Positions 1 through 64,000 of a stretch of 64,000 nt of DNA are shown here, piece after piece. The stretch covers positions 200,547-264,546 of the forward strand of contig NPFB01000038.1 in NCBI GenBank assembly GCA_014084085.1, written 5' to 3'. The stretch's first letter is position 1; each line of letters starts with the position of its first letter. The notes beneath the pieces were generated by a model. The model saw only the letters and a list, made by a program, of their open reading frames with translations. It searched no databases and had not been told where the DNA came from. The translations under genes were made by a program, and so were the position numbers. The DNA comes from Hondaea fermentalgiana. Lineage: Eukaryota; Sar; Bigyra; Thraustochytrida; Thraustochytriidae.

Positions 1-66
1 GCGAGGCGAGGCTGCGCGAGGCGAGGCTGCGCGAGGCCGCGAGGCCCGAACGAGGCCGCGCGCGAT
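1..66. repeat. GC-rich GCGAGGC-type tandem repeat
   Basis: The left edge of the window is a degenerate tandem array built on gcgaggc / gcgaggct units, running into CG-rich DNA. It lies just upstream of the first gene and probably belongs to its promoter or 5' UTR. Confidence 0.6.
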
Positions 67-163
67 CTGCGGCTCGCGGGTGCGGTGCACAAGGCAGGCA
101 GAGGGACTTGGAGGAGGACAGTACGGCGCCCGAGCGCGTGCGTGTTACTGTGAAGTAGAGTTT

Positions 164-203
<40 letters not shown>

Positions 204-220
204 GCAACAGCGGCAGCAGC
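164..220 (+). repeat. CAG/AGC trinucleotide repeat in the leader of the phosphatase gene
   Basis: About 19 AGC units with a few AAC and GGC interruptions lie immediately before the chosen ATG at 257. Read in the gene's frame they would give a Ser/Asn run. Because the open frame continues upstream to 80, the repeat could be translated if an earlier start is used. I favour the leader interpretation because the ATG at 257 opens directly into a signal anchor. Confidence 0.6.
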
Positions 221-256
221 ATTGCAGCATTGCAGCGGAGCGGGGCGGGGCCGCAG

Positions 257-1330
257 ATGGGCATGATGAGCGTTCTGGCAGGCATGGTGATCACGGTGCT
301 GCCGCTGGTGTCGGTGGTGGCGCTGTGGATCGCGTCTTTGTACGACCAGCGGTTTGCGAACATTGTGTACAAGCTTCACCTTCTGCGGATTGGACTGAGC
401 CACATGATCTTCTCGCAGGATAAGCGCTGGCCGCGACAGGCTGACGCGGCCGGCATTCTGGATACTGTGGACTCGACGAAGCAGATCATCTTTGTGCGTC
501 ACGGCGAAAGCCGCTGGAACGAGGTCTTCAACAAAGGTTTCGGACCCTCGTTCCCTGGCCGTCTCTTTCGCGCGCTGCGCGACGAGTTCCTGCAGGCGAC
601 GACGCTGGACTCGACCTTTCTCGACTCTCCTCTCAGCGAAGAAGGCACAATGCAGGCAGCTGGCCTCGCCAAGTTCGTCGAGTCGAGCGATGAGGGTATT
701 GGCGCTGTCCTCAAGGGTCTCGAGGGCGAGTCCGTCCTGGTGTCGAGCAACCTGCGACGCGCGCTCTCTACGGCGACCATTGGATTCTGGTCCCGTCTGC
801 AGCGAACTCAGGAGAAGATTCACATTCTCTCGTGCCTTCAAGAAGTCTCGGTCAACGTCGACTGCGTCGCGCTTGCCAAGCCTCAGGGCTATCCCGAGCT
901 CTCGGATGAGGAATTGCACGGAATCAACATGAAAAAGATGACATGGACGCCTGAGCGTTTCTTCAACGGCCTGGAGAACGACGGTGACAAACCGGTGAGC
1001 TCTCGAGGCATCCACCGTGTCAAGGACTTTGCGGCTTGGTGCTTTGAGCACGACGAGCCCACTGTGATTGCGGCGGGCCACAGTCTCTACGCACGTCACT
1101 TTTTCAATACCTTTTTGCCTCTTAGCTCAACGAACATTGCGCGGACAAACAAGATGAAGAATTGCGCAGTGGTGGCCTTTACGCTGGAGCGCGGCAAGCT
1201 CAAGAACGGTAAGACCTGGTACCGCATTCAGGAGGACTCAGTCGATCCTCTCTACCTTGGTTTCGAGGACAAGGGCAAGAAGGTCAAGAAGCGCAAGTCC
1301 TCCAAGCGGGAATCTGCAAAGAACGAGTGA
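257..1330 (+). CDS. membrane-anchored histidine phosphatase (phosphoglycerate mutase-like) family protein
   Basis: A 357-residue protein. An N-terminal hydrophobic segment (about residues 5-28) looks like a signal anchor. The histidine phosphatase core follows. The phospho-acceptor motif RHGES is at 81-85 (His82), an SSNLRRA motif with paired arginines is at 163-169, and the second catalytic histidine lies in AAGHSLYAR (His275). These are hallmark residues of the superfamily, which includes phosphoglycerate mutases, phosphatases and ecdysteroid-type phosphatases; the exact substrate cannot be read from sequence. The C-terminus is strongly basic (KKVKKRKSSKRE, about 341-352), possibly for membrane or RNA contact. 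An upstream in-frame ATG at 80 would add 59 Ser/Asn-rich residues, but the ATG at 257 starts right at the anchor. The family call is firm. Membrane location is inferred. Confidence 0.8.
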   Translation: MGMMSVLAGMVITVLPLVSVVALWIASLYDQRFANIVYKLHLLRIGLSHMIFSQDKRWPRQADAAGILDTVDSTKQIIFVRHGESRWNEVFNKGFGPSFPGRLFRALRDEFLQATTLDSTFLDSPLSEEGTMQAAGLAKFVESSDEGIGAVLKGLEGESVLVSSNLRRALSTATIGFWSRLQRTQEKIHILSCLQEVSVNVDCVALAKPQGYPELSDEELHGINMKKMTWTPERFFNGLENDGDKPVSSRGIHRVKDFAAWCFEHDEPTVIAAGHSLYARHFFNTFLPLSSTNIARTNKMKNCAVVAFTLERGKLKNGKTWYRIQEDSVDPLYLGFEDKGKKVKKRKSSKRESAKNE

Positions 1331-1685
1331 GTGGTTGGCGCGAACGTACTTTGCGCCTTTTTATCAATTCGCACTCTTGTTCCCTTTTCTTTAACAAAAT
1401 TACCTTTAAGCTTGTCGGCCGCCTCGACTGCGCGCTAGACAGAGTAGTAGTGAAACGTTATACACAAAATAAACTCTGAACTCAAAAGGCTCAGGATGGG
1501 TCGCTTGATGAGATCTTTGCCTGTCTGTTGCGCCGTCCATGAGGAAGGTCTTCCTTTGGCCAGGAGCGCACGTCCATGAACAAATAAAAACATCAATATT
1601 GGCTCCTGCTGTGCTTTTGTACTTTGCACGATTGAGCTCCGAATCGCGACAACATGTTCAAGCTACAGACTAACATACTAAATTT
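1331..1685. other. convergent 3' spacer
   Basis: 355 bp between the stop codons of two convergent genes. It is more AT-rich than the coding sequence, with several AATAAA-like stretches (for example aaaataaact near 1465 and aaataaaaac near 1582) that could be polyadenylation signals. I see no gene here. Confidence 0.5.
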
Positions 1686-3092
1686 TTAGCTATAGTCGAG
1701 GAGAATAGCGTCCCTTTCTTCCGGCCCGAGAAGATCAAACTCTTCCTGGGTCATGCATGGCAGCTTTTTCATGTTGAGCTTGAGATTGAGCCGGTGCAAA
1801 TCCGTCTTATAATGCTCCCGCTGCTGCGAACGGTCCGAGCCAAACCCCACGTTGCACGTACGACATCGCAAGCCGCCCGGGTCTGCTGCTGCTGCAGTAG
1901 TCGATGCCGTTGCGGGGTTTGCCGCTGCAGGCGGAGCCTCTGGAGCAGGGTTTGGTTCGGCACAGCCCGCTCTCGTCTCTGCTGCACTCTCAGTCGGCTT
2001 TTTCGCAGAAGCAGTTTCGTCGTCATTGTTTTCGTCGTCGTTGTCGTCCGCCTCGTTTGCCAGACGGCGCATTTCCTTCTTCTTCTTCTTCTTGCTCTTC
2101 TTTTGCTGCTTTTTCAGGGTTTGCAGGTTGGAGGCGGCTTCCTCGTACATGTCCACCGGTTCAGGGTCTTCTTCTCCTGCATCCTGGCCCGAGGTCGCGT
2201 CCGTGGCGCTCTCTTTGAGGTCGCTGGCTTGGGCCGCTTCTTCTTCTTGAGCGGATCCTGACGTGGCAGCAGCGGTAGCAGCGGCCTTGTCGCTTGCCTT
2301 GGACTGTGCGTTGCGTTTGGCATCGGCGTTCTCCACATCGGCTTCTGTGTCATCCTGAACGTTGAAATCCTTGACTTCGAGCGTGCCCGGTGGAGCGAGC
2401 GAGGCGACGAATTCGGAAAGGGCGCGAAAATGACCCGGGTCCAAATAGACATGCTGCTCAAAGTTACCCGGCACAGAGTCATCCGAGCGCGCAAGGCCAC
2501 TTTGAGAAGACGTGAGCTGCTCCGTCAGAGCCTCGCGGTGCTCAGCAGCGACGACAACACGGACAAACATCTGCGCGCGCTTGATGGGCATTACCTTTTC
2601 GAGCTCGCGGATAACCTCGAGTGCCTGCTGCTTGGCACTTTTGCTCGTGACGGCAGCAAAGTGCAAGGTGTCGCGCATCGCCGTCTCGATGGTGCTCACG
2701 GGGTACGGCCGCAAGTTATCGGGGTTGATGCACTTTTCGCTAACAATGGTAGCAACGTTGCGGAACCGATTTTGAATCTGCATCGCGCGCTCACCTTCGG
2801 ATACCTGTGAAGACCCCTTGCTGAGAATGATGCGGCACACCGCTTCAGTATCACTCGTCCCAAAGGCCTTTTCCAGATCCTTGGTCTTGGCCATGATGCC
2901 CTTGCTCACATTCTCAAAGACGCGGTCAATTTGCAGCACCTCGTCGATGTCGGTCTCCAGGCCGCTCCGCCAGTTCTCGATCTTGTTGCGGTAGCATGCT
3001 ACTTCGAAGCGCTTCCCGTGCCTCTTGAGCCGCACCACGGCGACGTTCGTGAGTCGCACCTGGTTCACCGCCTGCTGGATCTTCTGGCTCAT
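1686..3092 (-). CDS. SBDS: SBDS ribosome maturation factor with C-terminal acidic/basic linker and C2H2 zinc finger
   Basis: 468 residues. The first ~245 residues match the SBDS family throughout: an N-terminal FYSH-type domain (NVAVVRLKRHGKRFEVACY, about 16-34), the central helical domain (INPDNLRPYPVSTIETAM, about 122-139), then a ferredoxin-like third domain. In eukaryotes SBDS acts with the GTPase EFL1 to release eIF6 from the 60S subunit. The standard protein is about 250 residues. This one carries an extra ~220: a Lys/Glu/Ala-rich low-complexity linker with long D/E and K runs, and a terminal C2H2 finger (CRTCNVGFGSDRSQQREHYKTDLH pattern, Cys-x2-Cys...His-x5-His, about 410-432). Extended SBDS proteins are known in plants and some protists. 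The ATG at 3092 gives the canonical N-terminus; the upstream open frame is not family-like. Confidence 0.93.
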   Translation of the reverse strand: MSQKIQQAVNQVRLTNVAVVRLKRHGKRFEVACYRNKIENWRSGLETDIDEVLQIDRVFENVSKGIMAKTKDLEKAFGTSDTEAVCRIILSKGSSQVSEGERAMQIQNRFRNVATIVSEKCINPDNLRPYPVSTIETAMRDTLHFAAVTSKSAKQQALEVIRELEKVMPIKRAQMFVRVVVAAEHREALTEQLTSSQSGLARSDDSVPGNFEQHVYLDPGHFRALSEFVASLAPPGTLEVKDFNVQDDTEADVENADAKRNAQSKASDKAAATAAATSGSAQEEEAAQASDLKESATDATSGQDAGEEDPEPVDMYEEAASNLQTLKKQQKKSKKKKKKEMRRLANEADDNDDENNDDETASAKKPTESAAETRAGCAEPNPAPEAPPAAANPATASTTAAAADPGGLRCRTCNVGFGSDRSQQREHYKTDLHRLNLKLNMKKLPCMTQEEFDLLGPEERDAILLDYS

Positions 3093-3851
3093 GGTGTCTT
3101 CTGTCTCGCTATCTGCCTGCCTGGGCTTCGCGTCGCCTTCTGCAGACGCAAAGAGCGCCTCGCTGCGCCCGGGCGCCGGTTTGACGCGCTTCCGAGGTTT
3201 CCTCCTCTCGCGCTCGCAGACCCTGGCCGCGCGCTGCACACTGACCACGAAATTCGGGATTGGGCGGATTTTGGCCCTTGCTAGGCCGATTACCGTACTA
3301 TCGCTTGCCTGGCTATAAATGAATGCCTGTGACAACTCGCCGGAACCCAACGCCGGAACCCGAACGGAATCCACCAGGATCGATGATCCTCACCACGAGG
3401 CCGAGGCTGCGGGATCGGTCCATTGTCTGCGAGACCGATCCATCGTGGCTTCAAGCTGCGAGTGCATTAGAAAATGATGGGGTGGGAAAATGTATGGCAT
3501 GCCAAGACTCGGGCCTCACTGTCAGTTCGAATTCGCAAGTTATTGGCAAATTTGCGGCTGTGCGGATGGCAAACTCACCGTGCTGCAAAGTATTCGTCTC
3601 GTAATATGTGACAGAGCCAGCTGATCTTACTATTTATCGACTTCAATTGCTGATCTCGCTCAGATTGTCATTGATAGAGCAAAGAAGATTTGGGGTGGCT
3701 CAAAACGCAACGCCTCGAGTCTCCCTCCTCATTATAGTTTTGAATTCAACTTGAGAAATCATGACGGTCATGATGTTCGACAGTTGCAAAGTTTATTGAC
3801 TTTTTCATCGACCCATTCTGAGTCCTTGCACGATATATATATATACTTTCC
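3093..3851. other. spacer between SBDS and the EGF/7TM array
   Basis: About 760 bp holding the SBDS upstream region (TAGG element near 3282) and the 3' flank of the first array gene, which includes a short TATATATATATA run near 3833-3845. No convincing gene is visible. Small open frames here lack domains and disagree in composition with the neighbours. Confidence 0.5.
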
Positions 3852-5024
3852 TTAAAACTCAGAGCTCAAGGCCATTTGTTCGGAACTCATGGACGTTGGG
3901 ACTACCGCATTTTGCGCGCCCTTCTTTCCGAGACGGGCAAGTTTTCGTAATTTGCGCTCTCTTAGAATAGGGGCGCGCCTGTGAACGGCCTCGAGAATAT
4001 TTGTGCGCACATAGAAAAGCCCTGTCAGACCTGCAGCGAGACTGAAAAGCGGAATACCCTCGTTGAACACCACCACGGCGTGAACAGGAGCATTGGGGAA
4101 AAGCACGGAGCGCTGGCCTACAAATGTGAGAGCTGTGTATAGAATGCCCGAGAGAAGTGCCAGCGATAGAAACAGGACAATTCGTCTTGCTGTTGATTTG
4201 ACAAAAGAGACGATGCGTTTATACCTCATGGCAATGCTGTGGAGGTGCTCACTACCTCTGCTGTCACCTTCGAGAACGTCTGGACCGCTTTTGAAAATCG
4301 CGGCGAGCTCGCTCATTTTGTTTGCACCGAACGTAAAGGTCACAATCATAAAGAGAATGAAGGGCGCGGAGAAAATAGTAATAGCTGCAGTCATTCCAGC
4401 AACGTTGAGTCCAACAAGCCCTGCAACAAAAATAGTCTCAAATGCGTAGACCGTGCGGCGGTAGCTCGTGAGCCCCGAGGTTACCTTTTGTGTCACATGG
4501 TGCGAGCGAAGAGCGACCTGAACCCAAACGAGGGAGACATTAAGCAGTCCAAGCGTGCCAAAACACATGAACGATGCGATAAAGAGTCGCTCGTAGGGAA
4601 CAAGGGCGTGCGTCCGACCCGATGAGTTAGACGTAGCTTCAAGGTTGTGATATTGTGGTGTCAGCACAATGGCCATAACGATGGCTCTCCACGTGACAAG
4701 CAACATCTGCGCAGTCATGCTAAAGAGCAACGTGACTGCTTGCACATTGGCCTGCACGCCGAAATGTCGCACGCTTTTGGCACATGCATCGATAGCAGCA
4801 AGAAGACCAACGAATGCGGCAATGCCTTGGACGCCGGCAGAGGCGAGCAGGTAATAGCTAGGCCCACCCAGCTCGAGACACTCCTCGCCGTGCCAGCCAA
4901 ACCATAGGCTGCATGTGCAAAGACTGACCCCATCATTCCACGAGGCGTTTACGTAACACACGTATGGCGCCGCGCACCCGTTCGTGCCCACGTCTTGTTC
5001 GCACCACTCGCCGTAGCCTGCCAT
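3852..5024 (-). CDS. EGF-like / seven-transmembrane protein, tandem paralogue 1
   Basis: 390 residues; family not recognised. The N-terminal head has six cysteines (C8, C17, C23, C36, C38, C49) ending in a CxC-x3-GW-x-GxxC signature typical of EGF-like modules, plus a conserved N-glycosylation sequon at N26. About seven hydrophobic segments follow, near residues 56-80, 95-121, 144-169, 187-208, 209-232, 285-307 and 318-345. A basic C-terminal tail comes last. There is no classical signal peptide, so the first membrane segment would have to insert with the N-terminus outside. The two downstream paralogues share the MAGYG start, the six-cysteine spacing, a GLTSYRRTVY motif before segment 4 and an FNEGIP-type motif in the last segment; this alignment fixes the ATG at 5024 rather than the one further upstream. 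Receptor or channel function is possible but unproven. Confidence 0.8.
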   Translation of the reverse strand: MAGYGEWCEQDVGTNGCAAPYVCYVNASWNDGVSLCTCSLWFGWHGEECLELGGPSYYLLASAGVQGIAAFVGLLAAIDACAKSVRHFGVQANVQAVTLLFSMTAQMLLVTWRAIVMAIVLTPQYHNLEATSNSSGRTHALVPYERLFIASFMCFGTLGLLNVSLVWVQVALRSHHVTQKVTSGLTSYRRTVYAFETIFVAGLVGLNVAGMTAAITIFSAPFILFMIVTFTFGANKMSELAAIFKSGPDVLEGDSRGSEHLHSIAMRYKRIVSFVKSTARRIVLFLSLALLSGILYTALTFVGQRSVLFPNAPVHAVVVFNEGIPLFSLAAGLTGLFYVRTNILEAVHRRAPILRERKLRKLARLGKKGAQNAVVPTSMSSEQMALSSEF

Positions 5025-6510
5025 GGCGCAAGCCGGACGGTAGCGGTTTGCCTGGCACGGTGAAGAAAGAAGGACAAGACCGAAAGAATGCGGAGCTGAG
5101 GGGACGCCGGACTCCACAACCAGACATACCGGATAGGCCGAACAGGTAGGCCTAAGTCAAGGTCAATCTACGGATGCGGGATCACAAGAAAACCAATACG
5201 CGTGCGCATCATGGTGACGCTGGCAGGGCATCGTCCTCTTGCGCACAGTGGCACTGTGGGCCTCGTCGCCACCCTTTCTCCATCCTTCGACATAGCCGTT
5301 GCGGGTCTTGATAGCGGCCTGACAGCCTAGCTGAGCCTAACATGTAAAACTGAACCTAGCCTAGCCTAGCCGCCAAGCCGCCTAGCGAGTAGGCACATGA
5401 GCTTTGTGGACAATGTAGTCCAAAGAATTCATAGTAATTGAGCACCGTTTCGAAAGGCGGCCTGGCGGATGTAACAGTAACATTTGTGTTTTCTGCTCTT
5501 TTGCTGAGGAGAATTTGAGCCTGGTTTGCGAATATAAACCTAGGTCCAGCTTTCATCTTCTTTCTTTTTCACTTGCGAATTTGTGCTTTTGGGGCGTTCT
5601 CCTGTTGTGAACCCTTCCCCCTCGCCCCCTTCTCCTCCAGGCTCCTTGCCTCCGATTGCTGTCGGCCGGCCAACACATCACCGTCAGCTGCAGCGTGCCA
5701 AAGTCGGTTCGGAATCGGAGGACGGTTGACCCGACCGAGGTTCCGTGCCGCTTCGAGATTTTGTACCTGACAATCCGCCCGCCTCTGGCGGCTGACAATT
5801 CACCCGTCTCGGCTTTTTTTTCGCACGTCACCTCCTCCTTCCTCTCAGCCATGAATGCCATCTGCTGCTGATGGAGATGCATGGGTCCGGTGTTGGAAGT
5901 TCTCTCATCTTGCAGGGAAAATGTTGTAGCATCCAAACGTCCGTTAGTGTGCGAAACAGACGAAGAAAGAATAGCCCCGGGAGCATAGCAGGCTAAACAC
6001 TGCTATCACTTGAACATGAAATGAAGTTCCTTCCATGCGATCATTGTTCTTTGTTGCCAACTAAAAATGAGACAAACGTCGCCTGCTAGGCATGCCACAA
6101 TAGAACCGTTGCCGGCACAACTTCCGAAGGAGTAATTCATTGCAGAGCAGCATGTTTGCGCCACTTGGATGTGAGGTACAGCTTGCTTGCTGCGCGCGAG
6201 GAAAGCCGTGCAAGCGAGTTTTGCGCGTACCGATACTGGAGCAGCGTCAAGCCCGCCTTTTTGTCGTTCTCAGTGTAGGCGGTGGGTCGTGCGTCGACTT
6301 AATTCCCACTTCAAGCGCGTTTGCACTTGCTTGACATCACGCCTGTCTTCAACGGGATAGCGTGGAGCTCACCATATTGGGCGTTGGCAAGGGTTCATGC
6401 ATCGGCTCGATTCTTGAGTCTCGTATCGAGCGCAACTTTGCCGTGTTGCAGTTGTTTGTGCATGACCTCGTCCTACGCTCCTCTTTTATTCTGTCAAGAT
6501 ATACGCTTTC
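5025..6510. other. spacer between array genes 1 and 2
   Basis: About 1.5 kb. It contains the upstream region of paralogue 1, with a TAGGCCTA palindrome at 5147-5154 and a cluster of CCTAG units around 5350-5390. A minus-strand open frame without recognisable domain (about 5556-5890) encodes a basic peptide; I consider it unlikely to be a gene. The rest is unremarkable. Confidence 0.45.
5147..5154. promoter_or_regulatory. TAGGCCTA palindrome upstream of EGF/7TM paralogue 1
   Basis: A perfect 8-bp palindrome about 125 bp upstream of the ATG at 5024, with another TAGG at 5134. It belongs to the recurrent TAGG...CCTA element described in the findings. Its regulatory role is inference. Confidence 0.3.
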
Positions 6511-7722
6511 TCACGATGTGGCTTCGAGATCCTCTTCTGTGATGGTTGACGTGGGATGATGCGATGTTCGGATTTGCATATCGAGGATTGCTTGTTGGCT
6601 TTGCTGCTCAGAAGGGTGTATTGGGCCTGTTTTTGCGTGCACGCGCCCTCCGAATGTTCTTATCTTGGATCGCAAAGACTTGTTGATGCTTTTGTGTACA
6701 TAGTGAAGAATTGGCAGCAAGGCGAGAAGGGAAAACAGTGGAACGCCTTCGTTGGCGACGACGACAATATGGACCTTTGCTTCGGGAAAAAGAAACGTGC
6801 GCTGGCCCAGCATGGTAAGGATGGTGTAAATGACCCCAGAAAGGAGACCGCAGGCTACACAGACAACGACACGCAAAGCTGTTCGCTGGATCGACTTAAC
6901 AATGCGAGTATACTTCTTGGACAACGAGAGCATATGCTTGCTCGGAGCAGCGCGTGTTTCATCGCCACTGGCAGAAAGACTCTCTGTCTTGAAGGCCTCT
7001 GTGAGTGCATTTATATGTTTTGCGCCATATGCAAAGACGACCGTAATGAAGATGAGAAATGGCGCTGCAAAAAGAGAGACGAGTGCAGTCAAGCCTTTGG
7101 CGTTGAGGGCGAAAAGTCCAGTTGTAAGGACAAATTCAAAGACATAGACGGTGCGGCGGTAACTAGTGAGTCCTGAGAAGGTTTTTTGCGTCACGCGACT
7201 TGACTGGAGCGCGACTTCGACCCAGACGAGTGAGATATTAAGAAGCGCTAGCGTGCCAAAACAAAGTGTCGCGGAAAGGAGCGAGCGCTCTCCGAAAATG
7301 TATGTGTGCGATCGGCCCTGATTGTTCGAAACTGTTTCCAAAACGTATAATTGCGGTGTGCTTGCAATGGCAATCGAGACTGCTCTCCAACCGACAAGCA
7401 TGGTCAATGCTGCGCCAATGAAAACCATGGTGAGAACTTGCGTATTGATTTGAAGACCAATGAATCGTACATACTTTACGATTCCATCAAGCGCAACCAC
7501 GAGAGCAAGAACGCCAAGCAAGCCTTGCAGTCCTGCAGATATGATAATGAAGAAGGTAGGTCCGCTAAATTCGAGACATTGCTCACCTCGCCATCCATAC
7601 CATAGGCTGCAGGTGCAGAGACTGACGTTTTCGTTCCAGGTGGCATTGACAAAGCACACATATGGCCCGGCGCAGCCGTTAACGCCCACGTCTTGCTCGC
7701 ACCATTCGCCATACCCGGCCAT
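6511..7722 (-). CDS. EGF-like / seven-transmembrane protein, tandem paralogue 2
   Basis: 403 residues, starting MAGYGEWC. The head keeps all six cysteines at identical positions (8, 17, 23, 36, 38, 49), the sequon at N26 (NAT) and the GWRGEQC ending. About seven hydrophobic segments follow in the same order as paralogue 1, with the shared SYRRTVYVFE and NEGVPLFSL motifs. The C-terminal tail is different: hydrophilic, Ser/Thr/Gln-rich and ending in an acidic EEDLEATS. The membrane core is better conserved than the tails and the loop before segment 6. That is the expected pattern for duplicated receptors or transporters diverging in cytoplasmic coupling. The upstream region carries several CCTAG / TAGG units (7976, 7993, 8037, 8061). 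No known family name can be assigned. Confidence 0.8.
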   Translation of the reverse strand: MAGYGEWCEQDVGVNGCAGPYVCFVNATWNENVSLCTCSLWYGWRGEQCLEFSGPTFFIIISAGLQGLLGVLALVVALDGIVKYVRFIGLQINTQVLTMVFIGAALTMLVGWRAVSIAIASTPQLYVLETVSNNQGRSHTYIFGERSLLSATLCFGTLALLNISLVWVEVALQSSRVTQKTFSGLTSYRRTVYVFEFVLTTGLFALNAKGLTALVSLFAAPFLIFITVVFAYGAKHINALTEAFKTESLSASGDETRAAPSKHMLSLSKKYTRIVKSIQRTALRVVVCVACGLLSGVIYTILTMLGQRTFLFPEAKVHIVVVANEGVPLFSLLALLPILHYVHKSINKSLRSKIRTFGGRVHAKTGPIHPSEQQSQQAILDMQIRTSHHPTSTITEEDLEATS

Positions 7723-8402
7723 GGTCTCGGGTGGCTAGAACAAGCGCGCCACGTTGCGCTGACTAATCCCCATTTTGATTTTGCCTGAACCGCACACACA
7801 AAATCCCGGCGGCAAAACTTGTCTCTGCAGCTTGAAACCGCTACTCTGGACGGATGAATAGACAGGACAGGGCGAGCAAGACCGGAGTCTTTCTTCCTAT
7901 TGCTTGATGTTGGGCATCAGAGAATCGAGACGGCAAACTGATGACGAGTTCGCCTCCCCAAAACTGCGGGCGCAGCCTAGCCGTTACGCGCACCTAGACC
8001 GTCACCGGCCCGGCGCTGTCAGCGGCCCGTTTTCGCTTAGGTTTTTGAGGGCGAACCGGACCTAGTTGAAGACTTGCCATGGGGAAGTTCGGAGCGCAGC
8101 GCCGACTCGAGATGCAGTTCTCCGCATTTTCTCCATTTACAGGATTGATGACAATTCTCCGAGCAGAGCGAGCCCGTCGTATTGAACGAAGCTGACCAAA
8201 ATGCTGCGAACAAAGCCTTGGTCAGCATCGCGCCATGGCAGCTTGAAGAGCGCAGACTAGCGAGTGGACAATACAGGCTGTAAAAGGGCGCCAAGAAGGA
8301 AGCCAACGGACTACCTCGCAAAAACACAAACATTTTTTTTCTATTGTACACGAAAGGCCTCTCCCACGTCTCTCTATACCTTACCATTCGTTCAGTCTGT
8401 GG
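7723..8402. other. spacer between array genes 2 and 3
   Basis: 680 bp holding the paralogue 2 upstream region and the paralogue 3 3' flank. Four CCTA/TAGG elements lie between 7976 and 8064. I see no gene. Confidence 0.45.
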
Positions 8403-9647
8403 CTAGACAGATGGCCGTTTCTCGTGGCTGAGCATGGATGAGCCATCATAGTAAGAAGATGCGCTGAAGTTGAATTCGTCCGCAGCATCTTTTGACCCAG
8501 CGGCGCTGGGTTGGATTCCAAATGCAACATCATTCGAGGCCGCCTTTGTGGAGCGATTCCGCAAGGGTCGCAAAATGTTGATGCGGAGGTAAAAGAGGAC
8601 GGAAATCAGCGCACATAAAATGAAAAACGGAATGCCCTCATTGAAAAGAACAACTGTGTGCACGACGACGTCTGGATCGATGGTCGAGCGCTGACCCAGC
8701 TCCGGTAGGATGGTCATGCCCGCGTAGGCGCCCGCACTGAGAAAGGCAAGGATCAGACACACGACGACGCGAATGGCCGTGCGTCTGATCAGCCAAATGA
8801 GGCTGTTGTACTGCTTGGCGCGATACGTAGAAGTGCTTGGCTCCCCTTTGCCTGCCTTAGCAAAGCCCTCATCTGTTGGGACAGTTTCCCCATTTTGTTG
8901 GCTTGAGGACTTGTAAATGTCGGCGAGCAAAGAGGTCATTTTGAAGGACCCGTACGCAAAGGAAATGATCATAAAGAAGATGAATGGTGCTGCAAAAATT
9001 GTAATGATGCCAGTGTAGCCAAGCGCATTGAGCACTATGAGACCAAGAACCCACACCGTCTCAAAAACGTAGACGGTGCGGCGGTAGCTTGTCAGCCCAC
9101 GCGAGAGGGAATGCGTCATGCGCCTGGATAAAAGCGCGACCTGGACCCAAATGAGAGAGACATTAAGGAGACCAAGGGTTCCAAAGCAAAGAGTCATGGA
9201 AATCATGGCGCGTTCCACAGGTACAAGCTCGTGGATTCGGCCTTCATCATTGGCCTTGGCCTCAAGCTTGTTTCTTGATGGCGTAAGGGTGATTGCAATG
9301 ATAGTGGCGCGCCAGCAAATGAGAGAGAACAAGGACAGCCAAATCATGAGCATGGTTGCGGCCTGAACATTAGGCTTGAGGCCGTTCGTTCGAACGTAGG
9401 CAATCAGCACCACCGTCGCAACGAGAAGCGCAAGTGTGCCAGCCAAGGCTTGAAGTCCTGCCGACGATACGAGAAAGTAAGACGCGCCCGAAAGTTGCGT
9501 GCAGTCCTCGCCGCTCCAGCCGTACCAGTGACTGCACGTACAAATGCTCGTATCATCATTCCATGATGCATTCACAAAGCACACAAAAGGAGCAGCGCAA
9601 CCAGCGTCGCCCGTGTCCTCCGTGCAAAAATCGCCATAGCCCGCCAT
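8403..9647 (-). CDS. EGF-like / seven-transmembrane protein, tandem paralogue 3
   Basis: 414 residues, the most diverged of the three. It begins MAGYGDFC and has the same six-cysteine spacing (8, 17, 23, 36, 38, 49) with an NAS sequon at N26 and a GWSGEDC ending. The membrane core is collinear with the other two: the LCFGTLGLLNVSLIWVQVAL segment is nearly identical to paralogue 1, followed by SRGLTSYRRTVYVFE and the FNEGIPFF motif. It has a longer hydrophilic loop before segment 6 (QQNGE...STSTY, about 247-275) and a Ser-rich tail. The three genes are head-to-tail on the minus strand, the arrangement expected from unequal crossing-over. The ATG at 9647 is chosen by alignment; an in-frame ATG 15 codons upstream is less likely. 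Confidence 0.8.
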   Translation of the reverse strand: MAGYGDFCTEDTGDAGCAAPFVCFVNASWNDDTSICTCSHWYGWSGEDCTQLSGASYFLVSSAGLQALAGTLALLVATVVLIAYVRTNGLKPNVQAATMLMIWLSLFSLICWRATIIAITLTPSRNKLEAKANDEGRIHELVPVERAMISMTLCFGTLGLLNVSLIWVQVALLSRRMTHSLSRGLTSYRRTVYVFETVWVLGLIVLNALGYTGIITIFAAPFIFFMIISFAYGSFKMTSLLADIYKSSSQQNGETVPTDEGFAKAGKGEPSTSTYRAKQYNSLIWLIRRTAIRVVVCLILAFLSAGAYAGMTILPELGQRSTIDPDVVVHTVVLFNEGIPFFILCALISVLFYLRINILRPLRNRSTKAASNDVAFGIQPSAAGSKDAADEFNFSASSYYDGSSMLSHEKRPSV

Positions 9648-10166
9648 CTCTCTCCCTTGTCGTTGCAGGAGAAAGCTCCAGCCTTCCCCCACTTGCCGAC
9701 CTCGTCACAGGGGATGCTTGATTTCCGCTTTGCACGAGCGCCGCCTTGCCATTCCATGCGCCGCCGAATCCCTTGTCTGTCCCGCATCTCAGCAATACTG
9801 ACTGCGATTGTTGTGGGTGAGTGTGTGTTTTATAGAAATCGCATCTTCGCGCAGGCTGCACCGCTTCCGACCCATCCCAGCCTTCCTTGCAAGACAAGGT
9901 GCAGCCTCTAGTCGATTGTCTACGAGTCCGGTAGGAGTGCCAGGCATAGAGGTTGTGACGGGTCGTGTGCACTGCACGCGCACAAGGACGAATCATGGTC
10001 GAGATTCACCGCAACCTTGCTTGCAGCAGCGAACGACCCGTGGGGAGGGACAGCAAAGAGAAGGAGACAAAGCAAGAAATCGATGAAGATAAAAGTTGAT
10101 GATTGTTGTGAGAGTTGGGGCTGCCTGTCAGTGCGCACGCCAAGATGCGCCAAGCAAAACCTCGGA
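9648..10166. other. spacer between the EGF/7TM array and MCM7
   Basis: 519 bp containing the paralogue 3 upstream region (a GTAGGAGTGCC element near 9931, also seen upstream of the epimerase) and the MCM7 3' flank. No gene is recognised. Confidence 0.45.
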
Positions 10167-12608
10167 CTAGTTGGTCTCCTGGGCGTTGACAATCGTGATG
10201 CGATTGCGGTCCGCAGAAACATGGAAGACGTTACAGGCTTCGTACTCGCGAAGGCAGGCGTCGAGATGCTCCGATGTGAATCCCTTGGCAAGCACATAAG
10301 GTTCGATGTCGCCGTAGCGGACCGTGGTGGCGCGATGCGCGCGTGCATAGTCGGCAATGCCACGCATAATGGCACCCAGAAGGTCCCCGTTGGCCTGACC
10401 GTTGCCTGCACCCGCGGCAGCGGCGCCGTCATCCTCTTCGAGAGAGATCTTGGAAGCACGCACGAGGCGAATAGCCTCCTGCACGTCGTTCTGGCTGACA
10501 ACCTGTGAGAAACGCAGACGAGCGAGAGCTTGCGCCATGCGCAGAATACTGAGCAGCTGGCGTGCCGTGAGCATGGTCTGCGAGTCGGCTTCGCGCGCAT
10601 CCTGGGCATCCTGCTGACGCATGCTCACGTACTCCTCGACGATGACGTTGGCAAGCTCCTCGGGGACGTGCGGAACGACCTTGCGCGCTTGGGAAATGTA
10701 AGCACGGAGCAAGGCCGGGCGCACCGGCTCAAAGTCGAGCTCCGGGTGCCGCTTGTGACGGTGAACATGCGTAATGTGTGCCGCAAGCGCGCTGTCCTGC
10801 ACCATGTCTGGAATATCGAGAAGCAAAAAGAGCAGATCGAAGCGGGAGAGCAACGCTGCAGGCAGATTGATATTCTCCGCAGGCGCGTAGCGTTTGTTGT
10901 AGCGACCATAGAGTGGATTGGCGGCCGCGAGAATAGAAGTCCGGGCATTAAGCGTGGTGGTGATGCCGGCCTTGGCAATCGAGACAGTCTGCTGTTCCAT
11001 GACCTCGTGAATAGCAGTGCGATCAGAGTCGTCCATCTTATCAAACTCATCAATACAGCAAATGCCCATGTCAGCGAGAACAAGAGCGCCGCCTTCGAGG
11101 GCAACATCGCCAGTAGTCTTGTCCCGGGTCACGGCAGCCGTGAGACCGACGCCACTTGAGCCCTTGCCCGTGGTGTAAACGCCGCGGGGCGCGATGGACG
11201 CAATGTGCTTGAGCAGCTGCGATTTGGCCACACCAGGATCACCAACGAGGCAGACGTTGATGTCGCCACGAATGCTCATGCCGTCATTCATGCGCCGCGT
11301 CACGCCGCTCACGAGCTGTAGGAGGAGAGCCTTTTTCACGTCTTCGTGGCCGAAGATTTCCGGTGCAATGGAGCGCGCCAGCTTGTCGTATACATTTTCA
11401 TCGTCGGCGAGCTCGTCCACCTCGTCCTCCATTTCGGGGCTCAGTTCGTCGCCAAGCTGTGCGTACGTCTTTTTGTGCCGTACAATTTGCATGCAGTCTA
11501 GATAGGTGTTCATGATGAGGCCGGCCCTCATTTGGCGAAAGGCGCTGAGCTTTTCAGGCAAAAACACACCGACCACCTCGACACAGTCTCCAGGGCTGCA
11601 CTGCCGCGTGCAGCTTCCCTTGGCATGCACGGTCATGGACCTGGGAATGTGGCCAATGGGAACCTGATCAGGAGCCTCTTGAATTTTAATTTCCTGAAAC
11701 TTGACAAACTTGCTTCCACGCGTTTGGAGATGAAGCTGGCCCTTTTTCGACCCACGTGTCTCTTTGCAGACGGGAACCTCGCACTCAAGCTTGGGCATGA
11801 ATTCCGTACCAAGGACCTCCTGGTAGGTCTCAAAGCCGCACTCGTCGCACTGATATGTGGCCACTTGAACGACCGGCTTGACGTCAGAGACGCGCACCAC
11901 GATGCCGCGGATGCGAACGAGGCCGCCAATCTCCGAAGCCAGCACCTTGCGCAACGAGCCGGCTTCCATCTTGCGTGGGGGCACAATCACTACTTCGTAC
12001 CTGCGCAAGAGGGATGCAGGAAGTCTAGCTCGGGGATCAACATCAGCGCCGTCGCCGCCGTCCATATCGTCGTCGTCCTCGTCTTGCGCCGCGTTTCCAA
12101 GAGGAATCATTTGTTGCTGCGCGTTATTGCCGCCGCCGTTGTTATTTCGCTGGTTTCGCTGCTCCTGCTCGACGCGGTGCATGCGTAAGACTTCGTTAAT
12201 GTAGTTTTCTTGAACGTCTTCGGCTGCAGCACGAAGAGCATCAGGGTCGGTGGGTTCGGGCATGAGCTTGTCGGCCTGCTTGGAGAAGATGTCAACGTAT
12301 CGCAAGGTGTTACGCATAATGCGGTCGACAAGGGCATCTTGGGCCGGGTTGGCTCCGACCATGTCGTCAAGGCGCACCTCGAGCACGTTGCGTTTCCGGT
12401 TGGCGATTTCGCTCAGCATGTCTTGGTACTTGTAAACAAATTGGTGGGGCGATGGCTCAAGTTTGAACTCTTGCAAAAACTTGGCAACGAGGTTTTCATC
12501 TGAGCGATAGTTGATGCGCCCCGCGTCCACTGCGCCATCTTGCTCGCCTGCGCGCTCGCCGTCACCGGGCCCCTGCGACCCGGCAGTCGCGCTGCCCATC
12601 ATCATCAT
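10167..12608 (-). CDS. MCM7: MCM7, subunit of the replicative MCM2-7 helicase
   Basis: 813 residues. Nuclear DNA-replication licensing helicase subunit. The zinc-binding region starts at CDECGFETYQ (about 253) and continues into the MCM7-typical LQTRGSKFVKFQEIKIQE and DQVPIGHIPRS. The AAA+ core shows Walker A GDPGVAKS (about 455-462), Walker B ICCIDEFDKM and the SRFDLLFLLLDIP arginine-finger region (about 585-600). The tail has the winged-helix region. The sequence fits MCM7 rather than MCM2-6 in the zinc-finger segment and in the HITHVHRHKRHPE stretch. An Asn/Gln/Gly-rich and acidic insert sits near residues 150-200. Four consecutive ATGs at 12608, 12605, 12602 and 12599 make the exact start ambiguous by up to three residues. 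It is transcribed divergently from the ABC-GNAT gene. Confidence 0.96.
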   Translation of the reverse strand: MMMMGSATAGSQGPGDGERAGEQDGAVDAGRINYRSDENLVAKFLQEFKLEPSPHQFVYKYQDMLSEIANRKRNVLEVRLDDMVGANPAQDALVDRIMRNTLRYVDIFSKQADKLMPEPTDPDALRAAAEDVQENYINEVLRMHRVEQEQRNQRNNNGGGNNAQQQMIPLGNAAQDEDDDDMDGGDGADVDPRARLPASLLRRYEVVIVPPRKMEAGSLRKVLASEIGGLVRIRGIVVRVSDVKPVVQVATYQCDECGFETYQEVLGTEFMPKLECEVPVCKETRGSKKGQLHLQTRGSKFVKFQEIKIQEAPDQVPIGHIPRSMTVHAKGSCTRQCSPGDCVEVVGVFLPEKLSAFRQMRAGLIMNTYLDCMQIVRHKKTYAQLGDELSPEMEDEVDELADDENVYDKLARSIAPEIFGHEDVKKALLLQLVSGVTRRMNDGMSIRGDINVCLVGDPGVAKSQLLKHIASIAPRGVYTTGKGSSGVGLTAAVTRDKTTGDVALEGGALVLADMGICCIDEFDKMDDSDRTAIHEVMEQQTVSIAKAGITTTLNARTSILAAANPLYGRYNKRYAPAENINLPAALLSRFDLLFLLLDIPDMVQDSALAAHITHVHRHKRHPELDFEPVRPALLRAYISQARKVVPHVPEELANVIVEEYVSMRQQDAQDAREADSQTMLTARQLLSILRMAQALARLRFSQVVSQNDVQEAIRLVRASKISLEEDDGAAAAGAGNGQANGDLLGAIMRGIADYARAHRATTVRYGDIEPYVLAKGFTSEHLDACLREYEACNVFHVSADRNRITIVNAQETN

Positions 12609-13787
12609 GTTGCCTGCGCGCGACCACGTTCGCAACGCGACACGACCACGGGACGTGTGACGCAAGAAGGAATAGGGATCGAGGCGAGCGGACGGCCGGC
12701 TGACCAGGCGCAGGCCGACGCGGGCGACGGGCCTGGCCGCGCGCGCGAGAAGGGTCGAGAGATGCGAGCCTCGCGTCCAAAGGTGCTCTGCGAGCGACTT
12801 AACTGCCGCAATTTTTTTCCATCATCTGCTTTTTTCCATGACCTGAGCTATTTAGGTATCTCAAGGTACCCCGAAATTTCTCATTCTTTTTTGGTGGGGC
12901 GAAACGTACAGGAAAAGCCCAGCCGGGAGAATTATTGTCCAATAACATGGTTTCTGCAATCGCTTGCACGGATTTATGCGAGCACGCACCAAAACTCCCT
13001 CCCCCGTCCAAAAGATAAACCAAACCACCTTTTCAACTTGAAAGGAGGCAGCTTCACAAAAGGCAGCAGCTTTACAAAAGACAACAGCTTTACAAAAGGC
13101 AGCAGCTTTACAAAAGGTAGCAGCTTGAAAGGAATAGCATTTCGGGCCTCAGGGCGTTTCAGAATCCGAAAATTGATTATTCGCTGCCAAAGGCTTCGTT
13201 TTCTCAAATGACAAACTTCATTTTCACTAGCTCGTTATTCTCGTTTCAATGCTAGGTACTTTCAGCCGCGTCGCAAGTGCTCATGTAGTAAATTCACCTC
13301 GCGCCAATTCATGACTACGGTGAGAATCCCAATCATAAATTGTCCACGTGCTACAGCTACTTTTGAGAGCGAGTCGCGCGCGATCGTATTGTGCAGAAAG
13401 AAACGTTCCTCGCTAGGAAAAGGAAGGGGGGAAAGTTACCCATTTGGACTCTCGCCAACTTTATGTCCTTTGTGAGGTTTCGTGCCGCGTTGATGCTTCA
13501 ATCTGTTGCAGACGGCATGCGTTGGTTGGTGGGACGGTCATGAATTTGACATTTGTTCCGAGGTTTACTACATTTCGGGGTCTTCGAAGACGAGTGGTGT
13601 GGCGAGCATTGGTCCAATCTTCGCGCGACGCACCGGCAGCGTCGCGAACGACTTGCAGGTGCGCGAGAAGAAGAGGGCTTGACTCGGGCTGCCTTGCCTG
13701 GTCGCGGCGCGCTGACGCGTTCGTGCGTGGCCGTTCGCTACTGACACAGACACACCGGCGTCAGGCAACTAATTCCTGGTTCTGGTC
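12609..13787. other. divergent spacer between MCM7 and the SAP-ABC-GNAT gene
   Basis: 1.18 kb shared upstream region. The MCM7-proximal 200 bp is GC-rich and the middle is AT-rich; the middle includes the 18-bp tandem repeat at 13047-13133. I find no supported gene. The plus-strand open frame through the repeat owes its length to the repeat period being a multiple of three. Confidence 0.5.
13047..13133. repeat. 18-bp tandem repeat (ggcagcagctttacaaaa)
   Basis: Units at 13047-13061 (partial, 15 bp), 13062-13079, 13080-13097, 13098-13115 and a decayed one at 13116-13133. It lies in the divergent spacer of MCM7. It could be a minisatellite or a cluster of binding sites. Confidence 0.75.
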
Positions 13788-16217
13788 ATGGCGCAAAACA
13801 TGGACGAGTCCGTGCGGACTGTCGCGCTGGCGGCGCTGACGAAGAAGGAGCTCCGGAGCGTGTTGACGGAGCTCGGAATGTCGGCAGCAGGCTCAAAGAC
13901 AGACCTGGCATCACGAATGACGGAAGCTCTTCCGTCTGGCGCAAATGTGCGTCTCCGTGGCTTGGAGCTTGTGGCAATTGAAAATGCCGAGGGGAATGAG
14001 ATTCCGCTTGAGGATCTGCGTCAGCCGGTCCGTGTGGAGCTGGAGCCGCCTCCCCCTGTACGCGACCCGGCTGAGTGTTTTCCTGGAGCGAAAATCGTCC
14101 GCGGCGAGCACCATGGACGCGTAGAAGGCTTTCAACAAGTGCAAGCTGTACCCCGCGGCAGCGCCTTGACGGCATCAAGAAAGCGGCCACGCAAGCCCGA
14201 CGCAAGTACAGATCTCAGCACTGCGCTAGCCGGAAGAAAAGGGGGATGCGTCGTGGCGATCGTGGGCGACACAGGGGCCGGGAAGACGCGACTTCTGCTC
14301 GAAACGCCTGAAACGAGCTCTCATCTCGAGGATGAGCAGGATGTAACGTGGAATTCGGAGCAGGCGATCGTTTCTCAATTTGGCTCGGTGGAGGAGGCCT
14401 CGACGTGGCTTTTAGCCGTGGGCCTCACCTCAATTCCATCGTGGTGCAAGCCGCATCATATTCTGTCGACAGGGGAGCGATATCGCGCTGTCATGGCGCG
14501 TATGCTACAAAAGGCGTCGAGTCCCAGCGGGAAGGGCATCCTGGTCCTCGATAATTTCACGAATCAGCTTGATCGCAATACTGCACGTGCCTGCAGCGCA
14601 GCATTGAGCAAACTGGTACGAAAGCTTGGAATTGTATGCGTGGTGTCGACGGCTCTCATGGACACGGTCGAGTGGCTCATGCCCGAAGAGATATTTAGCT
14701 GCGTGGGCTGCAATGCGGGCCCAAAACGATGCATCACGTCGAGATCGGGCGACTTTGTTAGCCCCAAGGTTCGCATATGCATTAGTGATCGTTTTGTGAT
14801 CAAATCATTGCGAGCAGGAGAACCCGTGCCAGAGGACAGCCTCGCGGATGCCGACCTACCCTCCCGCCAAGCGGAGCGCCTTAAGTCCGAGTTTCAGTAT
14901 GACGCTGACGATAACTTTGCAGGTACGCGCACCGGCGAGGGCGGCGCAGTGCTCGTGACCAAGGTTTCCACGGACGATGCAACGCTGTCGTGTGATCGCC
15001 TCTTTGACAGTGCCTTTGACGGTCAGTGCATGATGCACGTTCCTGCGCGTGAGACTGTGGCCCCACTGCAAGCGTTTTCCTTGGGGGTGATTACGGGCAT
15101 GTCCGGATCAGCCAAGAGCGTGTTGCTGAGGCACCATTTTGGACCTCCAACGCGTGTATCGTGGGCAGAAACGCACAGCGTTGCTGCGCATTTTGCTTCG
15201 GCGCACGAGGCAACAAGATGCCTTGGACTTGTTTTTTTGGACGCTGACAAGCACGGCTCACAGAAATATTCCGAGCTTTCTACTGGCGAGCAAGAGCTCG
15301 CAAACTTGGCGCGCGTGTTGGACCTCCGCAACGTTTATTTGGATGAGTTCACGAGCGCCCTGGACCGAAAGCTAGCAGTTCGTGTGGCGCGCGCTGTGGC
15401 CGACCATCTAAAGAGTCGAGACGATGAGTCTCTAGGCTGGGTTGTGGTGAGCTGCCATGCCGACGTACTCGGCCCGCTGTCCTCAGCAGCGCAGTGGATG
15501 TATGACACCTGGCGTGGTCGCATCGAACCTTCTGATGCAGCGACGAACGATGGGTCGTTTTGTGATGAAAAACAAGATCAGCTCGCGAAACTCGATGCAC
15601 GTGGCGTCGTTGAGGTATCTAAAGACGGGTCCTGTGGCATCTTGCGACGCCCTAGCCTGGGCTTGCGTCTCAGCCGCTGTGAGGCGTGGCTGTGGGCCCT
15701 TTTTCGCGATCATCACTACAAGACCAAGAGCCTGTCGCGTAAATCGAGGTGCTTTGTGCTCTATGAGGCAGAAACGGGTAGCCTTGTCGGTTTCGTGGCG
15801 GCCATTCAGCAGGTGGGGACTCCTCATCAAGATTTTGAAGCAGGCAGCGAAAGTTACACGGCCACATGGCGTGCCCATCGCACGGTTGTACTGCCTGCAT
15901 GGCAGGGACTTGGGATCGGATCTCGTCTGAGTGATGCGTGTGCCGAGGTGCATCGACGACTCGCTTGCATGTACATGGCACAGACTGTGCATCCGCGCTT
16001 TGGCGAGTACCGCGATCGGAGCGTGCTTTGGGAAGCTGCCAAGTGGAACCATTCCACCCGTGCTTTCAAGATTGAGACTTGGAAACAGCGTCTTGAGAAC
16101 AAGCGCATCAAGTTACGTATACCTCGCTACGTTTATGCCCATGTGTACAAGGGCCCGGGCGACGATGAAAAGGAAGCCGTGACTCTCGCAGCGGAGCGCG
16201 TTGCTTTCGTGCCTTGA
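13788..16217 (+). CDS. SAP-like domain / two ABC-type ATPase domains / GNAT acetyltransferase fusion protein (COG2401-like)
   Basis: 809 residues with no membrane segments. Residues about 18-48 resemble a SAP DNA-binding motif (KKELRSVLTELGM...GSKTDLASRM). The first ATPase domain has Walker A GDTGAGKT at 160-167, signature LSTGE 226-230 and Walker B ILVLD 251-255; the usual catalytic Glu is replaced by Asn256. The second has Walker A GMSGSAKS 437-444, signature LSTGEQ 497-502, Walker B VYLDE with Glu520, D-loop SALD 523-526 and switch His557. Residues about 605-790 look like a GNAT domain with acetyl-CoA motif QGLGIG at 706-711. The architecture resembles COG2401, ABC-type ATPase fused to a predicted acetyltransferase (MK0520 type), known mainly from prokaryotes. 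One degenerate and one intact ATPase site is common in ABC dimers. A Cys cluster (C305, C308, C315) might bind zinc. The substrate is unknown; a DNA or chromatin role is inferred from the SAP motif. Confidence 0.8.
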   Translation: MAQNMDESVRTVALAALTKKELRSVLTELGMSAAGSKTDLASRMTEALPSGANVRLRGLELVAIENAEGNEIPLEDLRQPVRVELEPPPPVRDPAECFPGAKIVRGEHHGRVEGFQQVQAVPRGSALTASRKRPRKPDASTDLSTALAGRKGGCVVAIVGDTGAGKTRLLLETPETSSHLEDEQDVTWNSEQAIVSQFGSVEEASTWLLAVGLTSIPSWCKPHHILSTGERYRAVMARMLQKASSPSGKGILVLDNFTNQLDRNTARACSAALSKLVRKLGIVCVVSTALMDTVEWLMPEEIFSCVGCNAGPKRCITSRSGDFVSPKVRICISDRFVIKSLRAGEPVPEDSLADADLPSRQAERLKSEFQYDADDNFAGTRTGEGGAVLVTKVSTDDATLSCDRLFDSAFDGQCMMHVPARETVAPLQAFSLGVITGMSGSAKSVLLRHHFGPPTRVSWAETHSVAAHFASAHEATRCLGLVFLDADKHGSQKYSELSTGEQELANLARVLDLRNVYLDEFTSALDRKLAVRVARAVADHLKSRDDESLGWVVVSCHADVLGPLSSAAQWMYDTWRGRIEPSDAATNDGSFCDEKQDQLAKLDARGVVEVSKDGSCGILRRPSLGLRLSRCEAWLWALFRDHHYKTKSLSRKSRCFVLYEAETGSLVGFVAAIQQVGTPHQDFEAGSESYTATWRAHRTVVLPAWQGLGIGSRLSDACAEVHRRLACMYMAQTVHPRFGEYRDRSVLWEAAKWNHSTRAFKIETWKQRLENKRIKLRIPRYVYAHVYKGPGDDEKEAVTLAAERVAFVP

Positions 16218-16508
16218 TAGAGATTGGCAAGAGCTCAATTCCAGTTCGTTTGGTGTTATTTTCTTTCTTTTTTTGACGAGCTCATGTTGCAAGTGGGAGT
16301 GGAAAAGAAGGACGGCCTCTCATCACACCTCCAAGAAGGGAGAGAAAGAGAGGGTAGAGGACGTGGGCGGGAAGACCTTTTCCTCTCCCATCCACGATGT
16401 ACGACTGACCGATACACGAGTAGATAGCAGAAAGCAGTTGAAAGTTGGTAAAAGAACTAAGCTATACTATGTATGTTGTAAGTAAGTATGTATGTATGTA
16501 TAAATTGA

Positions 16509-17765
16509 TTACGCCTTGAGCGAAGGAGCGGCCTTGGGCGTCTCGACGTGGGAAATTGGGTCAGAATCTTCCTTCCACTCGCCATCACGGGACGCGACAT
16601 CATCCTTGGACTCCTCACTATCGTCAACTTCAGCCAAGACGCCGTCGTCATCACGCTCCTTGCGAGACTTTTTGGACTCTTCGTACTGGCGAAACCATGC
16701 GACAGTCTTGGTAAGACCTTCCTCCAGCTGGACCTTGGGCTTATAGCCAAGAAGCTCAGCCGCCTTTGTGGTATCGGCGCACGTGTAAGGGACATCGCCA
16801 GGTTGATCGGGCAGGATCTCAATCTTGGCCTTGCGGCCGCAAAGGCGCTCAATGGTGGAAATAAACTCCTTGAGCTTGCAGGTATTGCCCTTGCCAAGAT
16901 TGACGACCTCACAGCCGAGAGGCTTGTCAATAGCGAGAACGACACCGTTGACAATGTCGGAGATGTAGGTGTAGTCGCGAGCCGAGGAGCCATCGCCGTA
17001 CTGCTGCAGGGTGATGCCATTGAAGATGCGGTTCATGAACTTGTAGGGCGCCATGTCGGGGCGGCCTCGGGGACCGTAGACGGTAAAGAAGCGGAGACCG
17101 GTGGACTGGAGACCATAGAGGGAATGGTACGTGGCGGCAAAGAGCTCGCAGCTCTTCTTTGTGGCAGCGTACTGGGAGACCTGGTTATCCACGCGATCGG
17201 ACTCGGCAAAGACCTGCTTCTTGGAGCCACCGTAGACGCTCGAGGACGAGGCGTAGACAAAATTTTGGACGCCGTGCTCGGCGGCAATGGACATGAGCGA
17301 GACCGTGCCGACGATGTTGCTGTGGATGTAGATGAAGGGATCCTCAATGCTCGGACGCACGCCAGCGCGCGCGGCGAGATGGCAGACGTGTGTAACATTG
17401 TGCTCGTCAAAGAGAGACTTGACGAGTTCGCGTTCGCAAATGTCGGCCTCCGCGAAGACAAAGAGATCTTCGTGGGACGTTTCGCCGCTGGTGTCACGGG
17501 CGGCAACTTCGGCAGCCTTGCGGCGGAGGAGCTCGATGTTGGCGCGCTTGATGGCGACATCATAGTAATCGTTCATCTCGTCGATGCCGACGACCTTGTC
17601 ACCGCGTTCGAGCAGAACTTCGGCCGTGTGGCTTCCGATGAAGCCGCCCACGCCGGTCAGGAAGACGACCTTGCCACTGGTGCCAGAGCTGGCTGAATCC
17701 GACGAAGACGACCATTGGGAGGCCAGGTCATCGGAGTGGCTGCGCACGCTTTCCTCGTCGCTCAT
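16509..17765 (-). CDS. UDP-glucuronate 4-epimerase-like nucleotide-sugar epimerase (extended SDR)
   Basis: 418 residues. An NAD(P)-dependent nucleotide-sugar epimerase that probably interconverts UDP-glucuronate and UDP-galacturonate for wall, scale or extracellular polysaccharide synthesis. The Rossmann motif GVGGFIG is at 38-44. The catalytic YxxxK pair is Tyr199/Lys203, preceded by the YASSSSVYG segment (171-179). The AARAGVRPSIEDP and LRFFTVYGPRGRPDMA stretches are typical of the GAE / CapI subgroup rather than GalE. An acidic N-terminal leader of about 30 residues and a charged Ser/Asp-rich C-terminal tail flank the domain. There is no signal peptide or transmembrane segment, unlike plant Golgi GAE enzymes, so a cytosolic location is suggested. 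Codon use is strongly GC-biased, implying good expression. Confidence 0.88.
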   Translation of the reverse strand: MSDEESVRSHSDDLASQWSSSSDSASSGTSGKVVFLTGVGGFIGSHTAEVLLERGDKVVGIDEMNDYYDVAIKRANIELLRRKAAEVAARDTSGETSHEDLFVFAEADICERELVKSLFDEHNVTHVCHLAARAGVRPSIEDPFIYIHSNIVGTVSLMSIAAEHGVQNFVYASSSSVYGGSKKQVFAESDRVDNQVSQYAATKKSCELFAATYHSLYGLQSTGLRFFTVYGPRGRPDMAPYKFMNRIFNGITLQQYGDGSSARDYTYISDIVNGVVLAIDKPLGCEVVNLGKGNTCKLKEFISTIERLCGRKAKIEILPDQPGDVPYTCADTTKAAELLGYKPKVQLEEGLTKTVAWFRQYEESKKSRKERDDDGVLAEVDDSEESKDDVASRDGEWKEDSDPISHVETPKAAPSLKA

Positions 17766-17956
17766 TTTTCCTCTCTGCTTGGGTCTGACACTCACCTCGC
17801 TTTTCTGGCTAGCTGGCTCCGTGGACCGGAAAGAAGCCTTGCAGTACTCGGCCGCTTGCCGCTTGCTCTTCTTCTTGTTGTGCCGGGCCTTGCGCCCGCT
17901 CGCTCGCTCTCTCGCTCGCTCTCGTGCCGAGTCAGACCGTGGTGCCCCCCTTGACG

Positions 17957-17968
17957 TAGGAGTGCCTG
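17957..17968. promoter_or_regulatory. TAGG-agtg-CCTG element upstream of the epimerase gene
   Basis: An imperfect version of the TAGG...CCTA element about 190 bp upstream of the epimerase ATG. The core gtaggagtgcc is also present near 9931 upstream of EGF/7TM paralogue 3. Function is inferred only from recurrence. Confidence 0.25.
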
Positions 17969-19900
17969 AAGCTAGTGCGCCGCGCTCCCATCGATCGACG
18001 CCTGGCCTCGGTCCAAGCTGCCCGCGACCGGCCTGTCGGCTCGGCCCGGGGCTCTCTCTCGCTGCTCTCGCCCCGCTGCTGCTGCTGCTGCTGCTGCTTC
18101 GACTCGGACCTGGACTCGCCCTCGTTCGCGAACTGCTTCTCCGGCGCCTCGAGCATCATCGCCGTCGGCATCATCATCATCATCATCCTTTCTTTCTTTC
18201 TTTCGTTCGTTTGTTCATTCCTTCTTCTTTGCTTCTTTTTCCTCCCTTTTCATCGTCATTTTTTCAATTTTTTCATTTTTTTTTCCTCATTTCGCTTCGC
18301 CGTGTCTCGTCTTCTCACGCGGCAGCGGCGCCCTCCTCCCTCCCCACTTCTTACTGCGTTTCGCCGTGCACCGTCGCCCCGCACGCTTGGCCTTCTCCGT
18401 TCCGCGCGACTCGAGACCCGCCGCGGCGAACAACCTCGCCTGCTCCCGCGCCGCCGGGGCGAGTTTCCCTCCCCCTCCCGCGCAGACCGAGTCTCTCCGC
18501 CACACAGCCAGCCAGCCAGCGAGCCAGTGAAGGATAAACTGACTGTAAAAACGGAGAGACCGAGACCGAGGGAAGCGGGAGTTAGTTTCTCCGGCCAGGT
18601 TTTCTTTTCCCCCCTTTCCCCCTGTTTTTTACGAATCCCGTAGTCGTCGTATACCGCGGACGAGAAGCTGAGCGAGGAGGGGAGAAAAAGGGAAAGCCGG
18701 GCGGAGAGCGGGCTCGGGGCCGAGGGGAGACGGCTTTTCGCAGAGGCTGTGCAGTGACGCTGCAGGCAGGCTGCCAACCTTGCTTGGCGAGCGAGAAGCG
18801 AGAGGAAGGGGAAACGAAGGCGGGTCTGGCTGCGCGACAACGACACGCCGGCGCGCAGCGAGTTCAAGATGTTTTCTGTTTTCTTGAACCAACCAGCCAG
18901 CCAGCCAAAGTGGAAAAAAAAAAAGATTAAGAAAAAAGTATCAGCGGCGGCTGCTTGGGCGAAGAAACAAACTAACGTCGGCGCCTCGAGCCGTGCGCCC
19001 GAGGCGAGCCGCAGGCGCTCCGCAGCCGCTATCATCGGCGCAGGCTGCTCCTGCCGCTGGCTGGTGGCTCGGCGCGGCGACTCCGCGAGCGAGCGACACG
19101 AGCTTCCGCGGCACGGCTTGCATTGGCCCCGGCGGCCTGTGCTGATCTGAGTTATGAGACCTCAACGTTGGCAGTGCCGGCAAGTAAGTATAAGTCTCGC
19201 ATAACTTTTTCTCCCTGTTCAGCATCCATAATACTATTCAAAAAATGCAGTGACGACACCAACCAAGTCCGCCGGCGCCGAGATTCGCTGTTCCACGTGG
19301 CCGGCGGCCGGCCGGCAAGTCCGGAATGCGCCGCGCGCAAGTGCGGAAAGCGCCGCGTGAAGTGGGCTTTTCTTGGCCGCTACCGCCGCGAAAGAAGATT
19401 GCCCGATCGATCATGACGCGGCAGTTCAGACCGGCCGCGGCGGTGGCTGTGGGACCCTTATCCCCCTACTGCGGGCCTCCACGCGCGTGGGCCCGCGTGG
19501 GGTGCGGGCCGCATCTCATACCGCAGCGCCTACCGCAGCGGCTACACAGTGGAAGACGCCCGTGCACTCTCCGCCCTCCCTCGTTCCGCCGCCTATAATA
19601 CTAACAAGGTGCCGTGGTGAGCTGCAGCTGCGGCTGCTGCTGCTGCTCGAGACCGCCGTCGCGCACGAGCTCGACGCGGCCATCTGCGACGACAGCGAGG
19701 GCGAGGAGGGAGCGACAGACGCGGTTTTGAGAGAGAGACGCGGAAGGGAACGAGGAAGGCGCAGCGGCGAAGGCGCGAACGGCTCTGCGAGGAGTTGAAG
19801 ATAAAGTCGTCGGAGGCGGTGCGAGAATCGCGAGCGCAAGGCCTCCTGCGGATTGAGCCCTCTTGAGTCCCAGCGCCACGCTCCATTTGGCGGTCGAGGC

Positions 19901-19938
19901 ATCGATCGATCGATCGATCGATCGATCGATCGATCGAT
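19901..19938. repeat. (ATCG)n microsatellite
   Basis: About nine perfect ATCG/CGAT units. Because CGAT repeats are self-complementary, the run could extrude a hairpin or cruciform. It lies in the long spacer. Confidence 0.85.
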
Positions 19939-20996
19939 GAACAACGGTACGATTGGTGGCCAACGTCAGCATGTGTGCTCGAACATGCTGCTGCTGCAGT
20001 TGCTGCTGTCATTGTCGCAGATAATGAATCAACGTGGCGAATGAATAAATGAATGGATGGATAATGAAAGATGTGATCGTGTCGCCGCCGAGACGACTGC
20101 GACGCTTGTCTTTTCTATGAAAAGGCGAGACCACGGAGACTAGATTCGCCAGGAGCAAGAGCCGCAAGAACTCGAAGACGAAAGGCGAACGAGCACGACG
20201 ACGCGCGGCAACGGCCAGAACTCGAGCCAGTCGCCGCCGGCGCGCCAAGATTCGCTCGGGCCGTCTCGGGCGGCCAGCGAGGGACGGCAGATCGGCGTCG
20301 GGCGCCGGCAGCGGGCGCCCGAGGAAGCTCGAGGAGGAAGGCTGCTCCTCCCTGCGGCTCGAGTTGCCGAGATCGCTCGCTCGCTCGATCGATCGAACGA
20401 GACCTTCAAGTGACTTTCTGATTGACGGTAAAAAAAAGTTGATGGAGACGAAGACCAAGAAGCTCGCGCGCGGCGAGTGACCACGCAGACGAGCCCGAAG
20501 CGGGGAGCATGAATTTTACGAATCGAAGAGGATGCAGACCTGGCTGGCTGGCTGGTCGTCCGTCGTCAACGTCAAGAAGCAGCACGAGGCTGACAACATG
20601 ACATTAGTCTGGCTGGTCTCACTCACACTATGATCGCGAATCATAATGTGAGCAAGCGCACACAAGCTTGGCTGCGAATCAAACGCACAATCTTGGCTGC
20701 TGCGAATCATGATGTAAACAAGCGCGCACAAGCTTGGCTGCATGCAAATCATGACGCAAACCCCGCTCTAGGCCCAGCAGCAGAAGCGAACTTCTGCTTC
20801 ACGTTGTTTTGCAAAAGTACATGCCGTCGTACGTATGACAACGATGCTACGAGTCATCTCGCGCGCGGACGAAAAGTCTTTCCTCTCGCGCTCCGGGCCC
20901 TCCGCCAGTTTCTGCGCCCATTAATCTGCACCGATGACTTATACTGTGCACAATCAATCAATAGATGGCAGTCGCGCAAGACGAAAAAGCTCGACC

Positions 20997-21556
20997 ATGG
21001 GCGCCGCGCCGTCGCGTCCGGGCGCGGATGCGGCACAGGGTTCTGCGCAAGGACTGCCGGGCGCAGACCCTTCCGTGAAGGCTGCGGAAACTGAGCCAGA
21101 GCAGCCGACGGCGCCGTCGTCCCATGTCGGGGAGAACAGTGACGAGGTGACGGCGGCGGCAGCGGCAGCATCACCACCCGCGCCAGAGCGCCGCAGGCCG
21201 CTATCCAAGGAGGAAGCGCACAAGCTATGCCATCTGGAGGACACGATCGCGCAGCTTTGCATGGTTGAACGCTTCAAAGAAAACTGGTGCAAGGTGCGTC
21301 TTCTTGTTGTATGAAAAAGAGGGAACGGAGTCCACAGACAGACAGACTGACGTGTTGGCCATATTTGTTGTATTGATTGTAGGAGGAGCTTCGACAATTC
21401 TGGTCGTGCTACATGCACGCTCGCGGGTATCGGGAAAGCAACTTTCGCATTGAAGACAAGCTTCCGGCCCCGGTGCGCGATGTCGTGCTTGACGTTGGCG
21501 AACGCATGCAAACCTTTTTCAATGTCAAGCCCAAAGACAGGGATGATGAGCCGTGA
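20997..21556 (+). CDS. hypothetical protein, two exons, predicted N-myristoylated
   Basis: Two exons: 20997-21293 and 21383-21556, with an 89-bp intron at 21294-21382 (GTGCGT...TGTAG). Splicing joins two open frames in phase and gives 156 residues. The N-terminus MGAAPSRP has Gly2 and Ser6, matching the N-myristoylation consensus. Residues about 5-70 are Ala/Pro/Glu-rich and likely disordered. The C-terminal ~85 residues form a compact, Cys/Trp/Tyr-containing segment (HLEDTIAQLCMVERFKENW, then EELRQFWSCYMHARGYRESN). I do not recognise the family. Without the splice the first exon would end after only four extra residues and the conserved-looking second half would be lost. This is the only intron in the window I can support directly. 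Confidence 0.68.
21294..21382 (+). other. spliceosomal intron (GT-AG, 89 bp)
   Basis: The donor aag|gtgcgt and acceptor gattgtag|gag preserve frame across the junction (codon-boundary, phase 0). The intron is noticeably more T-rich than the flanking exons. Confidence 0.7.
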
Positions 21557-21874
21557 ATATTTGTCAATCAGTCAATCGATCGGTCACTATTATGAAATGT
21601 GAAAAAGGAGAAACGAACATCTCTTGCTACATATCCCAACCTTTTCCAAAGACTCCCACGACGGTTCATCCGACATATTCGGTGACCTGATTCCCAATGG
21701 TCATCGCAATCGAGGTCGACATCACGAAGCATTCTCGCTCGTCAGTAGGACGAAGATGGTGCGAGCAGCTACACAAACGAACGCGGCTCTACAAAGAATC
21801 AACGAGGAGTATAATTCCTTTTTTTGTTTCATTTCTTTTTGCCTTTTGTAGTTTTTATTTACTGTTTGTCAAAT
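21557..21874. other. convergent 3' spacer
   Basis: 318 bp between two convergent genes. It is AT-rich with T-runs near the minus-strand stop. Nothing gene-like is visible. Confidence 0.5.
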
Positions 21875-23233
21875 TTAGGTCAACTTCTCGTAATATTCGA
21901 GGAATTCGGGACCATTCTTGGACCAAAAGTTGATCATGATGGTGCCGTCAACATTACGAATGTTGTGAAACCAGCCGGCAGGCAAGTAGAGGATCTCGCC
22001 AGCCGTCAGGTCAATCTTGATAAACTGCGTACCCTCCTTGATCTTGGACTGCGTCGCTGTCAAGGACGCATCCGGCAACGCCAAACGCTTGACCCAGCAG
22101 AGGCCACCCTGGCACGTAGGCTTCAATATCCTGGCGTCGCTAGGGGGAGCAATGACCCAGCGCTTGGTGCCAGCGACCATCATGGCCCAGTTGTCGCAGC
22201 AGTCGCTGTGCAACGGCGTGTCCGCCGAGGTCGGGCCGAACCAAAAGGAAGGCAACATCATAGGGATGTCCGGAATGATGGGCGGACGCTGCATGTTGAT
22301 GCGACTGAGCGCGCTCAAGTTGATCTTGGTGTTACGCGGGTAACTCTTGCCCGTCTTGGTCTTGCGCAGCTTGTTGTCGTTCATGAGCTCGGTGAGAGCA
22401 GGTCCGAGATCGAGATCATCCGCGATGATCGAGCCGTACTTGTACAGCTTGGGCTTCGAGTTCGGGTAGATCTTGCGGAGCTCCTCGAGAGTGTAGCCCT
22501 TGCTGGTAAAGTTCAGGTGTCGGAGTGCGTCAAAGGGAATAATGACGGGCTGCGAACGCTCCATAAAGAGCTTGCGGAACTTTTCAGCCGTAATGTCCGT
22601 GTCCTTGCGCAGCCGCGGAATGTACAGGCGCGCAGGGTGGTCACGGTGGTAGCGCTCGTGCGCCAAAACGATCTTCGAGTACTTGCGCGTCTTGGACTCG
22701 GGCAGGACCTGAATAATGGGCGCGTTGTCAAAGGCTTCCTGGTCCTCAAAGAGGTGACCCTCCTCCTTTTCGTCGTACGGGTCGCCCGTCGTTTCCTCGC
22801 TCGTCCTGCTCGAACTGCCATTCTCGGCGTCGTCGGACTCGGCGTCGTCTTCCTCGCGCGGACTCGGTTCGTCGCTCGCAGAGACCATTTCGTCGCTCGA
22901 GGAAAATCCGCCTTCGTACCGAGGGTACTCTTCCATTTCCTGCGACGCCTTGGCGGCCTGCTCTCGCTGCTCCTCCTCGGGCGTGATTGACGTGGTCACC
23001 GAGGTGCTGGTCTTGGGCTCGTAGTCTTGCTCGGCCGTGACCGTTGACATGGGCGCGCCGTTCAGCCGCGCATCTGCGCCAGCGCTCTCTAGCTGCGACC
23101 CAGGGGCCATCATGTACATGAAGACCATCAGGGCGAATCCTGCTGCTACAAGGTAAAACGCGCGCACATTCTGCGCGCCGCCACGTTTCTTGTGGTATTT
23201 GTTGTCATCGAACTGGGGCTCCTGCGCCGCCAT
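21875..23233 (-). CDS. membrane-anchored JmjC/cupin_8-type 2-oxoglutarate-dependent oxygenase
   Basis: 452 residues. One transmembrane segment at about 25-43 after a short basic N-terminus predicts a type II membrane protein. A ~130-residue acidic, Ser/Glu-rich stem follows, then a catalytic cupin domain (about 185-450). The iron-binding facial triad is visible as HxD at His342/Asp344 and the distal His423 in LPAGWFHNIRN. Lys358 in GTKRWVIAPP is positioned like the 2-oxoglutarate-binding lysine. The domain resembles the JmjC hydroxylase group (JMJD5/FIH/PSR-like cupin_8 proteins), which hydroxylate proteins or RNA bases. The topology points to an endomembrane (ER/Golgi) lumenal enzyme rather than a nuclear demethylase. 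The ATG at 23233 is chosen because it precedes the anchor; the open frame upstream is repeat-derived. The substrate is unknown. Confidence 0.85.
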   Translation of the reverse strand: MAAQEPQFDDNKYHKKRGGAQNVRAFYLVAAGFALMVFMYMMAPGSQLESAGADARLNGAPMSTVTAEQDYEPKTSTSVTTSITPEEEQREQAAKASQEMEEYPRYEGGFSSSDEMVSASDEPSPREEDDAESDDAENGSSSRTSEETTGDPYDEKEEGHLFEDQEAFDNAPIIQVLPESKTRKYSKIVLAHERYHRDHPARLYIPRLRKDTDITAEKFRKLFMERSQPVIIPFDALRHLNFTSKGYTLEELRKIYPNSKPKLYKYGSIIADDLDLGPALTELMNDNKLRKTKTGKSYPRNTKINLSALSRINMQRPPIIPDIPMMLPSFWFGPTSADTPLHSDCCDNWAMMVAGTKRWVIAPPSDARILKPTCQGGLCWVKRLALPDASLTATQSKIKEGTQFIKIDLTAGEILYLPAGWFHNIRNVDGTIMINFWSKNGPEFLEYYEKLT

Positions 23234-24333
23234 CTTGTCTGCTCCCGATCTCGCCGCCCGCACGACGAAGCCAGCTCGACCTCCGGCACGCAAACAAGAC
23301 GCAGACGCAGCCGCAGCCGCGGCCGCGACCCCCTCTCCGCGCTCCGCCCGCCCGGCACCGCGCTCTGCGCGCCCGCCCCCTCGCGCGTCTTTCTGCGCGC
23401 CTTGCTTGCGTCCGCACGATGATCGGCTCCCGCCGGCGCTGCGCCTCTCCCTCCCTCGCGCCCGCCGCTCGGCGCGGCCCTCGCGCGGGCTTCCGGCGCT
23501 CCGGCGGCCCTGCTCGCTCTCGCGCTCTCGCTCGCGCTGTCCTCCGCGCTCTCGCTCGCGCTCTCGCTCGCGCTCTCGCTCGCGCGCTCCGTTCGGTGTT
23601 TGCGGTTGTGGCCTTTCTCCGGCCGCTAAGCTTGCTTTCTTCGTCTCGGCCTTGTCCTTTTCCCAGCCAGGCGCATGGACCTCCCTCGCCTTCCCGCCCG
23701 AACCCCTACCTGCGCTCGCGAAGCTCGCTGCCCTGCAAACCGCGCCCCGGGACGCGCCCGGCCTTCGACAAACTTGAGCAGCGTGCACGTGACGGCGACG
23801 GCGGGCGTTACCGGCTCCGCTCGCGCTTTTCGGGGACGCTTGCGCGCCGCTTCCGGGCTCGCGGTCTCCGGAAAGAGGGCGGCCCGGCCAGAGCGAAGGC
23901 CCTGGGCGCGGGGGCCGCGGCGTGCGAGGACGGCGAGGAGCTCCGCGCGCATCGTGCAGGGTGGATGCAGGGAGCAGGGCGAGAGCGCGGCGCTGCCGCG
24001 GCCGAGATGACTTTCGCCGACCGTGACGCGGAGTGACGAGGCTATGACCATTGTGGTGGGTGATGAGTGCGTGAGTGAGTGACAGTGAGTGATTGACACG
24101 CAAGCCAAGATGGCGGGCGACGCGCCCTCGGGGTCGTGCCGAGGGCGGATGCTGGACGCACGGGCGACGCAATGAGGGGATGATGGAAGCGGGGCAAGCA
24201 GCGCAGCTGCAGTGGCGGCTGCAGGATGCGAGTAGCCAGATGAGACACGGAAGGGGAGGAGGAGATTGGATTGGTGTTCATATCATAATAGGGTCATTCA
24301 CTGATGAGCAGTGTCAAGAGTGGTCCGGGTCGT
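23234..24333. other. GC-rich spacer with GCGCTCTCGCTC repeats
   Basis: 1.1 kb upstream of the JmjC gene and downstream of the coiled-coil gene. A 12-bp imperfect repeat (gcgctctcgctc) recurs at about 23521-23590. A gtgagtgagtga run lies near 24070-24090. Open frames here are Arg/Ala/Pro low-complexity artefacts. I see no gene. Confidence 0.5.
23521..23590. repeat. 12-bp imperfect tandem repeat gcgctctcgctc
   Basis: Five or so copies, pyrimidine-rich on the plus strand, about 300 bp upstream of the JmjC ATG. Confidence 0.7.
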
Positions 24334-25557
24334 TCATAGGTCTTGCAAGGTAAAGTCCACGAGGTCGCTGAGATGCGCATCGCGCTGGCGAAGAGCGGCA
24401 AAGACAGCACGTGCTTCCTGCTTGACAAAGTCAGACTCTGCGGAAATGCGCGAGGAGCGACGTTCTGCGCGGCGCGCACGTTTTTCTGCCGCGGTCGCAC
24501 GATCCTCGGCGCGAAGCTTGCTCTCCTCAGCATGCGCTAGTGCCTCGCGCAATACACGGACCTCGCGCTTGCTGCAGACAAAGTCTTCGAGTAGATTGCC
24601 CGTGTGGACTCTGCCTCCAAGGCAGACTCTGACATCATTATCATGGCTGTTCTCTTGTTCCGGGTTTCGACGCGCCACGAGAAGAAGCGGCGCCTTCCCG
24701 TCATGATGTACGACTTGCTTGCCTTGCGAGTGTTGCTCTTCAACACGACACGAATCTTCACTCGTGCTCTCAAGCATGAGAATACGCTCGCGTGCATGAC
24801 AGAGGTCTTGGTGAATTGCGATGAGCTCTCTTTCCGCATGCCGTGCGCGCGAGCGAAGAGCATCAATCTCGTCGTGATACCTCGTCTCTCTTTCGTGCCA
24901 TTGCTGATGCTCCATTCTCCCCGTGCGTTCCTTGGCAGCACGATTCCTGCGCAAACTTGGTTTTTCCACGCTCGACGGAGACGATTTCACCAGCTCAAGG
25001 CTTCTGCCCTGCTTATTTTCTTGTTTCTCGTGCTTGTCATCGTCATTTTCATGGCAAACGTGAGAATATTTCGAGGCCACGCGATACTCGCCAGTGTTTG
25101 TCACTGTCCTCGCTGCTCTTTTTCGAAGACTGGCAAGCTCGCATCGGGCGAGCACCATTGCAGTTGTAGCCAAGTGGCAACGTTTCAGCGTTTCTCGCTC
25201 TCGAATCTCGGCAAGAACGCGGGCGTGGCGAGCCCGCGTCTCGGCCTGCTGAACAGCAAGACGCAAACTCTCAACCTCGAGTGCATGAGCCTCTTCAGAC
25301 TCTCGCTGGGCGGCACGGGCTTCCTGCCGACGCAGAATTTCAAGCTCGAACTCATGCTGCAAACAGCGAAGCTGCACGCGAAGTTTGGCGAGCTCACGTC
25401 CTGTCGCGGTATCGCAATGCTGCTCCTCGCGAGACTGCGCGTCCTTTCTGGGCCGCGGCGGGATCTCGCGCACCGTTTCAGGACCTGCGTGGTTCTTGGG
25501 CCAGCGCAGACGACCAGGCGTCGGGTTATTTGACCTTGCACGGCTGTTCGCTTGCAT
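24334..25557 (-). CDS. coiled-coil protein of unknown function
   Basis: 407 residues with no recognised enzymatic domain. Three long charged helical stretches are visible: about 50-135 (ELAKLRVQLRCLQHEFELEI..., rich in Glu/Arg/Ala heptads), about 205-275 (RMEHQQWHERETRYHDEI...) and about 340-385 (REVRVLREALAHAEESKLRAEDRATAAEKR). The linkers are polar and low-complexity. A Cys/His pair occurs in the YSHVCHENDDDKHEK segment, but without a clear zinc finger. The ATG at 25557 is preferred because residues encoded further upstream are not coiled-coil-like. Such proteins are often centrosomal, ciliary or cytoskeletal in protists; that is only a possibility here. Confidence 0.6.
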   Translation of the reverse strand: MQANSRARSNNPTPGRLRWPKNHAGPETVREIPPRPRKDAQSREEQHCDTATGRELAKLRVQLRCLQHEFELEILRRQEARAAQRESEEAHALEVESLRLAVQQAETRARHARVLAEIRERETLKRCHLATTAMVLARCELASLRKRAARTVTNTGEYRVASKYSHVCHENDDDKHEKQENKQGRSLELVKSSPSSVEKPSLRRNRAAKERTGRMEHQQWHERETRYHDEIDALRSRARHAERELIAIHQDLCHARERILMLESTSEDSCRVEEQHSQGKQVVHHDGKAPLLLVARRNPEQENSHDNDVRVCLGGRVHTGNLLEDFVCSKREVRVLREALAHAEESKLRAEDRATAAEKRARRAERRSSRISAESDFVKQEARAVFAALRQRDAHLSDLVDFTLQDL

Positions 25558-26526
25558 GTTGCCCGCGCAAACCACGCGCACGCGAACCCTACGCCGGCGC
25601 GATGGCTCTTGCCAAGTGTTTTGCAAACCATGAAAAAATTGAGAGCGCAAATGCCACACACAGCTACATAGCCGTTGCGCTTGCGTTGCGCACAAGAAAG
25701 AGACTGGGTCCTCTGCCGGCGAGGTGGCTGGTAGCTGCACTGCTAGGCAGGCCACGTGATTCTGGCTAACAAGATTTGGCAGACCAAGAGAGAACAATCA
25801 AGAGTGAGAGTAGGCCCGTTTTAAACCCCCTAGAGAGCGAGCTTCTCAAGCCTCCAACCCATGCGGCAGACGAGCACCCCTATCTTCTAGTCTCGCGCGC
25901 GGCCAAGCTCATTCACAGAGAGACATCTCTCCAAGTTGTGCAGGTGCCGCTCCTACTTCGCATGCCTCTCAAGCCTTGGCCTCCGAGTCCTTCCCTCCCC
26001 ACAACGGCTTCTTGACTTGACTTTTCATATCCGGCACGATCCACAAAGCCTCGGCGCACAATCGCTCCATCGATCCATCGATCACTCTGCCGACGGTCGC
26101 CCAGCCGGCACGCTGGCCGGCCACCTGCCTGCCTGCCTGACTGGCTGCTCGACCAGCGGTGGCCTTGGCGCTAGCTAATCTTTCTCCTCCTCGGCCTTGT
26201 CCTTGTCCTTATCCTTCCAGCGTTGAAGCTGGATTCCTCGGTCCACCTCCTCCATCTCGTCACTGTGAGCACTGCAGAGCGAGCCTGACTGTGAGTGATA
26301 GGGGCCTAGTGAGTGCGTTGGTAAGTGATGATACACAACGGCGAGGTCCCGAGTCCACGAGACTGGATTCTCTCGCGACCGCCAAAGAGCGCGAGGTGCT
26401 GGCGGTGCAAAGCCCGATCATCGACCAGGCGAGCGAGCGAGCGAGCGAGCGAGCTAGCGGGCTCGCGTCGAGTGGCGTCGCGTCGCGTCGAGTCGCGTCG
26501 CGTCGCGACGGGGCGAGCGAAAGAGA
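25558..26526. other. divergent spacer upstream of the amino-acid permease gene
   Basis: About 970 bp between the divergent coiled-coil and permease genes. It contains a TAGGGGCCTA palindrome at 26299-26308, GAGC repeats at about 26428-26452 and a GTCGC-type repeat at 26466-26512 just before the permease ATG. I see no gene. Confidence 0.5.
26299..26308. promoter_or_regulatory. TAGG-gg-CCTA palindrome upstream of the permease gene
   Basis: A perfect 10-bp inverted repeat about 220 bp before the ATG at 26527. It is one of four perfect TAGG-N(0-5)-CCTA palindromes seen upstream of genes in this window. The regulatory role is inferred. Confidence 0.35.
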
Positions 26527-28074
26527 ATGTTGGGGGACGACAAGTCCGGTAGGTCGCCGGGCCCCAACGCGGGCGCGGGCCTCGACCACGCCCTGGGCGA
26601 AGACGATGGCCTGCGCGGGGTGGAGCGCACCAAGCTCACGAGGCTGAGTCTCGAGGTCGACGACCGCTCCGGCGAATTCGTCGATGAAGACGCCGTGCCG
26701 GGCGTCGGCGGCAGCGCCTGGGGCGTGAGCCCTTGGTACACCTTTGTCATCGTGACGGCAGCGTTTACGACGGACAACATTGCCGGCCCGTACGCCTTCC
26801 AGCAAAGCGGGTGGATCGCTGGAACCCTCTTTTTCATTTTTGGCGTCGCCACCTCGTACTACACGGGCAGGCTGCTGGGGAACCAAAGCATTCCGGAACA
26901 AGACGAGGCAAGCTACCCCAAAATCACCGAACGCGCCTTTGGCGTGTGCGGGCACTACTTTGCTCTCACGATGCAGGTGCTCAGCTACTTTACGCTTGTG
27001 GTCGTTCTCCTGGTAAAGCTCGGGCTCTGGATGTCGCTCGCAGCACGCCACGTCAACGAAGAGAACCGTCTTTGCATCTCTACGCTCATTGTGGTGTCTG
27101 CGGCAATCCTTGCCGTCCTTGTACAAACGCCCACATTTTCGCACGTGATGCCCCTGGCGGCTCTCTCCATTGCCATTTCCTTGCTGCGTCTGATTCTCAT
27201 CTACGTGCAAATGTCCTCGTACGAGATGGGGACCAACTGCTCACCTACGTACGAAATTCCCGAAGAAGAGGCCGGCTCGCAGGTGCTGACCTTTTTCCGC
27301 GGTCTCTCCACCTTTATGTGGATGCTCGGGGGTCATGGCATGTTCCCAGAGGAAATTCGCGAGATGCGCGAACCACAAAGACATTTCTACAAGGCGCTCA
27401 ACTGGTCCTTTGTCATTATCGTCGCGCAGTATGTCCTCACCATTGTGCCCACCTACTTTGTATGGGGCGCATGGACGAGCCCACTTCTCGTCGACAATCT
27501 CCCGGACGACAACACGACAAGCGCCATCGTCATTCTCTCGGTCGTTTGGATGTTCATTGAGGCGGCCATTAGCAATCTTTTGCTTTGTCTCACTGTAGAG
27601 GTCCATGTCTACAATCTCTCGCCGCTAAAGCAGTGCTTGCGTGAACCTGGCACGCTTGTGCCACCCGTTGTCAAACGCGTGGTACATCGTCTCGGGGTCG
27701 TGCTTGCGCAGCTCTTTTTTGGTCTCATGCTGCAGGATGCCGGCGTGGGCAACATTCAAGCCTTTGTCGGCGCCTTTGGCTTTGGCGCGCTCACCTTTTG
27801 GCTTCCCTACATTCTCGAAATGTTTCGCGTGCCCAATTACCGCGGTCTTCACACTGTCCTCCTCATCATTGGCGTTGTAGTCTCTGTCTTTGGCATGTAC
27901 ACTTCCATGGCCTCCATTACCGCCGCCACCTCGGGTGGGCTTTTCTCAAGCGAGTGTCGCCATCTCGACTTGCTGGATCCCTTGGACGGGCCTTGCATCT
28001 ACGATTCCCTGATCGTTTCGAATGACACCTTTTATGGGAACGATACTGTTGTCTTGACGGAAACACAGCCCTGA
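26527..28074 (+). CDS. amino acid/auxin permease (AAAP) family transporter
   Basis: 515 residues with about eleven hydrophobic segments, starting near residue 70 after a polar N-terminal tail. The first segment carries the family-typical GVSPWYTFVIVTAAFTTDNIAGPYAF pattern, and the middle has the GLSTFMWMLGGHGMFPEEIREM loop that marks the Aa_trans domain. Members move neutral or cationic amino acids (or auxin in plants) by proton or sodium coupling at the plasma membrane or vacuole. The substrate is not readable here. The C-terminus has two N-glycosylation-like sequons (SNDT, GNDT) after the last segment, consistent with an outside or lumenal tail. The ATG at 26527 follows a GTCGC repeat tract and opens the only long frame. 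Confidence 0.88.
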   Translation: MLGDDKSGRSPGPNAGAGLDHALGEDDGLRGVERTKLTRLSLEVDDRSGEFVDEDAVPGVGGSAWGVSPWYTFVIVTAAFTTDNIAGPYAFQQSGWIAGTLFFIFGVATSYYTGRLLGNQSIPEQDEASYPKITERAFGVCGHYFALTMQVLSYFTLVVVLLVKLGLWMSLAARHVNEENRLCISTLIVVSAAILAVLVQTPTFSHVMPLAALSIAISLLRLILIYVQMSSYEMGTNCSPTYEIPEEEAGSQVLTFFRGLSTFMWMLGGHGMFPEEIREMREPQRHFYKALNWSFVIIVAQYVLTIVPTYFVWGAWTSPLLVDNLPDDNTTSAIVILSVVWMFIEAAISNLLLCLTVEVHVYNLSPLKQCLREPGTLVPPVVKRVVHRLGVVLAQLFFGLMLQDAGVGNIQAFVGAFGFGALTFWLPYILEMFRVPNYRGLHTVLLIIGVVVSVFGMYTSMASITAATSGGLFSSECRHLDLLDPLDGPCIYDSLIVSNDTFYGNDTVVLTETQP

Positions 28075-28659
28075 TAGAAACGAAAGCTAGTTCTGAAATC
28101 TGATCTTTGAGAAGAAACATTGTTTTCCAGTCACCAGGCTCGACACGCAATGAGCGATTCAGGGCAAAGATATATTTGCAAAGATGTTGCTCTCTCTTCT
28201 TGTTATCATTTCTGAAAGAAAAATAGGATGGATGTCAATCTTGATCAGCTCATCTTAGAATTTCTCGCATAGGCAAACATTGCGAATCATCTCTTCGTGT
28301 GAAAGTGATGTATGTCATATTTCAACCAGCTTACTAGCTCGTTGTTTCCCGCAACGGCAAACATTGCGAAACATGAAAAAGCTCACAATATTGCGAAAGA
28401 AATCGTTTTGGAAATTAAATTGAGCGAGCCAAGATACGGGGAATCTTTGATCGAAGCGTCCGTGTTATGCGATCTCGAGCAGCTCTGGAAGGTAGTAAAT
28501 GATTGGTATCATTCTGGAAGATACATATCGCTCTCGCGCAGAAAATGAAGACATGCAAGGTGTGCTGAGATAACCTTTCACTTTTGTTTGCGATGTCACG
28601 CAAACCAAGAAAGCGACGAATTCCTTTCGAATCCAGATATTGTGTAGATCCATTCTTAC
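28075..28659. other. convergent 3' spacer
   Basis: 585 bp, AT-rich, between the stops of the permease and the GNAT gene. The short open frame at 28312-28548 has no domain. A repeated gcaaacattgcgaa occurs near 28272 and 28357. Confidence 0.5.
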
Positions 28660-29421
28660 TTAGGAACTACCGGGGGCGTCAGCAAGTGCTGCTTCATACC
28701 TTTGAATGAGCTGCTGTACAGACACAGTGAAGATATAGCGCTCAAACATTTGGCCATCGAACTCACGATAGTTAATGTTAAGATCCGAGGTGAAGCCACA
28801 TGTCTCGAGAATACGCCTTGACGGAATATGATCAGCGCGAACAGTGGCCTCAATGGTTTCCGGCACATCTGGAGTATTCGGATCGAGAGCAAGAATGGGG
28901 ACAATAACATTAACCAGAGCAACAACGGCCTCGCGACCATAGCCTTGACCATGAAATGCAGGATCAAAAAGATAAGCGAGCTCGCCGCCACCGACCACAA
29001 CAGCGCCAATAGGTTCGTGGGTTTCACGAAGCTCGACCACCATCCCGCTCCACGGGCTGCCTTGCTTCCAGCGATCCGTCCAGCTGTTCTCGTTCGAGAC
29101 AAGACGCCGATAAGCATACTCGGGATCGGTCTGCGGCTTGCCCGAAGCATACTTCTTCATAACTTCTGGATTGGTCCACAGGTTCTGATAAAAGGGAACG
29201 TCATCTTCGCGGCATGGGCGCAGACGTAATCGAGGCGTCTCGGCGAGAACCTCAAGAGGTGGGCCTTTCTTGCGCTCGACCCGCACCGACCTGATCAAGC
29301 CTTCCAGGGCGTCGTCGCGAACTTTTTCATCTGAACCGTCCGCGCTGCTGCTGGTCCACGCTGTGAGTGCGTTCTGCGCTGCCCCAAGCCATGTCTGGGC
29401 CGTCTTCTTGAGCTGCTCCAT
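28660..29421 (-). CDS. GNAT family N-acetyltransferase (RimJ/RimL-like)
   Basis: 253 residues. After a ~55-residue polar N-terminal extension the GNAT fold begins (LAETPRLRLRPCREDDVPFYQNLWTN, about 59-84), as in the Acetyltransf_3 / RimJ-RimL group. The acetyl-CoA-binding motif A is HGQGYGREA at 157-165 and the motif-B-like ATVRADHIPSRRILETCGF stretch is at 192-210. Related enzymes acetylate protein N-termini, ribosomal proteins or small amines; the substrate here is unknown. It is divergent from the large NACHT-WD40 gene with a 584-bp shared upstream region. The ATG at 29421 is preferred; an upstream in-frame ATG would add a Cys/Arg-rich leader of 26 residues. Confidence 0.85.
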   Translation of the reverse strand: MEQLKKTAQTWLGAAQNALTAWTSSSADGSDEKVRDDALEGLIRSVRVERKKGPPLEVLAETPRLRLRPCREDDVPFYQNLWTNPEVMKKYASGKPQTDPEYAYRRLVSNENSWTDRWKQGSPWSGMVVELRETHEPIGAVVVGGGELAYLFDPAFHGQGYGREAVVALVNVIVPILALDPNTPDVPETIEATVRADHIPSRRILETCGFTSDLNINYREFDGQMFERYIFTVSVQQLIQRYEAALADAPGSS

Positions 29422-30005
29422 GGTACCCCAGGCGATGCTCGTCTCCTGACCTTGCACGTCTCGACGCCTCGCGCGTGCGTCAGGACAAAAACAAGACAAG
29501 ACGAAAGAGGTTGCGTCGGAGGGGTAAGAGTTTTATTGCCACCGTGCGGGCCGGGCCAAGCTGGATCCCTCGCTCGACAAGTTCTTTTCCCACGCGCGCG
29601 CGCGCCCACGTGCAGCATTTTCTCGCCTTCTTTTTGTCCAAGAAATTCACGTTTCGCGTAACCGCTAAGACCATATTGCGTAACGCTCCTAAGACCTCCT
29701 AGAGTTTACTTACATGGCTGACGTTTGCCAAGAAGAGGGTGTGTACTCGCGTGTGCCCAGCGCGTGCACATGGCACGGCACAGCGTGGATGAGGATGGCC
29801 GCGAGGGCCGCACGAGTCGACGAGGCTCGGCTTGACTGTGAGACGAGACGAGACGAGACGCGAGTAGACTCGAGATTTGCTTCACGAGCAATACTGCCCG
29901 CGCGACAGCGAGCCGCAGACCCGGTTTGGCCCGTCGCTTTTGCTCGGGCAAAACTGCGAAGGCTACGCACACTGCACGGAGACTGCCTCAGGCAAGGTAC
30001 CGACC
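29422..30005. other. divergent spacer GNAT / NACHT-WD40
   Basis: 584 bp. Two CCTA elements (29688-29691 and 29698-29701) lie centrally. An ATG at 29714 starts a short frame ending in a GT-rich donor-like sequence, so an upstream noncoding or coding exon of the NACHT gene is conceivable. No independent gene is supported. Confidence 0.45.
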
Positions 30006-33000
30006 ATGGGGCAAAAGCCGTCGTCGTCGGTGGCGACGGCATCGAAGACGGCCAAGACGGCGAAGGCGACGAGGAGAAAGACGAGAGCAGCGAAACAGGC
30101 GGTCGAGCCCACGCAGGAAGTGAATGATGAACCCAAGGCAAAGCCCGCGGCTGCTGCTAAGAGCAGACAGGCGTGGCGACAACAAGATGAACTTGACAAG
30201 TTAAGCAAGGCCCTCTTCGGGCGCCAGGGTGCCAAAGCCCTCGCAGATGTACTTGCCGAAGTCGCAAAGAACCATGAAACACATTCTAGCGCAGAGATAG
30301 ATGATCAAGCTGCGGATGATCCCGATCTGGTCCAACGCGTCTTTACCGGCCATGCCACAACCGAAGATCTCAAGCTTGCTCCAGAAATTGTGCGTTCCTT
30401 CATGTCGTCCACTTTTACCGATACGCGGTCAGAGAGAGACTGCTTTGTTGCGTTCTGTGTCCCATTGCTCCGTGCGCATTGCCGCGACGCGGGCTACGAA
30501 TTCGAGCTAAGCGAAATGCGCTGGGGCATCAACTCTGACATCAGCGCGCAACACAAGACTGCCGAGATTTGCATTCGCGAACTCAAACGCTGTCTCGACA
30601 CGAGCGCAGCCATGCACTTTATCGGCATTGTCGGCGACAAGTACGGTTTCCGACCCTTTCCCGCGGACATTGAACAGGAAGAGTTCGAAGCCTTGCTCGC
30701 GCACTGCGACCGCCAAGAGGACCGCGACCTCCTTGAGACGTGGTTTGTTCTCGACACCAACAGTGTCCCAGCAGTTTATCGTCTTCGGCCCGTCTACGAG
30801 GTTCTACCCGAATACTCGGCCGAAGTGCAGAACGAAGCCAGCCGGGTATGGTGGTCAGAGTGCTTTGAGCCCATGCAGCGGGCCTTGCGTGCCGCAGCGC
30901 AGCGTCTCTATGGGGATGACGAAGAGGCACGAAGGCCCTATGAGGCCTCCGTTACGGAACTCGAAATGCGTCTTGGCTTTACCCATCCGGGCACCTTTTC
31001 GCTGCTTCTTTCACGTCATCTGGACGGCGATGTCAAGCATTCGGGATACTGCGATACAGTTGATGGCGCTCAGGAACATCTCGCCGCGCTCCGCGAGTGG
31101 ACGGGCGAACATGCCTCTGCTGCAAGCTCAACCACTTTGGAATGGAAAGAAGGTGGAATCGACGCTGTCGCTCACGCTTCTCACGCATCCTATATTCGAA
31201 GCACACTGGAGTTGCTCTGCCGCATGTATGCGGAGCAAATCGCTGACTTGCCGCCCCGTGTCAGTGATCTGACCATACTTGAAGAGGCCAAGGCCCACGC
31301 GCGATTTGCACAGCGCAAGCAAAAAGATTTTGTGGGGCGAACACATCTCATCGAACGCATCGCCGACGCAGCGCAGACCCAACCGGCGACCCTTGTCAGT
31401 GGAATCTCCGGCTCTGGCAAGACCGCTTTGGCCGCACAAGTACTGACACAACTGCCTTCCGACTTTGTCCTCATTGTGCGTTTCATTGGTACGACCGCCG
31501 ACAGCAGCTCGGTTGATGATCTTGTGCGCTCCGTATGCGATCAAATCTGTGCCGTCTATGGTGGAGAAAGCGTCAGCCCCGATGCAACCTTTGACGAACT
31601 CGCCGAAGCCTTTCGCGACGATTTCCTGGCCCGAGCTAGTGCTGAGCGTCCTCTCTGCGTTGTGCTTGACTCGCTCGATCAGCTCCCGGCAGGTTCGTCG
31701 TTGGCTTGGCTTCCGCATGAAAGCGAGGTCCCGGACCACTGTCACCTCCTACTTACAGCCATGAACAGTGGCAACCGACGTCCTCTCAAGCGCGCCCGCG
31801 TCATTCTCCAGTGTCCAGAGATCGAGGTTCCCATCATGCGACTTGATGACATCGACCTCGTCCTCGATACCTGGCTTGCTCAGCTCGACAGACGCGATTC
31901 GGCAGAGCAACGAGCATTTTGCAAGCGAGTCCTTGACCAGGCTGAAGAGCCCACCTACCTCATGTTGCGCACTGTCTTCAACCAAATGACGCAGTGGTCT
32001 TCATTTACGCCTCTGCCGGAGAATTGGAACCAAGTCACCGACGTGGTGTCGCTCTTGGCGGCCTTTTTCGAGGACCTTGAGCAAAAACACGGAGTGCTCT
32101 TTACCCAGGTGGCCCTCGGATTTCTCACAAGCGCACGCGACGGCCTTTCCCAGCCAGAACTCGAAGATCTTCTTTCCTTGCACAACGAAGTTCTCGATTC
32201 CGTCTTTCGGTGGTGGGTGCCGCCTGTTCCGCGGATTCCGCCACTTGTCGTCACGCGCCTCCTTTCGGACCTCGAGCCTTTTCTTGTGCGCAAAACCGGC
32301 AACACAAAGGCGTGGTTTCATCGACAGTTTCGTGAGCAGGCGGAGCGCCGCTATGCAAGTCGCCATGCTGAGCTGGCGGCCTACTTTGGCAACCGGGCCT
32401 CGCAGCAAGAATTCGCTCTTGACCACAAGGTCAATGGGGATGACATTATTCTCTCGGCCGATCGCATGATCCTGGCACAGCCCCCACTCATTGGCCTCGA
32501 GGAGAAACCGAACGTTCGTGTGTTGCGCGAGCTCGTGTACCAGACGCGTCTCGGACCGCCAGAGACCAAACTCGATCTTTTGAGGGTGGCCTTTGACTTT
32601 AGCTTTTTGCAAGCTGCCGCACGAGGCTCTGCGCTCGCCGACGTCATTGATCAAATTGTGCTCGCCAGCGAAGATCCGGTCTTTGACGAGTCGGCTCGGC
32701 GCCAACTTCACGTGCTGACGCGCTGCATCCTGCTCTCGCTGCCATCCGTCTCGCGTCAGCCTGGCTGCCTCGCCGAACAGCTCTGGAACCGCCTCGCAGT
32801 CTCCACAACTTCTGAAGACGTTCATCTCTTTGGCCTTTTCAAGGCTGTGCAAAGCATTCACCAACGTGCCGTGGGAGAGTTTACGAGCCTCGAGCCTGTT
32901 CTGACGTCAGGCGACGGGGATCTGAAAATGAGTTTTGTGGTCCATCGCAAGAATCCCTATTTTGTGCGGACAATCGATGCTGATCGCTTTGCCACGGGCG

Positions 33001-35066
33001 CGGCAGATGGAGAACTCAAGATTTGGGAGTTTCGCACGGGCCAGCTCATGCAGACGCTCAATCGCAAGGCTGACGTCGGCGGCGCGACACGCTTTGCTGT
33101 GCACAGACCCGTCGGCAGCTCGGCGTCCTTTCTCGTCTCGGGCTTTTATGGTGGCTGTATTCGTGTGTGGAACGCCGACTCAGGTACCATGGTAGGGGAT
33201 ATTCAGGATGCTCATGACCACTGGGTCTACATGGTCTCCCCCGTCCGGTCCGGCATCGATGATGACGAACACACGCGTCACCCTCTTCCTCTCCTTGTCA
33301 GTGGGTCCAAGGCCACGGACGTCAAGGTTTGGCACATTCCCGCGCTTCAAGGTACGGACGCCAGCGGCGAGCCACGTCTGCTCCACACGCTGACTGATTC
33401 TACTTATGGCATCAATTGCGTCGATGCTTCGTATGCCACCGAAATCGCTGCGCCGACTTCGGAGCGCGCGCCCGTGTTCGTCATTGCCGGGTCGAACACA
33501 GATGTCCGCGTTTGGCGCACCGATGATGTCTGGAACGAGCCTTGTACGCAAATCTACGTGCTCGGCGTTGGATCCAAGCCTTTCAATGGCGTGCACTGTT
33601 TCTGGCGGCCGGAAACGCAGCGTCGCTACCTCGCTGGCGCTTGTGAAGACATGTGCGTCCACATTTGGGACCTCACGGACGGCACGCTGCTACATCGTCT
33701 TCAAGGACACACGAGTGATCTTCGAGGCATTACTGTGCACACGGGCGGCGCATTGACTGGCGACGACTCGCAACTTATTGTGTTCTCCTCTTCCGACGAT
33801 CACACTTGCCGTGCATGGGATTTGGATACGGGGTCCCTGTTGCGGGTATTTGACGCGCACTCGCGCTCCTGCCGGACGATGGCGCTCTCCTGCTCACGTC
33901 AGTCGCTCGTGACGGTCTCGTTCGACAACACGGCTTGCATCTGGGATGTCGAACCTTCTACATGGGCGCGTGACCAAAGCATGCTTGCAAAGTCTTCCAA
34001 AGAAAAGGAGGTCCGGGCTTCCGCCAAGCGCGATGTGGTGCGCAAGTGGGCAGGCAAGCTTGCGTCTGATGCTAAAGGTGTCGCGGCCTACCGAGCCATT
34101 TGTCTCGCCCAGATCGGTGAGGTCCTCGTCTGTGGATGGACTGATGGCACGGTGACCCTGATGCACGCATCGGGGGCGACGGAGACCATCCGCGTCTCAG
34201 AGTCCGCCACCCGTTCCTGGGTTTCTGGAATTGCGTCTTGCTCTTCTGGCAAAGGGCTCGCCATCGTGTCACATGATGGCAGCTTGCGAATTCTTGACCT
34301 CCAGGTCTCCGCGTCTACGGGCCGTGAGTTCTCTTTGGTGATGAAGATCTGTGAGGATGAGCTCAACGACATTGTCGTCGTCCCGACTTCAGATACCGCG
34401 GCTATTGCAGGTGAGGACTGGAAAATTTATCTCGTCGACCTGAAGGGAGAGAACATCATCGGCACACTCAAGGGCCACGTGGGCGCTGTGCTAAGGCTTT
34501 CGCTGAGTCCGACGTCCGAAAGTTTTCTCATGAGCACGGGTCGGGATCGCGGCGTACGTGTCTGGAATATCGAGACGCAGGACCTCGTCGTCGCGCATGC
34601 CAAGGCTCACAAGGATTGGGTTCCTGCCTGTTCGTTTTTATCGTCCACCGCGGCTGTCACAGGGAGCGAGGACGGAGGTCTCCTTTGGTGGGCCGACGTC
34701 GCTGCAGAAGACTGTGAGCCTGTCATTCTTCGCGCCTCTCAGACTCATGTTGGCTACACGAACGTGGCGACGGCGCCAGATGGCGAGCGATTTATCGCCA
34801 CGCTCATGGACGGATCTTTTGAGATTTGGCTTTACGTCGCTAATGAGGTGCCTACATGCTTCACCACCTCTTTGGAATCCATTGGGCGTATTGATGCGTC
34901 GCCATACGTTGGGCAAGCCAACTGCGTTCTCTTTTTGCAACAGTCAAAGTCTCGATCTTCATCGAAACGTCTCTCGCTCCGCCGTTCGCGCACGCTTGCG
35001 ACGCGCTTGAACATCGCGGTGGCCTTTCACAACTCTGGCATCGCCTGTTTCTCGCTCCAGCCTTAG
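30006..35066 (+). CDS. DUF4062-NACHT-WD40 STAND NTPase (NWD1/TEP1-like), predicted N-myristoylated
   Basis: 1686 residues. The MGQKPSSS N-terminus fits the N-myristoylation consensus (Gly2, Ser6), and the ATG sits in a good context (gaccatggg). A basic, disordered leader is followed by a DUF4062 domain (about 127-235: VRSFMSSTFTDTRSERD, then WGINSDISAQHKTAEICIREL), as in animal NWD1/NWD2 and TEP1. The NACHT-type P-loop is GISGSGKT (about 466-473), after a VGRTHLIERI entry motif, with Walker B CVVLDSLDQL near 550-560. A helical region leads to at least ten WD40-like blades (about 985-1680) with recognisable DGELKIWEF, DVKVWHI, DNTACIWDV and DRGVRVWNI ends. STAND proteins are signal-sensing switches that oligomerise on ligand binding; the WD propeller is the probable sensor. 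The specific signal is unknown. Confidence 0.9.
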   Translation: MGQKPSSSVATASKTAKTAKATRRKTRAAKQAVEPTQEVNDEPKAKPAAAAKSRQAWRQQDELDKLSKALFGRQGAKALADVLAEVAKNHETHSSAEIDDQAADDPDLVQRVFTGHATTEDLKLAPEIVRSFMSSTFTDTRSERDCFVAFCVPLLRAHCRDAGYEFELSEMRWGINSDISAQHKTAEICIRELKRCLDTSAAMHFIGIVGDKYGFRPFPADIEQEEFEALLAHCDRQEDRDLLETWFVLDTNSVPAVYRLRPVYEVLPEYSAEVQNEASRVWWSECFEPMQRALRAAAQRLYGDDEEARRPYEASVTELEMRLGFTHPGTFSLLLSRHLDGDVKHSGYCDTVDGAQEHLAALREWTGEHASAASSTTLEWKEGGIDAVAHASHASYIRSTLELLCRMYAEQIADLPPRVSDLTILEEAKAHARFAQRKQKDFVGRTHLIERIADAAQTQPATLVSGISGSGKTALAAQVLTQLPSDFVLIVRFIGTTADSSSVDDLVRSVCDQICAVYGGESVSPDATFDELAEAFRDDFLARASAERPLCVVLDSLDQLPAGSSLAWLPHESEVPDHCHLLLTAMNSGNRRPLKRARVILQCPEIEVPIMRLDDIDLVLDTWLAQLDRRDSAEQRAFCKRVLDQAEEPTYLMLRTVFNQMTQWSSFTPLPENWNQVTDVVSLLAAFFEDLEQKHGVLFTQVALGFLTSARDGLSQPELEDLLSLHNEVLDSVFRWWVPPVPRIPPLVVTRLLSDLEPFLVRKTGNTKAWFHRQFREQAERRYASRHAELAAYFGNRASQQEFALDHKVNGDDIILSADRMILAQPPLIGLEEKPNVRVLRELVYQTRLGPPETKLDLLRVAFDFSFLQAAARGSALADVIDQIVLASEDPVFDESARRQLHVLTRCILLSLPSVSRQPGCLAEQLWNRLAVSTTSEDVHLFGLFKAVQSIHQRAVGEFTSLEPVLTSGDGDLKMSFVVHRKNPYFVRTIDADRFATGAADGELKIWEFRTGQLMQTLNRKADVGGATRFAVHRPVGSSASFLVSGFYGGCIRVWNADSGTMVGDIQDAHDHWVYMVSPVRSGIDDDEHTRHPLPLLVSGSKATDVKVWHIPALQGTDASGEPRLLHTLTDSTYGINCVDASYATEIAAPTSERAPVFVIAGSNTDVRVWRTDDVWNEPCTQIYVLGVGSKPFNGVHCFWRPETQRRYLAGACEDMCVHIWDLTDGTLLHRLQGHTSDLRGITVHTGGALTGDDSQLIVFSSSDDHTCRAWDLDTGSLLRVFDAHSRSCRTMALSCSRQSLVTVSFDNTACIWDVEPSTWARDQSMLAKSSKEKEVRASAKRDVVRKWAGKLASDAKGVAAYRAICLAQIGEVLVCGWTDGTVTLMHASGATETIRVSESATRSWVSGIASCSSGKGLAIVSHDGSLRILDLQVSASTGREFSLVMKICEDELNDIVVVPTSDTAAIAGEDWKIYLVDLKGENIIGTLKGHVGAVLRLSLSPTSESFLMSTGRDRGVRVWNIETQDLVVAHAKAHKDWVPACSFLSSTAAVTGSEDGGLLWWADVAAEDCEPVILRASQTHVGYTNVATAPDGERFIATLMDGSFEIWLYVANEVPTCFTTSLESIGRIDASPYVGQANCVLFLQQSKSRSSSKRLSLRRSRTLATRLNIAVAFHNSGIACFSLQP

Positions 35067-35295
35067 GTCGCCTTTCATTCTCGTAAAGCAAAACAAAACA
35101 GAACCCCCGAAAATATGCGGGAGTCGTTGAGCATTGATTTTTTTCCGCTTCTTGTTTGAACTGAGAGCATTGATTTTTTTCCGCTTCTTGTTTGCACTGT
35201 GCGGTCTGGGTCCCAGCTTCATGTGATCAGTCAGCATTGCGTTTCCTCGGGGTGGCGCAATTGTTCGCTTGACGTTGTCCCTGCGAGGTGGTTTG

Positions 35296-35658
35296 TCAGC
35301 TCGACAGCGTTTTGGGGCGTCCGCGTTCCCAAACCCGAATCTTGGAGTTGGCTAACTGCCTCAATTCTTCTCTTTTCCTCTCTTCTTTCACTACGACAAA
35401 CGCCCATCCACCAATGATTCCTCCGCCAGCCATTCCAACCAAGACCAACATTGTCCGCCTTGCTTTGGGCCGTAATTTCGCAACTCTTTCTTCGTCGTCG
35501 CATTTTCGTTCCTTTCCCCATTCTCTCCCGCCCCCCCCCTCCCAAGAATGCTTCTCTTTTCTTTCAGGCAGATCCCCGCCCCCTTCCTCGCTCCGCGCGT
35601 GCTCGCGCTCTCTTGACACGGAGAAGAAGCGTGACGTGACAGCGCCGACACTGGCCAT
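35296..35658 (-). CDS. possible small single-pass membrane protein
   Basis: 120 residues if translated as one exon. The N-terminus (MASVGAVTSRFFSVSRER) resembles a mitochondrial presequence: Ser/Arg/Phe-rich with no acids at first. Near residues 75-97 is one hydrophobic, Gly-rich segment (TMLVLVGMAGGGIIGGWAFVVV) flanked by KARR and KEERKREELRQ. The middle (Glu/Gly/Lys-rich, including a GGGG run) is poor and may be an unrecognised intron. This would suit a small inner-membrane assembly factor, but I recognise no family. Genomic context is neutral: convergent with the NACHT gene. Treat as tentative. Confidence 0.35.
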   Translation of the reverse strand: MASVGAVTSRFFSVSREREHARSEEGGGDLPERKEKHSWEGGGGREWGKERKCDDEERVAKLRPKARRTMLVLVGMAGGGIIGGWAFVVVKEERKREELRQLANSKIRVWERGRPKTLSS

Positions 35659-35758
35659 GGTCGCTGTCAAGTAAGTTGCGGGCACTCACTCCAAAACTTG
35701 AGGGGAGCGAAGACAGCGCCCGTTACGTCGGTTACCGTTACTTCCGTCGGCTTTCTCT

Positions 35759-35797
35759 CCTTCCTTCCTTCCTTCCTTCCTTCCTTCCTTCCTTCCT
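35759..35797. repeat. (TTCC)n microsatellite
   Basis: About nine uninterrupted TTCC units in the spacer upstream of the hemerythrin-like gene. Confidence 0.85.
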
Positions 35798-36293
35798 CTT
35801 TCCTCTCTCCCTGCCAATCTTCCTTCTTCATCCTTGTGCGCAAGTTGCCTGCCTCCCAAGCCCCCTCGCCGCGCGAGCTCGCCGCGCGGGCCAAGACAAG
35901 ACCGTCTCGCCGTGCCTGCCGCCGGCCGCCCCGCCTCTTCGCCTCGCCTCGCAAGCCAGCCGCTGTAGGCAGCCGCCACCGGCAGGCAGCGAGGCTGGCT
36001 GGCTGGCTTACTTGCCGCGGTGAGCCAGCGCGTGAGCCGGCCCCTCCGGCCCCACAGCGCCGGCCAGAGACAGAGGGGGCTCGCAGTCGGGACATTCGGC
36101 CTGGGACGAGAGGGAAGAGACCGCGTCCCGGCGTCGGAGGAGACGCGGCTGCAGCAGCTGGCAGCAGCAGCAGTAGCCAGTAGACGGCGCGTGCTGGCCA
36201 GGCCATGGCGTGTGTTGGTCGCCAGGGAGAGGGAGGGAGACGCGTTGTTGGCGTGTTGATCGCGGCCTGATGTCAGGCCGCATCGCATCGCGT

Positions 36294-36320
36294 CGGATCG
36301 GATCGGATCGGATCGGATCG
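36294..36320. repeat. (GGATC)n pentanucleotide repeat
   Basis: Five consecutive GGATC units, about 150 bp upstream of the hemerythrin-like ATG. Confidence 0.8.
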
Positions 36321-36467
36321 CGCCGCATCGCGTCGCAGCATCGCGTGCAGGCAGACCTGTAATAACGCGCGCCAGGAGCTGGACGAGGTCGAGGAGCTGG
36401 ACGAGCTGGACGAGGAGCAACGACGAGAGCTTGGAGGGAGCAGCAGCAGGGGAGCGACGGCAGGAGG

Positions 36468-37460
36468 ATGCTTGCGAGCAACGAGAACAGCGAGGCGGCA
36501 GGCGTAGACGCCAAGTCGATCCCGGTCAAGGAGGAGGAGCAGCAGGCGGCCGCGACGGAGGAGGTCAAGGTCGAGGAAGGCGCGGCGACGGCGACGGCGA
36601 CGGCGACGGCCCCGCCCGCGGTGGAGGCGGAGGCAGTCTCCGCCACGGAGAACGAAGAGGCCGTGCCTACCGCGACGGAGGCGCCCGCGGAAGAGGCGAC
36701 GAAGCCTCTCCCCGGCTGGGAAAAGTACCCGGTAAAGTACGACGGCTGGGTGGTCTCACACAATGCGATCAGGCTCGACCTCGACGACCTGGTGCGGATC
36801 GTGGAGGAGACCATCCCGGCGCACATTGCCGCAGGGAAGATGCAGCCGTGGATGGGAGACAACCTCATGGAATGGTATGAGCACATCTGCAACATCATCC
36901 ACGAGCACCACGACCACGAGGAGGAAATCTTCTTCCCAGCCATGAATGAGCGCGTTACAGTTCCCGAAAAATTGACCGCCGACCACAAGACGCTCATGTC
37001 CCTGATGGGGCGCACGAAAGAAGAGATCAAGGCGCTGTCGGCGGCCATCAAGGAGAACCGCCCCGGCGAGGAACTCGAGCCGCTCCGCGCAACCCTTTCC
37101 GCGACCGCGAGAGCCTTCAACGCAGAGATGCGCGCCCATCTCCAGGAGGAGGAAGAAATTGGCCTGCCTCTTTTTCGCGCAAACTTTACCAAAAAAGAAG
37201 CCTCTGCTCTCGAGGCAAAAATCACCAAGACCATAAAGCCTATCTTCCTCGGTAACCTTCTTCGTCCTCTCGATGAGGCCGACCGCCGTATGTGGATGAA
37301 AAAGTATGCCAAGATTCCAGCGCCTGTCATCACGTTTATTCTTTGGCCTAAAGTCAAGGACAACGGTGCATACTACCAAACGTATACACGCGTTTACGAT
37401 GAAATCGTCAAGGCTGAGCGCATTCCCGTCAAGAGCGCTGGCAAGTGCGTTGTCATGTAA
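36468..37460 (+). CDS. hemerythrin-like (HHE cation-binding) protein with C-terminal CaaX prenylation motif
   Basis: 330 residues. An Ala/Glu/Thr-rich, probably disordered N-terminal region (1-80, including an (AT)n run at about 40-48) precedes a hemerythrin-type four-helix domain (about 84-240). Candidate metal ligands fit the family spacing: His98 (SHNAIR), the HEHHDHEEE cluster at 145-153, His173 (ADHKTL) and His224 with the following glutamates (HLQEEEEIG). Such domains bind di-iron, O2, NO or other metals. The final 70 residues are unfamiliar. The protein ends KCVVM, a canonical CaaX box (Cys327; terminal Met favours farnesyltransferase), so membrane attachment by prenylation is predicted. 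I do not know of this combination. The ATG at 36468 is the first in frame after a stop-containing leader. Confidence 0.85.
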   Translation: MLASNENSEAAGVDAKSIPVKEEEQQAAATEEVKVEEGAATATATATAPPAVEAEAVSATENEEAVPTATEAPAEEATKPLPGWEKYPVKYDGWVVSHNAIRLDLDDLVRIVEETIPAHIAAGKMQPWMGDNLMEWYEHICNIIHEHHDHEEEIFFPAMNERVTVPEKLTADHKTLMSLMGRTKEEIKALSAAIKENRPGEELEPLRATLSATARAFNAEMRAHLQEEEEIGLPLFRANFTKKEASALEAKITKTIKPIFLGNLLRPLDEADRRMWMKKYAKIPAPVITFILWPKVKDNGAYYQTYTRVYDEIVKAERIPVKSAGKCVVM

Positions 37461-37798
37461 GCTGAGCAAGCCGCTCCCTGGAGGGAGCTCTGATGAGTTT
37501 GTGAATAAGAATCAAGAATTGTCCCGTTTGTTACTTTCTTCAGTGTATGTGTGCGTTTGTTTTAGAAGAAGCTGGCAAAGTTGGGCAAATGTCCATTCGT
37601 ATGTAAAATGTCTCTCCCTGTTGGACTCTGCCCACCATTTCCCTCAACCGAAAAAAGAACAGCAACAAAAAGTAAAGTCCCACGAAGATTGGACGCGGCG
37701 GAGCGCTGAGCCCTTTGACAATTTATTTCGACCAAAGAAAACCTGCAATCATTTCATGGCTTCTTTTTATTTTCCAAAGGTAAGTAGGTATTCAGAGG
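37461..37798. other. convergent 3' spacer
   Basis: 338 bp between convergent genes. It is AT-rich, with no gene visible. Confidence 0.5.
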
Positions 37799-39817
37799 TC
37801 ATGGCTCCTCACTAAGAACGTCCAGAAATTGATCTTCCACGATGGCACGTCCACGCTCAATTAGATCGAGCATGACCTTTTCGGTTGTATTCGAAAAGAC
37901 CTTGAACAGTGGCGGACGCTGCTCTGCCTCGGAGTCTTCGCCTCTTTTCGCAAGCATCGAGTCGAGCTCTGTCGGTGAGACCGCTTGCACGGCCGTGCGT
38001 ACATCTTCGACCGTCACAAAGCGTGCCTCCGCAGCAACATTATTACGAGAACGGCAGAATTTTTTCCATTGTTCCTTGAACTGAGCGCGTAGTTGCTCGA
38101 GGTGCTCCTTGATGATACGTCTACGAATCTCCTTGGGAACCTTGCGCGGCACGTGCATGCCGAGGTCCATAGCCGCAGCAAGCGCCCCTGCCGAAGTGTT
38201 GCAAAGCGTCGAGCGCGTTGAAGCCTGCTCCGAGAGTTGCGCAGCGACGCCCGACAAAAGCGACGTCTCGCTTCCTTGTACGCGGGACGCTCTCGTTTTC
38301 GCGGTCTGATGTCGCGAAAGCTTTCCCGGCACACCAGCATTCCCAATCGCGAGCGAAGCAGAGCTCGTTCCTATTCCCCCCGAAAAGGTTGGTCCTCGAG
38401 CAATGCTTCGATCGGTTCCGCGGCGAAACGTCGATAAAGGAGATGCAGAGGTGCCTTCCTTGGATCGCGATTTGCGCACCGCCGCAATGGCCAGCGACCG
38501 CTCTGCTTTGATCATTTCCCGTTCAACTTTGTCCCAAAGCATTGTCAGTGCTCGAATGCGAGAGCGCGTGCTCTGCACGTACGAACGGAAATACCGCTGG
38601 CAATTTACGACGCGATAGCGATAGTTGCGCATGACCATCTGAAAGTTTGCATTCTCGTACGCGGTCAAGAACCAGTAAATCATATTGGCGGCATCCTCTG
38701 TCTTGCGGCGACGACGGATCGCAGCGCTCCTGACTGCGAATCTTCGCACAACCCGGACTGCATTGCGGTACTGCGCCCCCACCGCAGAAGCCTTGGTGTC
38801 CTTCCAGCGTCGCTGGATCGCTGCCGCAGCAAGGACCATGCGTCGCCGCTCAATATTTTCCATTTGCGTCGCACTTAGTCGACTGCTTAGTGCACTCCCA
38901 GCTTTTGCCATGACGACTAGCTTGCACAGCGCCTCGCGAAGTCGCATGGCGCGCTCGACACGCTTTTTGAGGTCTGCAGTTACTTCGCGGCGATTCGTCA
39001 GGTACATGAGTTCTTGCTCACGCTCTATCTCGAGCTCGTCTCTTCGCCGGCGTGCGTCTTCGATTCGGTCCGCCGTTTCGGCAGCTCGATCCGATATTCG
39101 CGCTAGTCTCCTTTCCGCACTTTGGTTTTCTTCTGGCGGCGAAGGCCAAAGAGCAAGCAGCTGAATCTTGTCTCGTTTGCTTTCGGCGTTCACTATGCGA
39201 GCGCGGAGGTCGGCAAGTTCGCGCCAATGTGCAATACAGGTCTCGCGATCGTCGCAGAGCCACTTGTTCTCGACGACATGGCTTCTTCCATAGGCAAGAG
39301 TCGGTCGCTGTTCCCTGCGGACTCTGGCAATCTTTTGTAAGAGCGCGTGGTGTCGTCCTGGGTCCTGCCGCAATTCCTCAAACCTTTTCTCGACGCGCTT
39401 TACCGCACCTGCCGCGTAGCGTTCTCTCACCTCGTCCTCGTCAAGCACATTTGCGCTTTGACCCGTGGCGTTGGCAACTGATGCGGGCAAGGATTTTGGG
39501 CCCGGGGGGGCGGATCTTTTACCATCTGTCACGACTCTCTTGCTCCCGTTTTGTCGCCGTGTGCCAGAGTGATTGATCTCTTGGTTGTTTTGTGCATCGT
39601 CGGTACGTAGTCCTGTACGGATTGCGAGCTTTTGAGCTTTATCGCTGCCATGTATTTTTTCTGTGATTCCCCTACTCGACCAACACTTTGGTTGATCCAA
39701 AATGTCCTTGGCATTGCCACCCCATGTTGGCAAGAGCTCGGCGTGGAATCCAGCCTCGGCCCGCACAAAGCCGCTCATCTTGCGCTGCGCCTCCTCGAGC
39801 GCTCGCTCGAGCGCCAT
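37799..39817 (-). CDS. IQ-motif / coiled-coil protein of unknown function
   Basis: 672 residues. A basic, polar N-terminal half is followed by a helical region with coiled-coil potential (about 160-310: ARIVNAESKRDKIQLLAL..., RIEDARRRRDELEIEREQE). At about 320-345 there is an IQ-like motif (AAAIQRRWKDTKASAVGAQYR), then a run of basic aromatic helices (MVMRNYRYRVVNCQRYFRSYVQSTRSRIRAL) reminiscent of further degenerate IQ repeats, which bind calmodulin or centrin. The C-terminus (RRRIIKEHLEQLRAQFKEQWKKF) is again helical. Proteins of this kind are common in cilia and basal bodies, and meckelin in this window shows the organism is ciliated; a ciliary role is speculative. The ATG at 39817 (MALERALEEA) is the first true ATG of the frame. 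Confidence 0.65.
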   Translation of the reverse strand: MALERALEEAQRKMSGFVRAEAGFHAELLPTWGGNAKDILDQPKCWSSRGITEKIHGSDKAQKLAIRTGLRTDDAQNNQEINHSGTRRQNGSKRVVTDGKRSAPPGPKSLPASVANATGQSANVLDEDEVRERYAAGAVKRVEKRFEELRQDPGRHHALLQKIARVRREQRPTLAYGRSHVVENKWLCDDRETCIAHWRELADLRARIVNAESKRDKIQLLALWPSPPEENQSAERRLARISDRAAETADRIEDARRRRDELEIEREQELMYLTNRREVTADLKKRVERAMRLREALCKLVVMAKAGSALSSRLSATQMENIERRRMVLAAAAIQRRWKDTKASAVGAQYRNAVRVVRRFAVRSAAIRRRRKTEDAANMIYWFLTAYENANFQMVMRNYRYRVVNCQRYFRSYVQSTRSRIRALTMLWDKVEREMIKAERSLAIAAVRKSRSKEGTSASPLSTFRRGTDRSIARGPTFSGGIGTSSASLAIGNAGVPGKLSRHQTAKTRASRVQGSETSLLSGVAAQLSEQASTRSTLCNTSAGALAAAMDLGMHVPRKVPKEIRRRIIKEHLEQLRAQFKEQWKKFCRSRNNVAAEARFVTVEDVRTAVQAVSPTELDSMLAKRGEDSEAEQRPPLFKVFSNTTEKVMLDLIERGRAIVEDQFLDVLSEEP

Positions 39818-40186
39818 GTCTTGCGTGGCTACTTTGGAGCAGATCGAAGGCGACTCGGACGGACCTTTGGTTCGCAAAAGCTTGTGTCGCTTCCGACTGC
39901 TTCTTAGGTGAGGGCAATGGTCCGCGCGCGCGCGCGCGGCGCGCGCAAAGGCCCCTCACCTCTTGCGCTGCTGACTGAGCGGCGCAAGAGGCCTTGCCTT
40001 TTGTTCTTGGTCTTTTTTTATTGAAGCGCTGAGATCCGTGGTACACACCGTTTTGCTTTATTTCAACGGACTCGCTCTTGACATGAGAGTGCAAAGAGCT
40101 CTGGACGGCCTGCCTCGAGAACAAAGATGATACGATACATTCATTGTGTGGTAAGTTGGATCTGCGTGGGACGTAGCCCGAGATTG
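39818..40186. other. spacer with alternating CG tract
   Basis: 369 bp. A (CG)n-like alternating purine-pyrimidine tract at 39922-39946 lies about 105 bp upstream of the IQ-protein ATG and could adopt Z-DNA. I see no gene. Confidence 0.5.
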
Positions 40187-40939
40187 TCAGGCCCGCATCG
40201 ACTCCTCGTGAACCATGACAAAGTGATCGACAACGTCCGTCACGTAGCGCGCAGCACGTTCTGGAGAAAGTCGGAGGCTGAGCTGGATGAGCTGACCCTT
40301 GTAGAACGTCTTGGCGTCCAAAGCGGCAATGTTAAGGACGATGTCTCCCATGAGCGCGGTCTCAAGAGTGCGCAGGGTTTTCAGGTCGAGCAGCCGCAAG
40401 GTATCCATGGCGAACTCGAGGCCATCGTCCAGGTCGACAGTTTCTGAGCATCGCACCCTATCGCGGTCGATGAGCCTGGATATTGCTTGAGAAGACGAGC
40501 TACTGAAGCCGTCTTTATAAATGGGCTCGCGCCAAAACATGCCCATAGCAATCGCCTCCTTTTCGGTTTCCTCGGCGAGTTTCTGTCGATTGAATTTCGA
40601 TTGTTCCGAAGCGTCCAGCCATTCCTTTTGAAACTGCGTCCACCCTTGCGCTACGCTTTCTCTCTTGGCCTCTTGTCGTTTTTCGTGCTCTGCTTTCATC
40701 CGCGCTTGCTCTACTCGGGCTCGAACGTGCTCTGGCAAGAGCTCGGGGACCACCACGTCACGAAGCAAGGCGGAGAGCCCAACATCGAGTTGTTTTCTCC
40801 ACGCTTGGTCCGAAAGTGAGCCTCGAAATGTGGCCGAAGCGATGCTCGCCACGCTTTCGCGATCTTCGCTCACGACGTGAAAGCGCAGATTGATCGCTTC
40901 GGAAGGCTTTTGCGCCAAGAGGCTTTCTAGCTCCTGCAT
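40187..40939 (-). CDS. hypothetical protein with charged helical segment
   Basis: 250 residues from the ATG at 40939; the frame stays open for 20 more codons upstream without an ATG (it begins at a GTG), so an upstream exon is possible. A tgtacag acceptor-like sequence precedes that extension at about 41003-41009 on the minus strand. The middle is a strongly charged helix (ARVEQARMKAEHEKRQEAKRESVAQ and QSKFNRQKLAEETEKEA). The C-terminal third is a compact, leucine-rich domain (DGLEFAMDTLRLLDLKTLRTLE...) of unknown family. It is co-directional with the IQ-motif gene, so the two could be functionally linked or even parts of one spliced gene. No function is assigned. Confidence 0.55.
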   Translation of the reverse strand: MQELESLLAQKPSEAINLRFHVVSEDRESVASIASATFRGSLSDQAWRKQLDVGLSALLRDVVVPELLPEHVRARVEQARMKAEHEKRQEAKRESVAQGWTQFQKEWLDASEQSKFNRQKLAEETEKEAIAMGMFWREPIYKDGFSSSSSQAISRLIDRDRVRCSETVDLDDGLEFAMDTLRLLDLKTLRTLETALMGDIVLNIAALDAKTFYKGQLIQLSLRLSPERAARYVTDVVDHFVMVHEESMRA

Positions 40940-41635
40940 GGACGACTGATTCTCTGCCCGAACATTGTCTGGCAGTCGACCCAGGAGGTCTGGATGCACG
41001 CTGTACAGAGTGTTCCCGTCGCATTCGTTTCTGCGTCAGTCGTCCTCCTTTCTGCGCGGCCGCCGCGTTGTTTCGTGGCACTTGGGGTCTTGTGCGCTAG
41101 ACCACGAAAACCTGTGGCCATGAGCAGAATCGACGACGCCCGCGCCGCGATCCGGCTTCGAGGGCAGGCCAACCGACCCAGACATCACCGCCGGGGCAAA
41201 GCATAAACGTACCGCTTGTAGAACGAGCGCAGGGCCGGCCGCCATCGCGCCACCGCCGCGTTCATCGTCCTCAACCTTGAGGAAAGAATACAAACATTGC
41301 TCGCCGCGGTTCTGCTTCATCGATTGATGCACAAAGAAGGAAAAGAAGGAAGGAAAAGGTGGGGGGGAAGGCAGAATGCAAAATGCGAGCGAAAAGCGAT
41401 TTTCGGACGCAGAGGCAAGATAGACAAGAACTCGCAAGAACATTGAAAAAGAAGGAAATGGCAAACGAGGGCCAGCTGCGGACCATGCGGATGTATACTA
41501 AGCTAACCCGCAAATACGCGCGCACCTCGCCTCGGTATTGCGATGCGAGGAACAAGAACTTCGACTTTCAATTAAATTGCGCCCGGTGACCATGGGACTT
41601 AAGGTGATGGTCGCGGCAAGACAATTCTTATTTGA
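40940..41635. other. spacer before the EFTUD2 fragment
   Basis: About 700 bp. Contains purine-rich aaggaaaagaagg-type runs near 41335-41365. There is no trace of the EFTUD2 G domain, which should lie 5' of the fragment if it were an intact gene. Confidence 0.5.
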
Positions 41636-42398
41636 ATGCAATTGACTGTCCGGGCCTCACCCGATGGAACGTCTTTCCGAACGCTGGCCAGACTATACAG
41701 CGGATCGCTCCGCGTCGGCGAGCGCGTGCGCGTCCTGGGCGAGGCTTTTGTCACATCAGATCAGGAGGACATGAGTTTGGCCACAATTGACGTGCTGAGC
41801 TTGTGTCAGGCGCGACACCGCATTCTCGTGAACCAGGTTTTTGCGGGTAAATGGGTATTTATTGAAGGTCTTGTGGACCATATCGTCAAGGCCACCACAC
41901 TCATCTCCGTGGACGAGCCGCTTGCTGGTGTCGGCACGGATGCTCTGGCAGGATCAGGCCTGGGAAGCTTTGCGCCGCTCAAGTTTGATAGCGCTGCTGT
42001 CATGAAGCTGGCGCTAAAGCCTGTCAATCCTCCGTTCGGACCTGCCCAAATGTTGCATGGCTTGCGTTGTGTCAATAAGTCGTATCACCTGTTGCGCACT
42101 AAGGTCGAGGAATCTGGCGAGCACGTCGTTTACGGAACGGTCGCAATGTATCTCGATTGTGTTATACAAGACCTACGCGAGGTGTTTGCCGGCGTGGAAA
42201 TCAAGGTTTCGGATTCAATGTTGGCTTTGTGAGACTGTGGCAGACACCTCGACCGTGAAGATGTTCGCCAAAACACCAAACAGCCGCAACCAATTTTCGA
42301 CAATTGCAACACCACTTGAAAAGGGCTTGGGCACTGCAATCGAGTGCGGTGCGCTGCGGTGGGATGGGGGCCCTGGCCCGCTTGGTGAGGCGCTCGTC
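41636..42398 (+). pseudogene. fragment of spliceosomal GTPase EFTUD2/Snu114 (domain II onward), frameshifted and cut by an assembly gap
   Basis: The first 198 codons encode the post-G-domain region of the U5 snRNP EF-2-like GTPase: an LYSGSLRVGERVRVLGEAF translation-factor domain II, then KLALKPVNPPFGPAQMLHGLRCVNKSY and KVEESGEHVVYG stretches typical of EFTUD2. The frame stops at 42230-42232, but homology continues at once in the next frame (CETVADTSTVKMF, AKTPNSRNQFSTIATPLEKGLG) up to the N run. The N-terminal ~400 residues, including the GTP-binding domain, are absent upstream. A decayed partial duplicate is the simplest reading. A sequencing indel in a gene broken by misassembly is the alternative. 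The junction of the two frames lies at the T-run of ggctttgtgag. The full-length EFTUD2 gene should exist elsewhere. Confidence 0.75.
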
Positions 42399-42498
42399 NN
42401 NNNNNNNNNNNNNNNNNNNNNNNNNNNNNNNNNNNNNNNNNNNNNNNNNNNNNNNNNNNNNNNNNNNNNNNNNNNNNNNNNNNNNNNNNNNNNNNNNN
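42399..42498. other. assembly gap (100 N)
   Basis: Exactly 100 Ns, the conventional size for a gap of unknown length. The EFTUD2 fragment runs into its left edge. Confidence 0.98.
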
Positions 42499-42673
42499 AG
42501 TTCTGCAGTCTGGGTCATCAGGAAGGGGGCGAAAAGGCATGGAAGCCAAATTTGCCAGCGAGATTCAACTTCTTACGGTCACGAACTCAAGCAAGACACC
42601 CAAGCAAATCATGAAGACTTTTCTTGATCAACACATTGGGCCCAAACCAGCTAGCTTCCCTGCAGAGACCTAA
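42499..42673 (+). other. possible 3' end of a coding sequence emerging from the gap
   Basis: From 42500 an open frame of 57 codons runs to a TAA at 42671-42673 and encodes a Lys/Ser/Thr-rich peptide (…SSKTPKQIMKTFLDQHIGPKP…). It may be the C-terminus of a gene hidden by the gap. Its RGRKGM stretch faintly recalls the RRRKGL near the EFTUD2 C-terminus, but this is too short to call. Confidence 0.25.
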
Positions 42674-43387
42674 ATCAAGGCAAAGATTGCCAACGTGAGG
42701 ACCAAAGATCGTAAAATGCAGGCAAAACCGACCAACAACAATATCTAAGAGCGTATTTGTCTTTTCTGCGCGTTTCCTTGTCTGTGCCTGCCATCTAGCC
42801 CAGCTGTGCGGCAGTCTCCTCCGCGAACACGGTCGCAAGGCCCGCGCAGAATCACCCCTTCTGTGCTGGTCCATCGTCGATGATTGGGTGACACAACTTT
42901 ACGACGAAGGCTTGCACGGCCGTGTCGCCCGGTGTTCCGGGCAGCCAGGCGGCTGCAGAGCGAGCCTGTGCGCCGGTGAGGCGATTGGCTGAAGTGCCAA
43001 ATCTCCGGAGAACGTCTTGCAGTCAGACGGTCTCTCTAAAAAAAAGAAAGTGAGGTCAAGAGGTCACATGGCACGTCGGCGTAGTTCGGAACCGTAGAAA
43101 ATAGAAATACACATTCCACAATGAAGAAGATATAGCCATACTACCCGTGATTCAAAAGGCGCGGTCACTGCTCATGACGGCATCTGCAAGCGCTGAGGTT
43201 GGGCCCCTGCCCAAAATGTCCTCTCGCCGAACAAAGTCAGCATGAACAGTAAGCAACAGGCATTCTTTGCGAGAAAAAACAAAGAATAAAGAAATATTTC
43301 GCCAGGCTATGCCGTATGCATCGTCCAATCGATCAAAACTGGACATAGGCATAGCTGGCTAAGCCCCGACGAACGCAGATCACAAGT
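42674..43387. other. spacer, no gene seen
   Basis: About 700 bp between the gap region and the acidic coiled-coil gene. It contains only short frames without domains and the AT-rich 3' flank of the minus-strand gene. Confidence 0.5.
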
Positions 43388-44086
43388 TTAGCTCGATATC
43401 GAAAGCGATGCGAGCTGTTGCTGCAAGAGTCGCAAGCGGTCAACGAGTAGCTTGAGGCGAGCATTCTTGGCTTGCGCCTCTTTCCGAAGTCGGGCGAGTT
43501 CTTCAAGATCCTCGGCCGAAGCTGGCTCCGAGTGCGCAGGGGCTGACTGCCCGGAAGCGACGGCAGTCTTGTGTGCGTCAAGCTGCTCTGCGAGCGGGCG
43601 GAGCACCGAGACAGCCTCCTCATATTTGCGGAAAGCCGCAACGAAGGTGTCCGCGTCGCGAGCCTCGTCCGAGGCATCCTTTGGCGGCGCAAAGGCATCG
43701 TCGTCGCCGCTGTCCTCATCCTCTTCGTCCTCATCCTCTTCGTCCTCGTCCTCGTCCTCGTCGTCCTCGTCGTTGTCCTCGTCCATGGCAGAATTGCTCT
43801 GCTCAAAGGTCGGCTCCTGGGTGGGTTCCTGCGCGAGAAGTTCCTGCTCCTCTTCGAGGACGTCGAGCAGCTCCTCGTCCATGAACCCGCTGCGCTCCGC
43901 GAGGTCCTGCCTGCGCCCGTGCAGGAGCTGGCCGGCGCTGGCCGCGCCGCCCTCCACGCGCCGCGCGAGCCCCTCGCTCAGCTGCGCCAGCACGTCGCTG
44001 GCCGCGCCCAGCACCTCGTGCACGGCGTCCACGCCGTCGCGCGCCAGGTCCGCGGCGCCGCCGCCGCCCTGCGCCTGCGCCTGCAT
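43388..44086 (-). CDS. acidic coiled-coil protein of unknown function
   Basis: 232 residues. An Ala/Gly-rich N-terminal helix (about 10-60: ADLARDGVDAVHEVLGAASDVLAQLSEGL) is followed by a Gln/Glu segment, then a long Asp/Glu tract (about 100-125). A second helical region (TFVAAFRKYEEAVSVLRPLAEQL) follows. The C-terminal heptad helix (EELARLRKEAQAKNARLKLLVDRLRLLQQQL) ends the protein. The end recalls small Mediator subunits of the Med30 type, which finish in a similar leucine-rich helix, but the match is too short to name. The ATG at 44086 begins the helical part; the frame upstream is repeat-derived. It is divergent from meckelin. Confidence 0.55.
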   Translation of the reverse strand: MQAQAQGGGGAADLARDGVDAVHEVLGAASDVLAQLSEGLARRVEGGAASAGQLLHGRRQDLAERSGFMDEELLDVLEEEQELLAQEPTQEPTFEQSNSAMDEDNDEDDEDEDEDEEDEDEEDEDSGDDDAFAPPKDASDEARDADTFVAAFRKYEEAVSVLRPLAEQLDAHKTAVASGQSAPAHSEPASAEDLEELARLRKEAQAKNARLKLLVDRLRLLQQQLASLSISS

Positions 44087-44539
44087 CCTCGCGCCGCGCG
44101 GCCCCGCGACCTCGCGATCTCGCGATCTCGATCTGCGGCGCGGAGAGGCCCGGCCTGTCGCGACTTCGCTCGCGAATCCGCGCAGGGCCGTCCCGTATAT
44201 CCGCACGCCCGGATGCGCGCCCGCCCGCCTTGCAGTCGACGTACGAGACTCGGGGGACGCGTTGCGCAGATGACCGTTCGACAAAGGTGCGGGCGGCGGG
44301 GCCCGAAACAGCTCGGCCGATCGAGACGCGCGTCCCATGCAAGCAAGCAAGCAAGCACGCAAGCAAGCTAGCAAGCCCATTTGTCCAGAGCTGGGTCCCA
44401 AGTTTTCGAAAGCATGCGCGCAATGCGGTCTGCGTCCGCGCGCGAGTCTCTTTGGCCGGAAAGGGGCGGCGCGAGCGAAATGACTGGGTTCGTGGGACGA
44501 TCGTGTCCTGCATCGACTCAGAGGAGCAGCGGAGTTTCG
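44087..44539. other. divergent spacer with GCAA repeat, upstream of meckelin
   Basis: 453 bp including a (GCAA)n-type tract at 44338-44376. The meckelin frame is open back to an ATG at 44381, so part of this stretch could be coding if that start is used. Confidence 0.5.
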
Positions 44540-47500
44540 ATGCGAAGTCCGCATTGGACGCAAGCTTTCGCCCTGGCACTTGTTGTTCTCGTTGCGTGCT
44601 TCAGCGAGACAAAATCTGCGGAAAAGAGCATCCTTTTGACGGACTGCGCAGAGGACGAGTATCTGGACACAAGCAGCTTTCAATGTCAAACATGTGCGAG
44701 TCCTCCCAACATCCCTCTCACAACAGATGGGCTTGACGCACGCATTGCGGACTACATGAGTCTCATTTCTCCTTTTTCTTCACGATCATACACCGTCGCC
44801 GTCGGTTGCCGCTGTGCTCAAGGCTGGATCACGAATGCCGATGACTTGTATACCTCTGCTCCGTGCGAGACCACTTCGGCCTTGAGCAGCTACTGGTGCG
44901 ACGCGTTTCGCTGTAACGAGTGCCCCGAGGCATCTACGGTTGACAATACGGCCTGCACAACATGTGGGCCTTCTTCCACCTCTGACCCTGACGCTGCCAG
45001 GATTTCATTCAACACAGAAACAAAGCAATGCGAATGCACAGACAGTAGCCATGTTCTTCGGGAACGCGACGTTAATGGCAACCTTCTTGCCTACAAACGT
45101 TGCGAGGCTTGTCCTAATGGCACGCTCGTGAGATCACTTTACCTTGCAGCTCGCGCAGAAGATGGCGTAGAGGGCGATCCTGCCATTGTTGAGGCGGATG
45201 CGTACACGTGCCAGCCATGTCCGCACCCTGCCATGGTAATTTACAACAACCGCTGCGTTTGCGCGCTACCGAGTGACAATGCCCCACTCTGGACGCAAGT
45301 TGGCATTGAAGGCATTGGCAGCGGTGTCACCTGCGTGCTGACATCGGAAATGGCCTACGTCAACTTGCAGCGCTATGCTGAGGTCGAGTACACCCACGTT
45401 GTACCAACCACTGATCCGACCAGTAGTGCCAGACGCGCACTGGGCGCAACCGCAACGCCAGTTCCAGCATCAAGTCCTGTTGCTACGGCTGTTGCTTTGG
45501 AAGATGTCAATTTCGATTTCGATTTCGACGAAGCTGAAGATGTGGGCGCTGCAGCTGCAGCTACTGCTGCTGGCGCCCTACGGGGTCGACGGGAGCTTCA
45601 AACCTCTAGTGAAGATCAAGGGTACACGAGCTACACCGTACGATCTTCGGCCATCTTCTCCCACTACTTTCCACTCGCCGGCGCCAGATGCCGGTACTTG
45701 CGGGACGCCGAGGGCCTGCAAATGTGCCAGGCACTCGCAAATTTGTGCGTTTTGCAACAGTACAACGACGAATCGCCAGCGTGCGAACTCATGGCAGACA
45801 TTCATCAAAACCGCGACCAGTGGAACGAAGTGACCTGGGACTGGCGACAACTTACACCATGGTTGCACTACGAAGACCTGGCACCCACCGTGCTGGCCGA
45901 CACCGGTATTGAGACAGAGTTCTCCTTTGACATGCAGAAAAAGGATGGAACTGTAGACTACATGCAGTTCGTGCTTGCTCGCTACAGTCTTAATGGCACC
46001 TTTTTGGGCTGGTCTAATGTGACGACAGAGTTTGAGTTTTGCACACCCACCCAAAACCAAGTTCCTCGATGGCGCCATTTTGGCTATGGATACGGCCACA
46101 CATATGCCTGCAACCTCTTCAACTTGATGCGCTACTTTCCCGAGCCAGAGTTCTATGACATGTACTTGGTTGACGTGGCAAACAGCGGACGACTCTATCC
46201 CGTCCCAGTGCGCAATCGGAATCTGGTTCAAAATGGTGCATTTCCGAACGAGAACACAGAAATCGCAGAGGAGGCGGACGATGTACTGACACGACGCTTC
46301 TTTCTCTATGATCAAGTGTCATCGAGCGTCTCTGCAAGCGATGAGGCCTCGGTTATTCGCTATGCCAAAACCATCACGCTCACGACCACGGTGCAGGAAC
46401 TTTCCTCAAACAAAATTGAGCCTCCAGTCTTGGAAATTCTCTACGAGGAGAGACTAGTCGCCGACTTTTATCGAGATGGTGTTGACGAGGAGGGCAACCC
46501 ACTTGAGGAAAACACGTATGTCGACCTCTCCTTCACTGTTGCCTACACGGAAAAGTACGACAGCTTTTGGCAGTCGACAGCGGCCTTCTTCGGCATCACA
46601 ATGACCATTGTGGGGTTATTTGGTCTTTTGCGACTGTACAATTGGACGCGACGTAATTCGAGACTTCCTGGCGATTCACCTGTCGACTTTGTGTTTCTTC
46701 TTCGATGTGTCTCGTACATGCTGTCAACGTTTTCGACCGTCTTCTTTTGGTTCCTTTTTGCGTACGCTGCCTACATTTTTATCTTTTTCAAGATGCAAGA
46801 CAGCGTACATCTCTTGCTGCCCGTCTTTCGCGAGGAGTACGGCAAGGAAAATGATTACTACCCTTTTATGATCGTCCTTCAGCTGTGTTTCTTCGGTCAG
46901 CTCGCGCGAATGATCGAGGTTGTTGTTGTGCAGTCAAATGTGGACATTTTCTTTCTTGATTGGGAAAAACCGCGTGGGCGCGTCCAGAGCAAGCGCGGCG
47001 ACGGAACGAAGACACGCTTTGCTCCAATCAGCGTGTGGCGCACAATCTTCATGGCGAATGAGTGGAACGAGCTTCAGCGTGTACGCAAATACGACCAAAA
47101 TCTCGCTTTCTTGTTGCTCGCCACCATTCTCGTCGCCGGCGACGTTCAGTACGCAGCGACGCCAACGCCTGACTTTCGAGATCTCACGGCCGGCCCGCTC
47201 AACATGGTCTTGCGTTTCTTCAATACGAGTTTCTGGTACATTCTCATTACCACGACGCAAATCATATTCAAGTGGGCGATCCAGGACCGCTACATTACCG
47301 AGCCTCCGACGCATTCTCTCATTGATCTCTGCACGATTGCAAAGGTATCCATCTTTGTTCTCGACGAAGAGTACCACGGGTATTATCTGCACTGTAGGTC
47401 TCAGCACGAATTTGCCGATGGCAGCATGCTGGAGATCTCGCGCCAGCTGCGCCAGGAGGAGGAGGGACTCACTACGGACCGCGGATTGCCCGGATGTCCG

Positions 47501-48055
47501 GAAAGGGGATTGCAATCGTTTGAAATTTACGTGACGGGAGAGTGGAAGCGCCAGTACAACCACATCTTTAGCACCATGATGAACGAGGAGATTCAGGGTG
47601 CACATGCTGACACTACATCTTTTTTGCTTCGAGTGCTGCGTCGAAAGAGCGGTCGACCTGTGGCCGAAAAGCTCGTGCGCGCGTCGCGCAAGCTGAGTGC
47701 GTTTTTGCGGAGCTTCGTCGACCAAGATACTTCAGAATTTCCTATTCAGCACCGCGAACAGACGTTCTTGCACAGATTCCTCCACACGCCGCCAGAAATG
47801 ATGAATTCCAAGGACAACATCTTCTTTCCAGATCCGTTCTATCAGTACGACCGCGTTTTGCTCTATGGCCAGACCTGGAATCTCATCCTCTTTAATGTGC
47901 TCTGCATTACGACCTGTGACCTCTGGTGGGACGACACGACACTCTCTATCTTTGCGGCTTTCCTGCTCGATCGCTTCTTTGTTACGATTCGAGAACTCTT
48001 TGGAAATGCCAACCTCTCGCAAAAGACTTTGGTTGACGACCGTTTCCTCATTTGA
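44540..48055 (+). CDS. TMEM67: meckelin (TMEM67/MKS3), ciliary transition-zone membrane protein
   Basis: 1171 residues. In other eukaryotes meckelin is a component of the MKS module at the ciliary transition zone and binds Wnt-type ligands in animals. A signal peptide occupies about 1-27 (hydrophobic AFALALVVLVACF). The Cys-rich ectodomain that follows has many CxxC pairs (about 35-300) and then a β-rich region with N-glycosylation sequons. Membrane segments appear near 675-700, 717-752, 855-875, 893-915 and 1114-1145. The diagnostic VDIFFLDWEKPRG and FAPISVWRTIFMANEWNELQ sequences occur between the membrane segments, and the C-terminal NLSQKTLVDDRFLI matches the meckelin end. The ATG at 44540 is chosen because it directly precedes the signal peptide; an earlier ATG at 44381 would bury it. 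This gene is good evidence that the organism builds cilia or flagella. Confidence 0.93.
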   Translation: MRSPHWTQAFALALVVLVACFSETKSAEKSILLTDCAEDEYLDTSSFQCQTCASPPNIPLTTDGLDARIADYMSLISPFSSRSYTVAVGCRCAQGWITNADDLYTSAPCETTSALSSYWCDAFRCNECPEASTVDNTACTTCGPSSTSDPDAARISFNTETKQCECTDSSHVLRERDVNGNLLAYKRCEACPNGTLVRSLYLAARAEDGVEGDPAIVEADAYTCQPCPHPAMVIYNNRCVCALPSDNAPLWTQVGIEGIGSGVTCVLTSEMAYVNLQRYAEVEYTHVVPTTDPTSSARRALGATATPVPASSPVATAVALEDVNFDFDFDEAEDVGAAAAATAAGALRGRRELQTSSEDQGYTSYTVRSSAIFSHYFPLAGARCRYLRDAEGLQMCQALANLCVLQQYNDESPACELMADIHQNRDQWNEVTWDWRQLTPWLHYEDLAPTVLADTGIETEFSFDMQKKDGTVDYMQFVLARYSLNGTFLGWSNVTTEFEFCTPTQNQVPRWRHFGYGYGHTYACNLFNLMRYFPEPEFYDMYLVDVANSGRLYPVPVRNRNLVQNGAFPNENTEIAEEADDVLTRRFFLYDQVSSSVSASDEASVIRYAKTITLTTTVQELSSNKIEPPVLEILYEERLVADFYRDGVDEEGNPLEENTYVDLSFTVAYTEKYDSFWQSTAAFFGITMTIVGLFGLLRLYNWTRRNSRLPGDSPVDFVFLLRCVSYMLSTFSTVFFWFLFAYAAYIFIFFKMQDSVHLLLPVFREEYGKENDYYPFMIVLQLCFFGQLARMIEVVVVQSNVDIFFLDWEKPRGRVQSKRGDGTKTRFAPISVWRTIFMANEWNELQRVRKYDQNLAFLLLATILVAGDVQYAATPTPDFRDLTAGPLNMVLRFFNTSFWYILITTTQIIFKWAIQDRYITEPPTHSLIDLCTIAKVSIFVLDEEYHGYYLHCRSQHEFADGSMLEISRQLRQEEEGLTTDRGLPGCPERGLQSFEIYVTGEWKRQYNHIFSTMMNEEIQGAHADTTSFLLRVLRRKSGRPVAEKLVRASRKLSAFLRSFVDQDTSEFPIQHREQTFLHRFLHTPPEMMNSKDNIFFPDPFYQYDRVLLYGQTWNLILFNVLCITTCDLWWDDTTLSIFAAFLLDRFFVTIRELFGNANLSQKTLVDDRFLI

Positions 48056-48130
48056 TCAAGTTTTCCCTTTACCTCTTTACTACCTTTCGAAAAACACGGT
48101 TTGACAGCCTATTTTCTTTTGATATGTAAT

Positions 48131-51100
48131 TCAATTCGCGTCCCCATTCGTTTTCGCATTCGCCTCAAACTTGCTCCGTAGCTGGGCAATCGATCTATGC
48201 GAGGAAGCGCTTGCGTTGCTTTCGTCTTCTTTTGAGTCCTCCGCTTTTGGCGCCTCAAACTTGGAAGCTAATTCGGAAACACGTGAATGAGCGGACGCAC
48301 CGACATCAGGACGAGCGCTCTGTCTGCGCTCGAGCTTGCGTGCCGCTTCTTTGACAATCTCGCTGGGTCTGCGAAGATCAGCGGCCCCAACGCTCTTGGG
48401 ACGACTCGAGATCGTTGGAGATAGCCTCGGGGGATTTGCCTGGTGCTTTGCTGATATGTCAGGTTCAGCAGTTTCTGAAGAGTCTGTTTTTGTCGATGGT
48501 GCCGCAGGACGTTTGGGAGGCATCGTGGGTTTCGCATTCGCGAAAGTCGGCAATTCTTCCGCAGAGGGCCGTTTGGCAACTGGTGCTGCGGGACGAGCTT
48601 TGCTTCCGCTCTCGCGCTGAGGCGGCGGAGGTCTTGCGGCTGCTGCAGGTTTTTCAGTAGCTGTACTGCTTTCAGCAGCTGCAGGTTTTCCTGGTGCCGG
48701 GGGTCGCTGGACGCGCTCTCGTTGTGGTGCCGCAGGTCGTGGGCGTGAGATGACATCGTCGCTACGAGGTCTCGTCACAACATCATCGGATTCGCTTTGA
48801 CGAGCGATATCCTGGCGCCTGGAGGGTGGTGATCGATGGGGTTTAGGCGGAGTGGGCGACCGAGGACCGGCTTCCGATGATGAAATGTTCTGCTGTTCGA
48901 GCTCAAAGGCGCGTGGAGGAGGCGGGGGTGGCGCAGCTTTGCCGTGAGAATCAGAAAAAGATGAAGATGAAGGCGGCGGTGGTGGCGGCGGTGGCGGTGG
49001 CGGCGGCGGCGCTTGTTGCTGCAGTTGATACTGTTGATGTGACAGTGAAGAGACAACCTCGTCAGAAGGCTGCCACATCATTCCTGGCTTCGGCGGAGGA
49101 GGTGGTGGCGGAGGAGCTTGTGTTGTGGATGTCACGGCTGGTCGAGGTGGAGGTGGTGGCACGCCCGCGCCAAAATTGGCTGGTTTGGGCGGCGGCGGAG
49201 GCGGCAGAGGCGACACCGCGTTTCCAGGTTTAGGCGGAGGTGGAGGCGGCTGCTGGTGCATGTTGCGATGAAAGGGGGTCGGTTCGAGAGCCTCACTGGA
49301 CACGGACGTGGTCAAAGGCGGTGGAGTTCCCCCCGGCGCAAGGGCCGCATCAAAGGCTCCAAGACCTAATAAATCTTCCGATTTGCGCGGAGGAACGGGA
49401 GGCAGTAAGATAAGGTGCGCGTGAAGAGGAGGCTTGAGCGTAACGGAAGGGGCAAAAAGCTGCTCGTGTAGATTGCGAAAGTTCGGTAGAGGGCTCGTTT
49501 TACACTTGAGAAAGCGCGTCTCCTCCTCCTGGGTCTTGCGTGCCATTGCAAGGAAGATACGGTGACCGCCTTGGGCCGAACGCTCCCAGCGCAGCACGCG
49601 GCGGTCCGTGAGCGCGTGGTAAACAACAGCTGCGGCCCGGTGCAGTTGCTTGACGCTTTCCACGCTACGAGGGCGACGAAGCTCGCCCCCGATTCGAAGT
49701 AGACCGGCAACCTGACCAATATGTTTGTACGCAGACGCCAGAACCACCTCTGATCCTGCAGAAATCATGAAGCGTAGGAATATCATTGCATTGTAGCCCG
49801 CTCGCCAATTCTTTGCGGAAGTGTGCGCCACGCGAGTCCAAATAGCCTTGTTGGCGGCAACCGCGAGTCGGACATCATACGAGCGGCGAGCGAGCTTGTG
49901 AAAGGTCTCGTCAGTGTAAGGATCAAACCTGGGGTTTGTACGAATGGTGGTGGGTATGGCGTCCAAAGCCTCTGCCACTGCTCCATGCGGAATATAACAT
50001 GTTCGGGGGGGAAAAGCGTTCTTGATGACGCGCTTAGCATCAGCCCAGGTGTATTCTCCGTGAATGGTGTCAAGCGCCGCCATGAAGATCTCGTCCTCGC
50101 GGCGTTGTTGCTCTCGCATATCAGCTGCACGACGAAACCCGCCCGTGGTGGTGCTTGGAACCGCATTTCGATGCGCGCGTCGTTGCCGATGTTCGACGAG
50201 GCGCTCTACAAAGTGGTTGAACATTTGCGTGTGCGCAAAGCCGCGACAGAATCGTTGCAGGGAGGGATCGGAAATGCTTGCGACAAAGCCTTCCTTGTGA
50301 ATCTCGCCAGTGTGTGCGTCGACAAAACGGTCTGCCCAGCCAAAGACAAAAAGGTTGAAACTAGCCCACGTGGTACGAAGATGAAGATCATTGACTTGAC
50401 GATGTGACCCATTCGCTTTGGTGTAAAGTGCTTGAATCTCGCCCGCGAAAATAGAGGAGATCCGATCTGCATCGTCGTTGCGGGAGCGTGCCATGTTCTT
50501 TTCCGTAGAAGCTTCGCCAAAGGGCGTGAGTTCGCCAGGGCTCTGGAGTTCATTTTTGTCGAGATCCGCAATGATGACGTGACCAAGAGGAAGGTTCTCG
50601 AGGCTGGGTTGCGAGATCCTGAGCACGCCGGCAAGAAAGGGGGAGGGCGCGCAGAGATACTCGAGAAGGTGCTCTGGCATGAGCGGTACAAACATGTGTT
50701 GCCAGACAAAAGGATAAATGAGCGACAAGAGTCCGTGTATGACGAGTGAAATAACAGTCTCACGCTCACTGACAAAGATAATGCGGTTCTCATTCATGAT
50801 GAGCCCCACGAGGTGGTGAACCATGCGAGGGCTCAAAAATTTGAAAACGAGGTTCGTGTGGGCCTTTTCGTGAGGTCTAGGCCGCAAGAACTGATAATCG
50901 CAGGCAATGCCCCCAACTGGGCTTCGCACACGAAAGGGCGCTCCGGGCGCAGGGAGTTCGGGCAGACCTGCTAGTGCATCGAGCAGACCGAGAGCTGCGG
51001 GGGGCTCAACCATAAGTCGGCCCTCGAGACAATCAAGAATTCGGAGGTGCAGATCGAGTTCGGATCTTTTCGAAACGATGCAAAGAACTTCTGGGAAACG

Positions 51101-51514
51101 TGCCTCAACATCGGTCCGGCGCACGAAGCGACCTGGTGGAAGGAATTTACGGCAAAATCCATAGAGATACTCGCCACTTTGCAACGTCAAGGAAAATACA
51201 TAGGTGTACGAGTCGAGATGTCGTCTGCGAGTCTCATGACTGAGTCGCGGGAAGCAAAAGACGGCCAGGCCAGCGACACCTTCTTGCACGCCATCGAGCT
51301 GGTCCTTGTCCCGAGGGAACTTCCAGCCGATGCAGGCCCGTCTACGCGGGCTTGCATCAGTCTTTGAATTTTGTCGATTCTCAAGCGCAGCGCCAAAGAC
51401 GTCCGTCCCCTGCGCTGGTCCTTGTTGCGCGGCGTCGCCGTCTGCGCTTTCCTCCTGCACGCGAGCGACAAAGCAGCACTCGAAGAGCGGGTCGTTTGCA
51501 CTTGCCCGCGACAT
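48131..51514 (-). CDS. DENN-domain protein with FH1-like poly-proline region
   Basis: 1127 residues. DENN-domain proteins are mostly Rab guanine-nucleotide exchange factors in membrane traffic. An upstream uDENN region (about 50-150: FCFPRLSHETRRRHLDSYTYVFSL) is followed by a central DENN core (about 190-300: MNENRIIFVSERETVISLVI, LIYPFVWQHMFVPLMPEHLLEYL). A dDENN-like segment (about 370-410: TTWASFNLFVFGWADRF) comes next, and further helices run to about 700. The region about 700-1000 is very proline-rich with runs of 10 or more prolines, like formin FH1 domains that bind profilin or SH3/WW modules. The tail (1000-1127) has two related motifs, SRVSELASKFEA and RSIAQLRSKFEA. Its stop lies only 75 bp from that of meckelin (convergent). 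The ATG at 51514 begins a DENN-like N-terminus. The connecdenn/DENND1 group is the nearest resemblance. Confidence 0.85.
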   Translation of the reverse strand: MSRASANDPLFECCFVARVQEESADGDAAQQGPAQGTDVFGAALENRQNSKTDASPRRRACIGWKFPRDKDQLDGVQEGVAGLAVFCFPRLSHETRRRHLDSYTYVFSLTLQSGEYLYGFCRKFLPPGRFVRRTDVEARFPEVLCIVSKRSELDLHLRILDCLEGRLMVEPPAALGLLDALAGLPELPAPGAPFRVRSPVGGIACDYQFLRPRPHEKAHTNLVFKFLSPRMVHHLVGLIMNENRIIFVSERETVISLVIHGLLSLIYPFVWQHMFVPLMPEHLLEYLCAPSPFLAGVLRISQPSLENLPLGHVIIADLDKNELQSPGELTPFGEASTEKNMARSRNDDADRISSIFAGEIQALYTKANGSHRQVNDLHLRTTWASFNLFVFGWADRFVDAHTGEIHKEGFVASISDPSLQRFCRGFAHTQMFNHFVERLVEHRQRRAHRNAVPSTTTGGFRRAADMREQQRREDEIFMAALDTIHGEYTWADAKRVIKNAFPPRTCYIPHGAVAEALDAIPTTIRTNPRFDPYTDETFHKLARRSYDVRLAVAANKAIWTRVAHTSAKNWRAGYNAMIFLRFMISAGSEVVLASAYKHIGQVAGLLRIGGELRRPRSVESVKQLHRAAAVVYHALTDRRVLRWERSAQGGHRIFLAMARKTQEEETRFLKCKTSPLPNFRNLHEQLFAPSVTLKPPLHAHLILLPPVPPRKSEDLLGLGAFDAALAPGGTPPPLTTSVSSEALEPTPFHRNMHQQPPPPPPKPGNAVSPLPPPPPPKPANFGAGVPPPPPRPAVTSTTQAPPPPPPPPKPGMMWQPSDEVVSSLSHQQYQLQQQAPPPPPPPPPPPPPSSSSFSDSHGKAAPPPPPPRAFELEQQNISSSEAGPRSPTPPKPHRSPPSRRQDIARQSESDDVVTRPRSDDVISRPRPAAPQRERVQRPPAPGKPAAAESSTATEKPAAAARPPPPQRESGSKARPAAPVAKRPSAEELPTFANAKPTMPPKRPAAPSTKTDSSETAEPDISAKHQANPPRLSPTISSRPKSVGAADLRRPSEIVKEAARKLERRQSARPDVGASAHSRVSELASKFEAPKAEDSKEDESNASASSHRSIAQLRSKFEANAKTNGDAN

Positions 51515-52735
51515 GCTCGGCTTCGGTCTCTCGAGCCCACGTTGCTCCACGGCGGGGCGGTCCGCTACGAGCCCGCCCGGATGCGCTCGACGTGCGCGTC
51601 CTTCGCGCTGCCCACCAAGGGCATGCAATGATGGATGATGGCCTTGTTTGCTTTTGTCTTTTGGCTCCTGGCTTCTGCGTTCGCGCCGTTGTGCGTGTGT
51701 AGTGTGCAAAAGGTTAAAAAGATCTTTTTTTTCTTCTTCTTTCGACAGCGTGACGTACGTGCTGCGCATCATGGATGGAGTGTTGTAGTCCTGATTCGAC
51801 AGCTCCAGCTTGTCCAGCTTATAGAAAAAGATTTCTCTCATGACAGAGTAACTTTTCAACAAGGAAAAAGTAAGTCCATCGTAGACAAAAAAGAATTTCC
51901 CTAGTAAGAAACATCACGAACAACATCAAGTTTTCGTCAGCTTTTGCATCGTGAAGTGAACGTCGTTGCTTCAACTGGCTAGGCTCTAGATCGCACCGAG
52001 TACAAGTCGTTGACCTTCATCGCCCGATCAATCGAAAGGAACAAAGAAAGTAACTGCGAGGCATTTTCGACGGGTTCGCTGTATTTTCGGCAAGGTATTT
52101 TTCGAAAGTTTGACTTTAGTTTTTGATGAACTGGCGTGCACTTTCACTTTCAGTTCGTGTCACATTCCACAATCCATGACGAACCCTGGCTTCTCACTTT
52201 CTCTGTCTTTGAGGAAAGAATCCGACGTCCGCTGGTCACCATACACTCCTCCAAACAAAGACAAACGGCCCCTTTTCAGCAGCCCCTTTCCGATCCCCTA
52301 CGCCTCTCTTCTTCCCGCGTGAGTGATCCCAGCCGCCCCTCCATCAGGCCAAACCTCTCGCAAGCTCAACATTTCCATCATCATCGTCATCGACACCTTC
52401 CTCTTTTCCTTTTCTTTTTTTTTCACACGTTATTCCCCCAAGATCCGTAGTACATCCGGCCGCGTAAGAGGGGGCTAGGCCCTGCCTACCGCGACCCGGA
52501 CCTTACCGGTGGCCAGTCGCTGGCGGCCAACCGCACTCTGCAGGAGCAGCTGCTAAGCAGGGCGGCGCAGTGCAGCGCAGTGCAGCCGCGGTGCAGACCC
52601 TTTGGGCCCTCGAGGAGCGCGCGAGCGAGCGAGCGATCGAGCGAGCGAGCGAGCAAGCAAGCAGGCCCGCGGCGGAGACGACACGAGGCACGACGCGAGA
52701 CGGCTCGGCAAGGCAAGGCACGGCACGGCGAGAGG
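51515..52735. other. divergent spacer upstream of DENN and adenylosuccinate lyase genes
   Basis: 1.2 kb. Contains a TAGG-N5-CCTA palindrome at 52476-52488 and GAGC/GAGCAAGC repeats at about 52620-52665 in the adenylosuccinate lyase leader. No gene is recognised. Confidence 0.5.
52476..52488. promoter_or_regulatory. TAGG-ccctg-CCTA palindrome upstream of adenylosuccinate lyase
   Basis: Perfect inverted repeat, 5-bp spacer, about 250 bp before the ATG at 52736. It has the same half-sites and spacing as the element upstream of the thiolase gene (55988-56000). Confidence 0.4.
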
Positions 52736-54184
52736 ATGTCGCACGCACGCATGGACGACGTGTACGAGAACCCGCTGACGAAGCGGTACGCCTCGGCGGC
52801 CATGAGCTACGTGTGGAGCGCGGATAAGAAGTTCTCGACGTGGCGGCGGATCTGGCTGGCGCTGGCCGAGTCGGAGCAGGAGCTCGGACTGGATATCTCC
52901 GACGAGCAGCTCGAGGAGATGCGCAACAACCTGACGAACATCAACTACGAGTACGCCGAGGAGATGGAGAAGCAGCTCCGCCACGACGTCATGTCGCACA
53001 TCCATGCGTGGGGTGAGCAGTGCCCCAAGGCGCGTCCGGTGATCCATCTGGGCGCAACGAGCTGCTTTGTCGTGGACAACACGGAGCAGATCCAGATGCA
53101 CGAGTCCCTGGTGCTCGTGCACCAAAAGGTGCTCGTCCTCATGAGCCGGCTGGCCGAGTTTGCCATGGAGCACCGGTCGCGGCCTACGCTCGGCTTTACG
53201 CACTACCAGCCGGCGCAGCTTGTGACGGTGGGCAAGCGCGCGTCGCTGTGGCTGCAGGACTTTATGATGGACTTTCAGCACATTGAAAACGAGATGGACA
53301 TCCCTCTGCGCGGTGTCAAGGGTACCACCGGTACCCAGGCGAGCTTTCTGGAGCTCTTTGACGGCGACCACGACAAGGTTCTCAACCTCAACGAGCTCGT
53401 GCTGAAGCGCCTTGGATTCTCGCAGGCGGTGGCTGTGTCTGGGCAAACGTACACGCGTAAGCTCGACTTTTTCATCCTGGCCGTTTTGTCTGGAATCGCG
53501 CAGTCTGCGCACAAGATGTGCACGGACATTCGTCTTCTCGCGAACCTGAAGGAAATCGAGGAGCCCTTTGGCAAGAAGCAGGTCGGCTCGTCGGCCATGG
53601 CGTACAAGCGCAACCCGATGCGCTCTGAGCGCGTGTGCTCGCTGGCGCGCTACGTCATGTGCCTCTTGCAGAACACGGCCATGACGCACAGCACGCAGTG
53701 GATGGAGCGTACCTTGGACGACTCGGCGAACCGCCGACTTGTGCTGCCGGAGGCCTTTCTGGCCACGGACGCCCTGCTCACGATTTGCATTGATGTCATT
53801 TCGGGCCTTCATGTGTGGCCCAAGGTGATCGAGGCGCGCGTGAACCGCGAGCTTCCCTTCATGGCGACCGAGAACATTCTCATGGAGGCCGTCAAGCACG
53901 GCGGCGATCGCCAGACGCTGCACGAGGTGATTCGCGAGCACTCGATGGCGGCCGCGCGCGAGGTCAAGGGCAAGGGTAACGAGAACGATCTGATGGACCG
54001 CATTCGCGATGACGAGAGTTTTAGCGCGATCCACGACAAGCTCAACGAGCTTCTGGATCCCATCAACTTTGTGGGCCGCGCGCCCGAGCAGGTGCGCGAG
54101 TTCATCGAGGCGGACATCCAGCCGCTCCTTGACTCGAACGTCGACATCATTTCCAGCTACGATAACGGCCAGCTCAAGGTGTAG
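52736..54184 (+). CDS. ADSL: adenylosuccinate lyase
   Basis: 482 residues. Catalyses two steps of purine synthesis: SAICAR to AICAR plus fumarate, and adenylosuccinate to AMP plus fumarate; probably cytosolic. It belongs to the fumarase/aspartase superfamily. HLGATSCFVVDN (about 103-114) and HYQPAQLVTVGKRA carry the conserved active-site regions. The superfamily signature SSAMAYKRNPMRSE is at about 284-297, with the catalytic serine loop. The sequence resembles the animal/fungal-type enzyme (short N-terminus, FTHYQPAQ) and the length is typical. Very strong GC bias at third positions suggests high expression and also creates a long antisense open frame that is not a gene. It is convergent with the thiolase gene, 277 bp between stops. 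Confidence 0.95.
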   Translation: MSHARMDDVYENPLTKRYASAAMSYVWSADKKFSTWRRIWLALAESEQELGLDISDEQLEEMRNNLTNINYEYAEEMEKQLRHDVMSHIHAWGEQCPKARPVIHLGATSCFVVDNTEQIQMHESLVLVHQKVLVLMSRLAEFAMEHRSRPTLGFTHYQPAQLVTVGKRASLWLQDFMMDFQHIENEMDIPLRGVKGTTGTQASFLELFDGDHDKVLNLNELVLKRLGFSQAVAVSGQTYTRKLDFFILAVLSGIAQSAHKMCTDIRLLANLKEIEEPFGKKQVGSSAMAYKRNPMRSERVCSLARYVMCLLQNTAMTHSTQWMERTLDDSANRRLVLPEAFLATDALLTICIDVISGLHVWPKVIEARVNRELPFMATENILMEAVKHGGDRQTLHEVIREHSMAAAREVKGKGNENDLMDRIRDDESFSAIHDKLNELLDPINFVGRAPEQVREFIEADIQPLLDSNVDIISSYDNGQLKV

Positions 54185-54461
54185 AGCACACATGGTTTCT
54201 TCTGCTATGTCACGCCAAGCCATAAAGCATGCATCCATACGCGAGGGGGGAGAAAGCTGAGGACGGACGAACGGACGGTCACAAGCTGGCTGGCTGGCTG
54301 GCTGCCCAAAGCGTGAGATACATGTCTGCAAAGATTGAAATGGGATTAAAAAAAAGTTTACTCTGTCTGTGTCTGCCTGCATGCATGCGAGCACGCAGGC
54401 GCGTGTGAATCATGAACAACAAGAACAACAATATCGCCGGCCTGCCGGAAAAGCGACTAGC

Positions 54462-55775
54462 TTACTGCTGCTCGTTCTCGATAAGCGCGGCAGCGCCCAT
54501 GCCCGTGCCGATGCACATGGAGACGACACCGAGCTTCTTGTGCTCGCGCTTGAAGGTGTTGAGAAGGGTGGCGACTTGGCGAGCGCCAGTGCATCCGAGC
54601 GGGTGGCCGAGCGAGATGCCCGAGCCAACGGGGTTGACCTTGTTCATGGGGATGCCGAGCTTCTTGACGCAGTAGGTGGCCTGCGAGGCAAAGGCCTCGT
54701 TGATCTCGTACACATCGACGTCAGAGACGGAGACACCGGTGGACTCGAGGCAGGCCGGAATGGCAGCGGCGGGGCCGATGCCCATGATGGCGGCGGGGAC
54801 GCCGACAACCTTGTAGCCGCGGAAAACAGCCTTGATGGGCATGCCGAGCTCCTTGGCCTTGCGGCGGCTCATGAGAATGACGGCGGCAGCACCATCACTG
54901 ACCTGAGAGGCGTTGCCGGCGGTGGTGGAGCCACCCTCCTTGAAGGCGGGCTTGAGCTTGGCGAGCTTCTCCATGGTGGTTCCAGCGCGGGGGCCCTCGT
55001 CCTTGTCAATGACGACCTCCTTCTCGTTGCCGTCGGCGTCCTCGACGGTGACGGTGACGGGGATGATCTCGTCCTTGAGCCAGCCCTGCTCCTGGGCCTT
55101 GAGGGCCTTGGCGTGGGAGTCGACGGCCATCTGGTCCTGCTCCTCGCGGGTGATGCCGAACTTGGCGGCGACGTTCTCGCTGGTGATACCCATCGGGGTA
55201 AGGGCCTGCGAGGCGACGGGGTGCTGGAAGATGGAGTTGAGGTCCATGGGGGGCATGTTGGAAACGTCGCCAGGGCTGCCGCCGTTGGACATGGACTCGA
55301 CACCGGCGCCGATGCCGACCTCGATGACGCCCGACTTGATCTTGGAGGCGATGGTGGCCACGGCCTCAAGGCCGGAGCTGCACTGGCGGTTCATGGCGAC
55401 AAAGCCGGCCGACTCGGGAATGCCCGCGAGAACGGCGGCGGCGCGGCCGGGCATGCTGTAGGCGCCGGACATTTGCACGTTTCCGACGACGATGTCCTGG
55501 ATCTCCTTGGGGTCCAGCTTGGAGTCGGCGAGCACGCCCTCAAAGGCGTTCTTGAGGAGGGTGTCCGGGGTGGTGTCCTTGAATCCGCCCTTGCGCGCGC
55601 GCGCGATGGCCGTGCGCTTGGCCGACACGATCACGACATCGTCATCGGACTGCGAGCCGACGGCGCCAAAGATCTTCTTCTGCTCCATGCTCGTCAGCTG
55701 CGCGTCCACGCCGGCGCCGTTCGCGCTTCCGGCCACCTGCAGGTGCGCCGCGAGTTTCTCCAGACGGTTCGCCAT
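54462..55775 (-). CDS. peroxisomal 3-ketoacyl-CoA thiolase with PTS2
   Basis: 437 residues. Thiolytic cleavage of 3-ketoacyl-CoA in peroxisomal β-oxidation (ACAA1-type). The N-terminus contains RLEKLAAHL at 4-12, matching the PTS2 pattern R-L-x5-H-L, which is recognised by PEX7. Catalytic Cys132 lies in NRQCSSGLEA. The GHPLGCTGAR motif carries the active-site histidine, and SMCIGTGMGAA the second catalytic cysteine. Motifs and length fit the peroxisomal class rather than mitochondrial thiolases or acetoacetyl-CoA thiolases. After the PTS2 a Gln/Ala/Gly linker leads to the mature domain near residue 45, consistent with cleavage after import. The gene is strongly GC3-biased like its neighbour, adenylosuccinate lyase. 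Degradation of polyunsaturated or other long fatty acids is a likely use in an oil-rich protist. Confidence 0.94.
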   Translation of the reverse strand: MANRLEKLAAHLQVAGSANGAGVDAQLTSMEQKKIFGAVGSQSDDDVVIVSAKRTAIARARKGGFKDTTPDTLLKNAFEGVLADSKLDPKEIQDIVVGNVQMSGAYSMPGRAAAVLAGIPESAGFVAMNRQCSSGLEAVATIASKIKSGVIEVGIGAGVESMSNGGSPGDVSNMPPMDLNSIFQHPVASQALTPMGITSENVAAKFGITREEQDQMAVDSHAKALKAQEQGWLKDEIIPVTVTVEDADGNEKEVVIDKDEGPRAGTTMEKLAKLKPAFKEGGSTTAGNASQVSDGAAAVILMSRRKAKELGMPIKAVFRGYKVVGVPAAIMGIGPAAAIPACLESTGVSVSDVDVYEINEAFASQATYCVKKLGIPMNKVNPVGSGISLGHPLGCTGARQVATLLNTFKREHKKLGVVSMCIGTGMGAAALIENEQQ

Positions 55776-55987
55776 CTTCTTCTTCTTCTTCTTCTCTTGT
55801 TGCTGCTACCGCTGCTGCTGCTGTTGCTGCTGCTGCTGCCGCCGCTTGTTCACGCTTGTTCACGCTCGTTCACGCACGGGACGATTCGGGTTTGCTCGTG
55901 CCTGGAGGTCCGAAATGCATTGCATTCCGCCTCCGGCAAAGAAAGCAAAGTAAGGTAGCGGGAAAGGTAAGGTACCCACCCCGCCGG

Positions 55988-56000
55988 TAGGACCCGCCTA
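55988..56000. promoter_or_regulatory. TAGG-acccg-CCTA palindrome upstream of thiolase
   Basis: Perfect inverted repeat with 5-bp spacer, about 213 bp upstream of the thiolase ATG (minus strand). A further CTAGGG follows at 56010. Confidence 0.4.
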
Positions 56001-56736
56001 CGCCAAACGCTAGGGACGCGTCTAACCCAGGCATGGCTTACTATGCGCTGGCCCCATCTTTCTCTCTCCCATTCCTTCCCTCGTTCTGGAGCGAGAGAGT
56101 CCAAGGCCGCGCAAGGCAACGCAAAGCAAAGTACGGAAGGATGACGGCCATGGACGGAGGGCTGGATGGACGGATGGACGAAGACAGGGAGATGCCGCCT
56201 GGACATCGTCATCCTCCTCCCCGCGCTTGGCGTACACGCGCCGCAACGCAAGCCAAGCCAAGCCAAGAAATCATCAATCCGATTCCCGCCGCAGCCGCAG
56301 CTTCATCTTCGGGCAAGGATGGATTGACATTCGACTCTCCTAGCTGTAGGCTGCGATGGACTCATCCACACCGCCATGAAATGAACCCCTGCGTGCCTGC
56401 GTGCGTGTGTCGAGCGAGACCCAGAAAACCCCAAGTTGCCGCTCTCCGCGCCCTTCTCGAGCTGCAACTCGCTCCCCTCGCCGCCGGAGTTCTTGGCGCC
56501 CGTCTCATCGCAGGTCTTGCGCGTTTTCCAGGGGTTCCTATCTTCGTGGGCGTCTTCTTCTTTCTTTCCCCTGTCCAGGCCCGGGATTTCAGGCGCCGCC
56601 AGCCCCGCCAGTCTTCGCGCGATAGCGCACTTGCGGCCGCCGCGCCACACTGGCCTATCCCCCGGCCGCACTGGCCTATCCCCCGGCCGCCACTTGCGCA
56701 AAGCCCGCAGCCCCCCCGCGCCGTCGCCGCCATGCC

Positions 56737-56836
56737 NNNNNNNNNNNNNNNNNNNNNNNNNNNNNNNNNNNNNNNNNNNNNNNNNNNNNNNNNNNNNNNN
56801 NNNNNNNNNNNNNNNNNNNNNNNNNNNNNNNNNNNN
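56737..56836. other. assembly gap (100 N) flanked by an identical 17-mer
   Basis: The 17 bases before the gap (gccgtcgccgccatgcc, 56720-56736) are repeated exactly right after it (56837-56853). The contig ends therefore probably overlap or the gap lies within a repeat. Confidence 0.95.
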
Positions 56837-56867
56837 GCCGTCGCCGCCATGCCGCTCTTGCGCCCCC

Positions 56868-56920
56868 GCGCGGCGACGCGCCGCGACGCGCCGCGACGCG
56901 CCGCGACGCGCCGCAGCACG
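56868..56920. repeat. 10-bp tandem repeat gcgacgcgcc
   Basis: Four or more near-perfect decamer units directly right of the second assembly gap. They are a plausible cause of the assembly break. Confidence 0.7.
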
Positions 56921-57629
56921 CCGCGCCGCAGCGGCCGCGGGGGCGCGGGCGGCGAGGGAGAGAGGGCGCGAGCGGGCGAGGCGAGGCGAGGAGCGAGCGA
57001 GCGAGCGAGGGGGCGAGCGGCCGAAGAGCGGCGCGAGGCGCTGCTGATTCCGGTCCTGCGCTGCGGGGGAAAACCTCCGCCAATGTGAAAGAAACATCAT
57101 CAGGAAAATCCCTTGTCGATCCGATTCGATCAGCCGGAAGTCGAGTTTTCGGCGCAGGGGTCGCGTAGGCATCATGCAGAGCTTGTATCTTTCCTCGGCG
57201 GTCGGTTGCGTTGGCCGGAGGAGGATGGAGGCAGCGCGGCGTGCAGTCGGCGTCGGGCGGGGTGGAAAGAGCGCCGGGGTATACCGGGCGAAGAGGGGCG
57301 CGGGACGCAAAAAGGCGCGAACAATAAAGGACCCAATGAAAAGTTGCTTTTCGGAGCTGTGCAACGGGATACCGGGTTTTGTAATAAGCGCTTGCCGCAA
57401 ATTGGGACGCGGTAGTATACTATAATCTGGATCTGAAAATTGGGACAAGAATGCATGTTGTAGTACGACGACAGCATGGGATCGGCGATGGATGGGCTCT
57501 TTGCTTCAAGCTGTCGTTGCTCTGGTTTGTTATGTTCTTCTTCTAAATTGTATACACGCTCAACAGGTGGTAGGTAGCTCATCAGGCATGCATGCATGCA
57601 GGCGGGAAGGAAGACAGGCAGGCGCTTTG

Positions 57630-59633
57630 TCACGAAACCTCGTGCGAGGACGAGGCCAGGTGGCGCAGCAGGCGCTCTCGGGAGAGACGCGAGTCGAGGT
57701 GGAGAGACTTGACAAGCTGCTCGAGATTGCCGCCCTTACGCCACACGGCGTCGCAACCTGCGTCGAGCATGCGCTGCATCTCTATGGGGTCCTCCTCGCC
57801 CGTGACGCCGACAATCCTTCCTACGAAGCCCAGTTCGCGAATGCGGCGCGTGGCCTCGACGCCGTCAAAGTCGCCGGGCATATGGAAATCCATGGTGATC
57901 GCGTGGTAATACAGAGTACCTTGCGCAGACACTGTCGCGACGGCCGAGGCGCCATCTGCAGCTTCGTCGATCTTGGTGCTCTGTTGGACTCCGCCGAGTT
58001 TTCGCGCAAGGTAATTTCGCAGCATGAGTCGGTTTGTAAGACTGTCGTCAACGACGAGGATGCACACGACAGAAGACACTTGGCTCGGGATCTGTGGATT
58101 CGCCTCAAAGGCTGTCGCGGGAGTGCTGGCCCCGGAATCCCGATCGTAGGGTAGCAAAATCGAAACACGAAACGTGCTGCCTTTACCAACCTCGGAGTCT
58201 ACGGACACAGTGCCCTCCTCAAAGGCCTCGACAATCTTTTTCGTAAAAGATAAACCGAGACCAGAGCCGCCGAGTTCAATGGCGTCACCAGCGCATGTCT
58301 GAACAAAGGGCTCAAATATTGTTGCCCGCGCCTCTTCGGAGATGCCACGACCCGTATCGCTTACGGCAATCAGCAAACGCACCTTGTTGGGCGCTGCGCA
58401 CGGCTCCACATCAACCGAAACGGAAACAAGCCCACCAGGGGGCGTGAATTTAATGGCGTTGCTCACAAGATTATTGGTCGCCTGCAAAAGCAATGAAACT
58501 GACCCGACGACGGGTGGGAGCGTGCGAACGGCGTCGGACTCGGTGAGCTCGAAGCAAACGTGGTCGGTTTTCTGGTGCATGCTAGTATCATGAGACATGA
58601 TTGTCACGTTCCTCCCGAAGCGAACGCCCGAGACGGCCTCACCGTACTTGCGGAGCATCATGACAAGGTCTTCGGACACCCGAAAGGGAGCGGCCTCGCC
58701 CTGCCAAATTTTTTGGTTGTTCGAATCGAGCTGCGACATTTGCAAAACATTTTCCATGAGCGCCGAAATGTTGCGATGCGCGCGATCGAGTACCTCCACA
58801 TCTCGTTGCGCACCAGGGGACAGATTCTTATTGCTGTGCAAGGAGTCTAGCGCCATCGTACCGGCGAAAAAGTGATTGCGGTATTCGTGGCTCACAAAGT
58901 GAAAGACATCCTTGAGGTGATCGAGTTTAGCCACCTCCGCCGCGGCCAGCTCGCAATAAAGAACCTTGGCTCGGAGAGTGCTATAAATAAAAGTGGCCAT
59001 GACGAAGATGCCGCCCGCGGCGTACTTGGCAGTGTGCGCGTCGAGCTCGAAGACGTCCTCCGGGGCAATGCGTGACTCGAACGCCCATAGATAGACAAAG
59101 AGCAAAAGATACATCATGCTTCCTGTAAAGGACTCTTTGACCAGACAAATTACACCAATGCGGTGCCAACACGCAAGAGCATAGAATGACGACACGCTCC
59201 AGCCGCTGTACTCAACGTACATTTGCTGCCATGTCGATGTGAGAGCCAAGTAGTCTGGGAACGAAAAGTAGAACTGAAGCGCCTTAGGATATCTCCTTGC
59301 CAACCGCATGAACAGGTACTGGTGCATGAGCGAGGCAACAAAGACCGCACCCAGCGTCCAGAGCGGCTGTCGCCAGCTGATGACCATTTCGGGTGTCCAG
59401 ATGGCCAGGGCCAGGATGGCCGCCCAGATATTGAGTTCGTTTCCGCGACGCAGAATACGGAGTCTTTCCTGTTCGAAAACCTCCTTGTTCTCCACATCGG
59501 GCCTCAGGCCAATCATGCGGTCTATCGAGCGCCCCATGCCCAGCGTGATGATGTCGTCCATGGTGTCTGCTCGGCCAAAGACCCACTCCAGGCCGGCGTC
59601 CAGCGCCACCAGCAGCTGCTCGCTTCGCGTCAT
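57630..59633 (-). CDS. hybrid sensor histidine kinase with receiver domain
   Basis: 667 residues. About six hydrophobic segments between residues 65 and 222 form a membrane sensor. The kinase core follows: H-box FVSHEYRNHF with phospho-acceptor His249, N-box NNLVSNAIKFT (387-397), G1 DTGRG (426-430) and G2 GGSGLGLSF (455-463). A receiver domain at about 522-645 has the acidic VDD (528-530), phospho-acceptor Asp582 in MDFHMP, Thr611 and Lys633. All catalytic residues are present, so autophosphorylation and phosphorelay to the receiver are expected; an HPt partner would be encoded elsewhere. Hybrid kinases occur in fungi, plants, amoebae and stramenopiles but not animals. The six-segment sensor is not one I recognise. 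The ATG at 59633 begins a sensible cytosolic N-terminus; the long frame upstream is not domain-bearing. Confidence 0.9.
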   Translation of the reverse strand: MTRSEQLLVALDAGLEWVFGRADTMDDIITLGMGRSIDRMIGLRPDVENKEVFEQERLRILRRGNELNIWAAILALAIWTPEMVISWRQPLWTLGAVFVASLMHQYLFMRLARRYPKALQFYFSFPDYLALTSTWQQMYVEYSGWSVSSFYALACWHRIGVICLVKESFTGSMMYLLLFVYLWAFESRIAPEDVFELDAHTAKYAAGGIFVMATFIYSTLRAKVLYCELAAAEVAKLDHLKDVFHFVSHEYRNHFFAGTMALDSLHSNKNLSPGAQRDVEVLDRAHRNISALMENVLQMSQLDSNNQKIWQGEAAPFRVSEDLVMMLRKYGEAVSGVRFGRNVTIMSHDTSMHQKTDHVCFELTESDAVRTLPPVVGSVSLLLQATNNLVSNAIKFTPPGGLVSVSVDVEPCAAPNKVRLLIAVSDTGRGISEEARATIFEPFVQTCAGDAIELGGSGLGLSFTKKIVEAFEEGTVSVDSEVGKGSTFRVSILLPYDRDSGASTPATAFEANPQIPSQVSSVVCILVVDDSLTNRLMLRNYLARKLGGVQQSTKIDEAADGASAVATVSAQGTLYYHAITMDFHMPGDFDGVEATRRIRELGFVGRIVGVTGEEDPIEMQRMLDAGCDAVWRKGGNLEQLVKSLHLDSRLSRERLLRHLASSSHEVS

Positions 59634-60377
59634 GCTTTTCGCTGCCCCTCGCAGATCTTGCTCCTCCAGCCTCGCGCGTAGCTCTCGCGTCTGCGCTTCG
59701 CTGTCCTGCCCTCTCCACCGACGAGCGGCAGCCCAGTCTAGCAGACGTCGCCGCGGCCTTCGCGCCGCTCTCTGCGTCGCTGCCGCCCGACGCGGCGCGA
59801 GTTTGCTTTGCTTGCTTCCCCTCGGTTTGGGGAGGTCGCGTGAGCGCAAGGTGAGCGACGTGGCAAAAATACGACAACAACGAAAAACAGAGGAGAAAAT
59901 CAGCCCCCAAACCTCGCAGAAAAAAAACCTTGATAATTCACGTGGAGAGCGAAGGATTGGTAGACCAAGAGAAAAAGGGAAGAGGTGAACGATTCTTGAT
60001 TCCGAACCGTGCGACTTTGGATTTCTTCTTGTCGGGAAGCGCAAAAGCATTCTGGGGTGAGGGCAAGAAAGCTTGTTAGTTCAGACTTTCCAAACTAGTA
60101 CTAAAGCTTGAAAGAGCAAGAGATCGATCGTAATGAACGGCACGTTACGTGTTCCTGTGACGCGGCATTTTATCATGCGTGCTCAAGTCATCGTCAGCAA
60201 TAGTAGATATGCGAAAAGCTCTTTTCTCTAAAAATGGAGAGAGACAAAATGGTGAATATAATGACTGTTGCAGGTTGTTTTCCTCTTCCTCTGCTTCTTC
60301 GTTGTCTCCTTTGATTTCTTTGCAGTGGGTGGTTGCACTCTTTCTATTAATTACGCAGGGTCACCGCACGATTTCCC
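59634..60377. other. spacer upstream of the histidine kinase, with duplicated 3' flank of the two-TM gene
   Basis: 744 bp. From about 60058 rightward the sequence is the 3' flank shared with the second two-TM gene (identical 18-mer at 60058-60075 and 62305-62322). No gene is seen. Confidence 0.5.
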
Positions 60378-60809
60378 TTAGACCTTGTTCTGCAAAACTA
60401 CTTGCTGCATAGCATTGCGATTGATCGCTGAGTCGATCTGGCTGTTGATGATTAAGTACATGAGGAGAAGACCAATCCACCCCAGGCAGAGGGTCATGAG
60501 AACCATAAGCACGATCATGCCACATGTGAGCGAGCGCTGATCAGGAGGCAGAAAGGCCTCCTTCTTCTGAAGCTTCTGGATCGCACAGTACAGTCCGACG
60601 AGCGTGAGGATCCATACGACGACGACCACGGCGATGATCGCAATGTAGATGGTTGAGAGAGTGGAATCAAGTTCAGTATATACCCTATTGCCATCTCCAT
60701 CTATGCAAACAACATCCCCCACCGGAAGATAGCATGTCTCAGCTGTGCTTGGGCATACGTTACAGCAAGACGAGCTCGCGGGGTAAACGCCATAGTAGTA
60801 GCAGCTCAT
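60058..60809. repeat. segmental duplication, copy A
   Basis: Collinear with 62305-63072: identical tgagggcaagaaagcttg at 60058 and 62305, gcgtgctcaag at 60177 and 62429, then the paralogous coding sequences. The offset stays near 2.25 kb, so the duplicated unit includes 3' flank as well as the gene. Confidence 0.75.
60378..60809 (-). CDS. small Cys-rich two-transmembrane protein, paralogue A
   Basis: 143 residues; family not recognised. The N-terminal 35 residues hold six cysteines (3, 15, 16, 19, 26, 35). A hydrophobic segment spans about 53-77 (IAIIAVVVVVWILTLVGLYC). A charged loop follows (KLQKKEAFLPPDQRSLTCG), then a second segment at about 98-122 (IVLMVLMTLCLGWIGLLLMY) and a polar tail with NRNAMQQ. 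Paralogue B downstream is nearly identical across the second segment and tail but differs in the N-terminal head, keeping the cysteine pattern C-x(9-11)-CC-x2-C-x6-C-x8-C. It has no signal peptide; the head could be outside or inside. It has the look of a small membrane microdomain or stress protein, but no function can be assigned. Confidence 0.75.
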   Translation of the reverse strand: MSCYYYGVYPASSSCCNVCPSTAETCYLPVGDVVCIDGDGNRVYTELDSTLSTIYIAIIAVVVVVWILTLVGLYCAIQKLQKKEAFLPPDQRSLTCGMIVLMVLMTLCLGWIGLLLMYLIINSQIDSAINRNAMQQVVLQNKV

Positions 60810-61806
60810 TTCTTCTGGACGCGCGCGTACTGACTGACGGATATTCTCTTTCTTGACTCGTTCTTTTTCTACTCAAAGGTATACACTATCTGCTCAACGT
60901 GCCGAGGCCGTTTCAGGTTTGCTGCGAGTCGAGGAGAGGCGGGGCGGGAGAGGGGTGTGTGCGTGTGTGTGCCAGGCACCTACTCGGGTTTCGGGATGAA
61001 GATGCATAAAAAGTGGACGCACGACGCCTTTCGCACCATCCCCCGCATCTCGTTTGTCGTCCTTGTCTGGAATTCGCGATGAGCAAGCTCGCGCTGTCCA
61101 AAGCAGCCATTCGAGGCTGATCGCAAGCGCCAACCAAACGCCCAGGCATTACCAGGACAAACTCGCCTTCTTTGCGGGGCTTCCAAGGGTCCGGTCCTGC
61201 TTCGTCCCGGGCTCCTTTTGGAAACTTGACGGGTGGTCGGGGCGACAAGATCCAGGACGCTGGACATTCGTGGACATCCATTCCCGGGAGATCGCCCCAC
61301 CCAGCTGCAGATGCAGCCGACGCGACTTCTGTTGCTGGTGGCGATCTTCGTGATGCACTGCTCCCTTTGTTCCTGCTCCTGCTCCTGCTCCTCCTCCTGG
61401 TGCTGCTTCTCGAGCAGGGCCTCCACCTGCCCTGTCCTAAAAATGTCACATCAGAATTGACATCTGCGCAGGCGCGGGGCATGCCTTGGCCACGCCAGCG
61501 CTCGCGGACACACCGCAACCGAAGGACAAACGCGTAGCCGCAGCCTACCACCGCTCGTCACCGTGCCGGCCTTGAGAGAAAGTAAAGCCAACGCAAGCCC
61601 GATCGCCAGCAGGCCCAGTTGGCCAAGAAGCTCACGCTCACTTCTTGCGCGCACGCCCCCCCCCCTTTATGAGCGCGTGCCGCTTGGGCCGGCCCCTCGT
61701 GCTAACGTAAGGCTCTGGGCCGGACGACCACGGCCGCGTGCCGCGCGCAGAAAGACGCCGGCATGCAGCCGCGGCGGCGATCGATTTGAGAAGTTGCCGG
61801 GCTCGA

Positions 61807-61832
61807 TGGCTGGCTGGCTGGCTGGCTGGCTG
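61807..61832. repeat. (GGCT)n microsatellite
   Basis: About six GGCT units. The same tetranucleotide, in one orientation or the other, recurs near 18503, 18895, 20540, 35994 and 54287. Confidence 0.8.
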
Positions 61833-61954
61833 GGCGGCCAGAGCTTACTTACAGTCAGTCATCCATCACGGGACGATGTCAGGTACAGCCCAGTATACCG
61901 TCCAGCGAGAGCCCTTTCGCACACCCTCGATGAAATGAACGAAAGTGAGCGCAC

Positions 61955-61997
61955 TGCGATGCGATGCGATGCGATGCGATGCGATGCGATGCGATGC
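61955..61997. repeat. (GCGAT)n pentanucleotide repeat
   Basis: Eight consecutive GCGAT units between the two duplicated two-TM genes. Confidence 0.85.
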
Positions 61998-62304
61998 GCG
62001 GTGCGGCGCCGTTGCCGTTTGAGCTAGCCAGCACGCTCGCTCGCTTGCAGTGCTTGCGGTCGTGCGAGCGGGCCCACGGCCGAGATTGGTAACGTTAGCT
62101 GAGCTGGACGAGTGCAGTGCCATTCCATTGGCCAGGAAGCTGCTGTGGAGCGACTGTAAAAACGTTCCGCAGAAATCCAGCGCGGATGGCCTGGGCGAGG
62201 GGGCGAGCGAGCGAGGGACAGGCGACGCTTGGGTCGCCGAGACCTCGTTAGGCTTCGGCAGCCAGCAGCTGGCCGATGGTCTTGAACCTTGGCAGACAAT
62301 GAGA

Positions 62305-63072
62305 TGAGGGCAAGAAAGCTTGGCGCAGCGCGCCAGCCTCAACAGACTGATGATAAGAAGCTCAAAGGGCCGGAAAGCTAGTGATGGGCGTCACCTCCAC
62401 GTAGTCCTGTGGCGGCCCTTCTCCACGTGCGTGCTCAAGCTATTGTCAGCTATAGCAGACATGGGGAAAGCAACGTGACTCTTCGCGCTGTGATTCAGCT
62501 ACTTTTAGGTACACGCTACGCTCAAACATATGTATGCGAGAGACAACATAGTGAACATCATGACTGCTTTAGGTTGTCTATATGACTTCTTCGTTTTCTC
62601 CTCCTTCTTTTTTGCTGCAGTTGACGGAGGCATCGCTTGCTCTGACTTAGACCTTGTTTGCAGTCATCATCTGCTGCATAGCATTTCGATTTATCGCAGA
62701 ATTGATTTGATTGTTGACGATGACGTACATCAGAAGAAGACCAATGAGACCAAGACAAAGAGTCATGAGCACCATAAGCACAATCATGCCGCAGGTGAGC
62801 GAGCGCTGCTCAAGAGGTAGGTGAGCTTCCTTTTGCTGGAGGGTCCGAATTGCATACCAGAGGCCGAGAAAGGTTACGACCCAAAGCACAACAATGAAGA
62901 CGAGAATGCCAATCATCACGCCAGAGAGAGCAGAAGAGACATCGGAGCTCACAACAAAGCCATCTTCGTCATAGCAGACAACTGAACCATAGTAGTTCTG
63001 GCAAATTTCCGCAGCGCTTGGGCATGACGAGCAGCAAGTGCTGCTTGCAGAGTAGGCACCGTAGCAGCTCAT
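62305..63072. repeat. segmental duplication, copy B
   Basis: Partner of 60058-60809; see that entry. Flank similarity includes gagagacaa...agtgaa...atgactg near 62545-62575 compared with 60238-60265 in copy A. Confidence 0.75.
62647..63072 (-). CDS. small Cys-rich two-transmembrane protein, paralogue B
   Basis: 141 residues from the ATG at 63072 (MSCYGAY), chosen by alignment with paralogue A; an ATG four codons upstream is also in frame. Six cysteines occupy the head (3, 13, 14, 17, 24, 33), followed by a VVCYDEDGFVV segment equivalent to VVCIDGDGNRV of paralogue A. Two hydrophobic segments lie at about 51-75 and 96-120. The QRSLTCGMIVLMVLMTLCLG stretch and NRNAMQQ tail are shared almost unchanged, so the second membrane segment and tail are under stronger constraint than the head. 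Both copies are intact, which argues against recent pseudogenisation. Confidence 0.75.
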   Translation of the reverse strand: MSCYGAYSASSTCCSSCPSAAEICQNYYGSVVCYDEDGFVVSSDVSSALSGVMIGILVFIVVLWVVTFLGLWYAIRTLQQKEAHLPLEQRSLTCGMIVLMVLMTLCLGLIGLLLMYVIVNNQINSAINRNAMQQMMTANKV

Positions 63073-64000
63073 TTTCAGGAGCAATTATTCGTTTGTGGTC
63101 CTTCTTCTCTTTTTCGATGCTTCGTCGATGTGCTTCTTTGTTTGTTTGGTGAGCTGCAGCAGTTGGGGTTTTGCTGCGATCTGAACCTGGCCGACTGTCT
63201 CGCCTTGCTTACAGGGGAAAGTACCTTTTGCAACTCGTGCTCCGAGTCGGTCGCTGCGAGTATCTCGAACTGGCAAGGTTTTAGCTTTGCTTCATTCTGC
63301 GTGCCAAGAGGGCGATTGGCTAACTGTGAGTGCAAGTCTTAATGCTAGACTCGACTCTTTGAGGCAACATGAGGCTGCATGCCGAATGCCACAGCCAATC
63401 AATCAGTCAGGCGGGTTGTCATGTTTGAACAACTGACAGTTGCGCTTGCACTGAGCGTTTCTGACGATCATCACAAACAGGACTTCCGCAGCGAGTACTC
63501 CGACAGCGCACGCCTGAAGTCACGCAACATCTCGGATCGGGTACGAGCCAGCGGCGCTGGTCAGAGGCCCCGTTCATCTTCGAGAAGACGTCGCTTGAGG
63601 CAAAGTTCCAACTTCAAGTTGGGTCCCGGTACCCTTTTTACTGTCAAAACATGCGCAAAGAGCACGTGCAAGAGCACGCGCAAGAGGCACGCGTTGCACA
63701 GCACGCAGTTGCACACGGACAAGAACAGCACAACGCCACCTCTCTGCGAGAAACTGCAGCTGGAAATCGCGCCATCGAAACGCTGACGATGCTACACCGC
63801 CGGGCGTGCTGGAGCAAGAGCCAGGAGCTGGAGTCTCGGAGGGCACACACTCGTAGTTGTCGTTTAGGGCGATGAGGTTCGGCACCAGGCTACCACGGCC
63901 GCAGGCAAATGCAACCCGCAGAGGTATCGATTCACCCAATGACGACTTGAGACGATTGATCGTGCTGGAGCAAGAGCTCGATAGCCGAAGCCTCGGAGGA
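63073..64000. other. right-hand end, no gene supported
   Basis: About 930 bp. The plus-strand frame at 63379-63786 and the minus-strand frames around 63574-63930 have no recognisable domain and no preferred phase. A short imperfect direct repeat (tgctggagcaagagc) occurs near 63808 and 63963. The last 40 bases may belong to a gene lying beyond the window. Confidence 0.4.

Follow-up and report, generated by a model that had tools for sequence, protein, structure and literature searches.

A eukaryotic double-ABC relative of phage ABC-GNAT proteins as a candidate nuclear DNA-base acylating enzyme in Hondaea fermentalgiana

A gene of the thraustochytrid Hondaea fermentalgiana, lying in the window (the whole stretch of 64,000 nucleotides of contig NPFB01000038.1 that was analyzed), codes for a protein that we propose, with moderate confidence, to be a domesticated phage ABC-GNAT enzyme, which most likely acylates a base of nuclear DNA using acyl-CoA as donor. 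Sequence, trees and a structural model form the basis of this proposal: residues 382-789 are a complete unit of the phage type, and the additional ABC domain that precedes them (ABC1) represents the same family a second time. The functional direction comes from gene context, where we observe, for the first time here, that the slot of mom, the DNA-modification gene of phage Mu, can be taken by ABC-GNAT genes of prokaryotes. An initial annotation of the window gene had proposed an acetyltransferase acting on DNA-bound targets; of this, the connection to DNA stands, and, given that the prokaryotic relatives lie in the mom slot, the targets are better narrowed to the bases of DNA.

Domain architecture and genomic setting

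The window gene (Table 1) is the sole match within its own genome (36.0 Mb, 238 contigs). Its reading frame is not a product of chance, given that a first database search recovered 13 relatives besides its own entry (E <= 1e-3) and that 83 columns are invariant across 12 aligned eukaryotic sequences. Pfam matches at E <= 1e-5 were obtained for 4 of the 10 window ORFs scanned; with MCM7-like, epimerase and SBDS genes as its neighbors, the window gene is thus placed among ordinary cellular genes. It is divergent from the MCM7-like gene at a distance of about 1.1 kb, an arrangement that might reflect common S-phase control. Between the two lies a frame of repeated SSFTKG-like units (12540-13211), which is probably non-coding.

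Table 1. Coordinates of the window gene, its domains, its neighbors and the small domain found near prokaryotic relatives
Feature	Residues	Position	Strand	Remarks
Whole gene	1-809	13788-16217	+	Uninterrupted single-exon ORF, ATG start, 809 aa: SAP + ABC1 + ABC2 + GNAT
SAP domain	14-48	13827-13931	+	Pfam SAP at 20.7 bits (cut-off 23.9, not reached)
Basic stretch SRKRPRKP	130-137	14175-14198	+	Picked by eye
ABC1	150-305	14235-14702	+	Intact Walker A, signature, Walker B without catalytic Glu
Pre-ABC2 segment	382-424	14931-15059	+	Common to N-terminus of phage form (blastp)
ABC2	429-583	15072-15536	+	Altered Walker A, signature, catalytic Glu kept
GNAT	620-790	15645-16157	+	HHY 642-644, acyl-CoA loop QGLGIG 706-711
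MCM + MCM7 winged-helix domain ORF		10167-12665	-	Pfam
NAD-dependent epimerase, adjoins window gene		16509-17795	-	Pfam
SBDS protein		1686-3374	-	Pfam
Small domain		L003 5318-5869; L170 4743-4889; upstream of most of L012-L089		Profile

The SAP domain scores below the Pfam cut-off not just in the window protein but also in the relatives P0003 (19.9 bits), P0004 (17.7 bits) and P0002 (11.4 bits, very weak, E 0.27), and a Pfam scan detected none in P0005 and P0006. A profile constructed from the four N-termini has as its best PDB chain 2rno_A ('Putative DNA-binding protein', E 0.011), and residues 10-47 are modeled as a strand-helix-helix unit with helices at 19-28 and 37-47 (block pLDDT 90-96 from residue 11). 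Residues 14-48 are hence best described as likely to bind DNA. The basic stretch that follows is a possible nuclear localization signal, for which P0002 has the counterpart SRKRPRP, with the remaining members showing different basic runs or, with the pattern applied, none; together with the SAP domain it would point to a nuclear location.

The ATP sites of the two ABC domains are unequal, with the catalytic glutamate being absent from one nucleotide-binding domain (NBD) only: ABC1 (Walker A GDTGAGKT, 160-167; signature LSTGE, 226-230) has Asn256 in its place, whereas ABC2 (signature LSTGE, 497-501) has Glu520. These positions, as also that of the Q706-G711 loop, agree with those given in the initial annotation, which likewise had correctly recognized the asymmetry of the sites and the SAP/double-ABC/GNAT architecture, the SAP domain being sub-cut-off in Pfam and the paired ABC domains and the GNAT fold being recovered by AlphaFold2. 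To its list of motifs we add that the second Walker A (GMSGSAKS, 437-444) departs from the consensus as GxxGxAKS. This change could leave both sites non-hydrolyzing, so that the pair may serve as a switch, with ATP being bound but hardly split. The protein passes the Pfam cut-off for ABC_tran (28.9 bits versus 25), and its AlphaFold2 model is confident (pTM 0.84), with its two ABC domains arranged as a pair that can be superposed on closed NBD pairs, and with a GNAT fold at the C-terminus. Fold matches of the ABC pair include chains of MRP4, ABCC1, SUR, CFTR and UvrA, and the ribosome ATPases ABC-F and ABCE1 are among its closest folds.

The UvrA chains in this list, along with a match to the mad3 model of the Mads system (E 6e-15), would be consistent with the ABC pair doing the work, as a DNA clamp in repair or genome defense, and with the GNAT domain being accessory or inactive. 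We regard this as very improbable, since the HHY motif, the Q-x-x-G-x-G loop, Arg698 and Pro736 of the GNAT domain are among the best-kept residues of the whole protein while one of the ABC sites is degenerate. Assignment to a defense system was rejected: PADLOC yielded mad3 and mad8 only, over the ABC stretches, and the best stretch of the mad3 match (221-287) runs from the signature to Walker B, a region common to ABC proteins.

The GNAT domain is recognized by Pfam as Acetyltransf_1 (27.3 bits, cut-off 20.7) and Acetyltransf_7 (27.6 bits, cut-off 27), and its HHY and acyl-CoA loop are conserved in at least 90% of 50 rows. In Foldseek searches with the GNAT model, N-terminal acetyltransferases of proteins match best (SpNatD, E 5.5e-6; human Naa60, E 9e-6), RimI ranks second by Z, and Mom (8bv8_B, E 2.9e-4, TM 0.49) takes rank 42 in the list of PDB folds, below acetyltransferases of proteins and of small molecules. 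Taken with the position of the gene opposite an MCM7-like gene, these matches would fit a GNAT domain whose substrates are proteins, for example histones or replication or repair factors bound to DNA, with the SAP domain and the ABC pair merely delivering it to chromatin. We consider such a role unlikely: the fold is common to GNATs generally and too uniform for a substrate to be assigned from it, and the prokaryotic relatives are found in the mom slot beside com and ParB-like genes. A somewhat slimmer chance is given to the acylation of RNA (tRNA or rRNA) in the manner of TmcA, which makes ac4C using an ATPase and a GNAT domain. The metagenomic protein P0014, in which a SpoU RNA methylase domain (E 1.9e-27) comes after a GNAT of the same type, and the closeness of ABC-F and ABCE1 to the ABC pair speak for it; however, P0014 may be either a true fusion or a joined prediction of two adjacent genes and is the one such fusion seen, ABC pairs are similar across all these families, and the SAP domain and the phage contexts favor DNA.

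Relatives in phages and eukaryotes

The strongest match of the window protein is to the phage family phrog_11143 (357 positions, E 5.6e-84), which replaces COG2401/MK0520, the family to which the initial annotation had referred it; MK0520 was considered by name only, and a literature search returned no paper under the name COG2401. A member of phrog_11143, QAX98348.1, is named GNAT-ABC and predicted to acylate a DNA base in PMC7824862, which refers GNAT-ABC to Iyer et al. 2013 and puts this accession beside phage pT24. By tblastn the window protein matches 51 of 50,697 phage records. Five one-gene phage forms, when translated, are 372-406 aa long and consist of the pre-segment, ABC and GNAT, with no SAP domain detected by Pfam in any of the five; in TR-TP1, Vinitor-27 and pT24 these parts are divided between two genes. 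Residues 7-362 of the AsFcp_2 protein align with residues 382-789 of the window protein (blastp, E 2.6e-42), and the ABC of the phage unit aligns a second time, to residues 150-305.

Two P-loops, as counted by a regular expression over the best ORF of each locus, were seen in 0 of 239 best ORFs; L168, which is truncated, showed none, and L004, L007 and L009 are split genes. These ORFs comprise 80 genome loci (the best 80 of 403 bacterial and archaeal relatives), 80 viral loci (the best 80 of at least 597 viral-contig relatives) and 79 new viral loci (from the best 80 of 373 relatives in an IMG/VR scan with a wider alignment). With two ABC domains versus one in phrog_11143, the window protein thus represents a derived eukaryotic subfamily rather than a typical member. 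A virus of eukaryotes as carrier was considered and rejected, in that an IMG/VR scan with the eukaryotic alignment gave 61 pattern matches and 0 relatives, with the double P-loop being equally absent from the 79 new loci of the wider scan. In two viral contigs (L261 457-2258 and L265 3929-5724) ABC-GNAT is directly followed by another ORF, about 200 aa long and with matches to the same references, which is perhaps a second GNAT.

The relatives from the first search include an MMETSP transcript (P0003), and a second search added P0015 and the Symbiodinium proteins P0016 and P0017; for metagenomic relatives, 'eukaryotic' denotes their grouping. The initial annotation had named orthologues throughout eukaryotes with an annotated function as evidence that would speak against it: relatives are indeed present in other eukaryotes, and those listed carry domain names but no functional names. 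Some of the systems of Iyer et al. 2013, going by the abstract, reportedly occur in stramenopile algae, so that eukaryotic members may have been noted there; our literature search, which did not reach that paper, recognized none on a eukaryotic or two-ABC member.

Two ABC domains, complete or partial, are present in P0001-P0007 and P0015-P0017, and the SAP-like N-terminal domain in P0001-P0004. In the first Walker B, the catalytic Glu is replaced by Asn or Asp in 8 of the 10 proteins covered (P0001-P0007 and P0015) and kept in P0016 and P0017. The same two Symbiodinium proteins keep the last Gly of the second Walker A, which is Ala, Ser or Leu in the 13 other members looked at (a comparison that left out P0011 and P0014) and Gly in 79/79 new viral relatives. 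The Walker B and Walker A changes thus both arose within the eukaryotic clade, perhaps once. The second signature is weakened in P0004 (FSSTE) and P0015 (FSRTE).

For phylogenetic analysis, 146 ORFs of 330-430 aa with His-His-Tyr or His-Tyr-Tyr were thinned to 42 rows, which were used in the ABC tree and in a first tree of the C-terminal unit (the full-length alignment has 33 of the 42, the GNAT alignment 34). In the ABC tree the ABC1 copies form one clade (98/96, with the distant P0018 inside) and the ABC2 copies another (100/98). Separate sources for the two ABC domains were nevertheless not accepted: a single common clade is not rejected (p-AU 0.348), so that an internal duplication may still account for the pair. 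In the tree of the C-terminal unit the eukaryotes group as a single clade (100/98), next to which stand Aeromonas phage AsFcp_2 and a contig of Verrucomicrobiota (100/96). A larger tree with more viral rows (36 prokaryotic or viral and 8 eukaryotic rows, with most genome rows left out) places the eukaryotes (100/99) within a clade of 26 rows (99/96); the 18 non-eukaryotic rows of this clade comprise 16 IMG/VR contigs, AsFcp_2 and the Verrucomicrobiota contig. This nesting among mostly viral sequences agrees with the viral or phage origin that the initial annotation had entertained and, in an unrooted tree, points to a probable transfer from virus to eukaryote.

The mom slot in prokaryotic relatives

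A ParB-like gene is encoded upstream of ABC-GNAT on the same strand in 46 of the 80 genome loci, with 45 copies within 600 bp (BLAST cluster), and 13 of 50 close upstream genes match Pfam ParB_N at E <= 1e-3. Terminase- or portal-like ORFs were seen by eye downstream in many genome loci, which suggests prophage packaging regions; a Pfam scan of downstream genes (34 rows, being 32 of 50 close downstream genes and two Sisko genes) found terminase in 1 row, HTH families in several and Formyl_trans_N in 7. A Com-like zinc-ribbon motif precedes ABC-GNAT in 7/80 genome loci, ending 187-271 bp ahead of it, as compared with 1 on the reverse strand, 0/77 downstream and 0/68 further upstream, and the two Com-like candidates checked by Pfam both pass Mu's Com model. 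In Mu itself com and mom are adjacent, and Com activates mom translation (PMC6483171).

The strongest single case is that of the Arthrobacter phages EastWest and Sonny, in which Mom (L210) and ABC-GNAT (L003) interchange between homologous flanks (gp73/gp68 64%, ParB gp74/gp69 55%, gp78/gp72 80%, clamp gp79/gp73 46%): between these, EastWest codes for ABC-GNAT and two small ORFs, and Sonny for a small ORF and Mom. The C-terminus of ParB tracks the enzyme, being a short domain that ends in KVKVQTL in EastWest and a CPxC-type ribbon beside Mom (Sonny, Antuna). Aeromonas phage PX29 has both Mom and ABC-GNAT.

A formyltransferase motif is found behind ABC-GNAT in 9/80 genome loci and in none of the upstream and reverse-strand controls; in Komp_PAO1_1 and Porphyromonas phage011a, whose ABC-GNATs were confirmed by blastp, the order is small ORF, ABC-GNAT, formyltransferase. 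Gene 3 of a Gordonia phage (L006 1814-2461), annotated as 'tRNA-methyltransferase', is a relative of the formyltransferase, 38-39% identical to L034 6987-7595. It adjoins ABC-GNAT and a gene annotated as ParB-like, for which Pfam gave no match at E <= 0.01.

The short domain seen in EastWest recurs ahead of ABC-GNAT genes as a small unnamed domain, about 35-40 residues long, that either stands alone or forms the C-terminus of a ParB-like protein. Its profile, which was seeded from some of the loci later counted, locates it upstream in 72 of the 78 genome loci scanned and in 5 of 10 phage loci with annotation; it gave no hit in 77 downstream stretches, in 80 viral loci (the best 80 of at least 597) or in 40 Mom loci, of which 33 are Mu Mom or close copies and so count little. 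The stand-alone version in Komp_PAO1_1 has no match in Pfam. This distribution suggests that the domain may be a dedicated adaptor, alone or fused to ParB. It is present in 5/79 new viral loci (L286-L290), and L286 and L290, which of these five were included in the tree, lie outside the branch of the eukaryotes, from which the domain seems to be missing; none of the proteins scanned among P0001-P0018 gave a significant match. None of the same 79 loci has the formyltransferase motif, and 2 have an unconfirmed match to the Com motif. A scan of the window gene's genome with PF02195 (ParB_N) gave no match, and a place behind com or a ParB-like gene is a feature of some prokaryotic relatives and not of the window gene.

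Proposed function and comparison with known systems

In the mechanism that we propose for DNA-base acylation, the phage proteins would work as homodimers that have two GNATs and a pair of equal ATP sites, and a duplication would have converted this arrangement into a single chain in which there is one GNAT and the two sites are unequal. Of these sites, the one with the Walker motifs of ABC1 (Asn256) would hold ATP and not split it, and that with the Walker motifs of ABC2 (Glu520), presumably the single hydrolyzing site, would reset the enzyme by slow splitting of ATP. The SAP domain would take the protein to DNA, a role that the ParB-like or small partners may perform in part of the phage family; ATP-driven closure would then clamp the DNA, and the GNAT pocket (HHY, Q-x-x-G-x-G) would acylate an exposed base amine. 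DNA as the probable substrate is deduced from the gene context of relatives, and since the links to the mom slot, to ParB and to the small domain were all drawn from a different branch of the family, the function is in effect transferred across the tree. The points that count against a DNA base are that the GNAT is not Mom by profile, that the Mom fold ranks 42nd, that the SAP domain is sub-cut-off and that P0014 carries an RNA methylase domain.

By analogy with its relatives, such an enzyme may allow the host to place an uncharacterized chemical mark on its own DNA, for which self-marking, defense and gene control may be considered as roles. More tentatively, and with distinctly lower confidence, several eukaryotic lineages, including dinoflagellates (Symbiodinium), might share a still unknown acylated nuclear base and one phage-derived writer for it, a one-ABC homodimer rebuilt by duplication as an asymmetric ATP-gated machine, with a SAP domain in some lineages. 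To our knowledge, few base modifications are known in eukaryotic nuclear DNA beyond base J, hydroxymethyluracil, and methylation with the products of its oxidation. A protein that is encoded in eukaryotes and related to a phage DNA-modification family, and that has a domain of DNA-binding type and a kept active site, hence provides both organisms and a gene with which to search for a new base. The mom-slot evidence is an independent functional clue for the predicted phage ABC-GNAT family, and the loss of the catalytic Glu with the change in the other Walker A, both sites being intact in Symbiodinium, is a case of an ABC pair turning asymmetric.

Among known systems, COG2401/MK0520 combines ABC and GNAT in a single chain as does the window protein. 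P0018, named an ABC ATPase / GNAT protein by its source and matching the ABC profile, is a look-alike of COG2401, yet it is distant (branch length 4) and covers 17% of the window protein. Mom of phage Mu (adenine modification, PDB 8bv8) has a GNAT fold like the window protein, shares its slot and partners (Com, ParB-like protein) with some prokaryotic ABC-GNAT genes, and has, as does ABC-GNAT, an HY pair in the region of the first helix of the GNAT; it differs in being without the Q-x-x-G-x-G loop and without ABC. Homology of the GNAT domain to Mom was rejected on a negative profile comparison (hhalign probability 0.6%, E 0.098), with position and partners alone being in common, via the prokaryotic relatives. 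CFTR, MRP1 and SUR, ABC proteins with one degenerate ATP site, resemble the window protein in that their first NBD, like ABC1, is without the catalytic Glu; unlike this class, it has SAP and GNAT domains and a non-consensus second Walker A, and no membrane domain is seen in it by Pfam. The closest likeness is to the GNAT-ABC proteins of phrog_11143, with homology across the whole unit of pre-segment, ABC and GNAT with its HHY and Q-x-x-G-x-G; whereas these have one ABC, the eukaryotic form has two ABC domains with unequal ATP sites and, in P0001-P0004, a SAP-like domain.
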